Assembly (NCBI RefSeq): GCF_001469875.2
Contig: NZ_LOPW02000010.1
Location: 62,001 to 126,000, forward strand
Source of the DNA: Haloferax marisrubri
Lineage (GTDB): Archaea > Halobacteriota > Halobacteria > Halobacteriales > Haloferacaceae
DNA: 64,000 nucleotides
Direction of reading: 5' to 3'
Both the position numbers and the translations under genes were made by a program. This document shows, one piece after another, positions 1 through 64,000 of this stretch. Every line of letters begins with the position of its first letter. Position 1 is the stretch's first letter. A model generated the notes under the pieces. That model searched no databases and was not told where the DNA came from. It saw nothing but the letters and a program-made list of their open reading frames with translations.

Positions 1-1083
1 GCGGCCCTTGCGCGGCAGGTCGAACACCTCTGCGGGGTTCGCGGCGACCACGTCGCGGACTCGTTCGGCGGTGAGGTCGCCCTCGACGACCGCGCCCAGA
101 AGCAGGGGCACCATCGTCTCGACGCCGGGAACGCCGCTCGGAGCATCGAGGAGCGACTGTTCTTTCTCCTCGCGCGTGTGCGGCGCGTGGTCCGTGGCGA
201 CCATGTCGATGCGGCCGTCGGCGAGGCGCTCGAACATGGCCTCGCGGCGCGCCTCGGAGCGGAGCGGCGGGTTCATCCGGCCGTAGGTGCCCAACTCGGC
301 GAGGTCGTCGCGGGACAGAAACAGGTGGTGCGGCGTCGCCTCGCAGGTCGCGCCGCCGTCGCGGGCGGCGTCGACGCCCTCGGGTGTGCTCGTGTGGGCG
401 ATGTGAATCTGCGCACCGGTCTCGCCGCCGACGCGGACGGCGCGCTCGACGGCGGCCGCCTCGGCCTCGGCGGTGCGGTAGGCGCTCCACGCGTCTGCGT
501 CGGCGTCGTGGCCGACCCCCCCGAGGTCGCCCTCGATGGCCGACTCGTCGAATAGGTCGGCGTCCTCGGCGTGGACCGTGACGGGCACGCCCGCCTCGCC
601 GGCGCGCTCCGCGGCCTCGGAAAACAGGTCGGCCTCGATGCCCATGTCGCCGGTCGAATCGGCGAGGAACACCTCACCGAGGGCGAAAAGCGGGCGGTCG
701 AGGAGGCTGTCGGGGTCCCAGTCGGCGGTGACGCCGCCGTTGATGCCGTAGTCGATACAGGACTTCGCGGCGCGCTCGGCCTTCGTGTCGAAGCCCGCGC
801 CGTCGGTCGTCGTCGGGTTGGTGTTCGGCTGGTCGGCGACGGTCGTCACGCCGCCCGCGGCGGCGCTCCGCGCGCCCGTCTCCCACGTCTCTTTGTGCTC
901 GAAGCCCGGTTCGCGGAAGTGGACGTGCACGTCGATAGCGCCCGGTAGAAGCAGGTTCTCCTCGGCGTCGACGGTCTCCTCGTCGGCGACGGGGTCGAGG
1001 TCGCCGACCGCCTCGACGGTCCCGTCCTCGACGCGGACGTCGACCACGCGGCCGTCGGCCAGCGTCGCGTTCTCGATTCGCAT
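1..1083 (-). CDS. pyrC: dihydroorotase (5' part; 3' end beyond window)
   Basis: Zinc amidohydrolase that cyclises N-carbamoyl-aspartate to dihydroorotate in pyrimidine synthesis. The gene starts at an ATG on the minus strand and is still open at base 1, giving 361 visible residues; the C-terminus lies outside. The metal site HVHFREPG (H53, H55) follows a short N-terminal beta domain, and later HAED, HTST and DHAPHT motifs supply the other ligands and the catalytic Asp of the type I family. The visible end NPAEVFDLPRKG is also typical. The next gene upstream (lipoate-ligase-like) lies about 115 bases away on the same strand, so co-transcription is possible but not shown. Confidence 0.95.
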   Translation of the reverse strand, partial: MRIENATLADGRVVDVRVEDGTVEAVGDLDPVADEETVDAEENLLLPGAIDVHVHFREPGFEHKETWETGARSAAAGGVTTVADQPNTNPTTTDGAGFDTKAERAAKSCIDYGINGGVTADWDPDSLLDRPLFALGEVFLADSTGDMGIEADLFSEAAERAGEAGVPVTVHAEDADLFDESAIEGDLGGVGHDADADAWSAYRTAEAEAAAVERAVRVGGETGAQIHIAHTSTPEGVDAARDGGATCEATPHHLFLSRDDLAELGTYGRMNPPLRSEARREAMFERLADGRIDMVATDHAPHTREEKEQSLLDAPSGVPGVETMVPLLLGAVVEGDLTAERVRDVVAANPAEVFDLPRKGR

Positions 1084-1197
1084 ACGAGGGGGTGCGACGC
1101 GCCGGGTGCTAAGTCCGGCGGTTCGGGTAGTGGCGGCGGTTCGGAACGTGGCTTCGACCCATCATATTCTCCCACCGCTGGACACGCCCCGCGTCGC

Positions 1198-1884
1198 TCA
1201 CGCGAGGTCCGCCGCGTCTTCGACTCGGGTGTCCGCGTCGCCGACGAAGACGGCTTCGAGGGCGTCGCAGACCGCGTCCGGGCTTCCCGGTCCCCCGGCG
1301 TCGGCGACGCTGCCCACCGAATCCGGGTCGAAGGGGACCTCGATGGCCTCGTAGACGGGCGCGAGCACGTCGGCTATCTCGTCGCGGTCGGCGACGACGA
1401 CCACGCCGGAGACGAGCGCGCTCTCCTTGCGGACCCGCTGGGCGATGCCGCAGAGCTTCCCGCCCGCTTGGACCGAGTGGTCGCCGGGACAGTACGACTG
1501 CGGGGGCTCGCCCCGACGCGCGGGGACGCCGAGTGTTCGGAGGGCGCGGACGACGGCGGTCGTTCCGGCCTCGTACCGCGCGTCGAGTCCGGTCCGGGCG
1601 TCGTCGAGCGGGAGCGCGTGGGCGAACGCGACGGTGGTTCCCGTGTAGGCCACCGCGCGACCGCCGACGGAGCGCTCGACGGCCGGGAATCCGCGTTCCT
1701 CGGCGGCGGCGACGGCCTCGTCGTACCGCGGGGCACGGGTGTCGCGCCTGCCGAACGCGAGTTGTCGGTGCGGCGTCCACGCGCGGACGGCCGGTTCGCC
1801 CGTCTCGCCCGCCTCGCGGAGCATGGCCGCGGTGACCGCCCGGTCTGCGTCCCGGTCGGGCCCGCGGCCGCGGATGACGCGCAT
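1198..1884 (-). CDS. lipoate-protein ligase A family protein
   Basis: Predicted biotin/lipoyl ligase catalytic domain of 228 residues, which attaches lipoate (or octanoate) to E2/GcvH lysines through an acyl-adenylate. Seen: RSVGGRAVAYTG, matching the family RRxxGGGxVxHD-type loop, and VQAGGKLCGIAQRV, matching the lysine-containing GxKIAGxAQ loop. The protein lacks the C-terminal accessory domain of bacterial LplA, as is usual in archaea, where a separate partner can supply it. The ATG at 1884 is preferred over upstream in-frame starts because the conserved part begins there and a longer frame would run under the divergent gene at 1939. The exact substrate is uncertain. Confidence 0.8.
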   Translation of the reverse strand: MRVIRGRGPDRDADRAVTAAMLREAGETGEPAVRAWTPHRQLAFGRRDTRAPRYDEAVAAAEERGFPAVERSVGGRAVAYTGTTVAFAHALPLDDARTGLDARYEAGTTAVVRALRTLGVPARRGEPPQSYCPGDHSVQAGGKLCGIAQRVRKESALVSGVVVVADRDEIADVLAPVYEAIEVPFDPDSVGSVADAGGPGSPDAVCDALEAVFVGDADTRVEDAADLA

Positions 1885-1938
1885 GCCTGAGAGAACCACC
1901 CCGACGTACCTAAGCGCACCCGTCCCGTCCCGACGACC

Positions 1939-2850
1939 ATGCTGCGACTGCCGCGGTCGATACTCTCGCGCTTCGAGCGCTTCTCGCTCTACAACTCGCC
2001 GTATCCCGCCCACGACAGCGGCTGTGCAATCGACCTCTACGTCGCCGACGACGACCCGGTGGCCCGCTCGCCCGTCGCGGGGGTCGTCCGCGAGACGCGG
2101 ACTGTCCGCGCACCGGACAAGCCCTACGCCCACGACGACGAGTACCTCATTCTCGTGGACGTGGACGCCGACGCCACCGGACTGGACTGGCTCGGCGACC
2201 CAGACGACGACCCGCGCGAAGGACTGGTCGCGCGAATCCTCCACGTCGACCCCGGGGTCGACGCGGGCGACGAGGTCGCCGTCGGCGACTCGCTGGGACG
2301 ACTCGTCCGCTCCGGATTCTTCGCCCCGTGGGTCGCAAACCACGTCCACCTCGGCTTCCGGTCGGTGGACGCGAATCACCACCGCGCTCGCGGGTCGCTC
2401 CCGGTTTCGCCCGACGTGACCGTCTCGCCGCTCGACTGGGACGGGACGGGAACCGTCGTCGAGACGGCGGAGACGTTTGTCGTCCTCGACGCGCCGGCCC
2501 GCGCCGACGCGGGGTTCGGCCCAGACGAGTTCGTCGGCCTCGCCAGCGACGAGGGCGTCGTTCTCGACGGCGGTCTCGCCCACTACGGCTTCGGGGGCAC
2601 GCTCTCGCCCGTCGGAGACGGACAGTCGTTGTCGCTCCTCGGCGAGCGGGTCGGTCGAACCGCCGGCCGCGACGTTCCGTGGGCCGGTTTCGACGTGCTC
2701 GTCGACGGCGAGAAAGTCAACGGGTTGTCACTATTTGCGTCCCGCGTCGATTTCGGGACCAAAATCGTCTGCCCCGGCCACGACTTCGCCGTCGGTGACG
2801 AGGTGTCGGTCGCGATTCACCCCAGTTCCGACCCCATTAGACTCGACTGA
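1939..2850 (+). CDS. uncharacterised protein with LytM/M23-like fold features
   Basis: 303 residues, no signal peptide or membrane segment. I do not recognise a named family. The N-terminal half has a beta-rich pattern reminiscent of the duplicated hybrid motif: an early PAHDSGCAIDL stretch (His and Asp), a central SPVAGVV, a GVDAGDEVAVGDSLG turn typical of lipoyl/M23 barrels, and NHVHLGF, which resembles the HxH zinc ligand pair of M23 peptidases. The first His-Asp spacing is longer than the usual HxxxD, so catalysis is doubtful. The second half (about 180-303) is unassigned. It is divergent from the lipoate-ligase-like gene, 54 bases away, so the two may share a promoter region. Confidence 0.7.
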   Translation: MLRLPRSILSRFERFSLYNSPYPAHDSGCAIDLYVADDDPVARSPVAGVVRETRTVRAPDKPYAHDDEYLILVDVDADATGLDWLGDPDDDPREGLVARILHVDPGVDAGDEVAVGDSLGRLVRSGFFAPWVANHVHLGFRSVDANHHRARGSLPVSPDVTVSPLDWDGTGTVVETAETFVVLDAPARADAGFGPDEFVGLASDEGVVLDGGLAHYGFGGTLSPVGDGQSLSLLGERVGRTAGRDVPWAGFDVLVDGEKVNGLSLFASRVDFGTKIVCPGHDFAVGDEVSVAIHPSSDPIRLD

Positions 2851-3069
2851 GTCCGCAGAAGTGATTTATGGCTGACACGAATGCGCCGGTCGGTGGCGAC
2901 TGAACGGGTCCTCCATATTGAGGGTCAGTTCTTAAATTCCTTTACTATGAAAGGGCGAGTCTCCGCAAAAAATATCCTTCGCTCACCCGTATTTTTCTCC
3001 GTTTGTGAGACTCGACATACGAACGTGTGCCGTCGTTTCGGTCTTCGACGCCGCCGTCCCCGCGCCGCG

Positions 3070-3753
3070 ATGACCGACGACCACGACACCGGGTACGAGG
3101 TCGAACTCGGCCACCCGCTGGCCAGCGTGTCCTCCGACGCGACGCTCGAAGACCCCAAATTCGAACTCACGTTCGTCGGCGGCGTCCCCGTGTCCGGCAA
3201 GCCCGTTCCGTACTTCGTCGCCCGCGGGAGAGACCGCGAGACGCTCGACGACTTCCTCGACGACCACGCGAGCATCGCGCGCTTCGAGCCGGTTTCCGAC
3301 GGTCCCGAGGGACGGCTCTACCGCTGCGAGTGGGCGACCCGCGACGGCGATATCATCTCGGCGATTCGCGAGTGCGACGGCATCGTCCGCCGGATGGTCG
3401 GCACGAGATACGGCTGGTCGCTGTCGGTGTACTTCCCGTCGAACGAGCTGACCACCCGGTTCCACGACGCGTGTCTCTCCCGCGACATCGACATCGACGT
3501 GCGCCGCGTCGAGCCCGCCCGCCTCGACGAGCGTCACCCCCCGGACACCGCCCTCTCGGAGAAGCAACTGACGGCGCTTCGGCTCGCCTTCGAACGGGGC
3601 TATTTCGAGACGCCGAAAGAGGCCGGTCTCGGCGACATCGCGAGCCACTTGGACATCACCGAGCAGGCGCTCTCGCAGCGACTCCGCCGAGCGCTCCGAC
3701 ACCTCGTGGGGTCGGCGATAGACGACCTCGAACGCGACTCGCGGTCCGAGTGA
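3070..3753 (+). CDS. Bat-type HTH-10 transcription regulator
   Basis: 227 residues. The C-terminus (about 165-215) carries the HTH_10 (bacterio-opsin activator) helix-turn-helix: LTALRLAFERGYFETPKE, then GDIASHLDITEQALSQRL. The N-terminal 160 residues form the usual Bat-associated sensor-like domain without recognisable cofactor residues. Predicted DNA-binding regulator, target unknown. The ATG MTDDHD is chosen because the upstream extension is basic and unlike the rest. A roughly 220-base AT-richer leader precedes it, with TATA-like stretches at about 2932-2945 and 2966-2976. An imperfect inverted repeat (CGTGGCA / TGCCACG around 3794-3821) downstream may end the transcript. Confidence 0.85.
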   Translation: MTDDHDTGYEVELGHPLASVSSDATLEDPKFELTFVGGVPVSGKPVPYFVARGRDRETLDDFLDDHASIARFEPVSDGPEGRLYRCEWATRDGDIISAIRECDGIVRRMVGTRYGWSLSVYFPSNELTTRFHDACLSRDIDIDVRRVEPARLDERHPPDTALSEKQLTALRLAFERGYFETPKEAGLGDIASHLDITEQALSQRLRRALRHLVGSAIDDLERDSRSE

Positions 3754-3955
3754 GGAGTCGGCGTCGCGTCAGAATGGGACCGTGGTGGGGGGCGTGGCAA
3801 CCGGGCGCGAGATGCCACGGCGGTGTCGATTTTTCGACCGGGACGGAGGCGACTCGCGGAGCCTCCGGCGGTGCGCCCGCGTGGGGGGTGCCACCGACGC
3901 ATACCTGTACACCGATTCTAGTAATATATCTGACCCTTGTGTGGACAATCGGTAT

Positions 3956-5083
3956 TTAACGCTCGTCGAAGTAATCGAGGTACGCCGAGGCGAACGCCCG
4001 GACCTCGTCGTACGTCGGCGGCGACCCGTTTCGGACGAAGTGGCCCGCGACGGCGTTGCCGACGACGAGCGACTCCGCGCGGCCGAGGTCGAGGACGTGC
4101 GCGAGCGCGAGGCCCGCGTTGAAGTGGTCGCCCGAACTCGTCGTCAACACCGGGTCGTCCGTCCGGGGGACGCCGACGGTCGCGGTCCCTTCCTCGTCGA
4201 CGAGGTGCGCTTCTTCGATGCCGTGGCCCGCGAATCGGCTGACGCCGAGGTGGTCGAACGCCGCCTGCGACTCGCGGCCGAAGTCGTCGCTCTCGACGCC
4301 CGCCAGCCGCGCGAGGTAGCGCGTCTCGTAGCGGTTCGCCGAGACGACGACGCGCACCGCGTCGTCCAGCGCCGACACCTGCTCGACGCCCGCGGCGACC
4401 ACGTCGGGCTCTCGCTTTCTGAGGTCGCCGGGGTCCAACAGCAGCGTCTCCGGCGGGTCCGAGAGCGTCGGCCACAGTTCCTCGCGGAGGCCGCGGGCCA
4501 CGTCCGGTAGCTCGGGCATCTCCGACCAGTAGCCCATCCCGACGAGTTCGGTCCCGTCGACCAGTTCGGCGAGTCGGTCGAGGCCGACGCGCGACTCGAT
4601 TCCGGCCCAGTCGAGCGTCATCAGCGCGCCGATTTCGGTGAGCATCAGTTTTCCGTCGCCGAACTCGACGGCGTCGGTGTAGCCCGGCGACCCGAGGGTC
4701 TCCAGCGGGAGGTGGCCGAACTCCTCGACGAACGGCTCTTCGACCGGGTCTCCGAGACAGCCGACGACTCCGGGCTCGAACCCCATTCGGTCGAAGGCGC
4801 GCGCGAGGTGGCTCACGTGTCCACCGGTTCGGACGCCGTCTTGGATCCACTCGAAGGTGAGCGAACTCTCCGCTTCGACCGAGTCGTTCACGCGGTCGGC
4901 GAACGCTTCGAGCGTCGGTACTCGCTCGTAGGCGTCGGCCGACTGCCGCTCGGAGACGAACTCCCGAACGCGGTCGATGTAGCCGTCGAACCCGAACAGC
5001 ACCCGCCCGCCGTCGACGCGCTCGGGGAGCGACTCCCGGCACGAGTCGGCCGCGCGGACGGTCGTCTCGTCTGGTGTCTCCAT
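3956..5083 (-). CDS. PfkB-family carbohydrate kinase
   Basis: 375 residues, cytoplasmic ribokinase-fold kinase. Seen: N-terminal GFDGYIDRV with the substrate-site Asp, a glycine pair in the TGGHVSHLARAF segment that matches PfkB signature 1, and the C-terminal TTSSGDHFNAGLALAHVL, which replaces the classic DTxGAGDxF signature 2 and keeps the catalytic Asp and the anion-hole glycine. The altered signature (SSGD rather than GAGD) sets it apart from fructokinase and KDG kinase, so the sugar substrate cannot be named. It stands alone, with its start 82 bases from the stop of the histidine kinase gene on the same strand. Confidence 0.8.
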   Translation of the reverse strand: METPDETTVRAADSCRESLPERVDGGRVLFGFDGYIDRVREFVSERQSADAYERVPTLEAFADRVNDSVEAESSLTFEWIQDGVRTGGHVSHLARAFDRMGFEPGVVGCLGDPVEEPFVEEFGHLPLETLGSPGYTDAVEFGDGKLMLTEIGALMTLDWAGIESRVGLDRLAELVDGTELVGMGYWSEMPELPDVARGLREELWPTLSDPPETLLLDPGDLRKREPDVVAAGVEQVSALDDAVRVVVSANRYETRYLARLAGVESDDFGRESQAAFDHLGVSRFAGHGIEEAHLVDEEGTATVGVPRTDDPVLTTSSGDHFNAGLALAHVLDLGRAESLVVGNAVAGHFVRNGSPPTYDEVRAFASAYLDYFDER

Positions 5084-5165
5084 GGCGCTCCGTTCGGACG
5101 ACCCGCAATTAGTGTTGCCGCCGGCGGCGACACTCCCGTCCCGTCAGCGGTCGCTTCCGAGGCCG

Positions 5166-7757
5166 TCAGCGGTTGCTCTCGGTCGTGATTTCGAACCGCG
5201 CGCCGCCGTCGTCGCTCTCGACGAACCAGACGCTCCAGCCGTGGGCGTTCACGACGCTCATGACGACGCTGAGCCCGAAGCCGGTCCCCTCGGAACTCGT
5301 GGTGTAGCCCGCCTCGAAGATGCGGGGGCGGTCGTCCGGCGGAATCCCCGGACCGTCGTCTTCGACGTAGAACCCGGCGCGGTCGTCGAGGGGGCCGACC
5401 CCGACGGTCACCTCGTCGCCGCCGTGGCGAATCGCGTTCGAAAAGAGGTTCTCGAGGAGCTGTCTGAGCCGCCCGCGGTGGGCGTTGACCGAGATTTCGC
5501 CGTCGACGACGAGCGTCGCTTCCGGCGCGTCGCTCGCGGCGGTCGTCCACGCCGCCTCGGCGACGGACCCGAGCGACAGTCGCTCGGCCTCCTCGACCGT
5601 CTGGCCGTTGCGCGCGAGCGCCAACACGTCCTCGACGATGCCGGCCATCCGGTCGTGGGCGGCCGCGACCCGGTCCAGTTCGTCGCCGTCGTACTGCTCG
5701 CGGGCGAGTTCGAGATAGCCCATCGCCGCGTTCAGCGGGTTCTTGAGGTCGTGAGAGACGACCGACGCGAACGATTCGAGCTGTTCGTTCTGGCTGGCGA
5801 GTTCGCGTTCGCGCCGCCGCAGGAGCTGTTCGCGTTCGACCCGGTCCAACACCGCGCGGGTGTTGGCGGCCAGCACCTTCGCCAACGCGATGCGCTGGTC
5901 GGCCAGCGAGTCATCGCCGAGGGAAGCGACGAAGAACACGCCGTGGTCGGGAATCGGGACGATGAGTTCCTCTTTGACCCCGGCGTCGAGGACGAACCGC
6001 CGCGGGTTCGAGCCCACGTCCCGGTAGAGGTTGTGCTCGCCGCGCTCGAACACCTCCCACGTCAGACCGGCCCCCCGCGGAATGGGCGGCACGTCGCCGA
6101 ACACCGCCCACGCCTCGTCCGTGAACGCCGTCGGGACGAGCGCGTCCAGCGACTCGTCGTACAGGAGAACGCCGCTAATCGCGTAGTCGAGGACCTCCGT
6201 GGCGGCCTCGCGGACGATTTCGGCGACCTCCTCGCGGTTCGTCGCCCCGGTCAGCCGCCGGGTCGAGGCGTGGAGCGCGTTGAGCCGCTGCTCGTACCGC
6301 TTTCGGGCCGTGACGTCCGTCGAGATGCCGACCGCGCCCACGACCTCGTCGTCGTCGCCGACGATGGGCGAGACGGTGAACTCGACCACGTAGTTCTTCT
6401 CGGGGAGCGACAGCTCGATTTCGAACCGCTCGCGGGTGCTCTCGCCGTCGAGAATGGCGTCGAGGGCGGCCTCGGCGCGCTCGTAGTATTCGTCGGCGAG
6501 ATAGCCGGCGTCGCGGAGCGCGGAGATGTGCCGGCCGACGAACGCCGACATGGGGATGGTCGTCCGCGACAGCGCGGTCTCGTTGATGAACTGGACCACG
6601 CCGGACTCGTCGACCACGTACGCGCCCTGTCCGATGCTCTCGACGATGGTCTCGTACCGCTTGAGCCGCTGTTCGTAGCTCCGCTGTTCGGTCACGTTCC
6701 GCGAGGTGACGACGAACCCGCCGACGGAGGTGTCCGCCTGATTGCTCCCCACGGACTCGAGCCACGTCCACGACCCCTCGGCGTTCCGGTGGCGGTACCG
6801 GACGGCCTCGGTCCCGTCGGCCCCCGTCTGGAGCGCGTGGTCGAAGACGGCCTCGACGTGCTCCCAGTCGTCGGGGTGAATCAGGTCGGCGACGCGCCTG
6901 CCGACCAGTTCGCCGGGCTCGAACCCGAGCACGTCGGTGACGGAGGGGCTCTGGTACTTGATTCGGCCGTCGGTCCCGACGAGGGTCACGAGGTCGCGCG
7001 CCAACTCCACGAGACCGCGGAACTGCGCCTCCGTGGCGCGCTGTTCGGTCACGTCACGCATCGAGACGAGGACGCCGTACGAGCCGTGGTACTCGATGTC
7101 CTTGACGTTCGCCGCGCACTCGCGGACGCCGCCCTCGGCGTCGACGAGGCGGACCTCGTAGCTCACGGGCGCGTCGCCGCCCCGCCGCCGCGTCTCGGAG
7201 ATGCGGCTGACTTTCTCCCGGTCGTCGGGGTGGATGACGTCGAGAAGCGCGGTCTCGGCGAGTTCGTCGTCGCTTCGGCCGGTGAGTTCGGTCAGCCGGC
7301 GGTTCCAAAAGCGGAAGTCGCCGTCCTGCGCGATGAAGATGGCGTCGTGGCTCTGCTCGACGACGGTCCGGTACAGCGAGTCCGAGTCCCGCCCGCTCGA
7401 CGCCCACCGGGAGAACTCGATGGTGCGCTCGATTCGCGCGGCGACCGCGGCGGTCGCCTTCTTCGTCCTTGGCAGACCGACGACGATGGCCCCGCTCCCG
7501 TGGGCCGACCCGCCGGCGCTCGCGGTTCCGTGGGTGACGAGAAAGAAGACCGGGACGACGCCGACTCGGTCGCGGATGCGGGAGACGAACTCGGTGTCGA
7601 CGTCGCCGCAGAGGACGACGCCGCCGACCCCGTCGTCCAGGGCGTCGAACGCCGCGTCCGGTCCCTCGCACGTCTCGGTCGTGAAGCCGCGTCGCTCGAC
7701 GGCCTCGACGAGGCCGTCTGGGCACTCGTCGACGAGCACGACGCGGGAATCGCTCAT
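5166..7757 (-). CDS. multi-PAS/GAF sensor histidine kinase
   Basis: 863 residues, soluble. Order from the N-terminus: a receiver-like domain (1-120), three or more PAS/PAC domains (about 130-500; DVTEQRA, NVTEQRS and DVTARKR linkers mark the ends), a GAF domain (about 510-650), HisKA with the phospho-accepting His in VVSHDLKNPLNAAMGYLE, and an HATPase with N box NLFSNAIRHG, G1 DDGPGIPP and G2 GTGFGLS. The receiver-like domain lacks a recognisable phospho-acceptor Asp (VVLCGDV at that strand), so it is probably a pseudo-receiver. The start is the ATG before SDSRVVLVD; the 15-codon upstream extension covers the AT-rich promoter. No response regulator is adjacent, as is common in haloarchaea. 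Signal unknown. Confidence 0.92.
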   Translation of the reverse strand: MSDSRVVLVDECPDGLVEAVERRGFTTETCEGPDAAFDALDDGVGGVVLCGDVDTEFVSRIRDRVGVVPVFFLVTHGTASAGGSAHGSGAIVVGLPRTKKATAAVAARIERTIEFSRWASSGRDSDSLYRTVVEQSHDAIFIAQDGDFRFWNRRLTELTGRSDDELAETALLDVIHPDDREKVSRISETRRRGGDAPVSYEVRLVDAEGGVRECAANVKDIEYHGSYGVLVSMRDVTEQRATEAQFRGLVELARDLVTLVGTDGRIKYQSPSVTDVLGFEPGELVGRRVADLIHPDDWEHVEAVFDHALQTGADGTEAVRYRHRNAEGSWTWLESVGSNQADTSVGGFVVTSRNVTEQRSYEQRLKRYETIVESIGQGAYVVDESGVVQFINETALSRTTIPMSAFVGRHISALRDAGYLADEYYERAEAALDAILDGESTRERFEIELSLPEKNYVVEFTVSPIVGDDDEVVGAVGISTDVTARKRYEQRLNALHASTRRLTGATNREEVAEIVREAATEVLDYAISGVLLYDESLDALVPTAFTDEAWAVFGDVPPIPRGAGLTWEVFERGEHNLYRDVGSNPRRFVLDAGVKEELIVPIPDHGVFFVASLGDDSLADQRIALAKVLAANTRAVLDRVEREQLLRRRERELASQNEQLESFASVVSHDLKNPLNAAMGYLELAREQYDGDELDRVAAAHDRMAGIVEDVLALARNGQTVEEAERLSLGSVAEAAWTTAASDAPEATLVVDGEISVNAHRGRLRQLLENLFSNAIRHGGDEVTVGVGPLDDRAGFYVEDDGPGIPPDDRPRIFEAGYTTSSEGTGFGLSVVMSVVNAHGWSVWFVESDDGGARFEITTESNR

Positions 7758-7871
7758 ACCAGTATCAGTCCGGGAAACTGTATATATCTCACGTGATACC
7801 AACCTGACGAGTGTCCGACGCCCCCGACACCGACCGTCGGTTACATACTATTTGACACACTCGTTCGTGAC

Positions 7872-8357
7872 ATGTCCGACGACTTTCCCGCCGAGGCCGC
7901 GGCAATCGTCCAGCGGCACATCGAGGACGAACACGGCTACCTGTCGTGGCTCAACACCCGGGTCGGCGCCATCGAGCGCGGCCGCATCGTGATGACCATC
8001 CCGTACGACGAAAAGCTCACCAACACCGTGTCGCCGCCGACCATCCACGGCGGCATCGCGGCGACGCTCATCGACACCGCGGGCGGCATCGCCCTCCGGA
8101 CGATGCTCGACGACCCGCTCGCCGGCGGCGTCGCCACCATCAACCTCAACGTGAACTACCTGCGGCGGGCGTCGGGCGACCTGACCGCGGTCGCGGAGGT
8201 CGTCCGCGCCGGCGGGTCGGTCGGCGTGAGCACCATCACCGTCGTCAGCACCGACCCCGAGGAGGACTCGGACGTGGCCGCCCGGCAGTCGCCGTCGAGC
8301 GACTGGAACGACGCCGTCGCCACCGGACAGGGCGCGTACCGGCTCTTTCGGGAGTGA
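7872..8357 (+). CDS. PaaI-type hotdog thioesterase
   Basis: 161 residues, hotdog fold. The family catalytic helix is plain at 59-72: HGGIAATLIDTAGG, with Asp68 as the likely catalytic residue, and the strand INLNVNYLRRA follows as expected. Acyl-CoA thioester hydrolysis is inferred; the acyl group is unknown. The C-terminal 35 residues (after STDPEE) form a polar tail beyond the fold. The TATA-like sequence TTACATACTATTTG just upstream is close enough for a leaderless or very short-leader mRNA. It is divergent from the histidine kinase. Confidence 0.85.
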   Translation: MSDDFPAEAAAIVQRHIEDEHGYLSWLNTRVGAIERGRIVMTIPYDEKLTNTVSPPTIHGGIAATLIDTAGGIALRTMLDDPLAGGVATINLNVNYLRRASGDLTAVAEVVRAGGSVGVSTITVVSTDPEEDSDVAARQSPSSDWNDAVATGQGAYRLFRE

Positions 8358-8441
8358 GACGCGGCCGAAGGCGCGGTCAGCGTTGGGGCCGGAGTCGGGG
8401 CCGGAGTCGAGGCTCCGCTCGCTCCCGGCGGGGCCGCCGGC

Positions 8442-9014
8442 CTACTCGAACGTCACGTCCGCGAGCGTCGTCGTCTCGCCGAACAGCCAGTCGGCGTGGT
8501 CGACGGCGTACTCCTTGTGTTCCGCTTCGATGTAGCCGAGCGCGTCGGTGACGAGAATCGGTCGGTAGTCCCGCAGGCCGGCGCTCCCGGCGGTGTGGAG
8601 GACGCAGACATTCGCCAGCGTGCCGCAGATGAGCAGGTCGTCCACGCCGTGGCTGTCGAGCCACCCCTCTAGTTGCGTCTGGTAGAACGCGTCGTAGGTG
8701 TGCTTCTCGACGACGAGGTCCTCGTCGCGCACGTCGAGGTCGCCGTGGAGGTCGGCGTCCCACGTCCCCTCGACGACGTGTTCGCCCCAGCGCTCGAACT
8801 CGTCGTAGTAGTGGTTGCCGTCGAACTGCTCCGGCGGGTGCACGTCGCGGGTGTAGACGACGCGCGCGCCGGCGTCGCGGGCGGCGTCGACCAGGTCGGT
8901 GACGGGCTCGATTGCTGATTCGCTCCCCGGTGCGAACAGGCTCCCGTCGGGGTGGCAAAAGCCGTTCTGCATGTCGACGACGACCACCGCGGCTCGGTTC
9001 GGGTCGAGTGCCAT
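8442..9014 (-). CDS. pncA: nicotinamidase / isochorismatase-family hydrolase
   Basis: 190 residues. The cysteine-hydrolase triad is complete: Asp14 in VVVDMQNGF, Lys104 in VVEKHTYDAF and Cys137 in CGTLANVCV, with metal ligands Asp57 and His59 in TRDVHP. These match nicotinamidase (nicotinamide to nicotinate) better than ureidoglycolate or isochorismate hydrolases, though the family is broad. A nicotinate phosphoribosyltransferase gene 3.2 kb downstream supports a role in NAD salvage. The start at MALDPN is chosen because the conserved strand begins at residue 8. It is divergent from the first HEXXH lipoprotein gene. Confidence 0.8.
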   Translation of the reverse strand: MALDPNRAAVVVVDMQNGFCHPDGSLFAPGSESAIEPVTDLVDAARDAGARVVYTRDVHPPEQFDGNHYYDEFERWGEHVVEGTWDADLHGDLDVRDEDLVVEKHTYDAFYQTQLEGWLDSHGVDDLLICGTLANVCVLHTAGSAGLRDYRPILVTDALGYIEAEHKEYAVDHADWLFGETTTLADVTFE

Positions 9015-9113
9015 GCGCGTGAGTTGCGCCGGGACGACCAAAACAGTACGCGACGGGGCGATTCGACGCTCGACCCCGACAAGGTACTTCACTCCGGAGT
9101 CCAAGGATACGGT

Positions 9114-10559
9114 ATGCGAACGCCCGGTCTCCGCGCCGTTTTCGCCGCCCTACTCTTGGTTCTCGCCGGCTGTGCCGCTCCCACGGCCGCGCCCGGCGGC
9201 GACGCGCAACCCGCGACGCCCGACCCGGACAGAGAAGGATTCGCCGACCCCGACCAGGACGTGCTCGGCTGGGAGGACGGCTACTGGTACGACGAGCCCA
9301 TCGCCGTCGACCAGTCCGACGGCCTCAACGACTCCGAGATGGATGCGTACGTCGCCCGCGGGATGGCCCGCGTCGAACACCTCCGGCAGTTGGAGTTCGA
9401 CGAGCGCGTCCCCGTGAACGTCATCTCCCGCGACGACTACCGGAGCGACAGCGCCAACAACTCCGGGCCGGCCGACTCCGAGTTCAACCGCTGGAACGAC
9501 CAGGTGTGGGAGGCGCTGTTCATCACCGGTGAATCGACCGGAAGCGCGAGCGCCATCTCCGAGACGACCGGCAGTTCGGTCCTCGGGTTCTACTCGCCGT
9601 CCGCCGACGAGATCAAAATCGTCACCGACTCGACCGACGAGCCGACCATCGACAACACCACGCTCGTCCACGAACTGGTCCACGCCCTGCAGGACCAGCA
9701 CTTCGACCTGACCGACGCCCGCTTCCGCGGCGAGACGCAGGACGGCGACCTCGCCATCGACGGCATCGTCGAGGGCGACGCCAGATACGTCGAACAGCAG
9801 TACGTCGACCAGTGCGCGGCCGGCACGTGGGACTGCGTCGTCACGCCCGCCGCGGGCGGCTCCGGCGGCGGGTCGGGCGGCGGCGGCCCGAACCTCGGCA
9901 TCCTGCTCACTATCTACCAGCCGTACTCCGACGGCCCGGTCTACGTTCACGACCTGTACGAACAGGGCGGCTGGGAGGCCGTCAACGACGCCCTTCGCAA
10001 CCCGCCGGTGTCCTCCGAACAGACCATCCACGTGACCGACGAGTCGCCGCGTCCCATCTCCTTCGCCGACGAGGGGACGAACGGCTGGACCACCTTCCCC
10101 GGTCAGGGCGTCGAGGGCTCCGACACGGTCGGCGAGGCGTCGATGTTCTCGATGTTCTGGTATCAGGCTCGCACGTCCGGCGCGGAGACCGTCCGCGTCC
10201 AGTCCATCCTCGACACGACCTCGGAGTACGACACGTACAACTACGACGCCGCGCCGTCGAACGGCTGGGCGAACGACCGCCTGTTCCCCTACCGTAACGA
10301 GGCCGGCGCGGAGACCGAGTACGGCTACGTCTGGGTGACCGAGTGGGACACCGACGGCGACGCACAGGAGTTCCACGACGCCTACCTGAACATCCTCAGC
10401 GCCCACGACGCCACCCAGCGTGACGACGGCATCTACGTCATCGAGGACGGCTCGTTCAACGACGCCTTCCGGGTCGTCCGCACCGGTGACCGCGTCGTCA
10501 TCGTCAACGGCCCGGCACCCGCCGACGTGGACGAGATTCGGCCGGGGCTCGCGTCGTAA
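9114..10559 (+). CDS. surface lipoprotein, HEXXH metalloprotease-like (copy 1)
   Basis: 481 residues. Signal sequence with lipobox LAGC (Cys20), so probably exported and lipid-anchored. A conserved LGWEDGYWYDEPIAV block at about 45-60 and a HELVHALQDQHFDL motif (H186, E187, H190) resemble a gluzincin-like zinc site; EGDARYVEQQY about 30 residues on could supply the third ligand (Glu). A glycine-rich loop (about 246-260) follows. It is 45 bases from a paralogue on the same strand, with shared blocks along the whole length. It looks like the group annotated in Haloferax as Hvo_1808-family surface proteins (from memory). Protease activity is inference only. Confidence 0.85.
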   Translation: MRTPGLRAVFAALLLVLAGCAAPTAAPGGDAQPATPDPDREGFADPDQDVLGWEDGYWYDEPIAVDQSDGLNDSEMDAYVARGMARVEHLRQLEFDERVPVNVISRDDYRSDSANNSGPADSEFNRWNDQVWEALFITGESTGSASAISETTGSSVLGFYSPSADEIKIVTDSTDEPTIDNTTLVHELVHALQDQHFDLTDARFRGETQDGDLAIDGIVEGDARYVEQQYVDQCAAGTWDCVVTPAAGGSGGGSGGGGPNLGILLTIYQPYSDGPVYVHDLYEQGGWEAVNDALRNPPVSSEQTIHVTDESPRPISFADEGTNGWTTFPGQGVEGSDTVGEASMFSMFWYQARTSGAETVRVQSILDTTSEYDTYNYDAAPSNGWANDRLFPYRNEAGAETEYGYVWVTEWDTDGDAQEFHDAYLNILSAHDATQRDDGIYVIEDGSFNDAFRVVRTGDRVVIVNGPAPADVDEIRPGLAS

Positions 10560-10604
10560 CCCCCGCGCCGAGACGCTTTTTCGTCTTCCGCCCCTGCACC
10601 CGCT

Positions 10605-12035
10605 ATGAATCGCCGTCGCCTCGCCGCCGTTCTCTCCGCCCTTCTCCTCGTCGTCGCCGGCTGTGCCGCTCCCGTCGCCGACCCCGACGCCGCGGGAGAC
10701 GCGTCCAACGAGGCGGACGGGACCGCGGACCCGGCCGACGACTGGTCGTGGCCCGACGACCCGCCGACCGACCGACTGGGCTGGGAGGCCGGCTACTGGT
10801 ACAACGAGTCCATCGCGGTCAACCAGTCCGACGGCCTGAACGCGACCGAGCGCGAGGCGTTCGTCGCTCGGACGATGGCCCGCGTCGAGGTCGTCCGCGA
10901 ACTGGAGTTCGAGGAGTCCGTGCCGGTCGAAGTCATCTCCCGCGCCGAGTACCGAAACCAATCGGACGAGCCCGCGGACCCGGTCCACAGCGACTGGAAC
11001 GACCAGGTGTGGGAGGCGCTGTTGTTAGTCGGCGAGGACCGGACCATCGACGAGGTGTTCGACGAACTGTACGGCGGCGCGGTGCTCGGCTACTACTCGC
11101 CCTCCGAGGACCGAATCGTCATCGTGAGCGACGACGACCAGCCGACCATCGACCGGCGGACGCTCGCCCACGAACTCCACCACGCCCTGCAGGACCAGCA
11201 GTTCGGGCTGGACGGTTCGCCGTCGACGCAGGACGCCCAACTCGCCGAGAGCGGGCTGGTCGAAGGCGACGCCCGCTACGTCGACCGGCTGTACGAGGAG
11301 CGCTGTGCGGCCGACTGGGACTGCGTTCCCCGGCCGCCGGCCAGCGGCTCGGGAAGCGGCTCGTACGATTACCCGGTGTTCCTGACCATCTACGCACCCT
11401 ACAGCGAGGGGGCGACGTTCGTCTCGGACCTGCGCGAGCGCGGCGGCTGGGCGGCCGTCGACGACGCCTACGCCGACCGTCCGGCCTCGACCGAGCAGAT
11501 TCTCCACCCGAAGCGGTACCCCGACGAGCGCCCGGTCGAGGTGACGGTCGAAGACCGGTCGTCGGCCGCGTGGACGCGCTACGACACCGACCCCGTCGCC
11601 GACACGGTCGGCGAGGCGTCCATCTTCGCCACGTTCTGGAAGCACCGCGCCATCGACCGGGCGCGACTCCAACAGGACACCGGCGCGTACTCGCCGTACA
11701 ACTACACGGCCGGCCCCTCCAAGGGCTGGGCCGGCGACGCGGTGGTTCCCTACCGCCCGGCGTCGGACGAGAGCTACGAGGCGAACCCCCACGAGCGCGG
11801 CTACGTCTGGCGGACGGTCTGGGACACCGAGGCTGACGCCGAGCAGTTCGAGCGGGCCTACGTGACCTACACGCTGCGGCTCCGACTCGGCGGGTCGTAC
11901 GCGGGCGAGAACACCTATCTCGTCGACGACGGTCCCTTCGCGGACGCCTACCGCGTGACGAGGGAGGGGAACACCGTCACCATCGTCAACGCGCCGACGG
12001 TGGAGCAGTTAGACGAGGTTCACAGTCGGGAGTGA
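10605..12035 (+). CDS. surface lipoprotein, HEXXH metalloprotease-like (copy 2)
   Basis: 476 residues and a clear tandem paralogue of the preceding gene. Shared features are the lipobox VAGC (Cys20), LGWEAGYWYNESIAVNQSD, the NDQVWEALL block, VLGYYSPSEDRIVIV, the zinc motif HELHHALQDQQFGL (H189, E190, H193), EGDARYVDRLYEE and the C-terminal block DAYRVTREGNTVTIVN. The hydrophilic stretch after the lipid anchor and the glycine loop are the least conserved parts. The retained HEXXH in both copies argues against decay of either. Probably anchored outside the membrane; substrate unknown. The 45-base spacing suggests co-transcription. Confidence 0.85.
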   Translation: MNRRRLAAVLSALLLVVAGCAAPVADPDAAGDASNEADGTADPADDWSWPDDPPTDRLGWEAGYWYNESIAVNQSDGLNATEREAFVARTMARVEVVRELEFEESVPVEVISRAEYRNQSDEPADPVHSDWNDQVWEALLLVGEDRTIDEVFDELYGGAVLGYYSPSEDRIVIVSDDDQPTIDRRTLAHELHHALQDQQFGLDGSPSTQDAQLAESGLVEGDARYVDRLYEERCAADWDCVPRPPASGSGSGSYDYPVFLTIYAPYSEGATFVSDLRERGGWAAVDDAYADRPASTEQILHPKRYPDERPVEVTVEDRSSAAWTRYDTDPVADTVGEASIFATFWKHRAIDRARLQQDTGAYSPYNYTAGPSKGWAGDAVVPYRPASDESYEANPHERGYVWRTVWDTEADAEQFERAYVTYTLRLRLGGSYAGENTYLVDDGPFADAYRVTREGNTVTIVNAPTVEQLDEVHSRE

Positions 12036-12195
12036 CGGGTGACGGGCCGGATGTGTCCGCCGAACACCCGGGAGTCGAAAGACCGGGACAGTCTCGTCCC
12101 TGGGTCGCCGTCTGCTGACCCGTTGAAGAAAATTCGTCTTCGACGCACGTGACCGATTATACACCTTTTTCATCGGCCGGGTGGAATCCGCGCCA

Positions 12196-13353
12196 ATGAG
12201 TGACTTCGATATCGTCGGTCCCGAGGCCATCCGCGACGGCGTCGCGACCGACGCCTACTTCGAGCGGACCGAGGCGACCCTCCGACACGCGGGCAAGAAC
12301 CCCCGCGTCGTCGCCGAGGTGACGGCCGACCAGTTCCCCGACGGCGATTTCGAGCTGTTCGCCGGCGTGAAGGACGCCGCCGAACTGCTCTCCGGCCGCG
12401 ATATCGACGTCGACGCCATGCCCGAGGGCCTGCTGTTCGACGGCGGCCCCGTGATGCGAATCGAGGGCGACTACCTCGAATTCGCCCGGCTCGAAACCTC
12501 GCTGCTCGGCTTCCTCTCGCACGCGTCGGGCTGTGCGACGGCCGCCCTCGAAGCCCGCTCGGCGGCTCCCGACTCGACTGTCCTCTCGTTCGGCGCGCGG
12601 CACGTCCATCCCTCCATCGCCGCGATGATCGAGCGGAGCGCCCTCGTCGCCGGCCTCGACGGCTTCTCGCACGTCGCCGCCGGCGAGATTCTCGGGAAGG
12701 AGGCGTCGGGGACGATGCCCCACGCGCTCCTCATCGCCTTCGGGCGCGGCAATCAGGCCGAGGCGTTCCGCGCCTTCGACGAGGCGGTCGCCGAGGACGT
12801 GCCGCGGGTCGCCCTCTGTGACACCTACGGCGACGAGACCGAGGAAGTCCTGCAGGCGGTCGAGACGCTCGGCGACGACCTCGACAGCGTCCGCCTCGAC
12901 ACCACCTCCTCGCGCCGCGGCGACTTCCGCCACATCGTCCGCGAGGTCCGCTGGGAACTCGACGCCCGCGGCCACGAGGACGTGGGCATCTTCGTGAGCG
13001 GCGGCCTCGGTCCGGCCGAACTCCGGCACCTCCGCGACGTGGTCGAGGGCTTCGGCGTCGGCGGCTACATCTCGAACGCCAACCCGGTTGACTTCGCGCT
13101 CGACATCGTCGAGGTCAACGGCGAACCCGCGGCCAAGCGGGGCAAGCTCTCGGGCGTCAAAGAGGTCTTCCGCACGGCCGACGGCGGCCATCACGTCGGC
13201 CTCCGCGGGCGACCCGGCCCGACCGACGGCGAGTCGCTCCTCGAACCGCTCATCCGCGACGGCGAGGTCGTCTCGGAGTTCGATTTCGACATCGACGCGG
13301 CCGCGACGCGGGCCAGAGAAGACGCCGAGTTGGTCGGCTTCGGCGACGAGTAA
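12196..13353 (+). CDS. pncB: nicotinate phosphoribosyltransferase
   Basis: 385 residues, archaeal-type NAPRTase that makes nicotinate mononucleotide from nicotinate and PRPP. Seen: GPVMRIEGDYLEFARLETSL near the N-terminus, SFGARHVHP, CDTYGDE, VRLDTTSSRRGD (nicotinate/phosphate binding region) and the PRPP-site strand FVSGGLGPAELR. ATG at MSDFDIVG is chosen; an in-frame GTG 15 bases earlier is possible. A TATA-like GATTATACACC lies about 35 bases upstream of the ATG. With the nicotinamidase at 8442-9014 it completes the nicotinamide salvage branch. Confidence 0.9.
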   Translation: MSDFDIVGPEAIRDGVATDAYFERTEATLRHAGKNPRVVAEVTADQFPDGDFELFAGVKDAAELLSGRDIDVDAMPEGLLFDGGPVMRIEGDYLEFARLETSLLGFLSHASGCATAALEARSAAPDSTVLSFGARHVHPSIAAMIERSALVAGLDGFSHVAAGEILGKEASGTMPHALLIAFGRGNQAEAFRAFDEAVAEDVPRVALCDTYGDETEEVLQAVETLGDDLDSVRLDTTSSRRGDFRHIVREVRWELDARGHEDVGIFVSGGLGPAELRHLRDVVEGFGVGGYISNANPVDFALDIVEVNGEPAAKRGKLSGVKEVFRTADGGHHVGLRGRPGPTDGESLLEPLIRDGEVVSEFDFDIDAAATRAREDAELVGFGDE

Positions 13354-13441
13354 GAACGCGCGCTCGTTCTCCGGCGACGCTCGGAGCCGTCGCTCGCCAG
13401 TTAGGTTTCCCCCCAAGGAGTCGCGTCGTCGCCGCGACGAC

Positions 13442-14044
13442 TTACAGCGCTTCGACGCTTCCGCCGTCGTCGCGCTCGCGGAAGACCTGCCCTTCGAACA
13501 GGGTAATCATGGTGTCTTCGTCCTGCCACGCCAGCGGCGACAGGCCGGCCTTGCGGCAGGCGTTCGTGAGGAACTCTTCTTTCGACCAGCCGAGTTCGAT
13601 GGGGAGCGTCGGATACATCCAGCCGTGGGTGCCGCCGGCGTCGATGGCGACTCCGTGAGTACCGAGCTCGATGTCTGCGACTGGGTCGTTAGTCAGCGTG
13701 TAATTGTTGACGATGCAAACAGAGATGTTCAGATTCGGGAGTTCGGGTGCTTCGATTTCGGTCTGGCACGAGTCGCCCGACGCGGCCTTGATGGCCGCGT
13801 CGACGATGGCGTGACCGAGTTGGTCTTTCCCCCGATATGCGCCCGCACAGCCCCGCAGTCGACCGCGCCCACGTGTCGACTTGATGCGGACGAACGCCCC
13901 GGTTCGGGCGTAAAACGCGTCGCGCATGCTGCCCGGTTGTTCTCTCTGTCCGTGAAGAACGTACGATTCGACCGATTCCCGCGCTAGTTCGACCGCCCGC
14001 GCCCCATCCTCGTAGGTGAGGTGTACGGTCTGCGCCTCGGACAT
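13442..14044 (-). CDS. AMMECR1 / TIGR00296-family protein
   Basis: 200 residues. The family hallmark RGRLRGCAGAYRGKDQLGHAI (quoted in part: LRGCAGAYRG) occurs at about 67-76, with the later block GWMYPTLPIELGWS and the C-terminal EGQVFRERD. AMMECR1 proteins are widespread in archaea and associated with the radical-SAM/Memo group, but the biochemical role is not established. The ATG at 14044 (MSEAQT) is preferred to an upstream ATG at 14074 because the conserved helix starts right after it. It is convergent with NAPRTase and divergent from the RNase P RNA gene. Confidence 0.9.
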   Translation of the reverse strand: MSEAQTVHLTYEDGARAVELARESVESYVLHGQREQPGSMRDAFYARTGAFVRIKSTRGRGRLRGCAGAYRGKDQLGHAIVDAAIKAASGDSCQTEIEAPELPNLNISVCIVNNYTLTNDPVADIELGTHGVAIDAGGTHGWMYPTLPIELGWSKEEFLTNACRKAGLSPLAWQDEDTMITLFEGQVFRERDDGGSVEAL

Positions 14045-14099
14045 ATTATTATTCAAGTCCTGTGGTGACTTCAACGCTTCCCTCGAATGTTATCCGCTT

Positions 14100-14125
14100 G
14101 TTATGTAGATTAAGTGCCACATAAC
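14100..14125. repeat. inverted repeat between AMMECR1 and RNase P RNA promoters
   Basis: Perfect 7-base arms GTTATGT and ACATAAC separated by 12 bases, in the AT-rich divergent intergenic region. It could be a regulatory site for either side, or a chance palindrome in promoter DNA. Confidence 0.4.
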
Positions 14126-14162
14126 GGGCGACTAAACCCACGTATGACCCCGTTAATCGAAC

Positions 14163-14172
14163 CGCTTATCCG
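14163..14172 (+). promoter_or_regulatory. TATA-like element of the RNase P RNA gene
   Basis: CGCTTATCCG lies about 25 bases before the predicted 5' end of the RNA, the usual distance for a haloarchaeal TATA box. Confidence 0.5.
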
Positions 14173-14185
14173 ACGGACTGGACTA

Positions 14186-14628
14186 GGGTAGGTCGGCAGA
14201 GAGAGCCCAGTTCCCGTGCCCGAGACGGGCATGAGGAAAGTCCCCCCACCGTCCGGACAGGTGACCGGGCGCAAGCCCGGAGTCGGAGACGGCTGGCGCT
14301 GGAACAGAAACGAGACCGCTCGACCCGACCGATGATGCGCGCGCGACGGCCCCGCCGTCGCCGTCGCGGCCGTCATGGCCGCGAGCGAACCGACCCGTAA
14401 GGGGAGGGAGTTAACCCGCAGAGGGAGCGAGATGGCTTCGCCATCTTCGACGGTCGAGAACGGATGGAACGGCGAATCCTCACCGGTGCAAGTCCGCGCC
14501 GCGAAGGTAGTTCGGACGGCGCGTCGGGTTCGCCCGTCGCGCCCTCGGGGCTCGCCCCGAGAAGGACGCGGACGCTGAGCCGAATGCTGGGACGAACAGA
14601 AGGGGGCTTACTCCTCTCAGCCGCTTTC
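14186..14628 (+). ncRNA. rnpB: RNase P RNA (archaeal type A)
   Basis: Catalytic RNA that removes tRNA 5' leaders, working with Rpp proteins. Diagnostic pieces seen are GAGGAAAGTCC near the 5' end (CR-I, start of P4), ACAGAAACGAGACCGCT in the middle, GGTGCAAGTCCG and, at the 3' end, GGGACGAACAGAAGGGGGCTTAC (CR-V region). The ends can pair as P1: CGGCAGAGAG at 14194-14203 with CTCTCAGCCG at 14614-14623 (one mismatch). The length of about 440 bases fits Haloferax RNase P RNA. The exact termini are estimates. Confidence 0.93.
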
Positions 14629-14764
14629 GAACGCCTGAGCGGCCGCGCTGTCGGGCGAGCGCGATGTCGGTCGCCCCGGCCGACCGAGCGCCCGAACCGC
14701 CCACCCGAATCACCGACCGGGCCGTCGGGAAACGCTCTTGACCGTTCGCCGCCGCAGTCTCGGT

Positions 14765-15895
14765 ATGCGCGGTTCGACCCTCCTCGTCGCGGCGCTCGTC
14801 GTCCTCGCCGGCTGTGCCGCTCCGGTGTCGCCGGGAGACGACGCGACGACTGCGACGACTGCGACGACTGCGGTGTCCACTCCGACGACCGAGTCGCCGA
14901 CGGCGACGACCGCGGCCCCGACGACCGCCCGCCCGGAAACAACCCCGACCGAGACGGCCACGCCCACCGCGTCGCCGACACCCGAACCGACCGAGACGTT
15001 CACGCCAGCGTCCGGCTACGGTCCGTGGGGCTCTGACCCCGTCGTCGTCGCCGTCGACGCCCCGGACGACGGCCGCGACTACGCCACGCTCGTGAGCGAG
15101 GCGACGACGTTCTGGGAGGCGAACGACGCGCGCTACCTCGGCTACGAAGTCGACTACGAGGTGGACGCCAACGCCTCCGACCCGGACATGGTGGTCCGGT
15201 TTTCGGACACCATTCCCGAGTGTAGCGGGCAGGCCGACGCGGTCGGCTGTGCGCCCTACATCACCCGCGAGCGGCAGATTGACCGCCCCGAGACCGTCTA
15301 CGTCCGAACCGGGTTCAGCGACGACTCGACGGTCGAAATCATCGAACACGAACTGGGGCACACGCTCGGTCTCGCCCACGGCGACGAGCCGGCGGCCCTG
15401 ATGAACGCCACGGGTATCCTCTATACGACCCCGCGGACGAACGCGACCGAGAAGGCGTTCCCGTGGGACGACCCGAACTTCACGGTCTACATCGACGACA
15501 CGAACGCCTCGGACCCCGACGCGGCCCGCGAGCAGGTCCGCCACGCGCTCGATTACTTCGCCGACGGCGCGCCGGGCATGACCGACAACCTCACCTACAC
15601 CTACGTGGACGACCCCGCGGACGCCGAGGTGCGCATCTCCTTCGCCGACTCCTCGCCGTGCGCCCCGGGCGCGGTCTCCTGTGCCGCCGCCAGCGGCTAC
15701 GACCCCGACGGCGACGAGGCGCTAGAGACCTACAACAGCTACCGGGTCATCCTCGTCGACCTCGACACCGAGGCCGTCGGCTGGCACGTCGGCTACTGGA
15801 CCGCCCACTACCTCGGCGCGGAAGCCGACGACGAAAAGCCGGAGCCGTTCCGGAACGCGACGTACAACGAGCGCCGCAGCGAGTGGTGGACGTAG
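14765..15895 (+). CDS. matrixin-like lipoprotein with internal duplication
   Basis: 376 residues. Signal peptide with lipobox LAGC (Cys17), then a Thr/Pro-rich linker of about 60 residues (a likely O-glycosylated stalk). A metzincin zinc site follows: HELGHTLGLAHGD (H195, E196, H199, H205) with ALMN shortly after as a candidate Met-turn. The second half appears to repeat the fold: TVYIDDTNASD corresponds to VVAVDAPDDG, AEVRISFADSSPC to DMVVRFSDTIPEC, and GWHVGYWTAHYLGA to the zinc helix, but with the HEXXH residues lost. It is predicted as a cell-surface zinc protease or a binding protein derived from one. The start is the ATG just before RGSTLLVAAL. Confidence 0.85.
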   Translation: MRGSTLLVAALVVLAGCAAPVSPGDDATTATTATTAVSTPTTESPTATTAAPTTARPETTPTETATPTASPTPEPTETFTPASGYGPWGSDPVVVAVDAPDDGRDYATLVSEATTFWEANDARYLGYEVDYEVDANASDPDMVVRFSDTIPECSGQADAVGCAPYITRERQIDRPETVYVRTGFSDDSTVEIIEHELGHTLGLAHGDEPAALMNATGILYTTPRTNATEKAFPWDDPNFTVYIDDTNASDPDAAREQVRHALDYFADGAPGMTDNLTYTYVDDPADAEVRISFADSSPCAPGAVSCAAASGYDPDGDEALETYNSYRVILVDLDTEAVGWHVGYWTAHYLGAEADDEKPEPFRNATYNERRSEWWT

Positions 15896-16000
15896 CGCGG
15901 TCACAACGCGTCCGGCGGTCGCTCGCTCCCCGAAAACGACGGTTCTTACCCGTTCGAATCGGCCGAGTCCTTCTTTGGTACGGCCCCCGTAGATACGGTC

Positions 16001-16312
16001 GTGATTCCCACCGACAGGCACGGTGACGCCCACCCCGCCTTCGACGAGGAGTCGTTCCGCGACGCGCTCGCCGAGTTCGGGGGCACGGACGCGGAGCGCC
16101 GGGTCGTCGCGCGGCAGGCCCGCGACCTCGCCGACTCGGGGCAGGCCGAGGCCGACCGCGGCGCGCCGCTCACGGGCGACGAAATCGTCCGCAACATGCG
16201 CGACGCGCCCGAGGGCGGCCCCGCGACGCGCTGGAACTGGTGGCTCGGGGCGCTCGAAGCCGCTTACGGCGGCTACCGCGAGTTCCAAGTCCGCCGCATC
16301 CCGAAAGCCTGA
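16001..16312 (+). CDS. conserved-looking small hypothetical protein
   Basis: 103 residues, starting at GTG (no ATG is suitably placed). I do not recognise a family. It has a helical N-terminal half rich in Asp/Glu/Arg and ends WNWWLGALEAAYGGYREFQVRR, a Trp-rich helix that looks like a conserved core. No signal peptide or membrane segment is present. It is cytoplasmic, with codon use like its neighbours. It follows the matrixin-like lipoprotein by about 105 bases on the same strand. Confidence 0.65.
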   Translation: MIPTDRHGDAHPAFDEESFRDALAEFGGTDAERRVVARQARDLADSGQAEADRGAPLTGDEIVRNMRDAPEGGPATRWNWWLGALEAAYGGYREFQVRRIPKA

Positions 16313-16550
16313 CCCCCGCCTCCGCGCGACGTTCTGTGGCCACGTGGCCGCCGTCTCTCTCCCGGTCGAGCGACGCGTCGCGCCCTCCCTCGCCCGTCGT
16401 CTCTCCGATGTATCTGTCGCCCCAGAGCGGTCGGAATCCGCCGAACGTTCCCGCCGCTCCGACCGTTCAAAACCAAAGCAGATTACACGCTTGTTACAGA
16501 AAGGGTGTGTAACGCGTACGACCAACCCTACCGGTGATGCCTACTCTACA

Positions 16551-17783
16551 ATGACAGACAACTACGACGTGATTATCGCAGGCGCGGGCCCTGCAGGTGG
16601 ACAGGCGGCACGAGACCTCGCCGCCCGAGGCTACGACGTGTGCGTCCTCGAAACCGAGTCCGAAGACGAGTTCCCCTCCAGAAGCAACAAGTCGACCGCC
16701 GGGACGTTCCCGTCGACGATGGCCTCGTTCAACATCCCCGACGAGGTCGTGATGAACTTCACCGACGACGTTGTCTTGGAGTCCCCGAACGACTATTACC
16801 ACCGGCACCAACCCGGTGCGGTCCTCGAGTTCGCGGACTTCAAGAACTGGCTCGTTGACGCGGCGACGGCCGACGGCGCGGAGTACCGATTCGACGCGCG
16901 CGTCTCCAAGCCCATCATGGAGGGTGGCGAAATCGTCGGCGTCCGGTACAACGGCGACAAAGAGGTGTACGCCGACATCGTCATCGACGCCACGGGCCCG
17001 AGCGCACCGCTCGCCAAGGCGCTCGACGTGTGCGACCTCGACCGGCAAAAGCAGGCTATCGGCATCGAGTTCGAGTTCGAGGGCATGGACCTCGCGCCCG
17101 AGGGCTACGGCGACCTCACCGACGCGATGATGCTCCGACTCGACCACGACATCGCGCCCGGCGGCTACTCGTGGATATTCCACACCGGCGGCGACACCGC
17201 GAAGGTCGGCGTCTGCTACATCCAAAACGAGGGACACCGCCACAACGCCAAGTCGGGCTACACCATCGACGACTACCTCCAGTACTGGCTCGACACCGAC
17301 CCGCGCTTCGCGAACGCGGAGCGCATCGAGGGGAAACAGCACCGCGGCTCCGCGCACATCCAACTTCCGGGTCGCATGAGCACGGACAACTTCATGGCCA
17401 TCGGGGATACGGTCCCGACCGTCGACCCGCTGTGGGGCGAGGGCATCGACAAGTGCATGCGCTCGGGCCGGGCCGCGGCCGCGACTGCCGACCGCGCGCT
17501 CACGAACTCCGAGCGCGACACCTCCGCGTCCGAACTCGCCGTCTACGACCAACTGTGGCACGAGCGGGTCGCGCCAAAGGTCAAAAACCGCCTGTTTATG
17601 ACGGAGATGCTCTACCGCGCCTCCAACGAGCGCTACGACAAACTGCTCGCGGACCTCCACCGCCTCCCCAACGAGCAGTTGGACGCCGCGAACGGCGGCA
17701 GTCCGCTCGCCATGTTCCGCATGCTCAAGTTCGAAGACCTCTCTATCCTCGCGTCCACCGCGAGAGACTGGTTCTCGAACTGA
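16551..17783 (+). CDS. geranylgeranyl reductase family flavoprotein
   Basis: 410 residues. An N-terminal FAD-binding motif GAGPAGGQAARDLA follows the first strand, with a DATGPSAPLAK block in the middle and GDTVPTVDPLWGEGI, the conserved second FAD site of geranylgeranyl reductases. Members saturate the isoprenoid chains of archaeal membrane lipids or modify dolichol phosphate (a Haloferax homologue has been reported to reduce the omega isoprene of dolichol phosphate); which of these applies cannot be read here. A TATA-like TTGTTACA lies about 60 bases upstream of the ATG. The gene stands alone. Confidence 0.88.
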   Translation: MTDNYDVIIAGAGPAGGQAARDLAARGYDVCVLETESEDEFPSRSNKSTAGTFPSTMASFNIPDEVVMNFTDDVVLESPNDYYHRHQPGAVLEFADFKNWLVDAATADGAEYRFDARVSKPIMEGGEIVGVRYNGDKEVYADIVIDATGPSAPLAKALDVCDLDRQKQAIGIEFEFEGMDLAPEGYGDLTDAMMLRLDHDIAPGGYSWIFHTGGDTAKVGVCYIQNEGHRHNAKSGYTIDDYLQYWLDTDPRFANAERIEGKQHRGSAHIQLPGRMSTDNFMAIGDTVPTVDPLWGEGIDKCMRSGRAAAATADRALTNSERDTSASELAVYDQLWHERVAPKVKNRLFMTEMLYRASNERYDKLLADLHRLPNEQLDAANGGSPLAMFRMLKFEDLSILASTARDWFSN

Positions 17784-17864
17784 ACGCCGGCCGGAACGGG
17801 GTTCTCTCTCGGTCCCCGCGGTTCTCGTCTCTCGGTCACGATTCCGTCTCTCTTTCCGCGCCGC

Positions 17865-18248
17865 TCACTCGCTTTCGTCGCGCTCGTCGCGCACGCCGCC
17901 GTCGTCGCCGAGCATCGCCAGCGCGTCGGCCAGCGCCGCCCGCGCCGACGCGACGTGTTCGTCGGCCGCCTCGTCTTCGGTTTCGCCGACGTTCGACAGC
18001 AGGTGTTCGACGTGGCCGAGTCGCGTCCGGACCACCTCGTCGTCCGGGAGCGGGCCGACCGCGAGGTCGCCCGCGACGGCCTCCGCCTCGCCGAGCCACC
18101 GGCTCGCGTCCTCGCGGACGGGCCGGGTCGCCGTCGCGGCGAGTCGGTCGTGGAGCGCCGTCACCAGCCGTTCGAGGGAGTCGCGGTCGGTTTCGGCCTC
18201 GGGTTCCGTGTCGCCCTCGGCGTCGGATTCGGGTTCGGAGCCGGTCAC
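17865..18248 (-). CDS. small acidic haloarchaeal hypothetical protein
   Basis: 127 residues from a GTG start at 18248 (before TGSEPESDAE). It has a very acidic N-terminal 25 residues, then predicted helices (LERLVTALHDRLAATATRP, VVRTRLGHVEHLLSNVGE and ARAALADALAML), i.e. a small helical bundle. No cysteines or membrane segment. Family not recognised. It is divergent from the beta-CASP RNase gene, 92 bases away; the upstream extension to 18341 would overlap that gene's start and is rejected. Confidence 0.65.
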   Translation of the reverse strand: MTGSEPESDAEGDTEPEAETDRDSLERLVTALHDRLAATATRPVREDASRWLGEAEAVAGDLAVGPLPDDEVVRTRLGHVEHLLSNVGETEDEAADEHVASARAALADALAMLGDDGGVRDERDESE

Positions 18249-18340
18249 GCCTCGGGAGACGGCGGCCGGCGTGAAAAGCGTCGAGTGCGGACTCCGGCGG
18301 GACCGACGAGCAAAAGCCCCTCCGGTCGGTACTGCCGGCA

Positions 18341-19573
18341 ATGAAACTCCAGTTCCTCGGCGGGGCCGAGGAAGTCGGGCGCAGCGCGATTCTCGTCAAC
18401 GACTCGCTGTTGCTCGATTACGGGATGTTGACCGGGAACCCCCCGCAGTTCCCCGTCGGCTCCGTTGACCCCGACGCCGTCGTCGTCTCGCACGGCCACC
18501 TCGACCACGTCGGGACGGTCCCCTCGCTCCTCTCGGGCGACGACTGGCCGGCGGTCCATTGGACGCCGCCGACCGACGAACTCGCTCGGACGCTCGCGCG
18601 CGACACGCTCAAACTCCACGGCGGGAGCTACAACTGCCCGTTCACCGAGACGCACGTCCGGCGGATGACCCAGCAGTCGGAACACCACGACTACGGGGAG
18701 GCGTTCGAGGCCGCCGGCCACGAGGTCACGTTCTACAACGCGGGCCACATCCCCGGGAGCGCCCACGTCCTCGTCGACGACGGGGAGACCCGCCTGCTCT
18801 ACACCGCCGACTTCCACACCGACGACCAGCGGTTGGTCTCGGGCACGACCGACCGCCCGGACGCCGACGTGGTCGTCTGCGAGTCCACCTACTCCGACGT
18901 GGAACACGACGACCGCGCGACCGTCGAAGAGCGCTTCGTGGAGTCGGTGCGGACGACCGTCTGGGAGGGCGGCACCGTCGTCGTCCCCGCGTTCGCCATC
19001 GGCCGGACGCAGGAGATTCTCATGGTGCTCGACGCCCACGACATCGACTGCTACGTCGACGGCATGGGGACCCGCGTGCTGAAGATGCTCAGAAACCACC
19101 CCGACTACGTCCGCGACGCGGGAGCGCTCAAGCGGGCGAAATCGAACGCCCGAATCGTCTCGGGCAGAGACGGCCAGCGAAAGCGCATCGCCCGGCAGAA
19201 CTCGGTCATCGTGACGACGAGCGGGATGCTCTCGGGCGGACCCGCGATGACGTACATCCCCGAGATTCGGGGAGACCCGACGAACAAAATCTGTCTCACC
19301 GGCTATCAGGTCGAGGGGACGCCGGGCAGGGAACTGGTCGAACGCGGCCGGTGCGAACTCAACGGCGGCGTCGTCCCGGTGGCCGCCCGCGCCGAGATGT
19401 ACGACTTCTCCGCCCACGCCGACCGCCACGGGCTCTTATCGTTCCTCGACGACTACCGCGACGCCCCGGTGTTCGTCAACCACGGCGACCGCTGTGCGGC
19501 GTTCGCCGAGGAACTACGCGCCGACGGCTACGAGGCCGCGGCTCCCGAAATCGGAACGACGGTCGAAGTCTGA
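18341..19573 (+). CDS. beta-CASP metallo-beta-lactamase RNase (aCPSF2-like)
   Basis: 410 residues. The metallo-beta-lactamase motif 2 HGHLDH (H51, H53, D55, H56), GHIPGSAHV (motif 3 His), TADFH (motif 4 Asp), and beta-CASP motifs including PAFAIGRTQE, TSGMLSGGP and FSAHADRHG are all present. There is no N-terminal KH region, so it resembles the archaeal CPSF2 group rather than aCPSF1; RNase J is a third, less likely option. Predicted cytoplasmic endo/exoribonuclease in mRNA processing or decay. All zinc ligands are intact. Confidence 0.9.
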   Translation: MKLQFLGGAEEVGRSAILVNDSLLLDYGMLTGNPPQFPVGSVDPDAVVVSHGHLDHVGTVPSLLSGDDWPAVHWTPPTDELARTLARDTLKLHGGSYNCPFTETHVRRMTQQSEHHDYGEAFEAAGHEVTFYNAGHIPGSAHVLVDDGETRLLYTADFHTDDQRLVSGTTDRPDADVVVCESTYSDVEHDDRATVEERFVESVRTTVWEGGTVVVPAFAIGRTQEILMVLDAHDIDCYVDGMGTRVLKMLRNHPDYVRDAGALKRAKSNARIVSGRDGQRKRIARQNSVIVTTSGMLSGGPAMTYIPEIRGDPTNKICLTGYQVEGTPGRELVERGRCELNGGVVPVAARAEMYDFSAHADRHGLLSFLDDYRDAPVFVNHGDRCAAFAEELRADGYEAAAPEIGTTVEV

Positions 19574-19630
19574 GACGCGCGACAGCCGGCGAAGCGGCTG
19601 AAAAGCGACCGTCAGACTCCGGTTTCGACC

Positions 19631-19768
19631 TTAGGCGCGCTCGTCGTCGTCCGGCACCGCTATCGACCGACTCGCGGCGACGCACGCGGACACGCGGAGT
19701 CGGGTCCGTTGCGACCGGAACCGACCGACGAACGAGCGGAGCTTTCCATCAGATGAATCCGAACCCAT
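19631..19768 (-). CDS. 45-residue micro-protein with metal-repressor-type operator
   Basis: A short frame from an ATG at 19768: MGSDSSDGKLRSFVGRF, then a basic, hydrophobic-poor tail ending VPDDDERA. I do not recognise it. What makes it credible as a gene is its promoter: read on the minus strand, CTATAATTATTTA (TATA), then the palindrome TTTAGGCCAACCTAAA, then the ATG four bases on, i.e. a short leader with an operator over the start site. No membrane segment. Function unknown; an iron- or manganese-responsive role is inferred only from the operator type. Confidence 0.5.
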   Translation of the reverse strand: MGSDSSDGKLRSFVGRFRSQRTRLRVSACVAASRSIAVPDDDERA

Positions 19769-19771
19769 GGT

Positions 19772-19787
19772 TTTAGGTTGGCCTAAA
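19772..19787. promoter_or_regulatory. DtxR/SirR/Idr-like palindromic operator
   Basis: TTTAGGTTGGCCTAAA: perfect 6-base arms TTTAGG/CCTAAA around a 4-base centre. This strongly resembles the TTAGG(N)CCTAA core bound by DtxR-family metal-dependent repressors, including haloarchaeal iron regulators. It sits between the TATA box and the ATG of the 45-residue ORF, where a bound repressor would block transcription. A TATA-like run lies at 19784-19796. Confidence 0.65.
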
Positions 19788-19919
19788 TAATTATAGTCGT
19801 TGCGGTCAGCGTGCGCACTTTCTCCGATGGGTCGGCCGAGCGCCGACCCCCGCGACCGCCGCTCGGTCGAACCCCTTCGTTTCGCCTGCAACGAGGCGAC
19901 TCTCTCGGTTTTCGACGCG

Positions 19920-20294
19920 TCAGTCGCGCTCGAGTCGCTCGCGGCGGCGGTCGAACTCCTCGTCGTCGATATCGCCGCGGGCGTAGGCCCGGCGGAGTTC
20001 GTCGAGCGCGTCGTCGCCTCCGTCGCCCCCGTCGCGCAGGGCGCGGAACAGGAGGACGCCCCCGCCGACGACGACCGCGAGGACGAGCAGTTGACCGAAC
20101 AGTCCCATCCCCCACATCCACCACGGGACGGTCCCGCCGTGCATCCACGTGTCGTGCATCCAGCCGCCGCCCCATCCCATCGGCATGCCGCCGCCGAGGC
20201 CGGCCATCCCGAAGAGGACGGGGAGCGCGAACAGCGCGGCCAGCGCGAGCAGGACGATGCCCGCGAGTCGCGTCGAGTCGTTTGTCGTCGTCAT
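19920..20294 (-). CDS. SHOCT-domain membrane protein
   Basis: 124 residues. Two membrane segments (about 11-34, LAGIVLLALAALFALPVLFG, and about 66-84) flank a Gly/Met/Trp/His-rich loop (GGGWMHDTWMHGG). The C-terminal 30 residues are a SHOCT motif: LDELRRAYARGDIDDEEFDR. SHOCT tails are thought to mediate oligomerisation or membrane tethering; the function of the protein is unknown. The His/Met-rich loop might bind metal (inference). A second SHOCT protein is at 60307-60759. Confidence 0.85.
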   Translation of the reverse strand: MTTTNDSTRLAGIVLLALAALFALPVLFGMAGLGGGMPMGWGGGWMHDTWMHGGTVPWWMWGMGLFGQLLVLAVVVGGGVLLFRALRDGGDGGDDALDELRRAYARGDIDDEEFDRRRERLERD

Positions 20295-20534
20295 GGTGTT
20301 CACCGAGGCGGTGGCGTCCGCCTCACAGGTGACAGTACGCACTCCACGTTTAGGTCGATTGTCGCTTCGAGCCTTCGGCTCCGCCGCCGGCAAAGCTTCT
20401 ATTCCGCCGCTTTGCGTCGCCCTGACTTTGGAATCTTCGACGCGGGCGGACGCGGCATTCACTCCCCTCCTCAGTCGTGATTTTTCGCCGACAGCTGTCG
20501 GTTCATACTTGAACCTCGCTGTCCTCTCGCCGGT

Positions 20535-22646
20535 ATGCCTGGTCGGTTGAACGTCCTCGTCGTCAGCGGGGACGCCGCCGTTCGCGAGCGTCTCGCGGCC
20601 GAACTCCCCGGTTCGGTCGGCGACGCCACGACCGACGTCCGCGTCTCGACTGCCGACAGTCTCGACGCGGTTCACGCGGTGCTCGAACGAAGTCGCATCG
20701 ACTGTCTCGTCGTCTCGACCAAGGTCACCGACTCGGAGGGCAGACCGCTCGTCTCGAAACTCCGCGTCGACGGCGTGCCGCTCGTCTCGTTCGAGCGGCC
20801 GGCCCCCGACGAACACGACCTCGACAACCTCGGCCGCGTCGTCTACGACGCCGCCCGCAACACCGTCGGGTCGCTCGACCACCGCGCGCTCTTCGAGGCC
20901 GTCAACGTCGGCCTCGCGGTTCGCAACCTCGAAACGCTCGAACTCGTCGATATCAACCAACACTACCTGGACATCCTCGGTATCGACCGCGCGTCGGTCA
21001 TCGATACGACCCCCGCTCACGTCACGGCGGACGTTCCCGGCTACGACGCCGACCGCGCCCTCGACGAGGTCGAGACCGCCCGCGAGGAGGGCGAGCACGC
21101 CTTCACGTGGCCCATCGAGAACGCGTCGGGCGACACCGTCTGGATTCGCGTCAGCCTCACCGTCGCCGAGATTTCGGGGCGGGACCGACTCGTCTCGACG
21201 GTCGAGGACGTAACCGAAGAGCGCCGCCGCGAACGCGAACTCGAGGCGTTCAAGGGCGCGGTCGACGCCGTCGACGCCGGCGTCACCATCACCGAGGACG
21301 GCCGACACGTGTACGTCAACCAGACCGCGGCCGACATCTGCGGTTGTCCGGACCCGGAGTCGATGCTCGGGACTGGCTGGGGTCACCTCCACGACGAGTC
21401 GGAACTCGAACGCCTGCGGCGGACGATACCGCCCGCGCTCGAAGCCGACGGCAAGTGGCAAGGCGAGGTGGCGATTCGTCGGCCCGACGACGGCGACCTC
21501 GTTCCGGTCCGGTTCTCCATCACGTCTCTCGAAGGCGACCGGAACGTCATCGTCTTCCAGAGCCTCTCCGACCAGAAGGCCCGAGAGGACGAACTCGAAC
21601 GGAACCGCGACTTCCTCGAACGAACCCAGCGCATCGCGAAGGTCGGCGGCTGGGAACTCGACCTCACGACCGACACGCTGGCGTGGACCGACCAGACGAA
21701 GCGCATCCACGAGGTGCCGCTCGACTACGAGCCGACGGTCGACGACGCAATCGAGTTCTACGTCCCTGACGAGCGCGACTGGGTCCGCGAGCTGTTGGAC
21801 CGCTGTCGGTCCGAGGGCGTCCCGTGGGAAGACGAGTTTCGACTGGTCACCGCCGAGGGGTCGGAGCTGTGGGTCCGCAACCGGGGCGAGCCGGTCATCC
21901 AAAACGGGCGGGTGGCGGCGCTCAGAGGGACGATACAGGACGTGACCGCCCGCCGAACCCGCGAGCGCGAACTCGAACGGACGAACGCCGAACTGGAGGC
22001 GCTCAACCGCATCGTCCGCCACGACATCCGCAACGACATGGCTGTCATCGTCGGCTGGGCGGAGCTCCTCCGAGAACACGTCGACGGAGAGGGCGCGGAC
22101 ATCCTCTCGCGCATTCTCTCGACGGGTCGCCACACCATCGAGATAACCGAGGTCGCCCGCGACCTGATGGAGACGATGAGCGGCGGCGGCGTCGAAACCC
22201 GCCCGATGTCGCTCGTGAACGCCGTCGAGCGGGAAATCGCGGTCCGCCGCGAGGCGTTCCCCCACGCGACGTTCGAGGTCGCCGGAGAGATTCCGGACGT
22301 GGCGGTGCGCGCGAACCCGCTCATCGCGTCGGTGCTCGGAAACCTCCTCAACAACGCCGTCCAGCACAACGACGACGACACCGTCGTCACCATCTCAGCG
22401 GCCGTGGACGACGATACCGAGACGGCGGTCATCCGCATCGCCGACGACGGAACGGGCATCCCCGACGCGCGGAAACCGGTGGTGTTCGGCAAGGGCGAAA
22501 AGGGTCTGGAGAGCACCGGCACCGGACTCGGTCTGTATCTCGTTCACCAACTGGTCGACTCGTTCGGCGGCGAGGTCCACTTCGAGGACAGCGAACCCAC
22601 GGGTACGGTCGTCGTCGTCTCGCTCCCGCTCGCGTCGGCGGACTGA
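20535..22646 (+). CDS. PAS sensor histidine kinase
   Basis: 703 residues, soluble. It begins with a receiver-like fold (NVLVVSGDAAVRERLAAEL, about 1-115), then three PAS domains (about 120-225, 240-345, 360-480) ending in DVTEERRRER and DVTARRTRE linkers, HisKA with phospho-acceptor His in IVRHDIRNDMAVIVGWAE, and an HATPase with N box NLLNNAVQHN, G1 DDGTGIPD and G2 GTGLGLYLV. The receiver-like region lacks an evident phospho-acceptor Asp (CLVVSTKV). It is typical of haloarchaeal orphan kinases; signal and partner unknown. Start at ATG 20535, close to a weak promoter. Confidence 0.92.
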   Translation: MPGRLNVLVVSGDAAVRERLAAELPGSVGDATTDVRVSTADSLDAVHAVLERSRIDCLVVSTKVTDSEGRPLVSKLRVDGVPLVSFERPAPDEHDLDNLGRVVYDAARNTVGSLDHRALFEAVNVGLAVRNLETLELVDINQHYLDILGIDRASVIDTTPAHVTADVPGYDADRALDEVETAREEGEHAFTWPIENASGDTVWIRVSLTVAEISGRDRLVSTVEDVTEERRRERELEAFKGAVDAVDAGVTITEDGRHVYVNQTAADICGCPDPESMLGTGWGHLHDESELERLRRTIPPALEADGKWQGEVAIRRPDDGDLVPVRFSITSLEGDRNVIVFQSLSDQKAREDELERNRDFLERTQRIAKVGGWELDLTTDTLAWTDQTKRIHEVPLDYEPTVDDAIEFYVPDERDWVRELLDRCRSEGVPWEDEFRLVTAEGSELWVRNRGEPVIQNGRVAALRGTIQDVTARRTRERELERTNAELEALNRIVRHDIRNDMAVIVGWAELLREHVDGEGADILSRILSTGRHTIEITEVARDLMETMSGGGVETRPMSLVNAVEREIAVRREAFPHATFEVAGEIPDVAVRANPLIASVLGNLLNNAVQHNDDDTVVTISAAVDDDTETAVIRIADDGTGIPDARKPVVFGKGEKGLESTGTGLGLYLVHQLVDSFGGEVHFEDSEPTGTVVVVSLPLASAD

Positions 22647-22662
22647 GCCGACCGCGACGCTC

Positions 22663-22938
22663 TCAGACCGTGTCAGTCGGCTCGTGGGACTCGGCCATCT
22701 CGGTCGCGGCGGCCGCGTACGCCGCCTTCGTCTCCTCGTCGGAGACGCGGCCCAGTTCGTCCTCGGGCACGTCGACGGCGGCGTAGGTGTCGCGCACGTC
22801 GGACTCGAAACTCGTCAGCGAGCGCTCTTTGCGGTGGTAGCGCGTCCCGTCGGGAGTCGCGTACACGAGGACGATGACGTTCTGTTCGTCGTCCGAGTAG
22901 GTCCGTTCGACCAGTCACGTCCGCACCTCGTTCGCCAT
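22663..22938 (-). pseudogene. small conserved-type gene interrupted by an in-frame TGA at codon 8
   Basis: From ATG 22938 the frame reads MANEVRT, then TGA (22915-22917), then continues LVERTYSDDEQNVIVLVYATPDGTRYHRKE and on to a stop at 22663. Haloarchaeal relatives, as I recall them, have Trp (TGG) at this spot (STWLVERTYSDDEQN), so a single G-to-A change explains the stop. The remaining frame from a GTG at 22866 would give 67 residues without the first strands. Either the gene is dead, a shorter product is made, or the base is a sequencing error. The rest of the frame is intact with normal codon use. Function unknown. Confidence 0.6.
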
Positions 22939-22982
22939 GGTCGAGCGTACGAGCGGAACCGTGATACGTCCCCGGCCGATTC

Positions 22983-23471
22983 TCAGTCCTCGATACCCAA
23001 CTCGTCGAGGAGCGTCTCCAGCGTGTAGCTCTGGAGCGCCCGGTGGCTGTCGCGCATCGCGGAGATGACGAACGTCGAGTTCGTCCGCTCGACCTCCGGC
23101 GTGGCCTCGAAGTCGCTGATGAGGCGCTCCACGCGGTCGGAGTCCGCGAGATGGGCGACGACGATGAAGTCCGTCTCACCCATCGTGAAGTAGAGCTGCG
23201 TGACGCCCTCTATCTCCAGCAGTTTGTTTCCGACTTCCTCGTACGACCCGCTGTAGTCCGCCAGCACTTCCACGACCACGGTGACGCCGAGTCCGAACGC
23301 CTCTAAGTCGATGTCGTAGAGGTCGTTCTCGATGACGCCGTCGTCCTTCAGGTTGTTCAGGCGGTAGTGGATGGTCGAGACTGGGATGTCTGTCTCTTCG
23401 TGTAGCTTCTCGGGACTGCCCGTCCCGAGGTCCGCGATGGCCTTCAACAGGCGCACGTCGCGTTCGTCCAT
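22983..23471 (-). CDS. Lrp/AsnC family transcription regulator
   Basis: 162 residues. N-terminal winged HTH (about 1-60; MDERDVRLLKAIADLG and VSTIHYRLNNLKDDGVIEN) and C-terminal RAM ligand/oligomer domain (about 70-140; VTVVVEVLADYSGSYEEV, VTQLYFTMGETDFIVVAHLA), the family order. Predicted to sense a small molecule, often an amino acid. The gene is divergent from the EamA exporter at 23674 with about 200 bases of AT-rich DNA between, so control of that exporter is a reasonable inference. ATG MDERD is chosen; a TATA-like CTTACGT lies about 20 bases upstream, suggesting a leaderless mRNA. Confidence 0.9.
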   Translation of the reverse strand: MDERDVRLLKAIADLGTGSPEKLHEETDIPVSTIHYRLNNLKDDGVIENDLYDIDLEAFGLGVTVVVEVLADYSGSYEEVGNKLLEIEGVTQLYFTMGETDFIVVAHLADSDRVERLISDFEATPEVERTNSTFVISAMRDSHRALQSYTLETLLDELGIED

Positions 23472-23581
23472 ACCCTCTCGTTGCGGTCGGTGACGTAAGT
23501 CCTTGTTCTGTCCGCCGTTTTCGCCACCTCTCTCGTGCTCTCGAACTATCACGAATTAAAGAGCGTTTGATACAGAAAAAC

Positions 23582-23624
23582 ACTCAAAATCTAATCTAAT
23601 CTCCAATCTATAACGAATCTCTTG
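23582..23624. promoter_or_regulatory. repeated ATCT elements in the Lrp-EamA divergent region
   Basis: Five ATCT tetramers occur within 43 bases (AATCTAATCTAATCTCCAATCT, of which only the core is given, then GAATCT), upstream of the EamA start. Helically phased repeats would suit an Lrp-type octamer, but binding is inference. Confidence 0.35.
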
Positions 23625-23673
23625 TAGAAGGCTTTAACAAGGCGCGTCTCTGAGAACTGAAACAGATTCGACC

Positions 23674-24621
23674 ATGACGCGTACCACTTGGAGAAACATT
23701 CCGACGACGCCCCTGCTTTTCGTCGCGCTCGCGGCGATGTGGGGAACCTCGTTCGTCGCCATCGAGGTCGGGTTGGAGTTCTTCCCGACGCTCTCTTTCG
23801 CGGCGCTTCGCTACGAACTCGCGGGACTCGTGATGCTGGCGTACGCCTGCTACTCGACCGACCGCTGGCGGCCGGAGACGAGAGACGAACTGCTCGCGAC
23901 GACCATCGGCGCGGTGTTCATCATCGCCGCCCACCACGGCCTGCTCTACCTCGGACAGGAACACGTCCCCGGCGCGGTGGCCTCCATCATCATCAGCCTC
24001 TCGCCCATCCTGACCGCCGTCTTCGCCTCGTTTATCCTCACCGAGCGCTCGCTGGGGACGACCGGCGCGGTCGGCCTCCTCGCCGGGTTCGCCGGCGTCG
24101 TCCTCGTCGCCGACCCCGTCTCGGCGCTCTCCGGGCCGTCCGGCTCGTCGCAGGGGCTCGGCATCGTCCTCATCTTCCTCGCCGCGGTGTCGTTCGCGCT
24201 CGGCGCGGTCCTCACCCGTCCGCTCCGGACCGACCTCCCCGTCCAGTCGATGCAGGCGTGGGCGATGCTCGGCGGCGGCGTCCTGCTCCACGGTTGGGCG
24301 CTCGCCAACGGCGAGTCGCTTTCGGCCATCGAACTCGCCCCCACCGGCATCGCGTCGTTCCTCTACCTGACGCTCGTCTCCGGCGCGGTGGCGTTCCTCC
24401 TCTACTTCGAGCTTCTGGACCGCCTCGGGCCGACCGAACTCAACCTCATCGGCTACGTCGAACCCGTGGTCGCGGCGCTCATGAGTTGGGTGCTTCTCGG
24501 CCACGTCATCGACACGTCTGCGCTCGTCGGCTTCGGAGCCATCTTCTTCGGCTTCGCCGCGATGAAAAAGGAGACGCTGGTGTCGGTCGCCGTCGCGGTC
24601 CGGCGACGGGTCGCGGCCTGA
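23674..24621 (+). CDS. EamA/DMT-family transporter
   Basis: 315 residues with ten hydrophobic segments in two EamA halves (about 15-145 and 165-300). Typical family residues: AAMWGTSFVAIEVGLEFFP at the start, LSPILTAVFASFILTE at the end of repeat 1, and GYVEPVVAALMSWVLLG in repeat 2. Drug/metabolite superfamily exporters commonly move amino acids or metabolites outward; the substrate is unknown. The divergent Lrp/AsnC gene suggests amino-acid-linked control. It is convergent with a second EamA gene 29 bases away. Confidence 0.9.
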   Translation: MTRTTWRNIPTTPLLFVALAAMWGTSFVAIEVGLEFFPTLSFAALRYELAGLVMLAYACYSTDRWRPETRDELLATTIGAVFIIAAHHGLLYLGQEHVPGAVASIIISLSPILTAVFASFILTERSLGTTGAVGLLAGFAGVVLVADPVSALSGPSGSSQGLGIVLIFLAAVSFALGAVLTRPLRTDLPVQSMQAWAMLGGGVLLHGWALANGESLSAIELAPTGIASFLYLTLVSGAVAFLLYFELLDRLGPTELNLIGYVEPVVAALMSWVLLGHVIDTSALVGFGAIFFGFAAMKKETLVSVAVAVRRRVAA

Positions 24622-24650
24622 AGTCGGTCCGCGCTTCGAGTTCTGTTTTC

Positions 24651-25571
24651 TTATTCAGCCTCCGCGGGGACGCTTCCCCGGAGACCGACCACCCGAGCCA
24701 CGCTGTCGCGCTGGACGAGGAGGAACCCCGAGAGGATGACCCCGAAGCCGAGGACGGTCGCCGGCGAGACCGACTCGCCGAGGAACGCCCACCCGGTGAC
24801 GGTGGCGACGACCGGCATCGCGTAGGCGACGAGGTTGCCGCGGACCGGGCCGGCCTCCGCGAGGAGCGCGAAGTAGACCGGGTAGGCCGCGGCGGTCGCG
24901 GGCATGCCGACGTAGAGAATCGCGGCGACGAGTTCCGGCGACCACGCGACCTGCGCGACCGACTCGCCGAGACCGAGGCTGGCGACGTGGATGCCGACGG
25001 CGGCGGCCGCCATCGCCCACGCGGTCTGCGGGAGCGTCCCGATGGACGGCCCGACGCGCTTGAGCAGGACGGTCCCGAAGGCGACCGACAGCGCCGAACA
25101 GACGATGAGGGCCTGTCCGACGCTCCCGCCGCCGAGGACGCTCTCGGGGCCGACGATGACGACGACACCGACGAGTCCGAGCAGGATGCCGGCGGCGTCG
25201 ACAGCCGAGATGCGCGCGTCGTCGAGGAGCAGGACGGCGAACACCGGGGAGGCGACGGGCATGATGCTGTACATCACGGCCGCCGCGCCGGTCGTCGCGT
25301 GCTGCTGGCCGAGGAAGAGGAACACGTTGTTCGCTCCGAGGACGAACGCGGCGCTGGCGAGGATGCCGAGCGCGTCGGCGCGGGTCCGCGGGAGCCAGTA
25401 GCCGCCGCGGACGGCGACGAGCGTCAGGAGAGCGACGGCGGCGACGTCGACGCGGAAGGCGGCGAACAGCACCGGCGGGACCGAGCCGATGGCGGCCTTG
25501 ATGCCGACGAAGGAGGTGCCGAACAGCACCGCGGCCGCGACGAAGAGGACGAGAGTCCGGTGACGGCTCAC
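24651..25571 (-). CDS. EamA/DMT-family transporter
   Basis: 306 residues from a GTG start before SRHRTLVLF; ten predicted membrane segments in two EamA repeats. Motifs: AAVLFGTSFVGIKAAIGSVP, MPVASPVFAVLLLDD and AYAMPVVATVTGWAFLGE. A longer version from ATG 25688 adds 39 hydrophilic residues (MCCDTDDAS...), which other family members do not have as far as I know, so I prefer the GTG. It is only distantly similar to its convergent neighbour, so this is not a recent tandem copy. Substrate unknown. Confidence 0.85.
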   Translation of the reverse strand: MSRHRTLVLFVAAAVLFGTSFVGIKAAIGSVPPVLFAAFRVDVAAVALLTLVAVRGGYWLPRTRADALGILASAAFVLGANNVFLFLGQQHATTGAAAVMYSIMPVASPVFAVLLLDDARISAVDAAGILLGLVGVVVIVGPESVLGGGSVGQALIVCSALSVAFGTVLLKRVGPSIGTLPQTAWAMAAAAVGIHVASLGLGESVAQVAWSPELVAAILYVGMPATAAAYPVYFALLAEAGPVRGNLVAYAMPVVATVTGWAFLGESVSPATVLGFGVILSGFLLVQRDSVARVVGLRGSVPAEAE

Positions 25572-25889
25572 GCCACCACCCCCCGCGCTGTGGCCGGCGT
25601 TCGATTCGCCGGGTGAGCGCGGGAGGTGGAGTGCGGTCGACGCTCGGTGCGTGGACGGCGTAGAGGCGTCGTCTGTATCACAACACATCCTGCGACTTCC
25701 GAAGTCATATGTCTAACGATTGGTCTCGTTGCAATACGAATACGCAGTTCGAGTCACCGTTTACCACGATTCGTTGACTAATCTAGGTTAGAAGTTGTCA
25801 TGGGTGGTGTTGTCATGGGGCGGCGAGGTCGCACGGCCGGTCGCGCCGCTCGGGGTCGTCGAAAGTCGTCGAAAATCGGGAGACTGCGG
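25572..25889. other. intergenic stretch, promoter region only
   Basis: About 320 bases between the second EamA gene and the small protein at 25890. The part at 25690-25800 is AT-richer and contains CTAATCTAGGTTAG, a CTAA/TTAG inverted repeat at about 25778-25791. No convincing gene was seen; frames here look like shadows. If the EamA gene starts at 25688 the gap is smaller. Confidence 0.6.
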
Positions 25890-26174
25890 TCAGTCGCGCT
25901 GTTCGGCTTCGACGCGGTCGGCGTGCTTTTCGAGGTCGGCCGCGATTTTTCGGGCCTCCTCGGGCGACAGCGTCAGTTTGTCCGCGTGCGGCGGGAGCGC
26001 GTCGAGTTGCGTCCAGTCGAGTTCGAGTTCGAGGGTAATCTCGTCGGGGTGCTTCCGCGGCGAGGTGACGTTGCACACCGCGAACGCCGACTCCTCGAAG
26101 TCGTGACCCGTCGCCGACGCGTCGACGAGGTCCAGCGTCGTGTAGGCGTTGACCTTCAGGATTCGGTCTGGCAT
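25890..26174 (-). CDS. small conserved haloarchaeal protein (DUF6360-like)
   Basis: 94 residues. It opens with MPDRILKVNAYTTLDLVDA, which I recall as typical of a haloarchaeal family annotated DUF6360 (from memory). A beta-rich N-terminus with one Cys (FAVCNVTSPRK) is followed by a C-terminal helix LSPEEARKIAADLEKHADRVE. No signal or membrane segment. Function unknown. A good short-leader promoter lies on the minus strand (TATTTACGACGACACC read towards the gene). Confidence 0.75.
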   Translation of the reverse strand: MPDRILKVNAYTTLDLVDASATGHDFEESAFAVCNVTSPRKHPDEITLELELDWTQLDALPPHADKLTLSPEEARKIAADLEKHADRVEAEQRD

Positions 26175-26297
26175 CTGTGAGTAGTGTTTGGTGTCGTCGT
26201 AAATAGGTAGCGCGGCGGAGTCGTCACCGGCGGGAGCCGGCGTCGGAACCCGGCGACGAACGCGGTCGGCGCGCTCGGTCGTCGGCCGGCGACCCGC

Positions 26298-28076
26298 TCA
26301 GTCGTCGCTCGTGATGGGCGTGCCGTCGCCGTGCGTCGGCGCGGGACTCGCGTCGAGGCTGTCGTCGTCGGCGTAGGGGTACCACGTGCGCTTCGTGTTG
26401 TGCATCATCGGGTCCTCGTAGCTGGTCTCTTCGGGTTCGACCAGTTCGGCGAGGTCCTCCTCGTCCGTCCGGGCGACAAACTCACGGAACGTCTCGTCGC
26501 CCTCGCGGCGCTCCTCGAAGTTCGCGAGCAGGTTCTTGATTGCGCCCGGCACCTCGTCGACGGGGACGCGCTGGGTGACCCACTCGGCGAAGTTCGGGTT
26601 CTCGCCGAGGCCGCCGCCGAGACCGATGTCGAGCGCCTCGACCGGCTCGCCGTCCTTGCGGGTCTTCATGCCGCGGAGGCTGATGTCGGCAATCTGCGGC
26701 TGCGCGCAGGAGGCCGTACAGCCCGAGAGGTGGATGTGGAAGTCCTCGACGCCCGCGGGGAGTTCGACGTTCTCCTTGAGCCAGCGGGCGTAGCGGACCT
26801 GCCGGTTCTTCGTCTCCACGATGGAGAGCGAACAGAACTCGGTGCCCGTACAGGCGATGGAGCCGCGCATGAACGGGTGCGGGTCGGGCGAGTAGTGGTC
26901 GAGGAGGTCCTCGTCCTGCAGCGCGTCGAGTTTCTCCTCGGGAACGTCGGTGATGATGACGTTCTGGCGCTGCGTGATGCGAACCTCGCCGGAGCCGTAC
27001 TCGTCGGCGATGCGGGCGAGTTCCTTCGTGTCGTCGACGCCCATGCGGCCGACGAGCACGTCGAGTCCGACGTAGTAGTTGCCGTCGGCCTGTTCGTGGA
27101 TGCCGACGTGGTCGGAGTGACCGCCATCGGCGTAGCCGGAGTTGTAGGAGTACTCCGAGCGCAGGTCGTCGCCGGCGGTCTCCAGTTCGAAGTCGACGTA
27201 CTCCTCCTGGAGGACGTTGCGGAACTTCTCCGCGCCCCACTCGTCCATCAGGAACTTGATGCGGGCGTTGTAGCGGTTGTCGCGGTCGCCGTTGTCGCGG
27301 AACAGCGCGGAGATGGCTCCCGAGACCTCGGCGGCCTGCTCGGGCGTCACGAACACGTCGATGTCGCGGGCGAGCCGCGGCTCGTTACGCGAGAGGCCAC
27401 CGCCGATGCGGATGTTGAAGCCCTTCGTCTCCTCGCCGTCTATCTCCTTGGTCGCGGGTTCGAGCGCGAGGTCGTTGATGTCGCCCTGTCCGCAGCCCTC
27501 GCGGCAGCCGGTGATAGAGACCTTCCACTTGCGCGGGAGGTTCGAGTGGTCGTCGTTGCCCTTGAACGTCTCGTTGAGCTCCATCGCGACGGGGAGCGCG
27601 TCGACGTGCTCGTGTTTGTCCTTGCCGGCGACGGGACAGCCGACGATGTTGCGCCACGAGTCACCGCAGGCCTGTTGCGTCGAGAGACCGACCGATTCGA
27701 GCTTCTCGAAGATTTCCGGGATGTCCTCCAGTTTGATCCAGTGGAGCTGAATCGACTGGCGGGTCGTCCAGTCGACGTAGCCGTTGCCGAAGATGGGGTT
27801 CTCGGCGGGGCCGCGGGCGTACTCGTCGGCGACCTCCGCGACGACTTCGGTCTGGCCGGGCGTCAGCACGCCGTTCGGCGTCCCGATGCGCATCATGAAG
27901 TAGCTCTCTTGGCCGTTGCGCTGGTGGTACAGTCCCCACCATTTGAAGCGCTCGAACCAGGCGTCTCGCTCGTCTTCCGGGATGGTGTCCCAGCCCTGCT
28001 CGGCGAATTCGAGCAGGTGCTCTCGTATCTCGTTACCGTAGACCTCCGACTTCCAGCGTTCGACGTCCGTGGGCAT
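26298..28076 (-). CDS. nirA: ferredoxin-dependent nitrite/sulfite reductase
   Basis: 592 residues, siroheme-[4Fe-4S] assimilatory reductase. It has two ferredoxin-like half domains each followed by a siroheme/Fe-S domain. In the first, SITGCREGCGQGDIND; in the second, the cluster ligands CTGTEFC and SGCTASCAQPQI, the four-cysteine set of active enzymes. Nitrite (to ammonium) is preferred because the sequence resembles Haloferax NirA/NasD, but sulfite cannot be excluded. No nitrate reductase, nitrate transporter or siroheme synthase gene lies next to it. A GC-rich leader and an ATG 88 bases from the next gene suggest its own promoter. Confidence 0.88.
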   Translation of the reverse strand: MPTDVERWKSEVYGNEIREHLLEFAEQGWDTIPEDERDAWFERFKWWGLYHQRNGQESYFMMRIGTPNGVLTPGQTEVVAEVADEYARGPAENPIFGNGYVDWTTRQSIQLHWIKLEDIPEIFEKLESVGLSTQQACGDSWRNIVGCPVAGKDKHEHVDALPVAMELNETFKGNDDHSNLPRKWKVSITGCREGCGQGDINDLALEPATKEIDGEETKGFNIRIGGGLSRNEPRLARDIDVFVTPEQAAEVSGAISALFRDNGDRDNRYNARIKFLMDEWGAEKFRNVLQEEYVDFELETAGDDLRSEYSYNSGYADGGHSDHVGIHEQADGNYYVGLDVLVGRMGVDDTKELARIADEYGSGEVRITQRQNVIITDVPEEKLDALQDEDLLDHYSPDPHPFMRGSIACTGTEFCSLSIVETKNRQVRYARWLKENVELPAGVEDFHIHLSGCTASCAQPQIADISLRGMKTRKDGEPVEALDIGLGGGLGENPNFAEWVTQRVPVDEVPGAIKNLLANFEERREGDETFREFVARTDEEDLAELVEPEETSYEDPMMHNTKRTWYPYADDDSLDASPAPTHGDGTPITSDD

Positions 28077-28164
28077 TCGTATGAATGTCCATATACGTGC
28101 CCACGTAAGGCCCCGAGCGTACCGTCAACCCTTCCCGGTGCTGCCCAAAAGAGGAGAATGTTGC

Positions 28165-28488
28165 CTATTCGTCGTCGTCGCCGCGTCGAACCGGGAGGAC
28201 GACCCGCTCGCGGTCGATATCGACGAATTCGCCCTCGCGGAGCCTGCCGACCGGAACCCAGCCAGGCACGCCCGTCTGGCCGCAGGCGATACACTGGCCG
28301 TACACCTTCGCGGAGACGGTTCTGCCGTCCGCACCGACGTCGAGAACGTTCTCGACGACGAAGTCGGGAAGCTCGCACCCACAGAATGACGGGTCGTCGA
28401 GCCGCCAGAGTTCGCTCACGCTCACTTCTCTGGCGTCGTTCACGGAGACCCACGCCCCGTCGTCGAGGACGCGCAGGGAGACGCTCAT
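28165..28488 (-). CDS. small four-cysteine protein of unknown function
   Basis: 107 residues. Two cysteine pairs, FCGCELPDF (about 36-38) and QCIACGQTG (about 66-69), could form one zinc site; the rest is beta-rich and ends with a basic-acidic tail. Family not recognised. It is on the same strand as the nitrite/sulfite reductase, ending 88 bases downstream of... its own start side, so it precedes that gene in transcription and could be co-transcribed. Role unknown. Confidence 0.7.
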   Translation of the reverse strand: MSVSLRVLDDGAWVSVNDAREVSVSELWRLDDPSFCGCELPDFVVENVLDVGADGRTVSAKVYGQCIACGQTGVPGWVPVGRLREGEFVDIDRERVVLPVRRGDDDE

Positions 28489-28706
28489 ACCTCACCTTCC
28501 GCGCTCTGGCTACCTATGCTGGGTGGCGTCCGCAATCCCCGCGGGGGAGCGCGACGCGCGTTTTGGCGGTCGTTCCGGCGTAGTCGTGCGATTGTGGCCG
28601 AAATCGACCGTCAGAGGTAGGGGCAACCCGTTCCGGTAGCCGGGAGTGGGGGTACACATTACAGGTGCGGATTCCCTTATGCGGGTCCGGCCGGTACGTG
28701 GTGGTG

Positions 28707-28796
28707 ATGAGTGACCACCGCACCGCCGTCCGACAACACGCCTCCGCCGACGTCGCCCCAGAGCTGTTCGAACAGTCGCAGGAGGGTGACGCATGA
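28707..28796 (+). CDS. 29-residue micro-protein, coupled to the next ORF
   Basis: Frame from ATG 28707: MSDHRTAVRQHASADVAPEL... ending EGDA. Its TGA overlaps the next ATG as ATGA, the arrangement of translationally coupled genes. A TATA-like CCCTTATGC lies about 30 bases upstream. Too short for family recognition. Support comes from the overlap and promoter only. Confidence 0.45.
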   Translation: MSDHRTAVRQHASADVAPELFEQSQEGDA

Positions 28797-28963
28797 CCGG
28801 CGAGGCAGAACTCGAACCCGAACTCGACCGCGAGGCCGACGCCGAGGCCGACCCGTCAACCGAGACGGACGAAGAAGACCCCACGGCCCACCTCAAGGAC
28901 CTCGAAGACGGCGCGGGCTGTACCGAAATCTGGTCGCACCTCTCGGAGTCCCGCGAGGAGTAA
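28793..28963 (+). CDS. 56-residue acidic small protein
   Basis: Starts 4 bases inside the preceding micro-ORF (ATGA). The first 30 residues are extremely acidic (ELEPELDREADAEADP), then DPTAHLKDLEDGAGCTEIW and SHLSESREE, a segment I believe recurs at the C-terminus of several small haloarchaeal proteins. One cysteine. No membrane segment. Function unknown. Confidence 0.6.
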   Translation: MTGEAELEPELDREADAEADPSTETDEEDPTAHLKDLEDGAGCTEIWSHLSESREE

Positions 28964-29134
28964 CCGCCCGCCGACCGCCCGTAATCGGTCGCCGTCAGCG
29001 ACCCCCCCGCCCTCTGCCGTCCCTCGTTTGCGGGCCTCCAGCTACTTGCTCGTATTCTGCCCGCCGACCGCTCGCGCGCGAATCTCGCCTCTCGGGGGGA
29101 CGTTTTTAAGGCCGAACGCGTTACCGACTCGTAG

Positions 29135-29806
29135 ATGACGAACGACGAACGCCGAACGACCGAGGTTCCGGCCGACCGACGGGAACCGGTCGGTGAACCG
29201 GTCGTCCGCGGCGACCCCGCCGTCACGGGCGACCGCGCCCGCGAGGCCGTCGGCTTCGACCCCACCGACCCCGACAGCCTCGCCGAGGCCGCCAGAACGG
29301 TCCGCTCGTTCTCCGAGTCCACCGCCGGCGACGACGACCACGTGTTCATGCTTCGCGGCGCGGCCGCTTGTGCCGCGCTCGTCCGCGGCGTCGGCTCCTA
29401 CAAGCGCGCCGCCGAGCGCGCCGGCGGCGACGTGTCGGTCTCCTTCATCCGCAAGTGGGCCCGGGTCCACGACCTCCCGCAGTCGGTCCGCCGGCACGTC
29501 GCCCGCGGCCGCATCGCCCCCACGGCCGCCAAGCACATCGCCCGCGTCTCGGGCGACGCCAGACTCCACCTCGCGTGGGCGACGCTCGACGCCGGCCTGA
29601 CCGTGCGCGAGGTCCGCCGCCTCGCCAGCGAGGTCAACGACGGCACGCCCGCCGTGGACGCGCTCTCCGCCCACGGCGTCGATATCGGCACGCTCGACGT
29701 GACGCTCCCGCCCGACGTCTACCTCGAACTCCGCCGCCGCGCCTCGCTCGAAGACACCGCTCCCGGCGACGTGGTCGCGGACGCCCTCGACGACTATCTC
29801 GACTGA
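29135..29806 (+). CDS. ParB/KorB-like HTH protein with C-terminal RHH-like tail
   Basis: 223 residues. The middle (about 70-165) contains a predicted HTH pair: ALVRGVGSYKRAAERAGG and VSFIRKWARVHDLPQSVRR, then ARGRIAPTAAKHIARVSGD, a pattern seen in ParB/KorB-type HTH domains. The C-terminus (about 188-223) VTLPPDVYLELRRRASLE plus a closing helix resembles a CopG/ribbon-helix-helix unit. So it is a DNA-binding protein by inference, target unknown; no ParA gene is adjacent. TATA-like TTTTTAAG lies 28 bases before the ATG, giving a nearly leaderless mRNA. The stop overlaps the convergent M20 gene by 13 bases. Confidence 0.75.
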   Translation: MTNDERRTTEVPADRREPVGEPVVRGDPAVTGDRAREAVGFDPTDPDSLAEAARTVRSFSESTAGDDDHVFMLRGAAACAALVRGVGSYKRAAERAGGDVSVSFIRKWARVHDLPQSVRRHVARGRIAPTAAKHIARVSGDARLHLAWATLDAGLTVREVRRLASEVNDGTPAVDALSAHGVDIGTLDVTLPPDVYLELRRRASLEDTAPGDVVADALDDYLD

Positions 29807-31047
29807 AGGAACCGCGTCGCCGTCTCGCGAATCACGTCCCGCGCCACCTCGACTTCTTCCCACTCGACCGTCTCGTCCGGAAAGTGCGCTTGGTCGATGT
29901 CGCCCGGCCCGAACAGCACCGTCGGGATACCCGCTTCGACGTAGTGCCGCGAGTCCGCTCCGTAGGTCGCGCCGACGGGGTCGTCGTCGCGGCCGTCGGC
30001 CCGGAGCGCCGCGCGCAGCGACTCCACGACCGGTTCGTCGGCGTCGATTTCGGCCGGTTCGAACTGCACCGAAAACCGCTCGAACGCCGGCGGGTGCGCC
30101 GAGAGCCACTCGTCGTCGGCGACGACGCGCGACAGTCGTTCCTCGAACGCGGCTTCGACCTCGGCGACGGTCTCGCCCGGCGCGACGCCGAGTCGCCACT
30201 CCGCGGTGAGCGTCCCCGCGACGCTCGACGCCCACGTTCCCGCCTCGACGCGGCCGACGCAGACGGGCCACGGAATCGGGTAGTCGTACAGCGGGTGCGA
30301 GACCGCGTCGGTCCGCTCCGCTTCGAGGTCGAAGAACGCCTCCCGAATCGCCTCGAACTTCTCGATGACGTCCACCCCGCGCCACCGCGAGGCGGCGTGC
30401 GCCGTGCGCCCGGTCAGTCGGAGTCGCTTCATGACCGACCCCTCGGTGGCGACGACCGGCTTCAGCCGCGTCGGTTCGGCGACGAGCGCGGCGTCCCGCT
30501 CGAACGGATAGGGGTTTTCGAGCGCGGCCGCCGCGGCCCCGATGCCGCCTTCCTCCTCGCCGACGACGCTCTCCACGACGACCTGCCCGTCGAGGTCGAT
30601 GTCGCCCGCTTCGACGGCGTCTCGGAGGTCGAGCGCCGCGAAGACGCACGCCGCGACCCCCGCTTTCATGTCGGCCGCGCCGCGGGCGCTGACGGTGCCG
30701 GCCTCGTCGTCCCAGTCGGGTAAAAACGGGTCGTGAGACCACAGCTCTCTGTCGGCGGGCACCACGTCCACGTGGCCGTCGAGGACGAGCGTCGGGCCCG
30801 CGTCGGGGTCGCCGAACTCGACCACGCCGGCGACGCTCGGGCGGTTCGCCGTGTCGATGTCGTCGGGGTCGTCGGGGTCGTCGGGGAACGACGGGTGCTC
30901 GGCCAGACGCGCCGGGTCGGCGGTCCACTCGTAGGTGTCGAAGCCGAAGTCGTGCAGTCGGTTTTTGACCCACTGCTGGGCCGGGGCCTCGGCGCGGGCG
31001 ACGCTCTCGAACCGGAGCAGCGCGTCCACGAAGTCGCGAAGGTCCAT
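29794..31047 (-). CDS. M20-family metallopeptidase/deacylase (ArgE/DapE type)
   Basis: 417 residues. Metal-site blocks: DGHVDVVPAD (first His), GAADMKAG (bridging Asp), GEEEGGIG (catalytic Glu and ligand), AEPTRLK, then the lid/dimerisation domain (about 200-310), and the final GPGDIDQAHFPDE with the last His. This fits ArgE/DapE/CPG2-like hydrolases acting on N-acyl amino acids or dipeptides; the exact substrate is unclear. The ATG at 31047 (MDLRDFVDALL) is chosen because longer versions run across the tRNA promoter. It is convergent with the HTH protein. Confidence 0.88.
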   Translation of the reverse strand: MDLRDFVDALLRFESVARAEAPAQQWVKNRLHDFGFDTYEWTADPARLAEHPSFPDDPDDPDDIDTANRPSVAGVVEFGDPDAGPTLVLDGHVDVVPADRELWSHDPFLPDWDDEAGTVSARGAADMKAGVAACVFAALDLRDAVEAGDIDLDGQVVVESVVGEEEGGIGAAAAALENPYPFERDAALVAEPTRLKPVVATEGSVMKRLRLTGRTAHAASRWRGVDVIEKFEAIREAFFDLEAERTDAVSHPLYDYPIPWPVCVGRVEAGTWASSVAGTLTAEWRLGVAPGETVAEVEAAFEERLSRVVADDEWLSAHPPAFERFSVQFEPAEIDADEPVVESLRAALRADGRDDDPVGATYGADSRHYVEAGIPTVLFGPGDIDQAHFPDETVEWEEVEVARDVIRETATRFLQSR

Positions 31048-31115
31048 ATTGTGGGGGACGGGAACGGGGTACAAAGCAGGAGGGGGCGGCGAAAATAAAC
31101 GCTTATCAGTATCCC

Positions 31116-31126
31116 CACTTAAGAAA
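31116..31126 (+). promoter_or_regulatory. TATA-like element of the tRNA-Lys gene
   Basis: CACTTAAGAAA is located shortly before the mature tRNA 5' end, in AT-rich DNA between two GC-rich genes. Confidence 0.45.
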
Positions 31127-31133
31127 TCGCTGA

Positions 31134-31241
31134 GGGCTGGTAGCTCAGTTAGGCAGAGCGTCTGGCTTTTAGCGGGACTACGCGAGTCGCGTGGTTTCGG
31201 AAGACACCAGACGGTCGGGGGTTCAAGTCCCTCCCAGCCCG
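31134..31241 (+). tRNA. tRNA-Lys (anticodon UUU) with a 34-base intron
   Basis: Cloverleaf fully read: acceptor GGGCTGG/CCAGCCC, D stem GCTC/GAGC, anticodon stem TCTGG/CCAGA, T stem GGGGG/CCCTC with loop TTCAAGT, discriminator G. Anticodon TTT is at 31168-31170. The intron, 31172-31205, starts after position 37. A canonical bulge-helix-bulge forms: central helix CTTT (31166-31169) with GAAG (31200-31203), 3-base bulges TAG and ACA, and a long intron hairpin closed by CGCG-AGT-CGCG. Cutting inside each bulge after base 2 gives exactly these ends. CCA is not encoded. Confidence 0.95.
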
Positions 31242-31388
31242 TTTCTGCGACGAACTTCGTGCGGAGTGACGCTGTTCTTCCAACTTCTACGTCAGCGAGC
31301 GACAGCATCCCCGGGCTGTCTTTCGAACCGCGTTGACTACTTTCACTCTGTACCTGCCGTTCTTTCCAAACAGAATCCTTGTGGAGCT

Positions 31389-31823
31389 ATGGACGAGATT
31401 AGTCACCCAAAGCAACGGGGACAGTGTAGTGAGGCAGCGATTCTCTTCGAATTCACTCGCCGTGGAGTCACCGTATTAGAGCCATTTGGTGACAACGAAC
31501 GGTACGATTTCGTCGTCGAAATCGCTGGTACATTCTATCGTGTTCAAGTGAAGACTGGCCGGTTGACCAATGGGCGAGTTCAGTTTGAAACTCGTAGCTC
31601 AGGTACCCTAACTCGACGAGTCAAAAAAGAGGGATATGACGGGCAGATAGACATCTTCGCGGTTTACGCTCCTGAGATTGAGGAATCGTATATCGTACCA
31701 ATTAACGAAGCGCCGAAAACATCCATGGGTCTCCGTGTTGAACAAGCACGCAAGAAGTCTCCAAACGTCAATTGGGCTGATGAGTTCGAACTCGACAGCT
31801 GGGTTAACAGCGTCCGGGCGTAG
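31389..31823 (+). CDS. PD-(D/E)XK nuclease-like protein (intron-endonuclease type)
   Basis: 144 residues. The order GQCSEAAILFEFTRRG, then EPFGDNERYDFVVEIAG, then YRVQVKTGRL fits the PD-(D/E)XK core: N-terminal Glu, Asp in YDFVVE, and QVKTG supplying the catalytic Lys. It closely resembles the family of group I intron-associated homing-type endonucleases (I-Ssp6803I-like), which also occurs as free-standing genes in archaea. DNA composition is visibly AT-richer than both flanks, and it sits 147 bases after a tRNA gene, so horizontal acquisition is likely. The C-terminal helices are normal. Start ATG at MDEISHPK. Confidence 0.8.
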   Translation: MDEISHPKQRGQCSEAAILFEFTRRGVTVLEPFGDNERYDFVVEIAGTFYRVQVKTGRLTNGRVQFETRSSGTLTRRVKKEGYDGQIDIFAVYAPEIEESYIVPINEAPKTSMGLRVEQARKKSPNVNWADEFELDSWVNSVRA

Positions 31824-31829
31824 GCTGTG

Positions 31830-31970
31830 TCATTCCTTTCGTATCTCTGCTTGTAGCGGCGGTTCTAACACCGCAAGCTCGTAGTACTCACCTCCCTTTC
31901 GAAACCCGAGCACCACCTCGTCAACGTCCGTCTGTTCCCCCAGAGTTAAACGAAAACACTCGTCTGACAT
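31830..31970 (-). CDS. 46-residue orphan small protein in the AT-rich patch
   Basis: Frame from ATG 31970: MSDECFRLTLGEQTDVDEVV, then a GFRKGGEYYELAVLEPP segment and a short helix to the stop. It shares the lower GC of the nuclease-like gene and is convergent with it, 7 bases apart. A TATA-like GATATAGTTG lies about 35 bases upstream on the minus strand. Looks like a small beta hairpin protein; family not recognised. Confidence 0.5.
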   Translation of the reverse strand: MSDECFRLTLGEQTDVDEVVLGFRKGGEYYELAVLEPPLQAEIRKE

Positions 31971-32063
31971 CGATAGTCCCTGCACACATGTTACTGACCC
32001 AACTATATCTTGGTTTGGGCAGATACCGACCGTGAACCTCCGAAACTGGGGGTGTGTGGCTTT

Positions 32064-32375
32064 TCAGCCCTGTTTGAACACGACGCCGCCGCCGGTCTTC
32101 GGATAGGTCCACTCGACGTTGTCGTACGGACAGCCGTAGCGGCAGGTCCCGCACTCCAGACAGTTCTCGTAGGCGATAGACGGCACGCCGTCGCCGTCCG
32201 GGTCGACCGTCCAGACCGCGGCCGGACAGACCGACGTGCACTCGTTGGTGGTGCAGTCGGCGCAGACGTCCGGGTTCTCGACGCCGAGGTGTGACTCGCC
32301 GGCGTCGCGGTACTTGACCGTGTACAGACGGTCTTCGATGCTCACGTCGGGGACGTGGGGTTGTGCGGTGCTCAT
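32064..32375 (-). CDS. fixX: FixX-type ferredoxin
   Basis: 103 residues, 4Fe-4S ferredoxin-like subunit of the FixABCX complex. Cluster cysteines: CADCTTNECTSVCP (about 54-67) and CLECGTCRYGCP (about 88-99). It overlaps the end of fixC by 4 bases (ATGA), so translation is coupled. It is the last gene of the fixA-fixB-fixC-fixX operon. It is thought to carry electrons with FixC to the quinone pool. ATG MSTAQPHVP is chosen; a longer frame would invade fixC. Confidence 0.92.
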   Translation of the reverse strand: MSTAQPHVPDVSIEDRLYTVKYRDAGESHLGVENPDVCADCTTNECTSVCPAAVWTVDPDGDGVPSIAYENCLECGTCRYGCPYDNVEWTYPKTGGGVVFKQG

Positions 32376-33745
32376 GATAACATCCTCCGGAAGCGCCAGG
32401 CGCGTTTCGCCGCGCCGAACCACCCGCCCGCGGCGGCGACGAGGTGGTCGCGGGCCGCGCCGGTGTGTTCGTCTTTCGACGTGCGGTCCATCTTGAAGTA
32501 CTCCGTCTCGGCGCTGGCCAGGGCGCGCGGTAGGTCCTCGAAGAGGAACTGTCGGTCCGCCGCGATGGTCCGCTGGAACCAGTCGTAGTGGCGGAGGTTC
32601 TCGACCACGAACGATTGGTCGAGGTCGCGCGCGTAGGCGGCGAGCGCCTCGGCGTCACTTCGGCCGTCCGCCAGCGCGGCCGCGATGGCCTTGCCGGCGT
32701 GGTAGCCGCTTTCGACGGCCATGTTCGTCCCTTCGAGGTGGACGCCGCTGTTCAGCACGAGGCCGGCGGCGTCGCCGACGACGACCGCCCCGTCGTGGAC
32801 GAGGTCGGGCATCGCGCGAGCGCCGCCCTCGGGGACGACGTGCGCGCTGTACTCGATGCGGCGGCCGCCGCGGATGAGCGGGGCGACCGCCGGGTGCGAC
32901 TCGAAGGCGTCGAGCGTCGCCTCGGGCGTCTGGCCGGCCGCGGCGTCTTCGACGCGGTAGACGACCCCGACGCTCACGGAGCGCTTGTTCGTGTAGACGA
33001 AGCCGCCGCCGACTGCCTCGCCGACGGCACCCTCGCCGAAGTACTGGTAGGCCGCGCCGGCGTCGCCGTCGAGGCGGAAGCGGTCGTCGATGGTGTCGCG
33101 GTCGAGTTTGAACACCTCTTTGACCGACACCGCGACTTCCTCGCGCTCGGGACGTTCCTTGAGGTCAGCGCCCTCGGTCACGAGCGAGTTCGCGCCCTCG
33201 GCGAGGACGACGACCGGGGCGTGAATCTCTCCGTCCGGGCGGTCCGTCGTCACGCCGACGATAGCGCCGCCGTCGCGGAGGAGTCCCGTGACCGTCGTCT
33301 CGGTGACGAGCGTCACGCCGGCCTCGACCGCCTGCTTCGCGAACCACTCGTCGAACCGCCGTCTGAGGACGGTGTAGGAGTCGTTGTGGGGGTCGTCGCG
33401 CCACGCGCCGGGGCGCATCGACATCGCGGTCTCGTCGCCGTCCGACGAGAGTATCGAGAAGCGCTTCTCGGCGATGTAGCGTTCGAGCGGCGCGCCGTCG
33501 ATATCGACTAACTCCCGAATCGTCGGCGTGTAGAGCACGCCGCCGAAGACGTTCTTCGTCCCCGGTGCGGGGCCGCGTTCGAGCATCAGCACGTCGAGGC
33601 CGTCGCGGGCCATCGTCAGCGCCGCGGCGGTGCCGGCCAGCCCGGCACCGACGACGACGGCGTCGAACGCGTCGTCGTAGTTCGGCGTCTCCGTCTGGAG
33701 CGCCGGGCGTTGCAGGCCGCCCGCCGTGGTCGTCTCGTGGCTCAT
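32372..33745 (-). CDS. fixC: FixC-type ETF:quinone oxidoreductase flavoprotein
   Basis: 457 residues. FAD-binding GAGLAGTAAALTMARDGLDV at the N-terminus, FGGVLYTPTIRELV, and the conserved GDAAGLVLNSGVHLEGTNMA second FAD motif of the FixC/ETF-QO family; the C-terminus ends with a basic amphipathic segment (AKRAWRFRRML) that may contact the membrane. It lacks the C-terminal Fe-S domain of ETF-QO, which is provided here by FixX. It overlaps fixB by 4 bases. Predicted to reduce menaquinone during electron bifurcation. Confidence 0.93.
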   Translation of the reverse strand: MSHETTTAGGLQRPALQTETPNYDDAFDAVVVGAGLAGTAAALTMARDGLDVLMLERGPAPGTKNVFGGVLYTPTIRELVDIDGAPLERYIAEKRFSILSSDGDETAMSMRPGAWRDDPHNDSYTVLRRRFDEWFAKQAVEAGVTLVTETTVTGLLRDGGAIVGVTTDRPDGEIHAPVVVLAEGANSLVTEGADLKERPEREEVAVSVKEVFKLDRDTIDDRFRLDGDAGAAYQYFGEGAVGEAVGGGFVYTNKRSVSVGVVYRVEDAAAGQTPEATLDAFESHPAVAPLIRGGRRIEYSAHVVPEGGARAMPDLVHDGAVVVGDAAGLVLNSGVHLEGTNMAVESGYHAGKAIAAALADGRSDAEALAAYARDLDQSFVVENLRHYDWFQRTIAADRQFLFEDLPRALASAETEYFKMDRTSKDEHTGAARDHLVAAAGGWFGAAKRAWRFRRMLS

Positions 33746-34773
33746 GCCGCCACCTCCCGCTTCTCGCGGACCATCGCAGTCAGCGCGGGAAGCACCTCGT
33801 GAAGGTCGCCGACGATGCCGTAGTCGGCGTGCTCGAAGATGGGCGCGTTGGGGTCGGTGTTGACGGCGACCACCACGTCGCTTCCGTTCATCCCTTCGAG
33901 GTGCTGGACGGCACCCGAGATGCCCGCGGCGATGTAGAGGTGCGGTCGGACGGTCTTGCCCGTCTGGCCGACCTGCCGCGCGGGTTCGACCCAGCCCTCC
34001 TCGACGGCGGCGCGAGTGGCGGCGACTTCGCCGCCGAGCGCCTCCGCGAGTTCGACGAGCGGCGTCACGTCGCCCTCGCACCCGGCCCCGCCGGCGACGA
34101 TGACGTCCGCGTCGGTGATGTCCACGACGCCGCCGACGACCCGTTCGAGGACGGTCGAGAGCGTGTCTTCCTCGGCGACGACGACGTCGACCGATTCGAC
34201 GGCCTCCGCCGCGTTTTCGGCCGCTTCGGCGGGTTCGCCGGCGTCGAACACCCCGGCGCGGACCGTCGCCATCTGCGGGCGGTGGGCGGGACATTTGATG
34301 GTCGCCATGGCGCTCCCGCCGAACGTCGGTCTGCTCGCGAGGAGGAGCCCCGCCTCGTCGACGGCGAGTTCGGTGCAGTCGGCCGTGAGGCCGGCGTGGG
34401 CGGGCACCGCGACCCGGCCCGCGAAGTCGCGGCCGGTGTGGGTCCCGCCGATGAGGACGATGCTCGGCTTGCGCGCCTCGACGAGCGCGCGGAACTGCTC
34501 GCCGTAGGGGTCGGCGCGGTACGGTTCGAACACCGGGTCGTCGGCGAGGAGCGCGCGGTCGGCCCCGCGGGCCACCGCCTCTTCTGCGAGGTGGGCGACG
34601 CCGTCGCCCACGACGAGCGCGACGAGCGACTCGCCCGTCTCGTCGGCGAGTTCGCGGCCCTTCGCGAGGAGTTCCCATGACACCGGCGCGGCCTCACCGT
34701 CGTGCTGTTCGACGAACACCCAGACGTCCCGGTAGTCGGCCACGTCGATTTCCGGCCCGCTCGCGGCGCTCAT
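33742..34773 (-). CDS. fixB: electron transfer flavoprotein alpha subunit (FixB)
   Basis: 343 residues. The N-terminal domain carries RDVWVFVEQHDGEAAPVSWE; the C-terminal FAD domain has the ETF-alpha signature (LYIAAGISGAVQHLEGM and NTDPNAPIFEHADYGIVGD). It forms the flavin heterodimer with FixA. Its ATG directly abuts the fixA TAG stop, and its stop overlaps fixC: a compact operon. An N-terminal extension of about 13 residues precedes the fold. Confidence 0.93.
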   Translation of the reverse strand: MSAASGPEIDVADYRDVWVFVEQHDGEAAPVSWELLAKGRELADETGESLVALVVGDGVAHLAEEAVARGADRALLADDPVFEPYRADPYGEQFRALVEARKPSIVLIGGTHTGRDFAGRVAVPAHAGLTADCTELAVDEAGLLLASRPTFGGSAMATIKCPAHRPQMATVRAGVFDAGEPAEAAENAAEAVESVDVVVAEEDTLSTVLERVVGGVVDITDADVIVAGGAGCEGDVTPLVELAEALGGEVAATRAAVEEGWVEPARQVGQTGKTVRPHLYIAAGISGAVQHLEGMNGSDVVVAVNTDPNAPIFEHADYGIVGDLHEVLPALTAMVREKREVAA

Positions 34774-35553
34774 CTAGAGCACCTCCGCGAGGTGGTCGTA
34801 GAGGGCTTCGACGCTGTCGACGCGCGTCCGCTCCCGTTCGACCGGCGAGGCGGTGTCCATCCCGCCGACCTTCGTCGGCGAGTTGGCGAGGCCGACCCGG
34901 TCTTCGATGTCGAGGTCGGCGGCGGTCCACTGGACGGGTTCGAACTCGGTCTCGGCGAATATCTTCCGGTGCAACCCGGCGGGTCGCGGGTCGTTCGCGC
35001 CGAACACCATCGCCACGACGACCGGGAGCGCGGCGGCGACGCGCTCGTAGCCGCCCTCGACGTCTCGCGTGCCGACGAGGACGCCCTCGTCGGGTCGGGG
35101 GTCGAGCGATTCGGTGTAGGTGAGTTGGGCCCAGCCGTTGTGGGCGGCGATGCCCGGCGGTACCTGTCCGGTCGAGGAGTCGGTGCTCTCCTCGCCGCAG
35201 ATGACCACGTCGGCGTCGAGTTCTTCGGCCGCCCGCGCGAGCGCGAGGCTCGTGGGCCACGTGTCGCTGCCGCCGAACGCGCGGTCTGTGAGCAGGACGC
35301 CGCCGTCTGCGCCCGCGGCGACGGCCGCCTGCAGGACGGCGCTGGCCGGCGGCGGTCCCATCGTGATTGCGGTCACGGTCCCGCCGACGGCGTCGCGGAG
35401 CGCGAGCGCGGACTCGACGGCGTTGTGGTCGGGCTTGTTCAGCACCGCCGGCGCGTCGGAGCGGTTCAACGTCCCCGTATCGGGGTCTATCGTGACGTCG
35501 TCCGCATCGGGAACCTGCTTGACGCAGACGACGATGTTCCATCCGTCATTCAT
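34774..35553 (-). CDS. fixA: electron transfer flavoprotein beta subunit (FixA)
   Basis: 259 residues. NIVVCVKQVPDADDVTID opens the fold; the ETF-beta region CGEESTDSSTGQVPPGIAAH and the later VAAALPVVVAMV are in the expected places. It is the first gene of the fixABCX operon. The ATG at 35553 starts MNDGW; the upstream region shared with the divergent usp gene has AT-rich promoter DNA at about 35620-35660. In bifurcating complexes this subunit helps hold the second flavin; whether this complex bifurcates is inferred from the complete gene set. Confidence 0.93.
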   Translation of the reverse strand: MNDGWNIVVCVKQVPDADDVTIDPDTGTLNRSDAPAVLNKPDHNAVESALALRDAVGGTVTAITMGPPPASAVLQAAVAAGADGGVLLTDRAFGGSDTWPTSLALARAAEELDADVVICGEESTDSSTGQVPPGIAAHNGWAQLTYTESLDPRPDEGVLVGTRDVEGGYERVAAALPVVVAMVFGANDPRPAGLHRKIFAETEFEPVQWTAADLDIEDRVGLANSPTKVGGMDTASPVERERTRVDSVEALYDHLAEVL

Positions 35554-35681
35554 AATTTGACGACGCCGTCGTGTGCGGCGCTTACCGAACATAGCACGCA
35601 CCGGGCTACATACCGCCCCGCTCATTCTCGAAATATAAGAACCAAATACCCGATATTACCCCGCGCCAGCCGTATTCTGGC

Positions 35682-35690
35682 TCAGGAGGG
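35682..35690 (+). promoter_or_regulatory. strong Shine-Dalgarno of the usp gene
   Basis: CAGGAGGGC lies about 8 bases before ATG 35698, an unusually good ribosome binding site in a region where most genes have short leaders. It fixes the start. Confidence 0.6.
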
Positions 35691-35697
35691 CCAACAA

Positions 35698-36309
35698 ATG
35701 TACACCAACATCCTCGTTCCCGTCGACACCAGTCCCGAGTCAATGAACGCCGCGAGTCACGCGATTCGCCTCGCGGACGCGGTCGGCGCGTCGGTTCACG
35801 CCCTGTACGTCACGCGACCGCCCGTGGACACCGACGACGACGGCGAGCGCTCGCAGTCGCGGAGCGAACGCGCCTTCGCGGACGTGGTCGAACGCGCCGA
35901 GGACCACGGCGTCGAAGTCGAGACGACCGTCCTCGTCGGCGACCCCGCGGAGACCATCGCCGACTTCGCCGAGGCGAACCACGCCGACCTCATCGTGATG
36001 GGCACTCACGGCCGCGAGGGCGTGGACCGACTGTTCAACGGGAGCGTCGCCGAGCGCGTCGGCCGACTCGCCAGCGTCCCGGTGACGACGATTCGGCTCC
36101 GCGACGGCGAGCAGTCGGTCCGCTCGGCGCTCGAGGCACAGCGCATCGCGCGCGAAAAGCTCGCCCACACCGGCCACGACGACGCCGTCATCGAATCGCC
36201 GTCTCGCCAGCGGTCCGCGTGGGTCGTCCGCGCCGCCGACGACCGCGGGGAGTACAACGTCCACATCAACAGCGCGTCCGGGCAGGCCAAACTCGTTCAG
36301 GTCGGCTGA
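35698..36309 (+). CDS. universal stress protein with C-terminal extension
   Basis: 203 residues. A UspA fold (1-142) with MYTNILVPVDTSPES, and the nucleotide motif VMGTHGREGVDRLFNGSVAERV, which matches ATP-binding GxxGxxx9G(S/T). A further 60 residues (QRIAREKLAHTGH ... KLVQVG) form a small beta domain not usual in UspA; function unknown. Divergent from fixA. Cytoplasmic, probably stress related; a second, plain UspA lies at 41956-42423. Confidence 0.9.
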   Translation: MYTNILVPVDTSPESMNAASHAIRLADAVGASVHALYVTRPPVDTDDDGERSQSRSERAFADVVERAEDHGVEVETTVLVGDPAETIADFAEANHADLIVMGTHGREGVDRLFNGSVAERVGRLASVPVTTIRLRDGEQSVRSALEAQRIAREKLAHTGHDDAVIESPSRQRSAWVVRAADDRGEYNVHINSASGQAKLVQVG

Positions 36310-36330
36310 GTCCGGCCTGCGATTTTTCGG

Positions 36331-38130
36331 TTATTCGAGGTCGAGGAGCGTCGCGGCCTCGTCGAGGAACTCGGCGTAGACCGACATCGCGTCCTCGATG
36401 GGTTCGGGTTCGGTCATATCGACGCCGGCGGTTTGGAGCACGTCGAGGGGGTACTCGCTGCCGCCGAGCGCGAGCGCCTCGCGGTAGTCCGCCGCGGCCG
36501 ACTCGCCTTCCTCGCGGATGCGCTCGACGATGGCCGCCGCCGCGGAGATGCCCGTCGCGTACTGGTAGACGTAGTAGTTGTAGTAGAAGTGCGGAATGCG
36601 CATCCACTCGCGGGCGATGTGGTCGTCGGTCGCCGCGGGCTCGTAGTACGCCGCCTTCAGGTCGCCGTACAGTTCGTCGAAGCGGTCGGGCGTGAGCGCG
36701 CCGTCGTCCTCGACGATTTCGTGAATCTGGAGTTCGAAGTCGGCGAACATCGTCTGGCGGAACAGCGTCGAGCGGAACCGTTCGAGGTACTCGTCGAGGA
36801 CGTGCGTCCGGAGTTCGTCGTCGTCGACGTTCTCCAGTAGGTACTCGGTCAGGAGCGTCTCGTTGACCGTGGAGGCGACCTCGGCGGTGAAAATGTCGTA
36901 GCTCGCGTCGTGCCACGGCTGGGCGTCGTTGGCGAGTTCGGAGTGCATCGAGTGGCCCAGTTCGTGGGCGAGCGTGAACATCGATGCGGCGTCGTCCTGG
37001 TAGTTCATCATGATGAACGGCTGGGTGTCGTAGGTTCCCGCGGAGTACGCCCCCGAGCGTTTGCCGCGGTTCTCGTACACGTCGACCCAGCGGTCTTCGA
37101 GGCCCTCGGCCATCCGCGCTTGATACGCCTCGCCGAGCGGTTCGACGGCCTCGATGATGTACTCCTTCGCCTGTTCGTACGGAATCTCGGGGCCGTGGTC
37201 GCCGGTGAGCGACACGTACAGGTCCCACATCTGGAGTTCGTCCGCGCCGATGGCCTCGCGCTTCAACTCGGCGTGGCGGTGGAGGTGGCCGAGGTTGTCG
37301 CGGACGGTGTCGAGCAGGTTGTCGTACACCTCGACCGGGACGTTGGGGCCGTCGAGAGCGGCCTCGCGGGCGGTCTCGTAGTCGCGGATGCGCGCGGTCT
37401 TCACGTCCTTCTTGACGCTGTTTTTCAGCGAGGTGCCGACGGCGTTGCGCACGTCGGCCCAGCGGTCGTAGAACTCCTCGTGGACGGTCCGGCGGAACTC
37501 GCGGTCGGGGTGTTTCTGAAGCTTCGTGAAGTTGCCCTGCGTGATTTCGACCGACGTGCCGTCGGGCTTTTCGACGGTCGGGAACTCGAGGTCGGCGTTG
37601 GCGAGCATGGAGTAGATATCGCTCGACGCGCCGGTCACGTCCGAGAGGTTGGCGAGGACCTCTTCGACCTCGGCGGAGCGGGTGTGTTCCTTCGTCCGGA
37701 GCACGTCGTCGAAGTGGTGCTCGTAGGCTTCGAGTTCGGGTTCCTCCTCGACGAACTCGGCGACGCCGTCGCGCCCGAGTTCCTGTAGCTCGGGGTCCAG
37801 ATAGCTGACCGCGCTCCGGGCCTTCGACGCCAGCGCCTCCGCGCGGCCGGCCTGCGCTTGGTACTCCTGGTTCCGGGTGTCCTGACTGCTGCGGAGGTTC
37901 GCGTAGGAGACGACCATCGACACCTCGCGGAGCACCGACTCCATCGTCTCGAGGAGTTCGAGGAGCGTCTCGGGGTCCTCGGTGGCGCGACCCTCGTAGC
38001 TCGCCAGTTCGGGGACGCGCTCTGCGACGTCCTCGTACGCCGCCTCCCACTCCTCGTCAGACGCGTAGATGCTGTCGAGGTCCCACTTGTACTCCTCGTC
38101 GATGTCGCTCCGCTCGGGAACCGAACTCAT
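36331..38130 (-). CDS. pepF: oligoendopeptidase F (M3 metallopeptidase)
   Basis: 599 residues, the usual length. Zinc motif LAHELGHSMHSELA (HEXXH, with the downstream Glu in FTAEVASTVNE as third ligand) and typical PepF blocks VSYANLRSSQD, KPDGTSVEITQGNF and WMRIPHFYYNYYVYQYATG. Degrades short peptides in the cytoplasm. ATG MSSVPERSD is chosen over a start 14 codons upstream because the sequence before it reads as leader. The gene is monocistronic. Confidence 0.95.
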   Translation of the reverse strand: MSSVPERSDIDEEYKWDLDSIYASDEEWEAAYEDVAERVPELASYEGRATEDPETLLELLETMESVLREVSMVVSYANLRSSQDTRNQEYQAQAGRAEALASKARSAVSYLDPELQELGRDGVAEFVEEEPELEAYEHHFDDVLRTKEHTRSAEVEEVLANLSDVTGASSDIYSMLANADLEFPTVEKPDGTSVEITQGNFTKLQKHPDREFRRTVHEEFYDRWADVRNAVGTSLKNSVKKDVKTARIRDYETAREAALDGPNVPVEVYDNLLDTVRDNLGHLHRHAELKREAIGADELQMWDLYVSLTGDHGPEIPYEQAKEYIIEAVEPLGEAYQARMAEGLEDRWVDVYENRGKRSGAYSAGTYDTQPFIMMNYQDDAASMFTLAHELGHSMHSELANDAQPWHDASYDIFTAEVASTVNETLLTEYLLENVDDDELRTHVLDEYLERFRSTLFRQTMFADFELQIHEIVEDDGALTPDRFDELYGDLKAAYYEPAATDDHIAREWMRIPHFYYNYYVYQYATGISAAAAIVERIREEGESAAADYREALALGGSEYPLDVLQTAGVDMTEPEPIEDAMSVYAEFLDEAATLLDLE

Positions 38131-38214
38131 GTTGGATAATCCGACGCACGCGCGGGTGGTAAGCCTTATCAATCGACCGGCGAAGCGGGGACGAGGAGGG
38201 CGGTCGCGTCGCGG

Positions 38215-38370
38215 TTAGTGTCGGGTCGCTCTCGCTTCTCGGACCTGCGAACCGTCCCGGACTAGGTCCTCACAGTGCGGACAGACGCGGGGGGCGTCCA
38301 TGCCCTCCGGGGCGAACACCCTGACGTAGCCTTCCGTGACGAAAGAATTGCAGTTCTGACATGTAGGCAT
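38215..38370 (-). CDS. 51-residue zinc-finger micro-protein (DUF7563-like)
   Basis: MPTCQNCNSFVTEGYVRVF, then VCPHCEDLV: two CxxC pairs (Cys4/7 and Cys30/33 approximately), forming a zinc knuckle. Haloarchaea contain many such CPxCG-type micro-proteins; this one matches, from memory, the DUF7563 type. Basic C-terminal tail EARATRH. The small size and conserved cysteines make it a credible gene; function unknown. It lies 84 bases from pepF on the same strand. Confidence 0.8.
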   Translation of the reverse strand: MPTCQNCNSFVTEGYVRVFAPEGMDAPRVCPHCEDLVRDGSQVREARATRH

Positions 38371-38508
38371 GGCGGTCGTGCGTACCACGTCAACTGAGTT
38401 AGATGTTGTGGGCGATTTTCGGCACCCGACACCGACTTCGACCGCGAAGGTCCGGTGGCGGCCCCCGGCGGCGCAAATCACTTTGCTCGGCGAGCGTGTG
38501 GGAGTGCT

Positions 38509-39846
38509 ATGGACGACCTCTCCTCCGCAGTCCGCGAGGCGTTCGCCCGGACGTGGGTCGACGACCGCCCGTGGGCGTTCCTCACCGACCTGACGGCCAT
38601 CGGCGACCGGATGGCCGGCGGGCCGGGCGACCGCCGCGCGAGCACGCTCGTCGCCGACGCCCTCGCCGACGCGGGCGTCAGGCGCGTCGAGTTCGACCCC
38701 TTCGAGATGGCGCGCTGGACCCGCGGCGACACGACGCTCGACCTCACCGCGCCCGACGAGCGGCGCTTCGAGGCCGTCGCGCTCCCGTACGCTCCGCCGG
38801 CGACGGTCTCCGGCCCGCTGGTCGATGTCGGCTACGGCACGCCGAGCGAAATCGACGCCGCCGACGTGGACGGCGCGCTCGCCGTCGCCAGCACGACGAC
38901 GCCAGCCGGCGGCCGGTTCGTCCACCGGATGGAGAAGTTCAACTACGCAATCGACTCCGGTGCGGTCGGCTTCGTCTTCGTCAACCACCTCCCCGGGCAA
39001 CTCCCGCCCACCGGGGCGCTCCGCTACGACGAGGAGGCCGCCGCGCCCGCGGTCGGTGTGAGCGCCGAAACCGGGTCGTGGCTGACCGACTACGCGGCCC
39101 GCGGCGGCGAGGCGACCCTCGCGGTCGACGCCGAGACGACGCCCGGCGAGAGCCGGAACGTCGAGGGTCGCGTCGGCCCCGACACCGACCGCGAACTCGT
39201 CCTCTGTGCCCACTTCGACGCCCACGACATCGCCGAGGGCGCGCTCGACAACGGCTGTGGCATCGCGGTCGTCGTCACCGCGGCGCGACTGCTCGCCGAG
39301 ATGGACCTCGACCTCGGGGTCCAAGTCGTCGGCGTCGGTGCGGAGGAACTCGGGCTGACCGGCTCCGAACACCTCGCGGACCGACTCGACCTCGACCGCG
39401 TCGCCGCCGTCGTCAACGTCGACGGCGCGGGGCGGTTCCGCGACCTCGTCGCCCACAGCCACACCTCGGAGGCGACGGCCGAGGTGGCGACCCGAGTCGG
39501 CAACGAGACGCGCCACCCGGTCGAAATCGAACCCGAACCGCACCCCTTCAGCGACCAGTGGCCGTTCGTCCGCGCCGGCGTCCCGGCGCTTCAGCTCAGG
39601 AGCGAAAGCGGCGAGCGCGGCCGCGGCTGGGGCCACACCCACGCCGACACCCGCGACAAGGTCGACGACAGAAACGTCCGCGAACACGGGATGCTAACTG
39701 CACTTATCGTCCGCGAACTCGCGGCGGCGGCCGCCGACGGGGAGATTCCGCGGCTCGACGACGACGACCTCGCCGCGGCGTTCCGCGACGCCGACTTCGA
39801 GACGGGGATGCGGGCCGCGGGCATCTGGCCCGACGGCTGGGAGTGA
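38509..39846 (+). CDS. M28-family aminopeptidase-like zinc peptidase
   Basis: 445 residues. A PA-like inserted domain (about 95-200) is followed by the zinc core: CAHFDAHD (first His and Asp region), LDNGCGIAVVV (bridging Asp), GAEELGLTGSEH (catalytic Glu pair), NVDGAGRF (Asp) and GHTHADTRDKVD (final His). No signal peptide, so it is cytoplasmic. Predicted aminopeptidase; the specificity is unknown. ATG at 38509. Confidence 0.9.
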   Translation: MDDLSSAVREAFARTWVDDRPWAFLTDLTAIGDRMAGGPGDRRASTLVADALADAGVRRVEFDPFEMARWTRGDTTLDLTAPDERRFEAVALPYAPPATVSGPLVDVGYGTPSEIDAADVDGALAVASTTTPAGGRFVHRMEKFNYAIDSGAVGFVFVNHLPGQLPPTGALRYDEEAAAPAVGVSAETGSWLTDYAARGGEATLAVDAETTPGESRNVEGRVGPDTDRELVLCAHFDAHDIAEGALDNGCGIAVVVTAARLLAEMDLDLGVQVVGVGAEELGLTGSEHLADRLDLDRVAAVVNVDGAGRFRDLVAHSHTSEATAEVATRVGNETRHPVEIEPEPHPFSDQWPFVRAGVPALQLRSESGERGRGWGHTHADTRDKVDDRNVREHGMLTALIVRELAAAAADGEIPRLDDDDLAAAFRDADFETGMRAAGIWPDGWE

Positions 39847-39855
39847 GTCCGGCGG

Positions 39856-40182
39856 TCAGTCGCGCGCGGACGACTCGGTGTCGTCTCCTCTGTCGCCGCC
39901 CGAGTCGCGCCCGTCGCCGCCTTCGTCGGCGTCGCTGACTTCGACCGTTAGCTCCGCCGCTTCGAGCGCGCTTTCGGTCGCGGCCTCGACGACCATCCCG
40001 GCCCCGATGACGACGTAGTACATCCCGTAGACGAACGTCGGCACGGCTATGAGGAGATAGAGCGCGAGGCCGGCGATGCCCGTCAGGCTGGCGAGGAAGC
40101 CGCCGACGGCGTTGCCGACGCCGACGATAAACAGGCCGAAGACGATGCGGAGGGTCGCGTCCCACGCGGCGGACCGGTCCAT
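39856..40182 (-). CDS. small two-helix membrane protein, acidic tail
   Basis: 108 residues. Two hydrophobic segments (about 11-35 and 38-62) and then a strongly acidic, Gly/Asp-rich C-terminal tail of about 30 residues (DADEGGDGRDSGGDRGDD). Family not recognised. The stop lies 7 bases from the convergent M28 gene. No partner gene is evident. Confidence 0.75.
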   Translation of the reverse strand: MDRSAAWDATLRIVFGLFIVGVGNAVGGFLASLTGIAGLALYLLIAVPTFVYGMYYVVIGAGMVVEAATESALEAAELTVEVSDADEGGDGRDSGGDRGDDTESSARD

Positions 40183-40282
40183 GCGTGAGCCGACGGCGAG
40201 CCGCGTGATGTGTCTACTGGTCGATACGCGGCTCGGGGCCGCGGACCCGCGGTGAGGATCGCGGGAGTCGTGCTTCCGCGCG

Positions 40283-40930
40283 TCAGCACACCGCGAGCAG
40301 TTCGTCCAGCGAGTCGAGTTCGTAGGTCGGTTCGGCGGCCAACTGGTAGCCGTCGCGGTGCGGTCGGCGGATGAACGCCGAGTCGATGCCGGCGCGGTCG
40401 GCCGCGACCACGTCGACGTTGCTGTCGCCGACGTAGAGCGCCGAGTCGACGCCGAGGTCGCCCATCGCGCGCTCGATGTAGTGCGGGTTCGGCTTTTTCA
40501 CCCGCGCGCCTTCGACCGTCGGGTCGCGGCCGTAGGCCACCTCGAAGCGGTCGTCGATGTCGAACACGTCGAGGATGTGTTCGATGGTCGCGTGCTGGTT
40601 GTTGCTCACGACCGCCAGCGGGTGGTCGATGTCGTCGAGGGCGGTCACGTCGTCGTACAGCGGTTTCGTCCCGTTTTCGAGACACGCCCGCTGGGTCGCC
40701 GCGGCGTGACTCTCGTGGTGCGACCAGAAGTCGTCGACCGGCACGTCGTGGACCGCGCAGATGCGGCGCAGGCGCGTGAGCCCGCCGTTGATTACCCCGT
40801 CGACCGTCTCGGTCGTCGGTTCGACGTCGAACTCGGCGAACGCCCGCCTGACCGCCTCCCGCTGGACTTCGAGGAGCGTCGGCTTCGTCAGCACGCCGTC
40901 GTTGTCGAAGATGACAGCGTCGTAGCACAT
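40283..40930 (-). CDS. HAD-superfamily hydrolase
   Basis: 215 residues. Motif I DNDGVLT (the second Asp as acid/base), motif II VVSNNQ, motif III Lys in RVKKPNPHYIER and motif IV GDSNVDVVAA. Cap domain of alpha-helical C1 type (about 15-95). Phosphatase of the phosphoglycolate-phosphatase/beta-PGM group is likely; the substrate is unknown. ATG MCYDAVIFD is chosen because the fold starts there; a 30-residue extension to 41020 would overlap truA. Same strand as truA, 86 bases after it. Confidence 0.88.
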   Translation of the reverse strand: MCYDAVIFDNDGVLTKPTLLEVQREAVRRAFAEFDVEPTTETVDGVINGGLTRLRRICAVHDVPVDDFWSHHESHAAATQRACLENGTKPLYDDVTALDDIDHPLAVVSNNQHATIEHILDVFDIDDRFEVAYGRDPTVEGARVKKPNPHYIERAMGDLGVDSALYVGDSNVDVVAADRAGIDSAFIRRPHRDGYQLAAEPTYELDSLDELLAVC

Positions 40931-41016
40931 GGTCGGCGATTCGCACCCGAACCAAGATAACGTTGCTATGTGCGACCCCAACCGCTCCGGAGGGCTATTG
41001 ACTCCTCGCGCGTCCG

Positions 41017-41865
41017 TCAACTGCTGTCTTCGCCGTCACCGACGCTTCCGGCGTCGCCCGCCACGACTCCGTCGCGGATGCGCGACCCGACGCGCCAGCC
41101 GATGCGGTCCGCCAGCGCCCGCTCGCCGAAGGCGGCCGCGGTGCTCTCGGCGGCCATCGAGTCCACGTCGAACTCGACGTTCGGGTAGTCGACCGCCGTG
41201 AGAAGCAGGGGCGTCGGCGGCGCGGGCGCGATGCCCGCGGGGCCGTCGAGGTGGTCGGGACCGAGCGCGTCGTCCACCTTCGACGGCGGGGCCGCGCCCG
41301 ACCCGACGGCGCGGACGAGCGAGACGAGTCGGCGGACGAGTTCGCGGGCGAAGCCGCCGGCCTCGACGCGCACGAGGAGGAAGTCGCCGTCGCGGGTCAG
41401 GTCGCCGTCGATGGCCCGGACCGTTCCGTGGTCGTCGGGCGTGAGGTTGTGGAAGTCGTGTTCGCCGCGGCAGGCGTCGAAGGCGTCTCGCGCCCGGGCG
41501 TCGTCGAACCCCTCGCTCGGCGCGTGGAGGTCGTAGACGTACTCGCGGCGGGTCGGCCGGTGTCGGGCGTGGAAGTCGTCGGGGGCGTCGGCGGCGGCCC
41601 ACGCCCGGACCGTGCCCGGGAGCTCCGAGTTCAGCGCCCGCGGCGTACACCAGTCGGGGCACTCGAAGGCGACGGTCTGTGCGAGCGCGGAGACGCCCGC
41701 GTCGGTCCGCCCGGCGGCGGCGTAGTCGGTCGGTTCCTCGTCGTCGTCGCAGACGCCGAGCGCGCGGCAGGCGTCGAAGAGGGCGTCCTCGACGGTCGGC
41801 ACGTCCGGCTGTCGCTGGAACCCGTTGTACGGGCGTCCGTCGTAGGCGACGCGGAAGGCGCGCAT
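41017..41865 (-). CDS. truA: tRNA pseudouridine synthase A
   Basis: 282 residues. Converts uridines 38-40 in the anticodon arm (archaeal TruA may act only at some). Catalytic Asp55 in AGRTDAGVSA, with the RVAYDGRPYNGFQRQ opening and the FHARHRPTRREYVYDL block. The C-terminal 30 residues are acidic and unlikely to be catalytic. The upstream extension would overlap the usp leader; ATG at 41865 gives a leaderless or short-leader start. Confidence 0.93.
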   Translation of the reverse strand: MRAFRVAYDGRPYNGFQRQPDVPTVEDALFDACRALGVCDDDEEPTDYAAAGRTDAGVSALAQTVAFECPDWCTPRALNSELPGTVRAWAAADAPDDFHARHRPTRREYVYDLHAPSEGFDDARARDAFDACRGEHDFHNLTPDDHGTVRAIDGDLTRDGDFLLVRVEAGGFARELVRRLVSLVRAVGSGAAPPSKVDDALGPDHLDGPAGIAPAPPTPLLLTAVDYPNVEFDVDSMAAESTAAAFGERALADRIGWRVGSRIRDGVVAGDAGSVGDGEDSS

Positions 41866-41955
41866 GTCGGGTGATTTCCCGGCGGACTACTTAACCGACT
41901 CCACCCGGTTCGCCAGCATCGGTCGCCCTGTCGATTCCGCGCCGTCGCCCCGCGA

Positions 41956-42423
41956 CTACACGTCCGCGTCCAGCGACTGCTCGTCTTCGACCGGCGAGTC
42001 CTCGCTTCGGATGGTGAGTACCGGCACGTCGGCCATCCGGAGCACGCGCTCGGTGACGCTCCCGAGCAGGTAGCGCTCGATGCCCCGGCGGCCGTGGGTG
42101 CCCATCACGATGAGGTCGGCGTCGACCTCCTCGGCGTACCGGAGAATCGCCCGGTGCGGCGAGCCGTGTTCGACGGCCGTGACGACCTCGACGCCGTCCG
42201 CGTCGGCCGCCTCGACGGCCTCGGAGACGATGCGCTCGCCTTCCTCCTCGTAGGCGCGGACGAGGCCGCCGGCGTCGAGTTGGGTCGCGTGGAGGACGCG
42301 CTCGTCGACGACGTAGAGTGCGTACACCGTCGCGTCCGCCGTCGCGGCGAGGTCGATGGCGCGTTCGAGCGCCTCGTCGGCGGGGGCGCTGCCGTCGAGC
42401 GGGACGAGAATCCTGTCGTACAT
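41956..42423 (-). CDS. universal stress protein UspA family
   Basis: 155 residues. MYDRILVPLDGSAPADEA, and the ATP-binding GTHGRRGIERYLLGSVTERV, complete. It ends with an acidic tail. Typical stand-alone UspA, probably cytoplasmic. It lies between truA and hisS on the same strand, 117 bases after the hisS stop. No extension like that of the usp gene at 35698. Confidence 0.9.
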   Translation of the reverse strand: MYDRILVPLDGSAPADEALERAIDLAATADATVYALYVVDERVLHATQLDAGGLVRAYEEEGERIVSEAVEAADADGVEVVTAVEHGSPHRAILRYAEEVDADLIVMGTHGRRGIERYLLGSVTERVLRMADVPVLTIRSEDSPVEDEQSLDADV

Positions 42424-42540
42424 GTCACTCGTCTGTACGACGGGCGGGAACAAAAGGGCGTGCGCCAGTACCGGGGCGCGGGAACGCGGCGGGAGTCTGC
42501 CGGTACGAGGACCGGGTTTCCCGGTGCGAGCCGGCGTTCG

Positions 42541-43836
42541 CTACTCGTAGTCCTCGTAGGTCGGCGCGTCGCGGTCGCCGGGGAAGTCCTCGACGGGGAC
42601 GGTGGTCTGGTCGCCGCTCGCCATGTCCTTGACCGTCACCTCGCCGTTTTCGAGGTCGCGCTCGCCGACGATGACGACCGTGTCGGCGTTGACGGAGTCG
42701 GCGTAGGACATCTGCGCGCCGAAGCTCCGGCCGGACACGTCGGCCTCGACGACGTTGCCCGCCGCGCGGAGGTCGCGGGCGATATCGGAGGCGACCGCGC
42801 GGGTGTCGCCGACGGTGAGGAGGTAGTAGTCGGTCGCCAGTTCTTCCTCGGGCCAGACGCCGGCGCGCTGGCAGAGCAGTTGGAGCGTCGCGCCGCCGAT
42901 GCCGACGCCGACGGCGGGAGTGGGCTGCCCGCCGAACGACTCGATGAGGTCGTCGTAGCGGCCGCCGCCGAACGTCGCCCGCGACACGTCGCCCGTGGAG
43001 TCGAAGCACTCGAAGACGACGCCGGTGTAGTAGTCCAGCCCGCGGGCGGTCGAAAGCGACACCTCGCAGAACTCGCCCGCGCCGAAGTCGTCGGCGGCGG
43101 CGAGGACGTTCCGGAGGTTCTCGACCGCGGCCTCGACGTTGTCGCCGCCGAACTCGGCGATTTCGTCGAGGTCGCCGCGCTCGATGAGGTCGGCGAACTC
43201 GCCGGCCTGGTCGTACGAGAGGCCGGCGTCCGAAAGCAGGCCGAGGTACTCCTCGCGTTCGACCTTCTCGGACTTGTCGACGGCGCGGACCGCGTCGGCC
43301 ACGTCCACGTCGGCGTCGAACGACCGGAGCAGGCCGCCGAGGATGTCGCGGTGGGAGACGCGGAACTCGAAGTCGTCGGCGGTGAGGCCGAGGTCGGTCA
43401 GCGCGTCGGCGCAGAAGGCCAGAATCTCGGCGTCGGCCTCCGGCTCCGTGGAGCCGAAGATGTCGGCGTTGGTCTGGTAGAACTCGCGGAAGCGACCCTG
43501 CTGGACCTGCTCGTAACGCCAGAAGGGGCGGGTCGAGACCCACTTGATGGGCTTCGACAGCGCCTGTTGCTTGGCGACGACCATCCGGGCGACCGTCGGC
43601 GTCAGTTCGGGCGTGAGGGTGACCTCGCGGCCGCCTTTGTCCTCGAAGGCGTACAGTTCCTCGACGATTTCCTCGCCGGACTTGTCGACGTACATCTGGG
43701 TCCGTTCGAGGTGGGGCGTCCCGATTTCGCGGAAGCCGTAGCGGGCGGCGGCGGTCTCGACGGTGTCGACGACCTCGCGCCGGGCCGACATCTCGCCGGG
43801 ATAGAAGTCACGAAATCCCTTGAGTCGGTCGTACAT
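42541..43836 (-). CDS. hisS: histidyl-tRNA synthetase
   Basis: 431 residues, class II synthetase. Seen: the opening KGFRDFYPGEM, motif 2 STRPFWRYEQVQQGRFREF, histidine-binding GLDYYTGVVFE (HisA/HisB region), and motif 3 in the FGGGRYDDLIESFGG segment and then TPAVGVGIG. The C-terminal anticodon-binding domain follows (about 330-431). Size and blocks are standard. Confidence 0.96.
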   Translation of the reverse strand: MYDRLKGFRDFYPGEMSARREVVDTVETAAARYGFREIGTPHLERTQMYVDKSGEEIVEELYAFEDKGGREVTLTPELTPTVARMVVAKQQALSKPIKWVSTRPFWRYEQVQQGRFREFYQTNADIFGSTEPEADAEILAFCADALTDLGLTADDFEFRVSHRDILGGLLRSFDADVDVADAVRAVDKSEKVEREEYLGLLSDAGLSYDQAGEFADLIERGDLDEIAEFGGDNVEAAVENLRNVLAAADDFGAGEFCEVSLSTARGLDYYTGVVFECFDSTGDVSRATFGGGRYDDLIESFGGQPTPAVGVGIGGATLQLLCQRAGVWPEEELATDYYLLTVGDTRAVASDIARDLRAAGNVVEADVSGRSFGAQMSYADSVNADTVVIVGERDLENGEVTVKDMASGDQTTVPVEDFPGDRDAPTYEDYE

Positions 43837-43899
43837 GCGCGTTGGTTGGCGAAGGTCGCGCTTGAAACCTGTTGTTCGACCCGACCGGGCCGCGGCCGG

Positions 43900-44805
43900 T
43901 CACCCGACGAGCGACGCGAGCGCCGACAGGTCGCCGAGGGCGATGAGCGAGACGCCGACGACCGCGAGGACGGCGGCGGCGAGACGCGTCCCGAACCGGG
44001 CCTCCCGGAGGACGACGCCGCCGAGGACGACGGCGACGATGGCCTGCATGTTGACGATGGGCGAGGCGATGCTCGCCGGCACCAGCCCGAAGGCGGTCGA
44101 CGTGACGTGTTCGCCGACGGCGACGAGCGCGCCCGCCGCGGCGAACTTCGGGAGGTCGCCGCGGACCCCCGGCCACTCCCGCACTGCGACAGGCAGGACG
44201 GCGAGCGCCGCGCCGACGAACAGCACCGGGACGAACACGCTCGTCGGGATACCGAGTTCCTGCAGCGCGACGCGTTTGCCCACGTCGCTGACGGCGTAAC
44301 AGGCCGCGCTCGCCAGCGCGAGTTGGGCGGGCCGCGAGCGGACCGCGCGCCGCAGCGGGTCGAGGAACGCTCCGCCCTCGTAGTTCGCAACGTAGACGGC
44401 GACGGTGGCGACCGCGACACCGAGCACCTGAACACCCGTCAGGAACTGGTTCAGAAACAGAATCTCGATGGGGAGGACGAACACCGGGACGAGTTTGTTG
44501 ATGGGTGCGACGTAGGAGACGTCGCCCGCGTCGAGCGCGTCGACAAACAAGATGAGCGCGACGCCCACGAGGGCGGCCGTGCCGGCGACGATTCCGACGC
44601 CCGTCGCGCCGAGGTCGGCCAGCGAGGGGACGGCGGCGGGGTCGTACCTTACTGCCGTTATCGGGAGGTACAGGACGACGGCGAACGCGTTGACGACGAC
44701 CGTGAGGACCGCACCGGAGTAGCCCGGGAAGTACCGCTTCAGGGCGAAGATGTAGATACCCCAGACGAACGCGGCGAGAACAGAGTAGGCGATGCCGGGG
44801 TCCAT
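43900..44805 (-). CDS. EamA/DMT-family transporter
   Basis: 301 residues with about ten hydrophobic segments in two EamA repeats. It starts MDPGIAYSVLAAFVWGIYIF; NMQAIVAVVLGGVVLREAR near the end of the second repeat. Third exporter of this superfamily in the window; not specially similar to the other two. Substrate unknown. Same strand as hisS, 63 bases before its start codon. Confidence 0.88.
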   Translation of the reverse strand: MDPGIAYSVLAAFVWGIYIFALKRYFPGYSGAVLTVVVNAFAVVLYLPITAVRYDPAAVPSLADLGATGVGIVAGTAALVGVALILFVDALDAGDVSYVAPINKLVPVFVLPIEILFLNQFLTGVQVLGVAVATVAVYVANYEGGAFLDPLRRAVRSRPAQLALASAACYAVSDVGKRVALQELGIPTSVFVPVLFVGAALAVLPVAVREWPGVRGDLPKFAAAGALVAVGEHVTSTAFGLVPASIASPIVNMQAIVAVVLGGVVLREARFGTRLAAAVLAVVGVSLIALGDLSALASLVG

Positions 44806-44881
44806 GGTTCACCCGGTGCGCGGCGGGGTGAAAAACGACGCGGTACGCGCCGGGGTGGCGGTTGAGCGCGGGGGCCCGCCC

Positions 44882-45472
44882 TCAGCGTCGGCCGTGGACG
44901 TAGCTCTGGGTGTGGTCCGGAAAGACCTCGTCGACCGCCGCCTGCCCGTGTTCGGCGGCGATGAGTCGGCGGAGTTCGCCCTCGTAGTCGGCCTTCGGAA
45001 TCTCCTCGGACGGACCGGTCTCCACGTCGAGGTGCGACTCCACGAGGCGGTCGACCGCGCCGCGGCCGAACCCCGAAAGCGGCGAGAGGTAGTCCACGCC
45101 GTGGCGGTCTTCGAGGCTCTGGGCCTGCGCCCGCGAGATAGACGGCACGCGGTCGTCGCGACGGGTGCCGTCGGCGACGGCGTCGAAGTCGAGGCCGCAG
45201 ACCGCTTCGAGGGCGTGTTCGTGGACGCGCTGGATGCCGCCGCGGGGGTAGCCGTCTTCGACCATGCGGGCGGTTGCCTCCCGTGCGACCTCGTCGTCGA
45301 GTTCCAGCGTCTCGAAGGCGTAGCCCAGTTCGGCCGCCGCGTCGCGGGCGTGCGTCCAGTCCTCCGTGACCCCGAAGTGCGCGGTCACGAGCGTCACGTC
45401 GTAGAAGGTATCGAGAAGCAGCGCGGCGAGCGAGGAGTCCTTGCCGCCGCTGTAGAGGAGCGCGAGTTCCAC
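44882..45472 (-). CDS. PP-loop ATP pyrophosphatase-type protein (asparagine synthase-like alpha hydrolase)
   Basis: 196 residues from a GTG start at 45472. N-type PP-loop LLYSGGKDSSLAAL (8-14 SGGKDSS) as in diphthine-ammonia ligases and ThiI/TtcA relatives; a TRRDDRVPSISRAQAQSLED block follows. Adenylates an acid or tRNA base by inference; the substrate is not known. It follows PDCD5 by 3 bases, completing an rps19e-pdcd5-alpha-hydrolase operon that I recall as conserved in haloarchaea, so a translation-related role is likely. Confidence 0.85.
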   Translation of the reverse strand: MELALLYSGGKDSSLAALLLDTFYDVTLVTAHFGVTEDWTHARDAAAELGYAFETLELDDEVAREATARMVEDGYPRGGIQRVHEHALEAVCGLDFDAVADGTRRDDRVPSISRAQAQSLEDRHGVDYLSPLSGFGRGAVDRLVESHLDVETGPSEEIPKADYEGELRRLIAAEHGQAAVDEVFPDHTQSYVHGRR

Positions 45473-45475
45473 GTG

Positions 45476-45841
45476 TTACCGGCGGCGGATGTTGAAGCTC
45501 TTCGACTCGGGCTGCAGCTCTTTCAGGAGCGCCTTCATTTTGTCGTCGTCGATGCGGCCCTGGATGCGCCCGCTCTGGGCGAGGGCGACGATTTGGCGTT
45601 CGACCTGCTCCGCGAAGTCCGGCTTGGACATCTGCACCGCGTTGAGGCGCTGGCGGGCCTCGTCGGTCAGATGCTGTTTGAGCAGCGCCTGTTTCTGCTG
45701 TTCGGCGCGCTGCTGGGCGGCCTCTTCGGCCTGCTGTTGCTCCGCGGAGCCCTGACCGCCGCCGCCCCGCTGTTCTTGGAGTTCCTGCATCTTCTTTTTC
45801 CGAAGCTCCTCCAGTCGCTCATCGTCGGGACTGCCACTCAT
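45476..45841 (-). CDS. PDCD5/TFAR19-family DNA-binding protein
   Basis: 121 residues. N-terminal charged helix [15 protein letters not shown], a Gln-rich stretch ([17 protein letters not shown]), then the three-helix bundle core [20 protein letters not shown] and the C-terminal [16 protein letters not shown]. Homologue of human PDCD5; archaeal members bind nucleic acid, and their role is unclear. It lies 105 bases after rps19e and 3 bases before the PP-loop gene. Confidence 0.95.
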
Positions 45842-45946
45842 ACCCTAGCGCACGGTCCGATGTCTGAAAACCATTACGGACCCGCATACGGACGGCTCTG
45901 GGGGAATCGGCGGTCGAAGAAGAACTCTCGGTGTGTGTCGGCGGCT

Positions 45947-46402
45947 CTACGCGTAGCGTTCGAGTTCCGGACGGTCGAGGTCGGCGAGCACGTCGGACGC
46001 GGCGTTGTCGAGGAAGCTCGTCCCCTCGGCGGTGATGCGGCGACCCTCACCCTTGGCGGTCTCGACGAGGCCTTCCTCTTCGAGCTGCTGGAGGAGCGTG
46101 CGGATGATGTTCTTGCTGCCGGCGTCGCTGTGCGCACCGGAGACGTTGTAGCGGTTGGTGCCGCGCTTGAGGCCGCCGTACTCGGTGGAGAGACGGTCGA
46201 CGCCGACGGGGCCGTTCATGGCGACCTTGCGGAGCAGGCTCGCGCCACGGACGTACCAGAAGTCGTCCTGCTGGGGCGGGAGTTCGCGGGTCTGGCCGCT
46301 CTTCGCGAAGGCCATCCAGTCGGGTTGCTCGATACGGTCCTCGAGTCGTCCGGCGACCTCTTCGATGAGGGCGTCCGCCGGGACGTCATAGATGGTTACC
46401 AT
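45947..46402 (-). CDS. rps19e: 30S ribosomal protein S19e
   Basis: 151 residues. VTIYDVPADALIEEVAGRLE opens, then DWMAFAKSGQTRELPPQQDD, WYVRGASLLRKVAMNGPVG, RLSTEYGG and NIIRTLLQQLEEEGLVE are the family blocks. First gene of a ribosomal-operon-like set with PDCD5 and the PP-loop protein. AT-rich promoter DNA lies upstream at 46403-46445. Confidence 0.96.
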   Translation of the reverse strand: MVTIYDVPADALIEEVAGRLEDRIEQPDWMAFAKSGQTRELPPQQDDFWYVRGASLLRKVAMNGPVGVDRLSTEYGGLKRGTNRYNVSGAHSDAGSKNIIRTLLQQLEEEGLVETAKGEGRRITAEGTSFLDNAASDVLADLDRPELERYA

Positions 46403-46517
46403 GGCTATTGGTTCATAATCGCGGCGTTTAAAGGCATCGTATTCGCCCGATACGGGCGGTTGGAGGCTCCTGCGCCCCGACCGGCGTCTGCCGGGCCGAC
46501 AGCCCGCGTCCGCGCCG

Positions 46518-47546
46518 TCAGGACCGCCACCCGCGCGCGCTCTCCGTGCTCATCACGAGGCCGCCGAGCGCGACGGGCACCCAGTAGATGAACCCCCGGA
46601 AGACGACGACGCCCGCGGTCGCCACGTCGAACGAGACGGCGGAACTCGCGGCGGCGACGAGGATTGCGAGGGTCCACTCGATGCCGCCCGCGCCGCCGGG
46701 AAGCGGCGTCACGCCGGCTATCGCCCCGATGGGGACGACGAACAGCGCGATGGAGAAGGCGATTGGCGCGCCGATGGCGTGGAACGCCACCCAGAGCGCG
46801 ACCATCTGGCAGAACCAGCCGAACCCCGACAGGCCGAGCGCGACCGCCAGTCCCCGCGGGTTCCGACCGACGCGCTCGATGGAGCGGAAGAAGCCGTTGA
46901 TGCGGCGCTCGATGCCGTCGTTCGTGGGCACCGACACCCGCGGGACGTACCGCGCGATGGTTCGAATGAACGGCGTCAGGACGCCGATGAGTCGGCGTTC
47001 GAGGTCGTAGCGGCGCTTCCACGCGGTGTAGACGGCCGCCGGCACGCCGACGGCGAGGGCGACCACGGCGACGAGCGCGATTTCGAGGTTGCGGCCGAGC
47101 GTCACCTCGGTGGCGTAGTAGCCTGCACCGATGAGCGCGATGGTGATGGAGGGGACGAAGTTGATGGTGTCCACGCTGGCGATGGCCGCCAGTCCGGTCT
47201 CGTACTCGGTGTCGGCGCTCCGTGAGATGAGGAGCGCGGTCACGGGCTCGCCGCCCGCCTGTCCGAACGGCGTGATGTTGTTCGAGAACGTCGCGCCCGT
47301 GAAGATGAGGAACGAGCGGATGACGGAGATGTCCACGCCGAGCACGCCGAGGACGGTCTTCAGCGACGTGCCCCACGAGACGAGCCAGAGGAACGTGATA
47401 GCGAGGATGGCGACCAGATAGGTCGGCTCCGCCATCGTCACCCGGTCGACGAGTTCGTCCACGCCCGCGAAGTAGAACAGGACGGCGAAGACGACAATCG
47501 CCGCTGCGAAACCGAGCACCGTCGCGCGGAGGTTCTCGCGGGCCAT
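46518..47546 (-). CDS. flippase-like integral membrane protein (LPG synthase TM/UPF0104)
   Basis: 342 residues with about eight membrane segments. The family blocks are FTGATFSNNITPFGQAGGEP near the middle of the first half and VVPIGAIAGVTPLPGGAGG in the second half. Members include the membrane domain of lysyl-phosphatidylglycerol synthase and archaeal AglR/AglD-associated proteins, so transport or modification of lipid-linked sugars is possible; not established here. Divergent from thiL with 150 bases between. Confidence 0.85.
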   Translation of the reverse strand: MARENLRATVLGFAAAIVVFAVLFYFAGVDELVDRVTMAEPTYLVAILAITFLWLVSWGTSLKTVLGVLGVDISVIRSFLIFTGATFSNNITPFGQAGGEPVTALLISRSADTEYETGLAAIASVDTINFVPSITIALIGAGYYATEVTLGRNLEIALVAVVALAVGVPAAVYTAWKRRYDLERRLIGVLTPFIRTIARYVPRVSVPTNDGIERRINGFFRSIERVGRNPRGLAVALGLSGFGWFCQMVALWVAFHAIGAPIAFSIALFVVPIGAIAGVTPLPGGAGGIEWTLAILVAAASSAVSFDVATAGVVVFRGFIYWVPVALGGLVMSTESARGWRS

Positions 47547-47698
47547 TTGCTGGGGATGCGTCTACGACGGGCATTAAGTCACCGGATTCGACGGCCGAGT
47601 AACAGGTCTCGCGTCGCCGCCGTCGGGGGACTCGCGGCCCGCACCGCCGCTCGCTGGCGGATAGATGGACATTTCCGCTCCGCCCGACACGTCCGGAT

Positions 47699-48589
47699 AT
47701 GGACGAGCGCGCCGCCCTCAGACTGCTCGCCGCGGACCTGCCGGACGCCGGCGACGACGCCGCCGTCGTGGACGACCTCGTCGTCACGACCGACATGCTC
47801 CACGAGACGACGGACTTCCCCGCGGGGACGACCCGCTACACCGCCGGCTGGCGGGCCGTCGGCGCGTCCCTCTCGGACGTGGCCGCGATGGGCGCGAGCG
47901 CGACCTGCGCCGTCGCCGCCTACGCCGCCGTCGAACTCGACGAGACCGAACTCGGGGACTTCGTCCGGGGCGCGCGGGACGTGTGCGAGGCGGTCGGCGC
48001 GGCGTATGTCGGCGGCGACCTCGACACCCATCGGGAGTTCACGACGGCGACGACGGCCATCGGCCGCACCGACGACCCGGTTCGCCGCTCTGGCGCGGAG
48101 CCGGGCGACCTGCTCTGCGTCACCGGCGAACTCGGCCGGTCGGCCGCCGCCGTCCGCCTGTTCGAGGCGGGCGAGACCGTCCGCGCGAACGACCTCTTTC
48201 GGTTCACGCCCCGCGTCGAAGCCGGCGTCGCCCTCCGCGGGTCGGCGACGGCGATGATGGATTCGAGCGACGGCCTCGCCCGCTCGGTCCACCAGCTCGC
48301 GGAGGCCAGCGACTGCGGCTTCCAACTCGACTTCGACGCGCTCCCGGTCCACGACGGCGTCGCCGAGGTGGCGACCGATTCCGAGGATAGACGCGACCTC
48401 GCGGCGTTCTTCGGCGAGGACTTCGAACTCGTGTTCACGGTCCCCGAGCCGGCGCTCGACGCCGCCCGCGACGCGACCGACGTGCCGCTCACGGTAGTCG
48501 GGAAAGTCGTCGAGGAATCCGCCGACGCCGCCGTCGTCGCCGACGGCGAGGCTGTGCCGGACCGCGGTTACACCCACGGCGACGAATAG
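47699..48589 (+). CDS. thiL: thiamine-monophosphate kinase
   Basis: 296 residues. GDDAAVVDDLVVTTDMLHE with the ATP/Mg aspartates, the SDVAAMGASATCAVAAYA block, GGDLDTHRE, DSSDGLARSVHQLAE and GEDFELVFTV, all ThiL/PurM-type signatures. Phosphorylates TMP to TPP. Monocistronic as far as seen; convergent with the site-2 protease gene. Confidence 0.93.
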   Translation: MDERAALRLLAADLPDAGDDAAVVDDLVVTTDMLHETTDFPAGTTRYTAGWRAVGASLSDVAAMGASATCAVAAYAAVELDETELGDFVRGARDVCEAVGAAYVGGDLDTHREFTTATTAIGRTDDPVRRSGAEPGDLLCVTGELGRSAAAVRLFEAGETVRANDLFRFTPRVEAGVALRGSATAMMDSSDGLARSVHQLAEASDCGFQLDFDALPVHDGVAEVATDSEDRRDLAAFFGEDFELVFTVPEPALDAARDATDVPLTVVGKVVEESADAAVVADGEAVPDRGYTHGDE

Positions 48590-48628
48590 AATACCTGTTT
48601 TTTCGGCGGATTCGCGCCCGCCCGCGCC

Positions 48629-49768
48629 CTATCCCGGAATGACCTGAACCGGCACGAGGAGGAAACACGCCGCGCCGAGGGCGAACGTAAAGAGGCCGAC
48701 GGCCATTCGGGCCGGTCCGAGCGGCGTCTCGTCTATCGGCTTCGCCGGGCCGTTGTAGGCGATGAACGTCGCCATCAGCCCCCAGAAGAACCACAGGCCG
48801 ACGGACTCGTTGAGCCCGAGGCCGCGGACGTAGTGCAGGTAGCCGGCGATGCCGAACAGGACGAGCGGCACGGCCGCCGCGAGCGACTCCTGGCGCTCGC
48901 CGAGCATCGCCCGGACCATGTGGCCGCCGTCGAGTTGACCGACCGGGAGCAGGTTGAGGACGGTGAAGAACATCCCGACCCAGCCGCCGATGACGACGGG
49001 GTGGACGACGGTCCGGGGGTCGGCGTACTCGGTCGGGCGACCGAGCACGGTCGCGATGGCGTCGAGGAGCGGCGGGTTGTTGAAGACGATGGTGTCGGAC
49101 GACCCGACGAGGACCCGACTCGGGACGGTCATCGGTTCGAGCGAGAGGCCGATGACGGTGACGATGATAGTCGCCACGAGGCCGGCGAGCGGGCCGGCGA
49201 CGCCGATGTCGAACAGCGTCTTGCGGTCGGGCATCTGCCCGCGCATGCGGATGATGGCACCGAGCGTGCCGAACGGGAAGATGAACGGGATGAGGTAGGG
49301 AAGCGAGACGTTGACGCCGTGGTACCGGCCGACCGCGTAGTGGCCGAGTTCGTGGACCGAGAGGACGCCGAGGACGGCGGCGGTGAAGGGCCACGCCCGC
49401 AGGATCACGAGCGGGTTCGCGGTGATGTCGGACAGGGGGATGTAGTACCACGCGTACGCGCCGACGAACAGCGTCGAGAGGACCGTCAGCGCGAACAGCG
49501 CGATGTTCTTCCACGGGACTCCCTCAACGCCCTGCGAGGCCGGTTCGACGATGACCACGTCGGTCTGTCCGAGGTCGCCGACCTGCGCCTGCACGTCGTA
49601 GCCGGCCTCCCGGAACGCCGGCCAGATTTCGCGGACGAGCATCTGCTCGGGGACGAGCGACTCGCCGTAGTAGATTCGCCGACGGCCGTCTGACCGCACT
49701 TCGTGGACGTCGAAGACGGCGCGAAGTGCTTCCACCGGCGGTCCGTCCGCCGATTCGGACTGTTCCAT
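48629..49768 (-). CDS. site-2 protease (M50), N-terminal extension
   Basis: 379 residues. About seven membrane segments. Catalytic LSVHELGHYAVGRYHGV (HEXXH) in the second membrane segment and LLPVGQLDGGHMVRAM (LDGG Asp) later. The N-terminal 90 residues are soluble and acidic, not PDZ. Regulated intramembrane cleavage of a membrane-bound factor is inferred. A second, PDZ-containing site-2 protease is at 56308-58095. ATG MEQSESADG is chosen; upstream codons are leader-like. Confidence 0.92.
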   Translation of the reverse strand: MEQSESADGPPVEALRAVFDVHEVRSDGRRRIYYGESLVPEQMLVREIWPAFREAGYDVQAQVGDLGQTDVVIVEPASQGVEGVPWKNIALFALTVLSTLFVGAYAWYYIPLSDITANPLVILRAWPFTAAVLGVLSVHELGHYAVGRYHGVNVSLPYLIPFIFPFGTLGAIIRMRGQMPDRKTLFDIGVAGPLAGLVATIIVTVIGLSLEPMTVPSRVLVGSSDTIVFNNPPLLDAIATVLGRPTEYADPRTVVHPVVIGGWVGMFFTVLNLLPVGQLDGGHMVRAMLGERQESLAAAVPLVLFGIAGYLHYVRGLGLNESVGLWFFWGLMATFIAYNGPAKPIDETPLGPARMAVGLFTFALGAACFLLVPVQVIPG

Positions 49769-50187
49769 TGACGGGCAGTAAGCGTGCGACGCGCATAAAT
49801 CCCGTGACGGGACCCGAACCGACCCGGCGATGGCGACGCGAGAGAGCCGTCGCTCCGGGTGTTTACGTCGAACCGAGGAAAACGAAGCGTCGCGAAACCG
49901 TGCGGGTGTCGCCACGGAACGGGTGGGCCGTCACCGGGGGTGTGTGGTGGAGCCCGTTCCGGCGGGCTTACGCGGGGAGTGCGCCGGTTCGTCGGAGTCA
50001 CGAACCGAGCGGGGCTGTCGGGCAGTTGGAGTCGAGTCGCCTCTCGGCTTGGGTTCCGAGCGCGCTCGGCGGGGCTGTCACGGGGCCGTGGGCTGTCGCG
50101 GGGTCGCAGTCAGTTCGTCCGGGGACCGGGCGGTGCGCGTCGTGCTGGCGCGGCGTCGGTCGGGGCCGGGGCGGGCAATGCGGGTTT
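49769..50187. other. GC-rich gap, no gene recognised
   Basis: About 420 bases between the site-2 protease start and the small HTH protein stop. The plus strand is strongly G-rich over about 49900-50185 (GGGG runs throughout), which leaves long open frames on one strand with basic, repetitive translations. No TATA-like box, tRNA or protein motif was seen. It may be decayed sequence or an RNA region. Confidence 0.6.
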
Positions 50188-50433
50188 TCAGGCGGTCTCG
50201 ACGCGCCACGTGGTCGCGCTCGTGTACGACCACTTCTCGATGGTCAGGTCCGTCGCGGAGTCGCGGAGCTTGACCATCAGCGCGCCGATTTCCTTGGGAG
50301 ACAGGCCGACGTCGTCGGCGATGAATTTGCTCTTGAAGTACATCTCGCCGTCTTTCGCACGGTCGAGCAGGTACTGCTTGAGGCGGTCTTCCTTGGAGCT
50401 ACTGTCGGTGGAGGGGGGTACTGTTGCGCTCAT
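50188..50433 (-). CDS. small winged-HTH-like protein (DUF7123-like)
   Basis: 81 residues. KEDRLKQYLLDRAKDGEMYF and FIADDVGLSPKEIGALMVKL form a helix-turn-helix, then a beta wing. Cytoplasmic, DNA-binding by inference. The family name is recalled, not checked. Start MSATVPP is chosen; the leader GGAAGTGAGGTG on the minus strand is a plausible ribosome site just before it. A TATA-like TTTATAAC is about 40 bases upstream. The long AT-rich upstream region is unusual for such a small gene. Confidence 0.8.
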   Translation of the reverse strand: MSATVPPSTDSSSKEDRLKQYLLDRAKDGEMYFKSKFIADDVGLSPKEIGALMVKLRDSATDLTIEKWSYTSATTWRVETA

Positions 50434-50740
50434 CTGGTACACCTCACTTCCACCTAATGGCCCATCACCTGTTATAAAGGAAGGTCCGTTAGAATTAGTT
50501 CGGCCGCTTTCAGCCTGAATCGACTCAAAGGGTACGTTTTAGGAATCTTTGAAATCCGCTTAGATTTTTTAGAACCGGTTTTGAGAAATCCTTTCTGAAA
50601 ATATTATATTGAATATATGGGGGTAAACACGCCCCGTTTCACCCCGTCTGACGCCGCATTTTGCGGCAACCCGTGCCGCAATATCGGTCGATTTTCGCGC
50701 CTTCGCGACTATCTGCGTATTCTGAATAATCCGCTCCGCC
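50434..50740. other. AT-rich upstream region of the small HTH gene
   Basis: About 300 bases, strongly AT-rich at 50530-50640 with several TATA-like runs (TTATATTGAATATATG). No gene seen. It ends with the perfect hairpin at 50661-50681. Probably a regulatory region for the 50188-50433 gene. Confidence 0.55.
50661..50681. repeat. perfect inverted repeat TTGCGGCA/TGCCGCAA
   Basis: 8-base arms around a 5-base loop (ACCCG), about 60 bases after the mobB-moaE stop and far upstream of the small HTH gene. It could be a transcription-end hairpin for mobB-moaE or an operator; the AT-rich position favours a regulatory role. Confidence 0.45.
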
Positions 50741-51526
50741 TCAGCGGTCGTGGACCCAGAACTCCTCGTCGGTGGTCGTCTCCTTCTTGAATATCGGCAC
50801 CTCGTCTTTCAGGCGGTCGATGCCGTCTTCGACCGTTCTGAACGCCTCTCGCCGGTGGCCGGCGAGGACGACGACGAACACGATGTCCTCGCCGTCGCCG
50901 ATGACGCCCACCCGGTGGTGCATGAGAACGCGGAGAACGCCGTCGCGCTCCTCCAACTCCGCCGAAATCGCGGCCATCTTCGACTCCGCGACGCCGTCGT
51001 ACTTCTCGAATTCGAGGCTGAGCGTCGGGTCGTCGTCCTCCGACTCCTTCGCGCGCACCCGCCCGGTGAACGTCGCAATCGCCCCGGCGTACACCTCCAG
51101 CGGGTCCGCCTTCGCGCGCTCGACCAGCGTTTCGAGCGTGACGTGCGGTTCGTGCGAGTCGATTTCGGCGGCGAGGGACGCCACGTCCGCCGCCTCCGCC
51201 GTTTCGGCCTCCGCGACGACGTTCGCCGCCTCAGCGCCCGCGAGTGCGAGCGTCGGGACGCGCGCGTCGGGGAACCCCGAGAGAAGCGCGTAGTCGTACT
51301 CCGCCGAGAGGTCGTCGAGGAGGTCGTCGAGGTCGCGGTCGTCGCCCGTCCCGACCCAGTTACCGGCCGGCGAGAGGCCGTACGCGGCGGCGGCGCCGTC
51401 TGTCGACTCCGGTTCGGTCGCGCTCTCGGGGAGCGATTCGACGGTGGCGACGCGGCCGTCCAACTGCGCGGCGAGTCGGTCGCAGAGCGTCGTCGCGCCC
51501 GCGCCGACGATTCCGAGGACGTGCAT
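50741..51526 (-). CDS. moaE: MobB-like/MoaE fusion, molybdopterin synthase large subunit
   Basis: 261 residues. The C-terminal 145 residues are MoaE: GAIATFTGRVRAKESEDD, SLEFEKYDGVAE, LMHHRVGVIGDGEDIVFVVV, AGHRREAFRT, and the closing RLKDEVPIFKKETT with catalytic lysines. The N-terminal part (1-110) resembles the MobB GTPase, but its P-loop is degenerate: GIVGAGATTLC has Ala where Lys should be. K240 and K247 are exactly the positions reported as SAMP-modified in H. volcanii MoaE. It works with a MoaD/SAMP1-like protein not present here. Confidence 0.93.
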   Translation of the reverse strand: MHVLGIVGAGATTLCDRLAAQLDGRVATVESLPESATEPESTDGAAAAYGLSPAGNWVGTGDDRDLDDLLDDLSAEYDYALLSGFPDARVPTLALAGAEAANVVAEAETAEAADVASLAAEIDSHEPHVTLETLVERAKADPLEVYAGAIATFTGRVRAKESEDDDPTLSLEFEKYDGVAESKMAAISAELEERDGVLRVLMHHRVGVIGDGEDIVFVVVLAGHRREAFRTVEDGIDRLKDEVPIFKKETTTDEEFWVHDR

Positions 51527-51550
51527 ACCCGAAGGACGGCCCGCGCCGGT

Positions 51551-51895
51551 TTAAGATTGCTCCGTGCCGGCCTCGTCAGCGTCGGCCGACGACTCCGTCT
51601 CGACCGACTCGGGGCGCGGGCGGGTCCGATAGAGGTGGACGGCGACGGCCACGCCGGTCAGGCTGAGAAGCGTCGCCAGCCACGGGGCCGCCGCGCCGAC
51701 GGGCGTGTCGGCCGTCGCGGGAAGCGTGTCGAACTGCCAGAGCGCCCAGCCCACGGAAAAACAGGCCACCAATGCCCAGTTGAAGACGGTGCGGCGGTCG
51801 AACTCGCCGCGTCGGTGGCGGGCGAGAATCGCCCCGAGAGCGAGCACCCAGCCGACGACGATGAGCGTGACCGTCTCCACGGTGACGAGTCGCAT
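51551..51895 (-). CDS. small membrane protein, three predicted segments
   Basis: 114 residues. Hydrophobic segments at about 4-24 (ETVTLIVVGWVLALGAIL), 38-55 and 70-90, and an acidic tail (ESVETESSADADE). Family not recognised. It precedes moaE by 24 bases on the same strand, so the two may be co-transcribed, but nothing links it to molybdopterin. Divergent from pyrH. Confidence 0.75.
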   Translation of the reverse strand: MRLVTVETVTLIVVGWVLALGAILARHRRGEFDRRTVFNWALVACFSVGWALWQFDTLPATADTPVGAAAPWLATLLSLTGVAVAVHLYRTRPRPESVETESSADADEAGTEQS

Positions 51896-51988
51896 ACCGG
51901 TAGTCGCCGCGAGAGTGGTTTAAAGCCCCCGACACGGGCGTCTCGCACTTGATAACCCTTAAGATGCGCTCACGGATACCCGTGTGCA

Positions 51989-52702
51989 ATGAGAGTCGTC
52001 ATCTCCATCGGCGGAAGCGTGCTCGCGCCGGACCTCGACGCCCGACGCGTGGAGGGTCACGCCTCCGTCGTCGAAACGCTCGCGCGGGACGGGTGCGAAA
52101 TCGGTGCGGTCGTCGGCGGCGGCGGTGTCGCCCGCGACTACATCGGCGCAGCCCGCGACCTCGGTGCGAACGAGGTCCAACTCGACCAGATCGGTATCGA
52201 CGTGACCAGAATCAACGCCCGCCTGCTCATCGCGGCGCTCGGCTCGCAGGTCGACCCCAAGGTCGCCCACGACTACGAGGACGCCGGCGACGCCATCCGA
52301 CGCGGCGACATCTCGGTGATGGGCGGCGTCATGCCCGGCCAGACCACCGACGCCGTCGCGGCCGCGCTCGCCGAGTACGTCGACGCCGACCTGCTCGTCT
52401 ACGCGACCAGCGTCGACGGCGTCTTCAGCGCCGACCCGAACAGCGACCCCGACGCGACGAAGTTCGAGGAGATGACCGCAACGGAACTCGTCGACGTCAT
52501 CGGCGACATCGAGATGAACGCCGGGTCGTCCGCCCCGGTCGACCTCCTCGCCGCGAAGCTCATCGAGCGCGCGAAGATGCGCACCATCGTCCTCGACGGC
52601 ACGGACCCCGACCGCATCACGCCGGCGGTCCTCCGCGGCGAACACACGGGCACCGACATCATCCCCGAGGGCGGCGACGAACCGACCTACTGGGCCCCCT
52701 AA
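51989..52702 (+). CDS. pyrH: uridylate kinase (UMP kinase)
   Basis: 237 residues, amino-acid kinase fold. VVISIGGSVLAP at the N-terminus, VVGGGGVARDYIGAARDLG, GGVMPGQTTDAVAAALAE, and DGVFSADPNSDPDATKFEEM fit archaeal PyrH. Makes UDP from UMP. It is followed by lysS after 1 base (TAAGATG), i.e. an operon. TATA-like CTTAAG just upstream suggests a short leader. Confidence 0.94.
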   Translation: MRVVISIGGSVLAPDLDARRVEGHASVVETLARDGCEIGAVVGGGGVARDYIGAARDLGANEVQLDQIGIDVTRINARLLIAALGSQVDPKVAHDYEDAGDAIRRGDISVMGGVMPGQTTDAVAAALAEYVDADLLVYATSVDGVFSADPNSDPDATKFEEMTATELVDVIGDIEMNAGSSAPVDLLAAKLIERAKMRTIVLDGTDPDRITPAVLRGEHTGTDIIPEGGDEPTYWAP

Positions 52703-52703
52703 G

Positions 52704-54377
52704 ATGACGACCGACGACCTCTCCCGCGGCGACGCCCCCGCCGCGGACGCGACCGACGGCGACGGCGACGCGGACGCCAACCACCACGGCTTCTGGGCCG
52801 ACGAAGTCGCCGACGAAATCGAGGCCCGCGACCCCGACGAACCGGTCGTCGTCAAGGGCGGCGTCTCTCCGTCCGGCGTGGCCCACCTCGGCAACTTCAA
52901 CGAAATTATGCGCGGCTACTTCGTCGCCGAGGTGCTCCGCGAGCGCGGCCACGAGGTCCGGCAGGTGTTCACCAGCGACGACAAGGACCCCCTCCGGAAG
53001 CTCCCGCGAAAGCTCGCGGACGCCGACGGCGACATCGTCGGTCTCGGCGAGGTCGACGCCGGCGCGCTCGGCCGCAACCTCGGCAAGCCGTACACGTCGA
53101 TTCCGGACCCGTTCGGCGAGGCCGAGTCGTACGCGGCGCACTTCGCGGCGCTCCTGAAGGCCGACGCCGACCGCCTCGGCGTCCCGGTGGAGATGATTTC
53201 CAACACCGAACTGTACGACAACGGCGACTTCGACCCCGTGGTCGAACACGTCCTCGAACACGCCGACACCGCCCGCGAGGTGCTGGGCGAGTACCAGTCG
53301 AAGGTCGACGAGGACTACGTCCCCTTCAACCCCGTCTGCGCCGAGTGCGGCAAAATCACGGAGACGGTCACGGATATCGACCTCGACGCCGGCACCGTCG
53401 ACTACGTCTGTACCGACATGACCGTCGGCGACAACACCATCGACGGCTGCGGCCACGAGGGGACCGCGACGTTCCGCGAGGGCAAACTGCCGTGGCGCTT
53501 CGAGTGGCCCGGCCAGTGGCAGGTCCTCGGCGTCGACTTCGAGCCGTTCGGCAAGGACCACGCCGAGGGCTCGTGGCCCTCCGGCAAGGACATCGCCGAG
53601 AACGTCCTCGGCATCGAGCCGCCGGTACCGATGGTGTACGAGTGGTTCACGCTCAACGGCGAGGCGCTGTCGTCGTCCGCCGGCAACATCGTCACCGTCG
53701 CGGAGATGCTCGACCTGCTCGAACCCGAGGTGCTCCGGTACTTCTTCGCGCTCAACCCGCGGAAGGCCCGCGACCTCGACCTCACGCGACTCGACCAGCT
53801 CGTGGACGACTTCGACCGCTTCGAGCGCGCCTACTTCGGCGAGGTCGACGACGAGAGCCTGACTCGCTTCGCCGAGCGCGCCTACCCGTTCGTCGTCGAC
53901 GAGGTCCGCGAGGACCGGATTCGACTCCCGTACACGTTCGCGGCCGTCCTCGGTATGACCGACGACGAGGACCTGCGCGTCAAGATGGCTCGCAACGAGG
54001 GCTTCTTCGACGAGGACACCCCCGACGAGGTGGTCGAGGAGGCGCTCGGTCGGGTCGAACGCGCCCGCCGCTGGGCCGAGAAGATGGACAACCAGTACAA
54101 CTACCGCCTGCAGGTCGAACTCCCCGAGTTCGACTTCGAGCCCGCGGTCGAGGCCGCCCTCGACGACCTCGCGGACTTCGTCGCCGAGGGCCACGACGGC
54201 GAGGCGATTCAGGGCGAAATCTACGAGACGGCGCGCCGCCACGACATCGAGATGGGCGACTTCTTCGCCGCCGGCTACCGCCTGTTCTTCGACGCCGAAC
54301 AGGGGCCGCGACTCGGCGAGTTCCTCGGCGAGCTAGAGCGCGACTTCGTCGTCACGCGACTCCGCCGCGAGGACTGA
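52704..54377 (+). CDS. lysS: lysyl-tRNA synthetase, class I
   Basis: 557 residues. HIGH-like motif PSGVAHLGN with the fold in VVVKGGVSPSGVAHLGNFNE, a zinc knob with CAECGK and a second Cys/His group DYVCTDM ... DGCGHEG, KMSKS-like LSSSAGN after LNGEA, and helical anticodon domains to the C-terminus. Class I LysRS is the archaeal-type enzyme. Within the pyrH-lysS operon; charges tRNA-Lys such as the intron-containing one at 31134-31241. Confidence 0.96.
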   Translation: MTTDDLSRGDAPAADATDGDGDADANHHGFWADEVADEIEARDPDEPVVVKGGVSPSGVAHLGNFNEIMRGYFVAEVLRERGHEVRQVFTSDDKDPLRKLPRKLADADGDIVGLGEVDAGALGRNLGKPYTSIPDPFGEAESYAAHFAALLKADADRLGVPVEMISNTELYDNGDFDPVVEHVLEHADTAREVLGEYQSKVDEDYVPFNPVCAECGKITETVTDIDLDAGTVDYVCTDMTVGDNTIDGCGHEGTATFREGKLPWRFEWPGQWQVLGVDFEPFGKDHAEGSWPSGKDIAENVLGIEPPVPMVYEWFTLNGEALSSSAGNIVTVAEMLDLLEPEVLRYFFALNPRKARDLDLTRLDQLVDDFDRFERAYFGEVDDESLTRFAERAYPFVVDEVREDRIRLPYTFAAVLGMTDDEDLRVKMARNEGFFDEDTPDEVVEEALGRVERARRWAEKMDNQYNYRLQVELPEFDFEPAVEAALDDLADFVAEGHDGEAIQGEIYETARRHDIEMGDFFAAGYRLFFDAEQGPRLGEFLGELERDFVVTRLRRED

Positions 54378-54416
54378 CCTCGCCCGACCCGCGCTTCGCT
54401 GTTTGCGGTTCGATTC

Positions 54417-54932
54417 TCACGCTCGACGACCCGCGAGCAGCGCCACCGCACCGAGCCCCGCGACCGCGAGCGCGCCGAGACCCGCGCCGAAGCCGGGGAT
54501 GCCGGTGTCGGTCGTCGACGCTGAGGTGGTCGACGGCGTCGTGTCACCGACGACGACGCCCTCGCGTTCCGCGAGTTCGGTCGATTCGTTGCGGACCGTG
54601 ACGGAGAACGTCGAGCCCGGCGGAATCTCCGAGAAGTCCAGCGTCGCCGAGAAGTTCCCGCCGTCGCCGACGACGGCCTCGCTCGTCTTGAGGAACCGCG
54701 GGCTCGTGTCGCCGGTCGACTGGACGCGGACCGAGAGCGTCGTCCCCGCTTCGAGGTCGCTCGTCCCGGTGATGGTCGCGGCTTCGCTCTGTGCGACGGT
54801 CACGTTCCCGTCGTCTGTTGCGAGCGACACCGACGAGGTGTTCTGTGCTTCGACTGCGGTCGCACCGCCGACGAGCGCGGCACAGACGACGGCGGCGACC
54901 ACGAACCAACGGAAGCGGACGTGCGCGAACAT
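54417..54932 (-). CDS. secreted surface protein with PGF-CTERM-like anchor
   Basis: 171 residues. N-terminal signal peptide (about 1-29, WFVVAAVVCAALVGGATAV), a beta-rich ectodomain of about 105 residues (SLATDDGNVTVAQSEAATIT and SVRVQSTGDTSPRFLKTSEA), a Thr/Ser linker and a C-terminal TGIPGFGAGLGAL plus hydrophobic helix and final Arg-Arg. That tripartite end is the archaeosortase ArtA signal. Ectodomain resembles the BGTF group found on haloarchaeal S-layer-like proteins. The ligand is unknown. It lies downstream of, and convergent with, lysS. Confidence 0.85.
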   Translation of the reverse strand: MFAHVRFRWFVVAAVVCAALVGGATAVEAQNTSSVSLATDDGNVTVAQSEAATITGTSDLEAGTTLSVRVQSTGDTSPRFLKTSEAVVGDGGNFSATLDFSEIPPGSTFSVTVRNESTELAEREGVVVGDTTPSTTSASTTDTGIPGFGAGLGALAVAGLGAVALLAGRRA

Positions 54933-55036
54933 TCCGCGTAGTACTACTCGAATCCGCGGAAAATAGTTACCCGAATGTCAAATAGCTCTTTGAGTCACCG
55001 ACGATGCGCGGGCCGCGACTCGGGCTTCGACCCCGC

Positions 55037-55576
55037 TCAGTTCTCCTCGATGGCGTCAATCACGACCGCGCCGACGACGGCGAGACGCGGGTCGATTCGC
55101 TCGCGGTCCACGTCCACGGTGTACTTGTCCCGGAGGGAGAACTGCTCGCTCACCGCGCCGACCGGTTCGCTGGTCGCGTCCTCGATGCGATACGAGAAGG
55201 GGATAAGCGTCGTGAGGAGCCGTCTGGCGACCGCCATCGGGACGTTGTCCTCGACGATTCGACCCACGACTGAGCCACCGGGGCCGAGCAGTTGGTAGGT
55301 GTGTTTGGCGAACGAGAACGCGCCGCGTTTGACCGCGCCGACGCGCTCGCCGGTCCGACTGTCCACGATGTCGTAGGCGGCCGACACGTCGAGGACGCTG
55401 TCTGCCTTGACGCGGAAGCGCTCCTCGCCGGAGTCGTGGTCGTTCAGCCGAAAGTCCTCTTTCAGCTTGAACTTCTTTTGCTTCGCCGAGAGGATGGGTT
55501 CGTCGCCCTCGTAGACGACGTACTTGTTGCTGATAGATACCTTCTGTCGGACCTCGTAGCGGGAACTGTCGAACAC
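55037..55576 (-). CDS. LURP-one-related (LOR) family protein
   Basis: 179 residues from a GTG start at 55576. MFDSSRYEVRQKVSISNKYVV and the later FKLKEDFRLND are LOR/tubby-like beta-barrel signatures, followed by VVGRIVEDNVPMAVARRLL and a C-terminal DPRLAVVGAVVIDAI helix. No signal; the final hydrophobic helix may bind membrane. The biochemical role is unknown. Divergent from the acidic membrane protein at 55707. Confidence 0.85.
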   Translation of the reverse strand: MFDSSRYEVRQKVSISNKYVVYEGDEPILSAKQKKFKLKEDFRLNDHDSGEERFRVKADSVLDVSAAYDIVDSRTGERVGAVKRGAFSFAKHTYQLLGPGGSVVGRIVEDNVPMAVARRLLTTLIPFSYRIEDATSEPVGAVSEQFSLRDKYTVDVDRERIDPRLAVVGAVVIDAIEEN

Positions 55577-55706
55577 GGTTCCCGATGGTCGCCGGGGTGG
55601 CTAAAACCCTTCTGGGGGACGACTTATGTCCCCGACGTGCGTACGGAGAGACGGGCTCGTTCCCCCGCGAACGACGCCTACCGCGGCCTCGCCGCACACA
55701 GTTCAC

Positions 55707-56159
55707 ATGTCTCTCATTGACTTCATCCGGTCCGTGGAGGAATCGCAAGACGAATTCGACGTCGAACTGGAGGAGTTCGACGCCGACTCCGAGCAGGCGA
55801 CCGTCGACGACGAGTCCTCGGGCGGCCGCTCGTACGGCCGTCTGCTCCTCGTCGCCCTGCTCCTCGTGGGCGTCGCCTACGCCGTCTCGCGGCTCCGCTC
55901 GTCGTCCGGCGACTCCTTCACCGAAATCGCGCTCGCCGACGACCCGACCGAGGAAGACTCGGCGGCCGACGACGAGGCCGACGCGGACGACGAAGACGCC
56001 ACGGTCACCGTCGAACACGACCCCGAAGACGAGACGGCAGACGACGGGTCCGACGACGAGACTGACGAGGCGGCCGACGAGGAGACCGACGCGGACGACG
56101 ACGGCGCGGTCGAAGTCGAAATCGAGTCGCCCGGCGACGACGGCGACGACGAGGAGTAA
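55707..56159 (+). CDS. single-span membrane protein with very acidic tail
   Basis: 150 residues. An N-terminal amphipathic segment (MSLIDFIRSVEESQDEFDVE), one membrane span (YGRLLLVALLLVGVAYAVSRL, about 47-67), then about 75 residues made almost only of Asp/Glu/Ala/Thr (DETADDGSDDETDEAADEE). Family not recognised; the tail looks like haloadaptive low complexity. It precedes the PDZ site-2 protease by 150 bases on the same strand, which makes it a possible partner or substrate (inference). Confidence 0.75.
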   Translation: MSLIDFIRSVEESQDEFDVELEEFDADSEQATVDDESSGGRSYGRLLLVALLLVGVAYAVSRLRSSSGDSFTEIALADDPTEEDSAADDEADADDEDATVTVEHDPEDETADDGSDDETDEAADEETDADDDGAVEVEIESPGDDGDDEE

Positions 56160-56307
56160 CCCGACGCTCTCCCGCGGGTCGGGTTCGGTTGCGGTCGTCG
56201 TTCGCGACCGCCAACGCCCGCTCGCGGCCGTCGAACGCGGTACCGTGACCCGAACGGTGGTACCGTAACCCGAACGCCTTTTGGCGCGCGCCGCTTCCCT
56301 TCGGGCG

Positions 56308-58095
56308 ATGAACACGCTGCTTTGGGTTCTCGCCGGCTTCATCGCCTACTCTCTCCTCGCGGCGCTGTTGCGTGCTCGCGGTATCCTCCCCGAGTACGTC
56401 CGCGTCCAAGGTCCGCTCACGACGGTCCACACCCGTCGCGGCCGCGAACTCCTCGACAGACTCGCCGCCCCCAAGCGGTTCTGGCGAGCGTGGAGTAACA
56501 TCGGCCTCGGTATCGCTCTCGTCATCATGGTCGGGACGTTCCTCCTCCTCGTCTACCAGGCGGTCGTCATCCTCCAGAACCCGCCCGCCCCGACGCAGGT
56601 GAACCAGCCGCAGAACTTCCTCGTCATCCCCGGCGTCAACGACTTCCTCCCGCTTTCGGTCGCGCCGGAGATTCTCTTTGGCCTCCTCGTCGGCCTCGTC
56701 GTCCACGAGGGCGGCCACGGCATCCTCAGCCGCGTCGAGGGCATCGACGTGGAATCGATGGGCATCGTCCTCCTGACGATACTCCCCATCGGGGCGTTCG
56801 TCGAACCCTCCGAGGAGAGCCAGCGCCGCGCCGACCGCGGCGGGAAGTCGCGGATGTTCGCCGCCGGCGTGACGAACAACTTCGCCGTCACGCTCGTCGC
56901 GTTCGCCCTGCTTTTCGGCCCAGTCATCGGCTCTATCTCGGTCGCGCCGGGCGTCGCCGTCTCAGGCGCGTACGCCGGCTCGCCGGCCGACGTGGCGGGT
57001 ATCTCGGGCGGTGACCGCGTGACCGCCATCGAGGGCACGCCGGTCAACACGACGCAGGAACTCGACGCCGCGCTCCTCGCGACCGACGCGGGGACGGTGT
57101 CCGTCGAACTCGACGGCGAGCGGACCGTCTCGGTCACGCGCGAACTCGTCGTCGCCGGCTCCGTCGAAGGCAACCCCGCGAACTTGACCGTCGAGTCCGG
57201 GAGCGACCCGATTCGCGTGACCGCGGTCAACGGGACCGCCGTCTCGACGCGCGCCGACTTCGAGTCCGCCGTCGGCGACTCGCGGTTCGCCCGCCTCGAC
57301 ACCTCCGCCGGGGAGCGCACTATCCCGGTCGGTGCCTACATCACGAACGTCGCCGAGGACGGCCCGCTGTACAACGCGACCGGGACGACCCAACCCCTCA
57401 TCGTCTCGTCGTTCAACGGCGAGCGAATCACCTCCTCGACGGAACTGCAGGAGGCGCTCGACCGGACCGACCCCGACCAGACCGTCCCCGTCGAAGTCTA
57501 CCGCGACGGCGGCTTCGAGACGGTGCAGGTGACGCTCGGCGAGAACCCGCAGGACGGAAACGGGTTCCTCGGCGTCAACATCTTCCAGGGGACGAGCGGC
57601 CTGCTCCTGACCGACTTCGGCACGCAGGAGTACCCCGCGGGGACGTACCTCTCGCTTCTCGGCGGCGACGGCGGCGACGGTGGCGGCCTCGGCAGCGCCT
57701 TCGCCGGGTCGCCCCTGCAACTCGTCTACGTGTCGCTGCTTTTGCCCCTCGCGTCGGTCGTCCTCGGGATTCCGAACTTCCCCGGCTTCACCGGGCAGGT
57801 CATCAACTTCTATCAGGTCGGCGGCCCGCTCGGCTTCCTCGGCGGCGGCGTCTTCATCGTCGCCAACGTCCTGTTCTGGACGGCGTGGATTAACCTCCAA
57901 CTGGGGCTTTTCAACTGCATCCCCGGCTACCCGCTCGACGGCGGTCGCATCCTGCGGACCTCGACCGAGGCCGTGGTCTCGCGGCTCCCGGTCGACGACC
58001 CCCACACCGTCGTCCGGACCATCACGACCTCGATCGGGCTCACGATGCTCGCGTCGCTCGTGCTCATGATATTCGGACCGACGCTCCTCGGCTGA
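56308..58095 (+). CDS. site-2 protease with PDZ domains (RseP-like M50)
   Basis: 595 residues. Membrane segments near 1-20 and 65-90, then LVVHEGGHGILSRVEG (HEXXH) and a second membrane zone. PDZ-like domains in the middle (about 218-285 with SGAYAGSPADVAGISGGDRV, and about 340-410 with DGPLYNATGTTQPLIVSSFN). The final helices hold PGYPLDGGRILRT (LDGG). A classic intramembrane protease whose PDZ regions gate substrate access; the target is unknown. ATG MNTLLWVLAGF is chosen, fitting a membrane start. Confidence 0.93.
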   Translation: MNTLLWVLAGFIAYSLLAALLRARGILPEYVRVQGPLTTVHTRRGRELLDRLAAPKRFWRAWSNIGLGIALVIMVGTFLLLVYQAVVILQNPPAPTQVNQPQNFLVIPGVNDFLPLSVAPEILFGLLVGLVVHEGGHGILSRVEGIDVESMGIVLLTILPIGAFVEPSEESQRRADRGGKSRMFAAGVTNNFAVTLVAFALLFGPVIGSISVAPGVAVSGAYAGSPADVAGISGGDRVTAIEGTPVNTTQELDAALLATDAGTVSVELDGERTVSVTRELVVAGSVEGNPANLTVESGSDPIRVTAVNGTAVSTRADFESAVGDSRFARLDTSAGERTIPVGAYITNVAEDGPLYNATGTTQPLIVSSFNGERITSSTELQEALDRTDPDQTVPVEVYRDGGFETVQVTLGENPQDGNGFLGVNIFQGTSGLLLTDFGTQEYPAGTYLSLLGGDGGDGGGLGSAFAGSPLQLVYVSLLLPLASVVLGIPNFPGFTGQVINFYQVGGPLGFLGGGVFIVANVLFWTAWINLQLGLFNCIPGYPLDGGRILRTSTEAVVSRLPVDDPHTVVRTITTSIGLTMLASLVLMIFGPTLLG

Positions 58096-58200
58096 GCGTC
58101 CCGGTCGCTCCCGCCGGGACCGACTCGCCTCTCTTCGACGGTTCTCGAACCGCGAAAACGACTCGCAACTTCAATACCGGATGACTCCCTAGGCCACGGT

Positions 58201-59751
58201 ATGGTAGAGGCCCCACAGACCGACGAGGGCTGGTTCGCGCTGCACGACTTCCGAACCGTCGACTGGGACGCGTGGCGTGACGCGCCCGAACACGAGCGCC
58301 GCCGCGCAATCGAGGAGGGCGTCGCGTACCTCGACGCCCACGAGGCGGTCGAGGACGCCGAGGCGGGCGTGTCAGCCGTCTTCTCCGTCCTCGGACACAA
58401 GGCGGACTTCGTGGTCGTCCACTTCCGGCCGACGCTCGACGACATCTCCCGCGCCGAGCGGCAGTTCGAGCGGACCGCGCTCGCGGCCTTCACCGAACAG
58501 CCGACCTCCTACGTCTCCGTCACCGAGGTGTCCGGCTACGTCTCGGACGACTACTTCGAGGGCAACGAGGAGGACATCGACACCGGCCTGCTCCGCTATA
58601 TCGAGGGCAAGCTCAAGCCCGACATCCCGGAGGACACCTACATGTCCTTCTACCCGATGTCGAAGCGCCGCGGCGAGGAGCACAACTGGTACGACCTCTC
58701 GTTCGACGAGCGCCGCGACCTGATGTCCACCCACGGCGACACCGGTCGGAAGTACGCCGGGAAAATCAAGCAGGTCATCGCATCTTCGGTCGGCTTCGAC
58801 GACTACGAATGGGGCGTCACGCTGTTCGGCGACGACCCGACCGACATCAAGGACATCGTCTACGAGATGCGCTTCGACGAGGTCTCCTCGAAGTACGGCG
58901 AGTTCGGCCAGTTCTACGTCGGCCGGCGCTTCCCGCCGTCGGACCTCGGCGCGTTCCTCGCGGGCGACGGCGTCCCGACGAGCGAGTTCGGCGACGAGTC
59001 CCACCACGGTGCGCACGCACACGGCGAGGGCGGACACCACGGCGGTGACGGCCACCATCACGGAGAGGGCGGTCATCACCACGGCGAGGGTGACGACGGT
59101 CACCATCACGGCGAAGGCGACGACGGCGGCCACCACCACGGTGACGACGGGGGTGACGAAGCCGACGACGAGGACATTCGCGGTCAGCTCGAAGACCTGA
59201 ACATCTACGCCGGCAAGCCCCACGGCGAGGACGTGTACGCGACGGTCCTCTACTCCGAGGCCGACGCCGACGAACTGTTCGACGAGGTCGAGGGCCTCCG
59301 CGGCAACTTCGACCACTACCCGACGCACGTCAAGACGGCGGTCTACGAGGCCAACGAGCGCGGCCGGGTCGCCGTCGTCTCCATCTGGGAGACGGCGTCG
59401 GCCGCCGAGACCGCCGCGGGATTCCTCTCGGAGCTTCCCGGCATCGTCGAGCGCGCCGGCGAGGAGTCCGGCTTCGGCACGATGGGGATGTTCTACACCG
59501 TCAAGTCCGAACACCGCGGGGACTTCGTCGAGAAGTTCGGCACCGTCGGCGGCCTCCTCGAAGAGATGGACGGCCACTTCGACACGGACCTGATGGTCAA
59601 CGTCGAGGACGAAGACGACATGTTCATCGCCAGCCAGTGGCGCTCGCAGGACGACGCCATGGAGTTCTTCCGCTCCGACGCGTTCCGCGACACGGTCCAG
59701 TGGGGTCGCGACGTGCTCGCGGACCGCCCGCGACACGTGTTCTTAGCGTAA
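58201..59751 (+). CDS. pitA: PitA: coproheme decarboxylase/chlorite-dismutase-like domain fused to ABM domain
   Basis: 516 residues. Cld/HemQ-like part (1-260) with FYPMSKRRGEEHNWYDL (family Tyr), HGDTGRKYAGKIKQV (proximal His region) and YEWGVTLFGDDP; a linker of about 50 residues (about 267-318) with 18 histidines in GHHHGEG repeats; then an ABM-type domain (about 325-510; VYATVLYSEADADELF and VAVVSIWETASAAETA). This fusion is known as PitA in H. volcanii. It probably binds or processes heme; the linker should bind metal. The 3' end is repeated 149 bases downstream. Confidence 0.95.
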   Translation: MVEAPQTDEGWFALHDFRTVDWDAWRDAPEHERRRAIEEGVAYLDAHEAVEDAEAGVSAVFSVLGHKADFVVVHFRPTLDDISRAERQFERTALAAFTEQPTSYVSVTEVSGYVSDDYFEGNEEDIDTGLLRYIEGKLKPDIPEDTYMSFYPMSKRRGEEHNWYDLSFDERRDLMSTHGDTGRKYAGKIKQVIASSVGFDDYEWGVTLFGDDPTDIKDIVYEMRFDEVSSKYGEFGQFYVGRRFPPSDLGAFLAGDGVPTSEFGDESHHGAHAHGEGGHHGGDGHHHGEGGHHHGEGDDGHHHGEGDDGGHHHGDDGGDEADDEDIRGQLEDLNIYAGKPHGEDVYATVLYSEADADELFDEVEGLRGNFDHYPTHVKTAVYEANERGRVAVVSIWETASAAETAAGFLSELPGIVERAGEESGFGTMGMFYTVKSEHRGDFVEKFGTVGGLLEEMDGHFDTDLMVNVEDEDDMFIASQWRSQDDAMEFFRSDAFRDTVQWGRDVLADRPRHVFLA

Positions 59752-59780
59752 CTTCGCGACCATCGGGAGCGGGGTGAGGA

Positions 59781-59796
59781 ACCCCCATGCGGGGGT
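59781..59796 (+). terminator. hairpin ACCCCC-ATGC-GGGGGT after pitA
   Basis: Perfect 6-base arms around a 4-base loop, 30 bases past the pitA stop. A strong RNA hairpin in a spot fit for transcript end or 3' stability; not followed by a clear T run. Confidence 0.4.
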
Positions 59797-59861
59797 GACG
59801 CACCCTTTCGGTCCAGATTTTGCCAGCGAGCGGAGCGAGCGCAGGAAACGGTGGCGTGTAC

Positions 59862-59900
59862 GTGCTCACAGACCGCCCGCGACACGCGTTCCTCGCGTAA
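59862..59900 (+). repeat. remnant copy of the pitA 3' end
   Basis: GTGCTCACAGACCGCCCGCG..., in frame VLTDRPRHAFLA then TAA, parallels pitA 59713-59751 (VLADRPRHVFLA, TAA). About 5 of 39 bases differ. Nothing upstream of it in this gap resembles the rest of pitA. It is a partial duplicate, or the last trace of a second pitA-like gene. Confidence 0.7.
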
Positions 59901-59928
59901 CGCGGTCGAAAATCAGACGCGGCTTTTT

Positions 59929-60177
59929 CTACGCGAGCGCGGCGCGAACGTCTCGGAGCTTCGGGCGGACCTTGTCGGTGCCGACGCTGTACGCGAAGTA
60001 CAGCGCCACCGCGCCCATCACGACCGCCCACGCGGCGATTTCGACGTTACCCTGTTCGAAGGTGACGAACGCGAAGCGCTCGATGTACGCGCCGGCGAGA
60101 GAGAGCCCCGCGCTCCCGAGACTGAAGACGAGGAGTTCGAGGAGGTCCGGCAGGAGTTCGACGACTGAAGTACGCAT
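59929..60177 (-). CDS. small two-segment membrane protein
   Basis: 82 residues. MRTSVVELLPDLLELLVFSL, then AWAVVMGAVALYFAYSVGT as second membrane segment, and a basic C-terminal tail (VRPKLRDVRAAL). Family not recognised. ATG at 60177 is preferred to a longer start at 60279, whose extension reads as intergenic. Function unknown. Confidence 0.75.
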   Translation of the reverse strand: MRTSVVELLPDLLELLVFSLGSAGLSLAGAYIERFAFVTFEQGNVEIAAWAVVMGAVALYFAYSVGTDKVRPKLRDVRAALA

Positions 60178-60306
60178 GCTCGTCCCAAACCCAGTCGAGC
60201 GTTGTGGCTCTTTTGGTCTCGGACCCCCCAATTCGGCCGCGAGCCACGCTCCGACACCGTCACCGGTAGCCGGAATCATCCCGAAACCAGGCCGACTACC
60301 GGCCCG

Positions 60307-60759
60307 TCAGTTCCGCTCGAAGGCTCGCTCTCGCCCGTCGCCGGAGGTCGATTGCGACTCCGACCCGGCGACGTAGCGCTCGGTCTCGACCAGTTTGTCG
60401 AGGCGGCGCTCGAACTCCTCGTCGGAGAGGTCACCGGCGGCGTAACGCTCCCGCAGGCGCTCGATGGCCGACTCGTCATCGACGGGGTCGTAGGCCTCTC
60501 GGTCCGTCCTCCGCGCCCACTCGTCTTCGCCGTCGGACTCGCCGCCGAAGCAACGCAGGACGCGCCGTCCGCCGTAGGCCAACACCGCCGTCGACGGGGC
60601 GACGGCGAGAAACCAGACGACCGCGAGGTGCGCTTCGAGTCCCACCATCAGCGCGATGAGCATCATCCACACGCCGGTGACCACGCCCAGTAGTGGTGGG
60701 TTCTGAGCGACGACGCGGGCCTCGCGGGAGAGTGCCGAACCGAATCGTTCGAGGACCAT
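60307..60759 (-). CDS. SHOCT-domain membrane protein
   Basis: 150 residues. Two membrane segments (about 27-47 and 49-68; VVTGVWMMLIALMVGLEAHL), a short acidic linker, and a SHOCT motif AIERLRERYAAGDLSDEEFE, followed by a hydrophilic tail. ATG MVLERFGSA is chosen over an upstream TTG. Second SHOCT protein of the window (other at 19920-20294), but with a different membrane part. Function unknown. Confidence 0.85.
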   Translation of the reverse strand: MVLERFGSALSREARVVAQNPPLLGVVTGVWMMLIALMVGLEAHLAVVWFLAVAPSTAVLAYGGRRVLRCFGGESDGEDEWARRTDREAYDPVDDESAIERLRERYAAGDLSDEEFERRLDKLVETERYVAGSESQSTSGDGRERAFERN

Positions 60760-60900
60760 CGGTCGAACGTGTCTCTCGAAATACAAAAAACCGCGTCCGG
60801 TCGGGGTTGATTAGTCTCTGTTTCCGTTCTCGTTACCGCGTCCCGGACTGTCGTCGCTTCGTCCCGGGTTCTCGGCGGTGTCGCCGTCGGGGTCGCGCCG

Positions 60901-61071
60901 TCAGCGTCCGTCTCGGACGTATTTCGCGGCACCCACCACGCCGGTGAGGAGCGTCAGCGCTATCCAGCGGCCGGCGTCGTCGCCGCGTTTCTTGGCGTCG
61001 AGGCTGACCAGCCACGCGAGCGCGACGTGGGCGACCGCGGTGACGCCGAGGAGAGTCTTCAGGCGACCCAT
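60901..61071 (-). CDS. 56-residue membrane micro-protein, coupled to aldo/keto reductase
   Basis: Frame from ATG 61071: MGRLKTLLGVTAVAHVALAW, then a second hydrophobic segment IALTLLTGVVGAAKYV. Two membrane segments with a short basic loop (DAKKRGDDAGRW). The start overlaps the stop of the aldo/keto reductase as TGATG, so translation is probably coupled. Family not recognised. Confidence 0.7.
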   Translation of the reverse strand: MGRLKTLLGVTAVAHVALAWLVSLDAKKRGDDAGRWIALTLLTGVVGAAKYVRDGR

Positions 61072-62144
61072 CAGGCTTCGTTGCGCGCGCCCTTCGCGAC
61101 GCGCTTGTCGAGGCCGGCCGCGCGGATGTCCTCGCCGTCGACCGACGAGCGGAGCGCGTCCATGCCGTCGAAGCGGTCGATACCGAAGTTGTCCGCGTAC
61201 AGCTCCTCGACGCGGGTCATCTCCTCGTCGGTGAGTTTCGGCACGTCGGAGGCCTTCGCCCACTCGTCGATGTCGTCTTTCGTGCGGAACGTCGGCGTGA
61301 CGGCCGCGGTCTCGTCGTAGCCGAGGAGGTAGGCGATAGACGCCTGTGCCATCGTTCGCTCGCCGTCGCGTTCGAGGAAGCGGAGTTGTTCGAGCTTCTC
61401 CCAGCCCGTCTCGTACCACTCGTCGGGGCGGAAACCGCGGTGGTCGCCGGAGCCGAGTTCAGTCTCGGGGCGGACCTGCTCGTTCAGGAGGCCCGAGGAG
61501 TGCGGCACGCGGGCGATGAGGCTCGTCGAGGAACCGGTCTCGCGGATGGTGTCGAGGAAGTGGTTGCCCACGTCCTGCTCGAAGGCGTTCCAGACGATTT
61601 GGAGCGCGTCGAACTCCTCTTCGATGGCCATGTCGCCTTCGGCCAGCCAGCCGATGGAGGGGCCGAGCGCCCAGCCGGTGGCCTTGATGAGGCCCTCCTC
61701 TTTCAGTTCATCGAGGGCTTCGAGCACGTCGGGCGTGACCTCGTCGACGTTCGCGTTGTGGAGTTGCAGGAGGTCCACGTACTCCATGTCGAGGCGTTCG
61801 AGGCTCTTTTCGGTCGCCTCGCGGACCCACTCGCCGGTTATCTCCTTGGGGAGTTCGCCGTGGCCGGCCTGCGGGTTGTTGTAGAAGTCGTAGCCGATTT
61901 TGGTGGCGACGGTGACCTCGTCGCGGTAGTCGGCGAGCGCCTCGCCGACGACTTCCTCGGAGTGGCCGTGGCCGTACACGTCACCCGTGTCGAAGAAGTC
62001 GATGCCCCGGTCGATGGCGTGGTGGAGCATCTCGATGGAGTCCTCGTCCGAGCGGTCGCCCCACCAGTCGGTCCCGACGACCCACGCACCGAAGCCGACC
62101 TCGCTGACTTCGATTCCGGAGGTGCCGAGTTCGCGGTAGTGCAT
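61071..62144 (-). CDS. aldo/keto reductase
   Basis: 357 residues. GIDFFDTGDVYGHGHSEEVV (catalytic Asp/Tyr region), KIGYDFYNNPQAGHG with catalytic Lys, LLQLHNANVDEVTPDVLEAL with His, and the NADPH-loop near the C-terminus (VTPTFRTKDDIDEWA). Members reduce aldehydes and sugars; the substrate is unknown. ATG MHYRELGTSG is chosen because the longer frame would extend over the divergent GH32 promoter. Overlaps the membrane micro-protein by 1 base. Confidence 0.9.
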   Translation of the reverse strand: MHYRELGTSGIEVSEVGFGAWVVGTDWWGDRSDEDSIEMLHHAIDRGIDFFDTGDVYGHGHSEEVVGEALADYRDEVTVATKIGYDFYNNPQAGHGELPKEITGEWVREATEKSLERLDMEYVDLLQLHNANVDEVTPDVLEALDELKEEGLIKATGWALGPSIGWLAEGDMAIEEEFDALQIVWNAFEQDVGNHFLDTIRETGSSTSLIARVPHSSGLLNEQVRPETELGSGDHRGFRPDEWYETGWEKLEQLRFLERDGERTMAQASIAYLLGYDETAAVTPTFRTKDDIDEWAKASDVPKLTDEEMTRVEELYADNFGIDRFDGMDALRSSVDGEDIRAAGLDKRVAKGARNEA

Positions 62145-62207
62145 GCCCGGCCCTACGAATTGGGGCGACTTATTGGGTGTGTTTTGTTTTCGTCTCGTGG
62201 GAATCCC

Positions 62208-62228
62208 GACGCGAACGGCGTTCGCGTC
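62208..62228. repeat. perfect 9-base inverted repeat in the AKR-GH32 divergent region
   Basis: GACGCGAAC-GGC-GTTCGCGTC, about 65 bases from the aldo/keto reductase start and 90 from the GH32 start. Suitable as an operator or a stable hairpin. Confidence 0.5.
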
Positions 62229-62273
62229 CCGCGGTCGCCCTCTGGATGCTGTGTGTATTTGCTCGCTACCGAG

Positions 62274-62289
62274 TGAATCCGCAGATTCA
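62274..62289. promoter_or_regulatory. palindrome TGAATC-CGCA-GATTCA near the GH32 start
   Basis: 6-base arms around a 4-base centre, 28 bases before the GH32 ATG, i.e. at the expected transcription start. It is a candidate operator for a sugar-responsive repressor. Confidence 0.5.
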
Positions 62290-62299
62290 TGCACGGTGA

Positions 62300-64000
<1,701 letters not shown>

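Follow-up and report, generated by a model that had tools for sequence, protein, structure and literature searches.

The window that we analysed (a stretch of 64,000 nucleotides of Haloferax marisrubri DNA) carries an intron-containing tRNA-Lys(UUU) gene, followed on the same strand by a free-standing nuclease gene that lies in an AT-rich islet. The features of the locus are as follows.

31114 to 31133, forward strand: 20-bp 5' flank associated with the intron state in close Haloferax relatives (flank identity comparison)
31134 to 31171, forward strand: 5' exon of tRNA-Lys(UUU), the last base being A37 (Rfam, ARAGORN)
31172 to 31205, forward strand: 34-nt intron at 37/38 (Rfam, precursor fold)
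31206 to 31241, forward strand: 3' exon of tRNA-Lys(UUU) (Rfam, ARAGORN)
31270 to 31867, no strand: AT-rich islet with the nuclease gene (composition, alignment to relatives)
31389 to 31823, forward strand: free-standing PD-(D/E)XK nuclease gene, PF11645, I-Ssp6803I-like (profile, fold, residues)

The tRNA-Lys gene was recognized by Rfam RF00005 (positions 31134-31241; 57.4 bits; E = 1.1e-10), the match showing an insertion of 34 nt after position 37, and by ARAGORN, which reported tRNA-Lys(TTT) with a 34-nt intron when introns were allowed and detected no tRNA at this locus when they were disallowed. In the computed fold of the precursor, the anticodon helix is extended and bulged (z = −5.5), as expected for an archaeal bulge-helix-bulge (BHB) intron, and the BHB motif, as drawn by inspection, comprises a 3-nt bulge (UA/G), four pairs (CUUU with GAAG) and a second 3-nt bulge (AC/A). 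Judging from this modelled fold, the intron is of the archaeal BHB type, inserted at 37/38, and its splicing is predicted. A group I intron or any other Rfam element was excluded, none occurring among the Rfam matches of the region. These results refine the first-pass annotation, which had brought up the homing endonucleases of group I introns: the intron is of the BHB type, not group I, and does not contain the nuclease gene. The mature tRNA is identical with and without the intron, as established by comparing the exons, and therefore the intron can matter only for the DNA or the precursor.

The nuclease gene runs from an ATG at 31389 to a TAG at 31821-31823 and encodes a 144-amino-acid protein. 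Its start lies exactly 147 bases past the end of the tRNA gene, as first annotated. The description of the product as a PD-(D/E)XK protein resembling intron endonucleases was likewise borne out by its match to PF11645 (PDDEXK_5; E = 2.2e-36; 125 bits for a curated cut-off of 26), the sole Pfam family matched (LAGLIDADG being absent), and by its fold, which is that of I-Ssp6803I. The latter (PDB 2ost) is the sole convincing sequence relative with a solved structure (E = 8e-9, or 3.5e-13 using a profile), and the 2ost chains were the best four Foldseek matches (TM 0.68-0.77) of the AlphaFold2 model of the nuclease (pLDDT 86). The catalytic set E15, D40, Q53 and K55 is present in the protein and near-invariant across its homologs; D40 and K55 align to the D and K residues of 2ost, and E15 faces a Q in the crystal chain, which we take to be an inactivating mutation. 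The pairwise dN/dS with the G091 homolog is about 0.10, which therefore indicates past purifying selection on the protein. The gene, 147 bp away, is outside the BHB intron and not within any group I intron. It is a free-standing endonuclease gene close to an ORF-less intron, which is the arrangement of collaborative (trans) homing.

The AT-richness of the gene, unlike its surroundings, was also confirmed, the GC content being about 0.50 across positions 31250-31999 and 0.65-0.73 on either side. The alignment to nuclease-less relatives ends at about 31269 and restarts at about 31868. Right after the nuclease gene, a small ORF occurs on the minus strand (31830-31985), the DNA of which is conserved both in relatives that have the islet and in those that lack it.

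Homologs of the nuclease, the surroundings of which were fetched regardless of the neighbouring genes, were found in 52 of the 148 genomes of the family and 137 of the 292 genomes of the class. A tRNA gene lies within 1 kb of 146 of the 157 distinct homologs; for a random gene the chance of such closeness is a few per cent (an estimate for a genome of 3.7 Mb with about 50 tRNA genes). The 11 homologs with no tRNA gene within 1 kb are five bacterial and three divergent haloarchaeal ones, L072, L288 and one at a contig end. The five main classes (n = 143) are the Lys (12), Asn (44), Asp (48), Pro (35) and Arg (4) types, and the nuclease and tRNA genes are on the same strand in 142 of these 143 cases. 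On the nuclease tree, the tRNA label changes 11 times as compared to a shuffled mean of 88.9; the Lys and Arg types form single clades, and the Pro and Asp types nearly so. Hence, the link between the nuclease and the tRNA gene is not a local accident, and the nuclease clades follow the identity of the tRNA (Lys, Asn, Asp, Pro, Arg). The main linkage is to a particular tRNA gene and not to introns as such, the Asp- and Pro-type nucleases adjoining intronless tRNAs. The same-strand linkage to particular tRNAs speaks for a protein acting on RNA, i.e. a nuclease that cuts or processes its paired tRNA, for example a toxin. We regard this reading as highly improbable, because an intron absent from the mature tRNA could not protect it and because the protein has the fold of a DNA endonuclease.

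As regards the introns, the first-pass annotation had called for a survey of their co-occurrence with the nuclease. The tRNA-Lys intron occurs in 23 of the 148 genomes of the family, and an intact Lys-type nuclease was found in 8 of these 23 genomes versus 0 of the approximately 123 intronless ones (Fisher test, 1e-7, a significance overstated because genomes were treated as independent). One further intron-containing genome has a frameshifted Lys-type copy, and the Lys-type protein of L281, also beside an intron-containing tRNA, bears the K55N change. The intron without an intact nuclease, which the annotation had named as an observation against intron spreading, was seen in 15 of the 23 genomes. 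Such genomes would be expected if the nuclease decays after fixation of the intron, but they also show that it is not needed to keep the intron. In the genus g25, the nuclease gene is located about 50 bp upstream of tRNA-Lys, as opposed to downstream in the other genera, and tRNA-Lys contains the intron throughout; therefore, the nuclease-intron partnership was kept across rearrangement. The same pairing at tRNA-Lys occurs in Halorientalis and Halorussus, which belong to other families.

Several lines of evidence bear on the movement of the intron within Haloferax. First, the intron-containing Haloferax fall into two separate groups on an rpoB tree, each of which has intronless sisters, and all examined Haloferax loci correspond to one genomic site. 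Second, eight close relatives display each of the four possible pairings of intron state with downstream flank type, and therefore recombination or repeated gain or loss is needed. Third, the 20 bases 5' of the tRNA split the intron-containing from the intronless alleles (identity 0.90 versus 0.66), with no difference beyond 60 bp; four sites in this flank partition the two sets of alleles perfectly, as opposed to zero sites for any other 4:4 grouping. Judging from these alignments, the intron-linked 20-bp flank appears to mark a short exchange tract in which the intron was carried along. Fourth, G107 has the intron without the nuclease, and its downstream background is the same as that of the intronless G127, a pattern which would be expected if a nuclease acting in trans yields a short tract.

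Similarly to tRNA-Lys, tRNA-Asn is associated with both an intron and a nuclease: an intact nuclease was found in 16 of the 32 genomes with an intron-containing tRNA-Asn, versus 2 of the 113 intronless ones, three more of which have a broken copy (Fisher test, 9e-11, again overstated because genomes were treated as independent). When the Asn-type nucleases from all sources are considered, 28 of 30 are intact with the intron versus 7-8 of 14 without it (Fisher test, 0.002-0.008). The defects comprise stops, one frameshift, one N-terminal truncation and, among the intronless cases, three K55E changes. This pattern of decay would be expected if cells tolerate an active enzyme only when its site is interrupted. 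The signal consists of discrete inactivating changes; we rejected relaxed selection next to intronless tRNA-Asn, as the pairwise dN/dS values resemble those of the intron-containing pairs. About seven seemingly intact Asn-type nucleases adjoin an intronless tRNA-Asn (H. aquaticum, H. tebenquichense, H. kocurii, Atlit-26R, L076, L285 and L307), the exons of which are identical to those of intron-containing genes. These seven or so cases are real counter-evidence to immunity conferred by the intron; in the case of L076, the true partner may be the intron-containing tRNA-Thr on its other side. At the Arg-type loci the intron is present in four out of four cases, the background intron frequency not being cleanly readable from E-values.

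The spared resident copy and the linkage would also be accounted for, by inference, if the protein defended the cell against integrative elements by recognizing attP-like tRNA fragments, tRNA genes being common attachment sites. This defence role is extremely improbable: the single PADLOC match is to a generic homing endonuclease model, and nuclease decay at the intronless Asn loci would be unexplained.

At some Asn loci (L212, L213 and L214 from G121, G130 and G085, respectively, and L216 from G048) the intron-containing tRNA-Asn occurs in tandem copies. At L216 a broken nuclease gene lies between the two copies, an arrangement which suggests that nuclease insertion leaves duplicated tRNA genes.

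The Asp-type nucleases adjoin intronless tRNA-Asp genes, often lying between two full tRNA copies. The anticodon-stem pair 28-42 is A28-U42 in 27 of 28 cases in Asp clade A, versus 1 of 21 in the other Asp clades, which have G28-C42 in 20 of 21. This contrast also exists within the genera g11 and g23, and therefore it does not reflect only ancestry. The two exceptions are L332, the nuclease of which has a stop, and L232, in which 11 of the 64 near-invariant residues are changed. At least seven genomes with no Asp-type nuclease have the A28-U42 allele as well, as would be expected after nuclease loss, other readings being possible. The compensated swap of the stem pair in Asp clade A thus appears to be a second form of immunity, in place of the intron. 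In Asp clades B and C and in the Pro type, intact nucleases adjoin tRNAs with no visible protection, and no immunity candidate was found. The nuclease-linked tRNA-Pro(UGG) has a highly variable anticodon arm/stem (18 forms among the linked genes), and a distinct arm might make the Pro type immune, but nuclease-less Halorubrum have the same arm. The view of this tRNA-Pro(UGG) as an extra copy proved wrong, the second match being tRNA-Pro(GGG). Pro-type nucleases (L090, L099, L103, L030 and others) have two or three tandem domains per chain, of which the later ones are degenerate.

The linkage to tRNAs being broader than that to introns (Asp, Pro), the many intron-containing genomes with no nuclease, and the likeness of the swapped stem pair to a resistance allele are compatible with a homing endonuclease that targets tRNA genes and spreads nothing but itself, the introns and stem swaps being counter-adaptations gained otherwise and the intron not being mobilised. 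We consider this unlikely, in view of the exchange tract and patchy distribution of the intron in Haloferax and of the joint occurrence of intron and nuclease in several genera. Furthermore, if repair uses the donor allele as its template, the intron would be copied in any case after a break at the intronless site.

Partial copies of the tRNA-Lys 3' end occur about 60-120 bp downstream of tRNA-Lys in several Haloferax relatives (L031, L032, L120, L060, L121 and L035), and from their sequence they look like attachment-site scars of former integrative elements. Together with the AT-rich, bounded character of the segment, they favour a passive islet, i.e. a nuclease gene that is leftover cargo at an integration hot spot (the tRNA 3' flank) and an intron that is coincidental. 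The earlier suggestion of an islet at a tRNA integration site holds in part, insofar as these att-like copies exist. In the window itself, no integrase gene was found and an att duplication was ruled out, there being just one match. A passive islet, which we view as quite improbable, leaves unexplained the matching of nuclease clades to tRNAs across the class, the upstream placement in g25, the coupling to intron state and stem allele, and the decay at the intronless Asn loci.

From these lines of evidence, we propose that the product of the ORF is a free-standing homing endonuclease directed specifically at the anticodon arm of the tRNA-Lys(UUU) gene and acting jointly with the BHB intron (probability of about 0.68). 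Free-standing (collaborative) homing of the BHB intron is the most economical account of the data. Within this model, we infer DNA cleavage, the target position, the immunity and the direction of transfer. The enzyme would cut the intronless tRNA-Lys gene at the anticodon stem-loop, which is a natural inverted repeat in the DNA, and the resident gene would be safe since its recognition sequence is interrupted by the 34-nt intron at 37/38. The cut allele would be repaired from the donor, thereby copying the intron, a little flank and sometimes the nuclease gene, as supported by the sequence traces. The intron would then be spliced out, leaving the mature tRNA unchanged, so that the insertion is presumably nearly free. 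Lastly, the nuclease would decay and be lost after fixation, and the intron may remain, as supported by the distribution. The sister clades appear to act likewise on tRNA-Asn, and perhaps tRNA-Arg, and one Asp clade appears to use a recoded anticodon-stem pair, not an intron. In the tRNA genes next to the relatives, the probable cut site is often altered by an intron or a swapped pair, which suggests a contribution of selfish tRNA-cutting enzymes to the spread of tRNA introns. Thus, the hypothesis of the first-pass annotation that the nuclease spreads the tRNA-Lys intron fits the co-occurrence, the patchiness, the short tract and the kinship with I-Ssp6803I, but the linkage is primarily to the tRNA.

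I-Ssp6803I, from the group I intron of the Synechocystis tRNA-fMet gene, shares with our protein the Pfam family and is the nearest solved sequence and fold, as well as a tRNA-intron homing endonuclease. It is encoded within a bacterial self-splicing group I intron, whereas the gene described here is external to an archaeal BHB intron of 34 nt. LAGLIDADG endonucleases drive the mobile BHB introns of archaeal rRNA genes; the likeness is an endonuclease-driven mobile BHB intron in archaea, as proposed here, but they belong to another nuclease family, are encoded within the intron and operate in rRNA genes. The collaborative (trans) homing of phages, including T4 MobE/nrdB, has in common with our locus a free-standing endonuclease near an ORF-less intron at the proposed cut site (PMC3984707, PMC2988022). 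It is known from phages and group I introns, whereas the present case concerns cellular archaea, BHB introns and tRNA genes, with predicted cleavage. T4 SegB is also a free-standing homing endonuclease in a tRNA gene region (PMC2988022); unlike our nuclease, it belongs to the GIY-YIG family and acts in a phage tRNA cluster on an intergenic target, with no intron.

In the model of Randau and Soell and that of Caldiarchaeum disruption, a tRNA intron protects a target site in the tRNA gene (PMC3293823, PMC4090602); the threat is an integrase, whereas we propose that it is a linked endonuclease, which in addition promotes the transfer of the intron. Published work attributes tRNA disruption to integrative elements (PMC3293823), and according to a review, how tRNA introns transpose has yet to be explained (PMC4090602). 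No earlier report of the present association was found in the literature searched, which omits most subscription journals. If the nuclease cuts intronless tRNA genes, part of the spread of tRNA introns would have an ordinary driver, testable in Haloferax, where endonuclease-driven intein homing has been studied experimentally (PMC10643990). There would also be a reason for the favoured 37/38 position, at which the palindromic anticodon arm is broken, and for the lineage-specific swaps of anticodon-stem pairs.

More tentatively, it is possible that such tRNA-specific selfish nucleases act class-wide, with one anticodon arm per clade, and are a main cause of the compensated stem changes and of how haloarchaeal tRNA introns are gained, spread and come to lie at 37/38, reaching bacteria and phage tRNA arrays. 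The bacterial (Thiomargarita, Parabeggiatoa) and phage relatives also adjoin tRNA genes, most often tRNA-Asn, and the nuclease gene ends at most about 15 bases from the tRNA in about ten phage contigs; such closeness is less surprising in phages because of their tRNA arrays. In the IMG/VR contigs (L380-L417), homologs occur within phage tRNA arrays, frequently abutting tRNA-Asn. The giant tRNA introns that appeared to enclose the nuclease in two phage contigs (L402 and L413) were set aside as probable ARAGORN artefacts, with no Rfam support. A divergent haloarchaeal clade of PF11645 (L251, L252 and L253; about 30% identity) has no detected tRNA nearby. In a bacterial homolog from Pyrinomonadaceae (L094), the 3' end of the reading frame extends into a tRNA-Ala gene.
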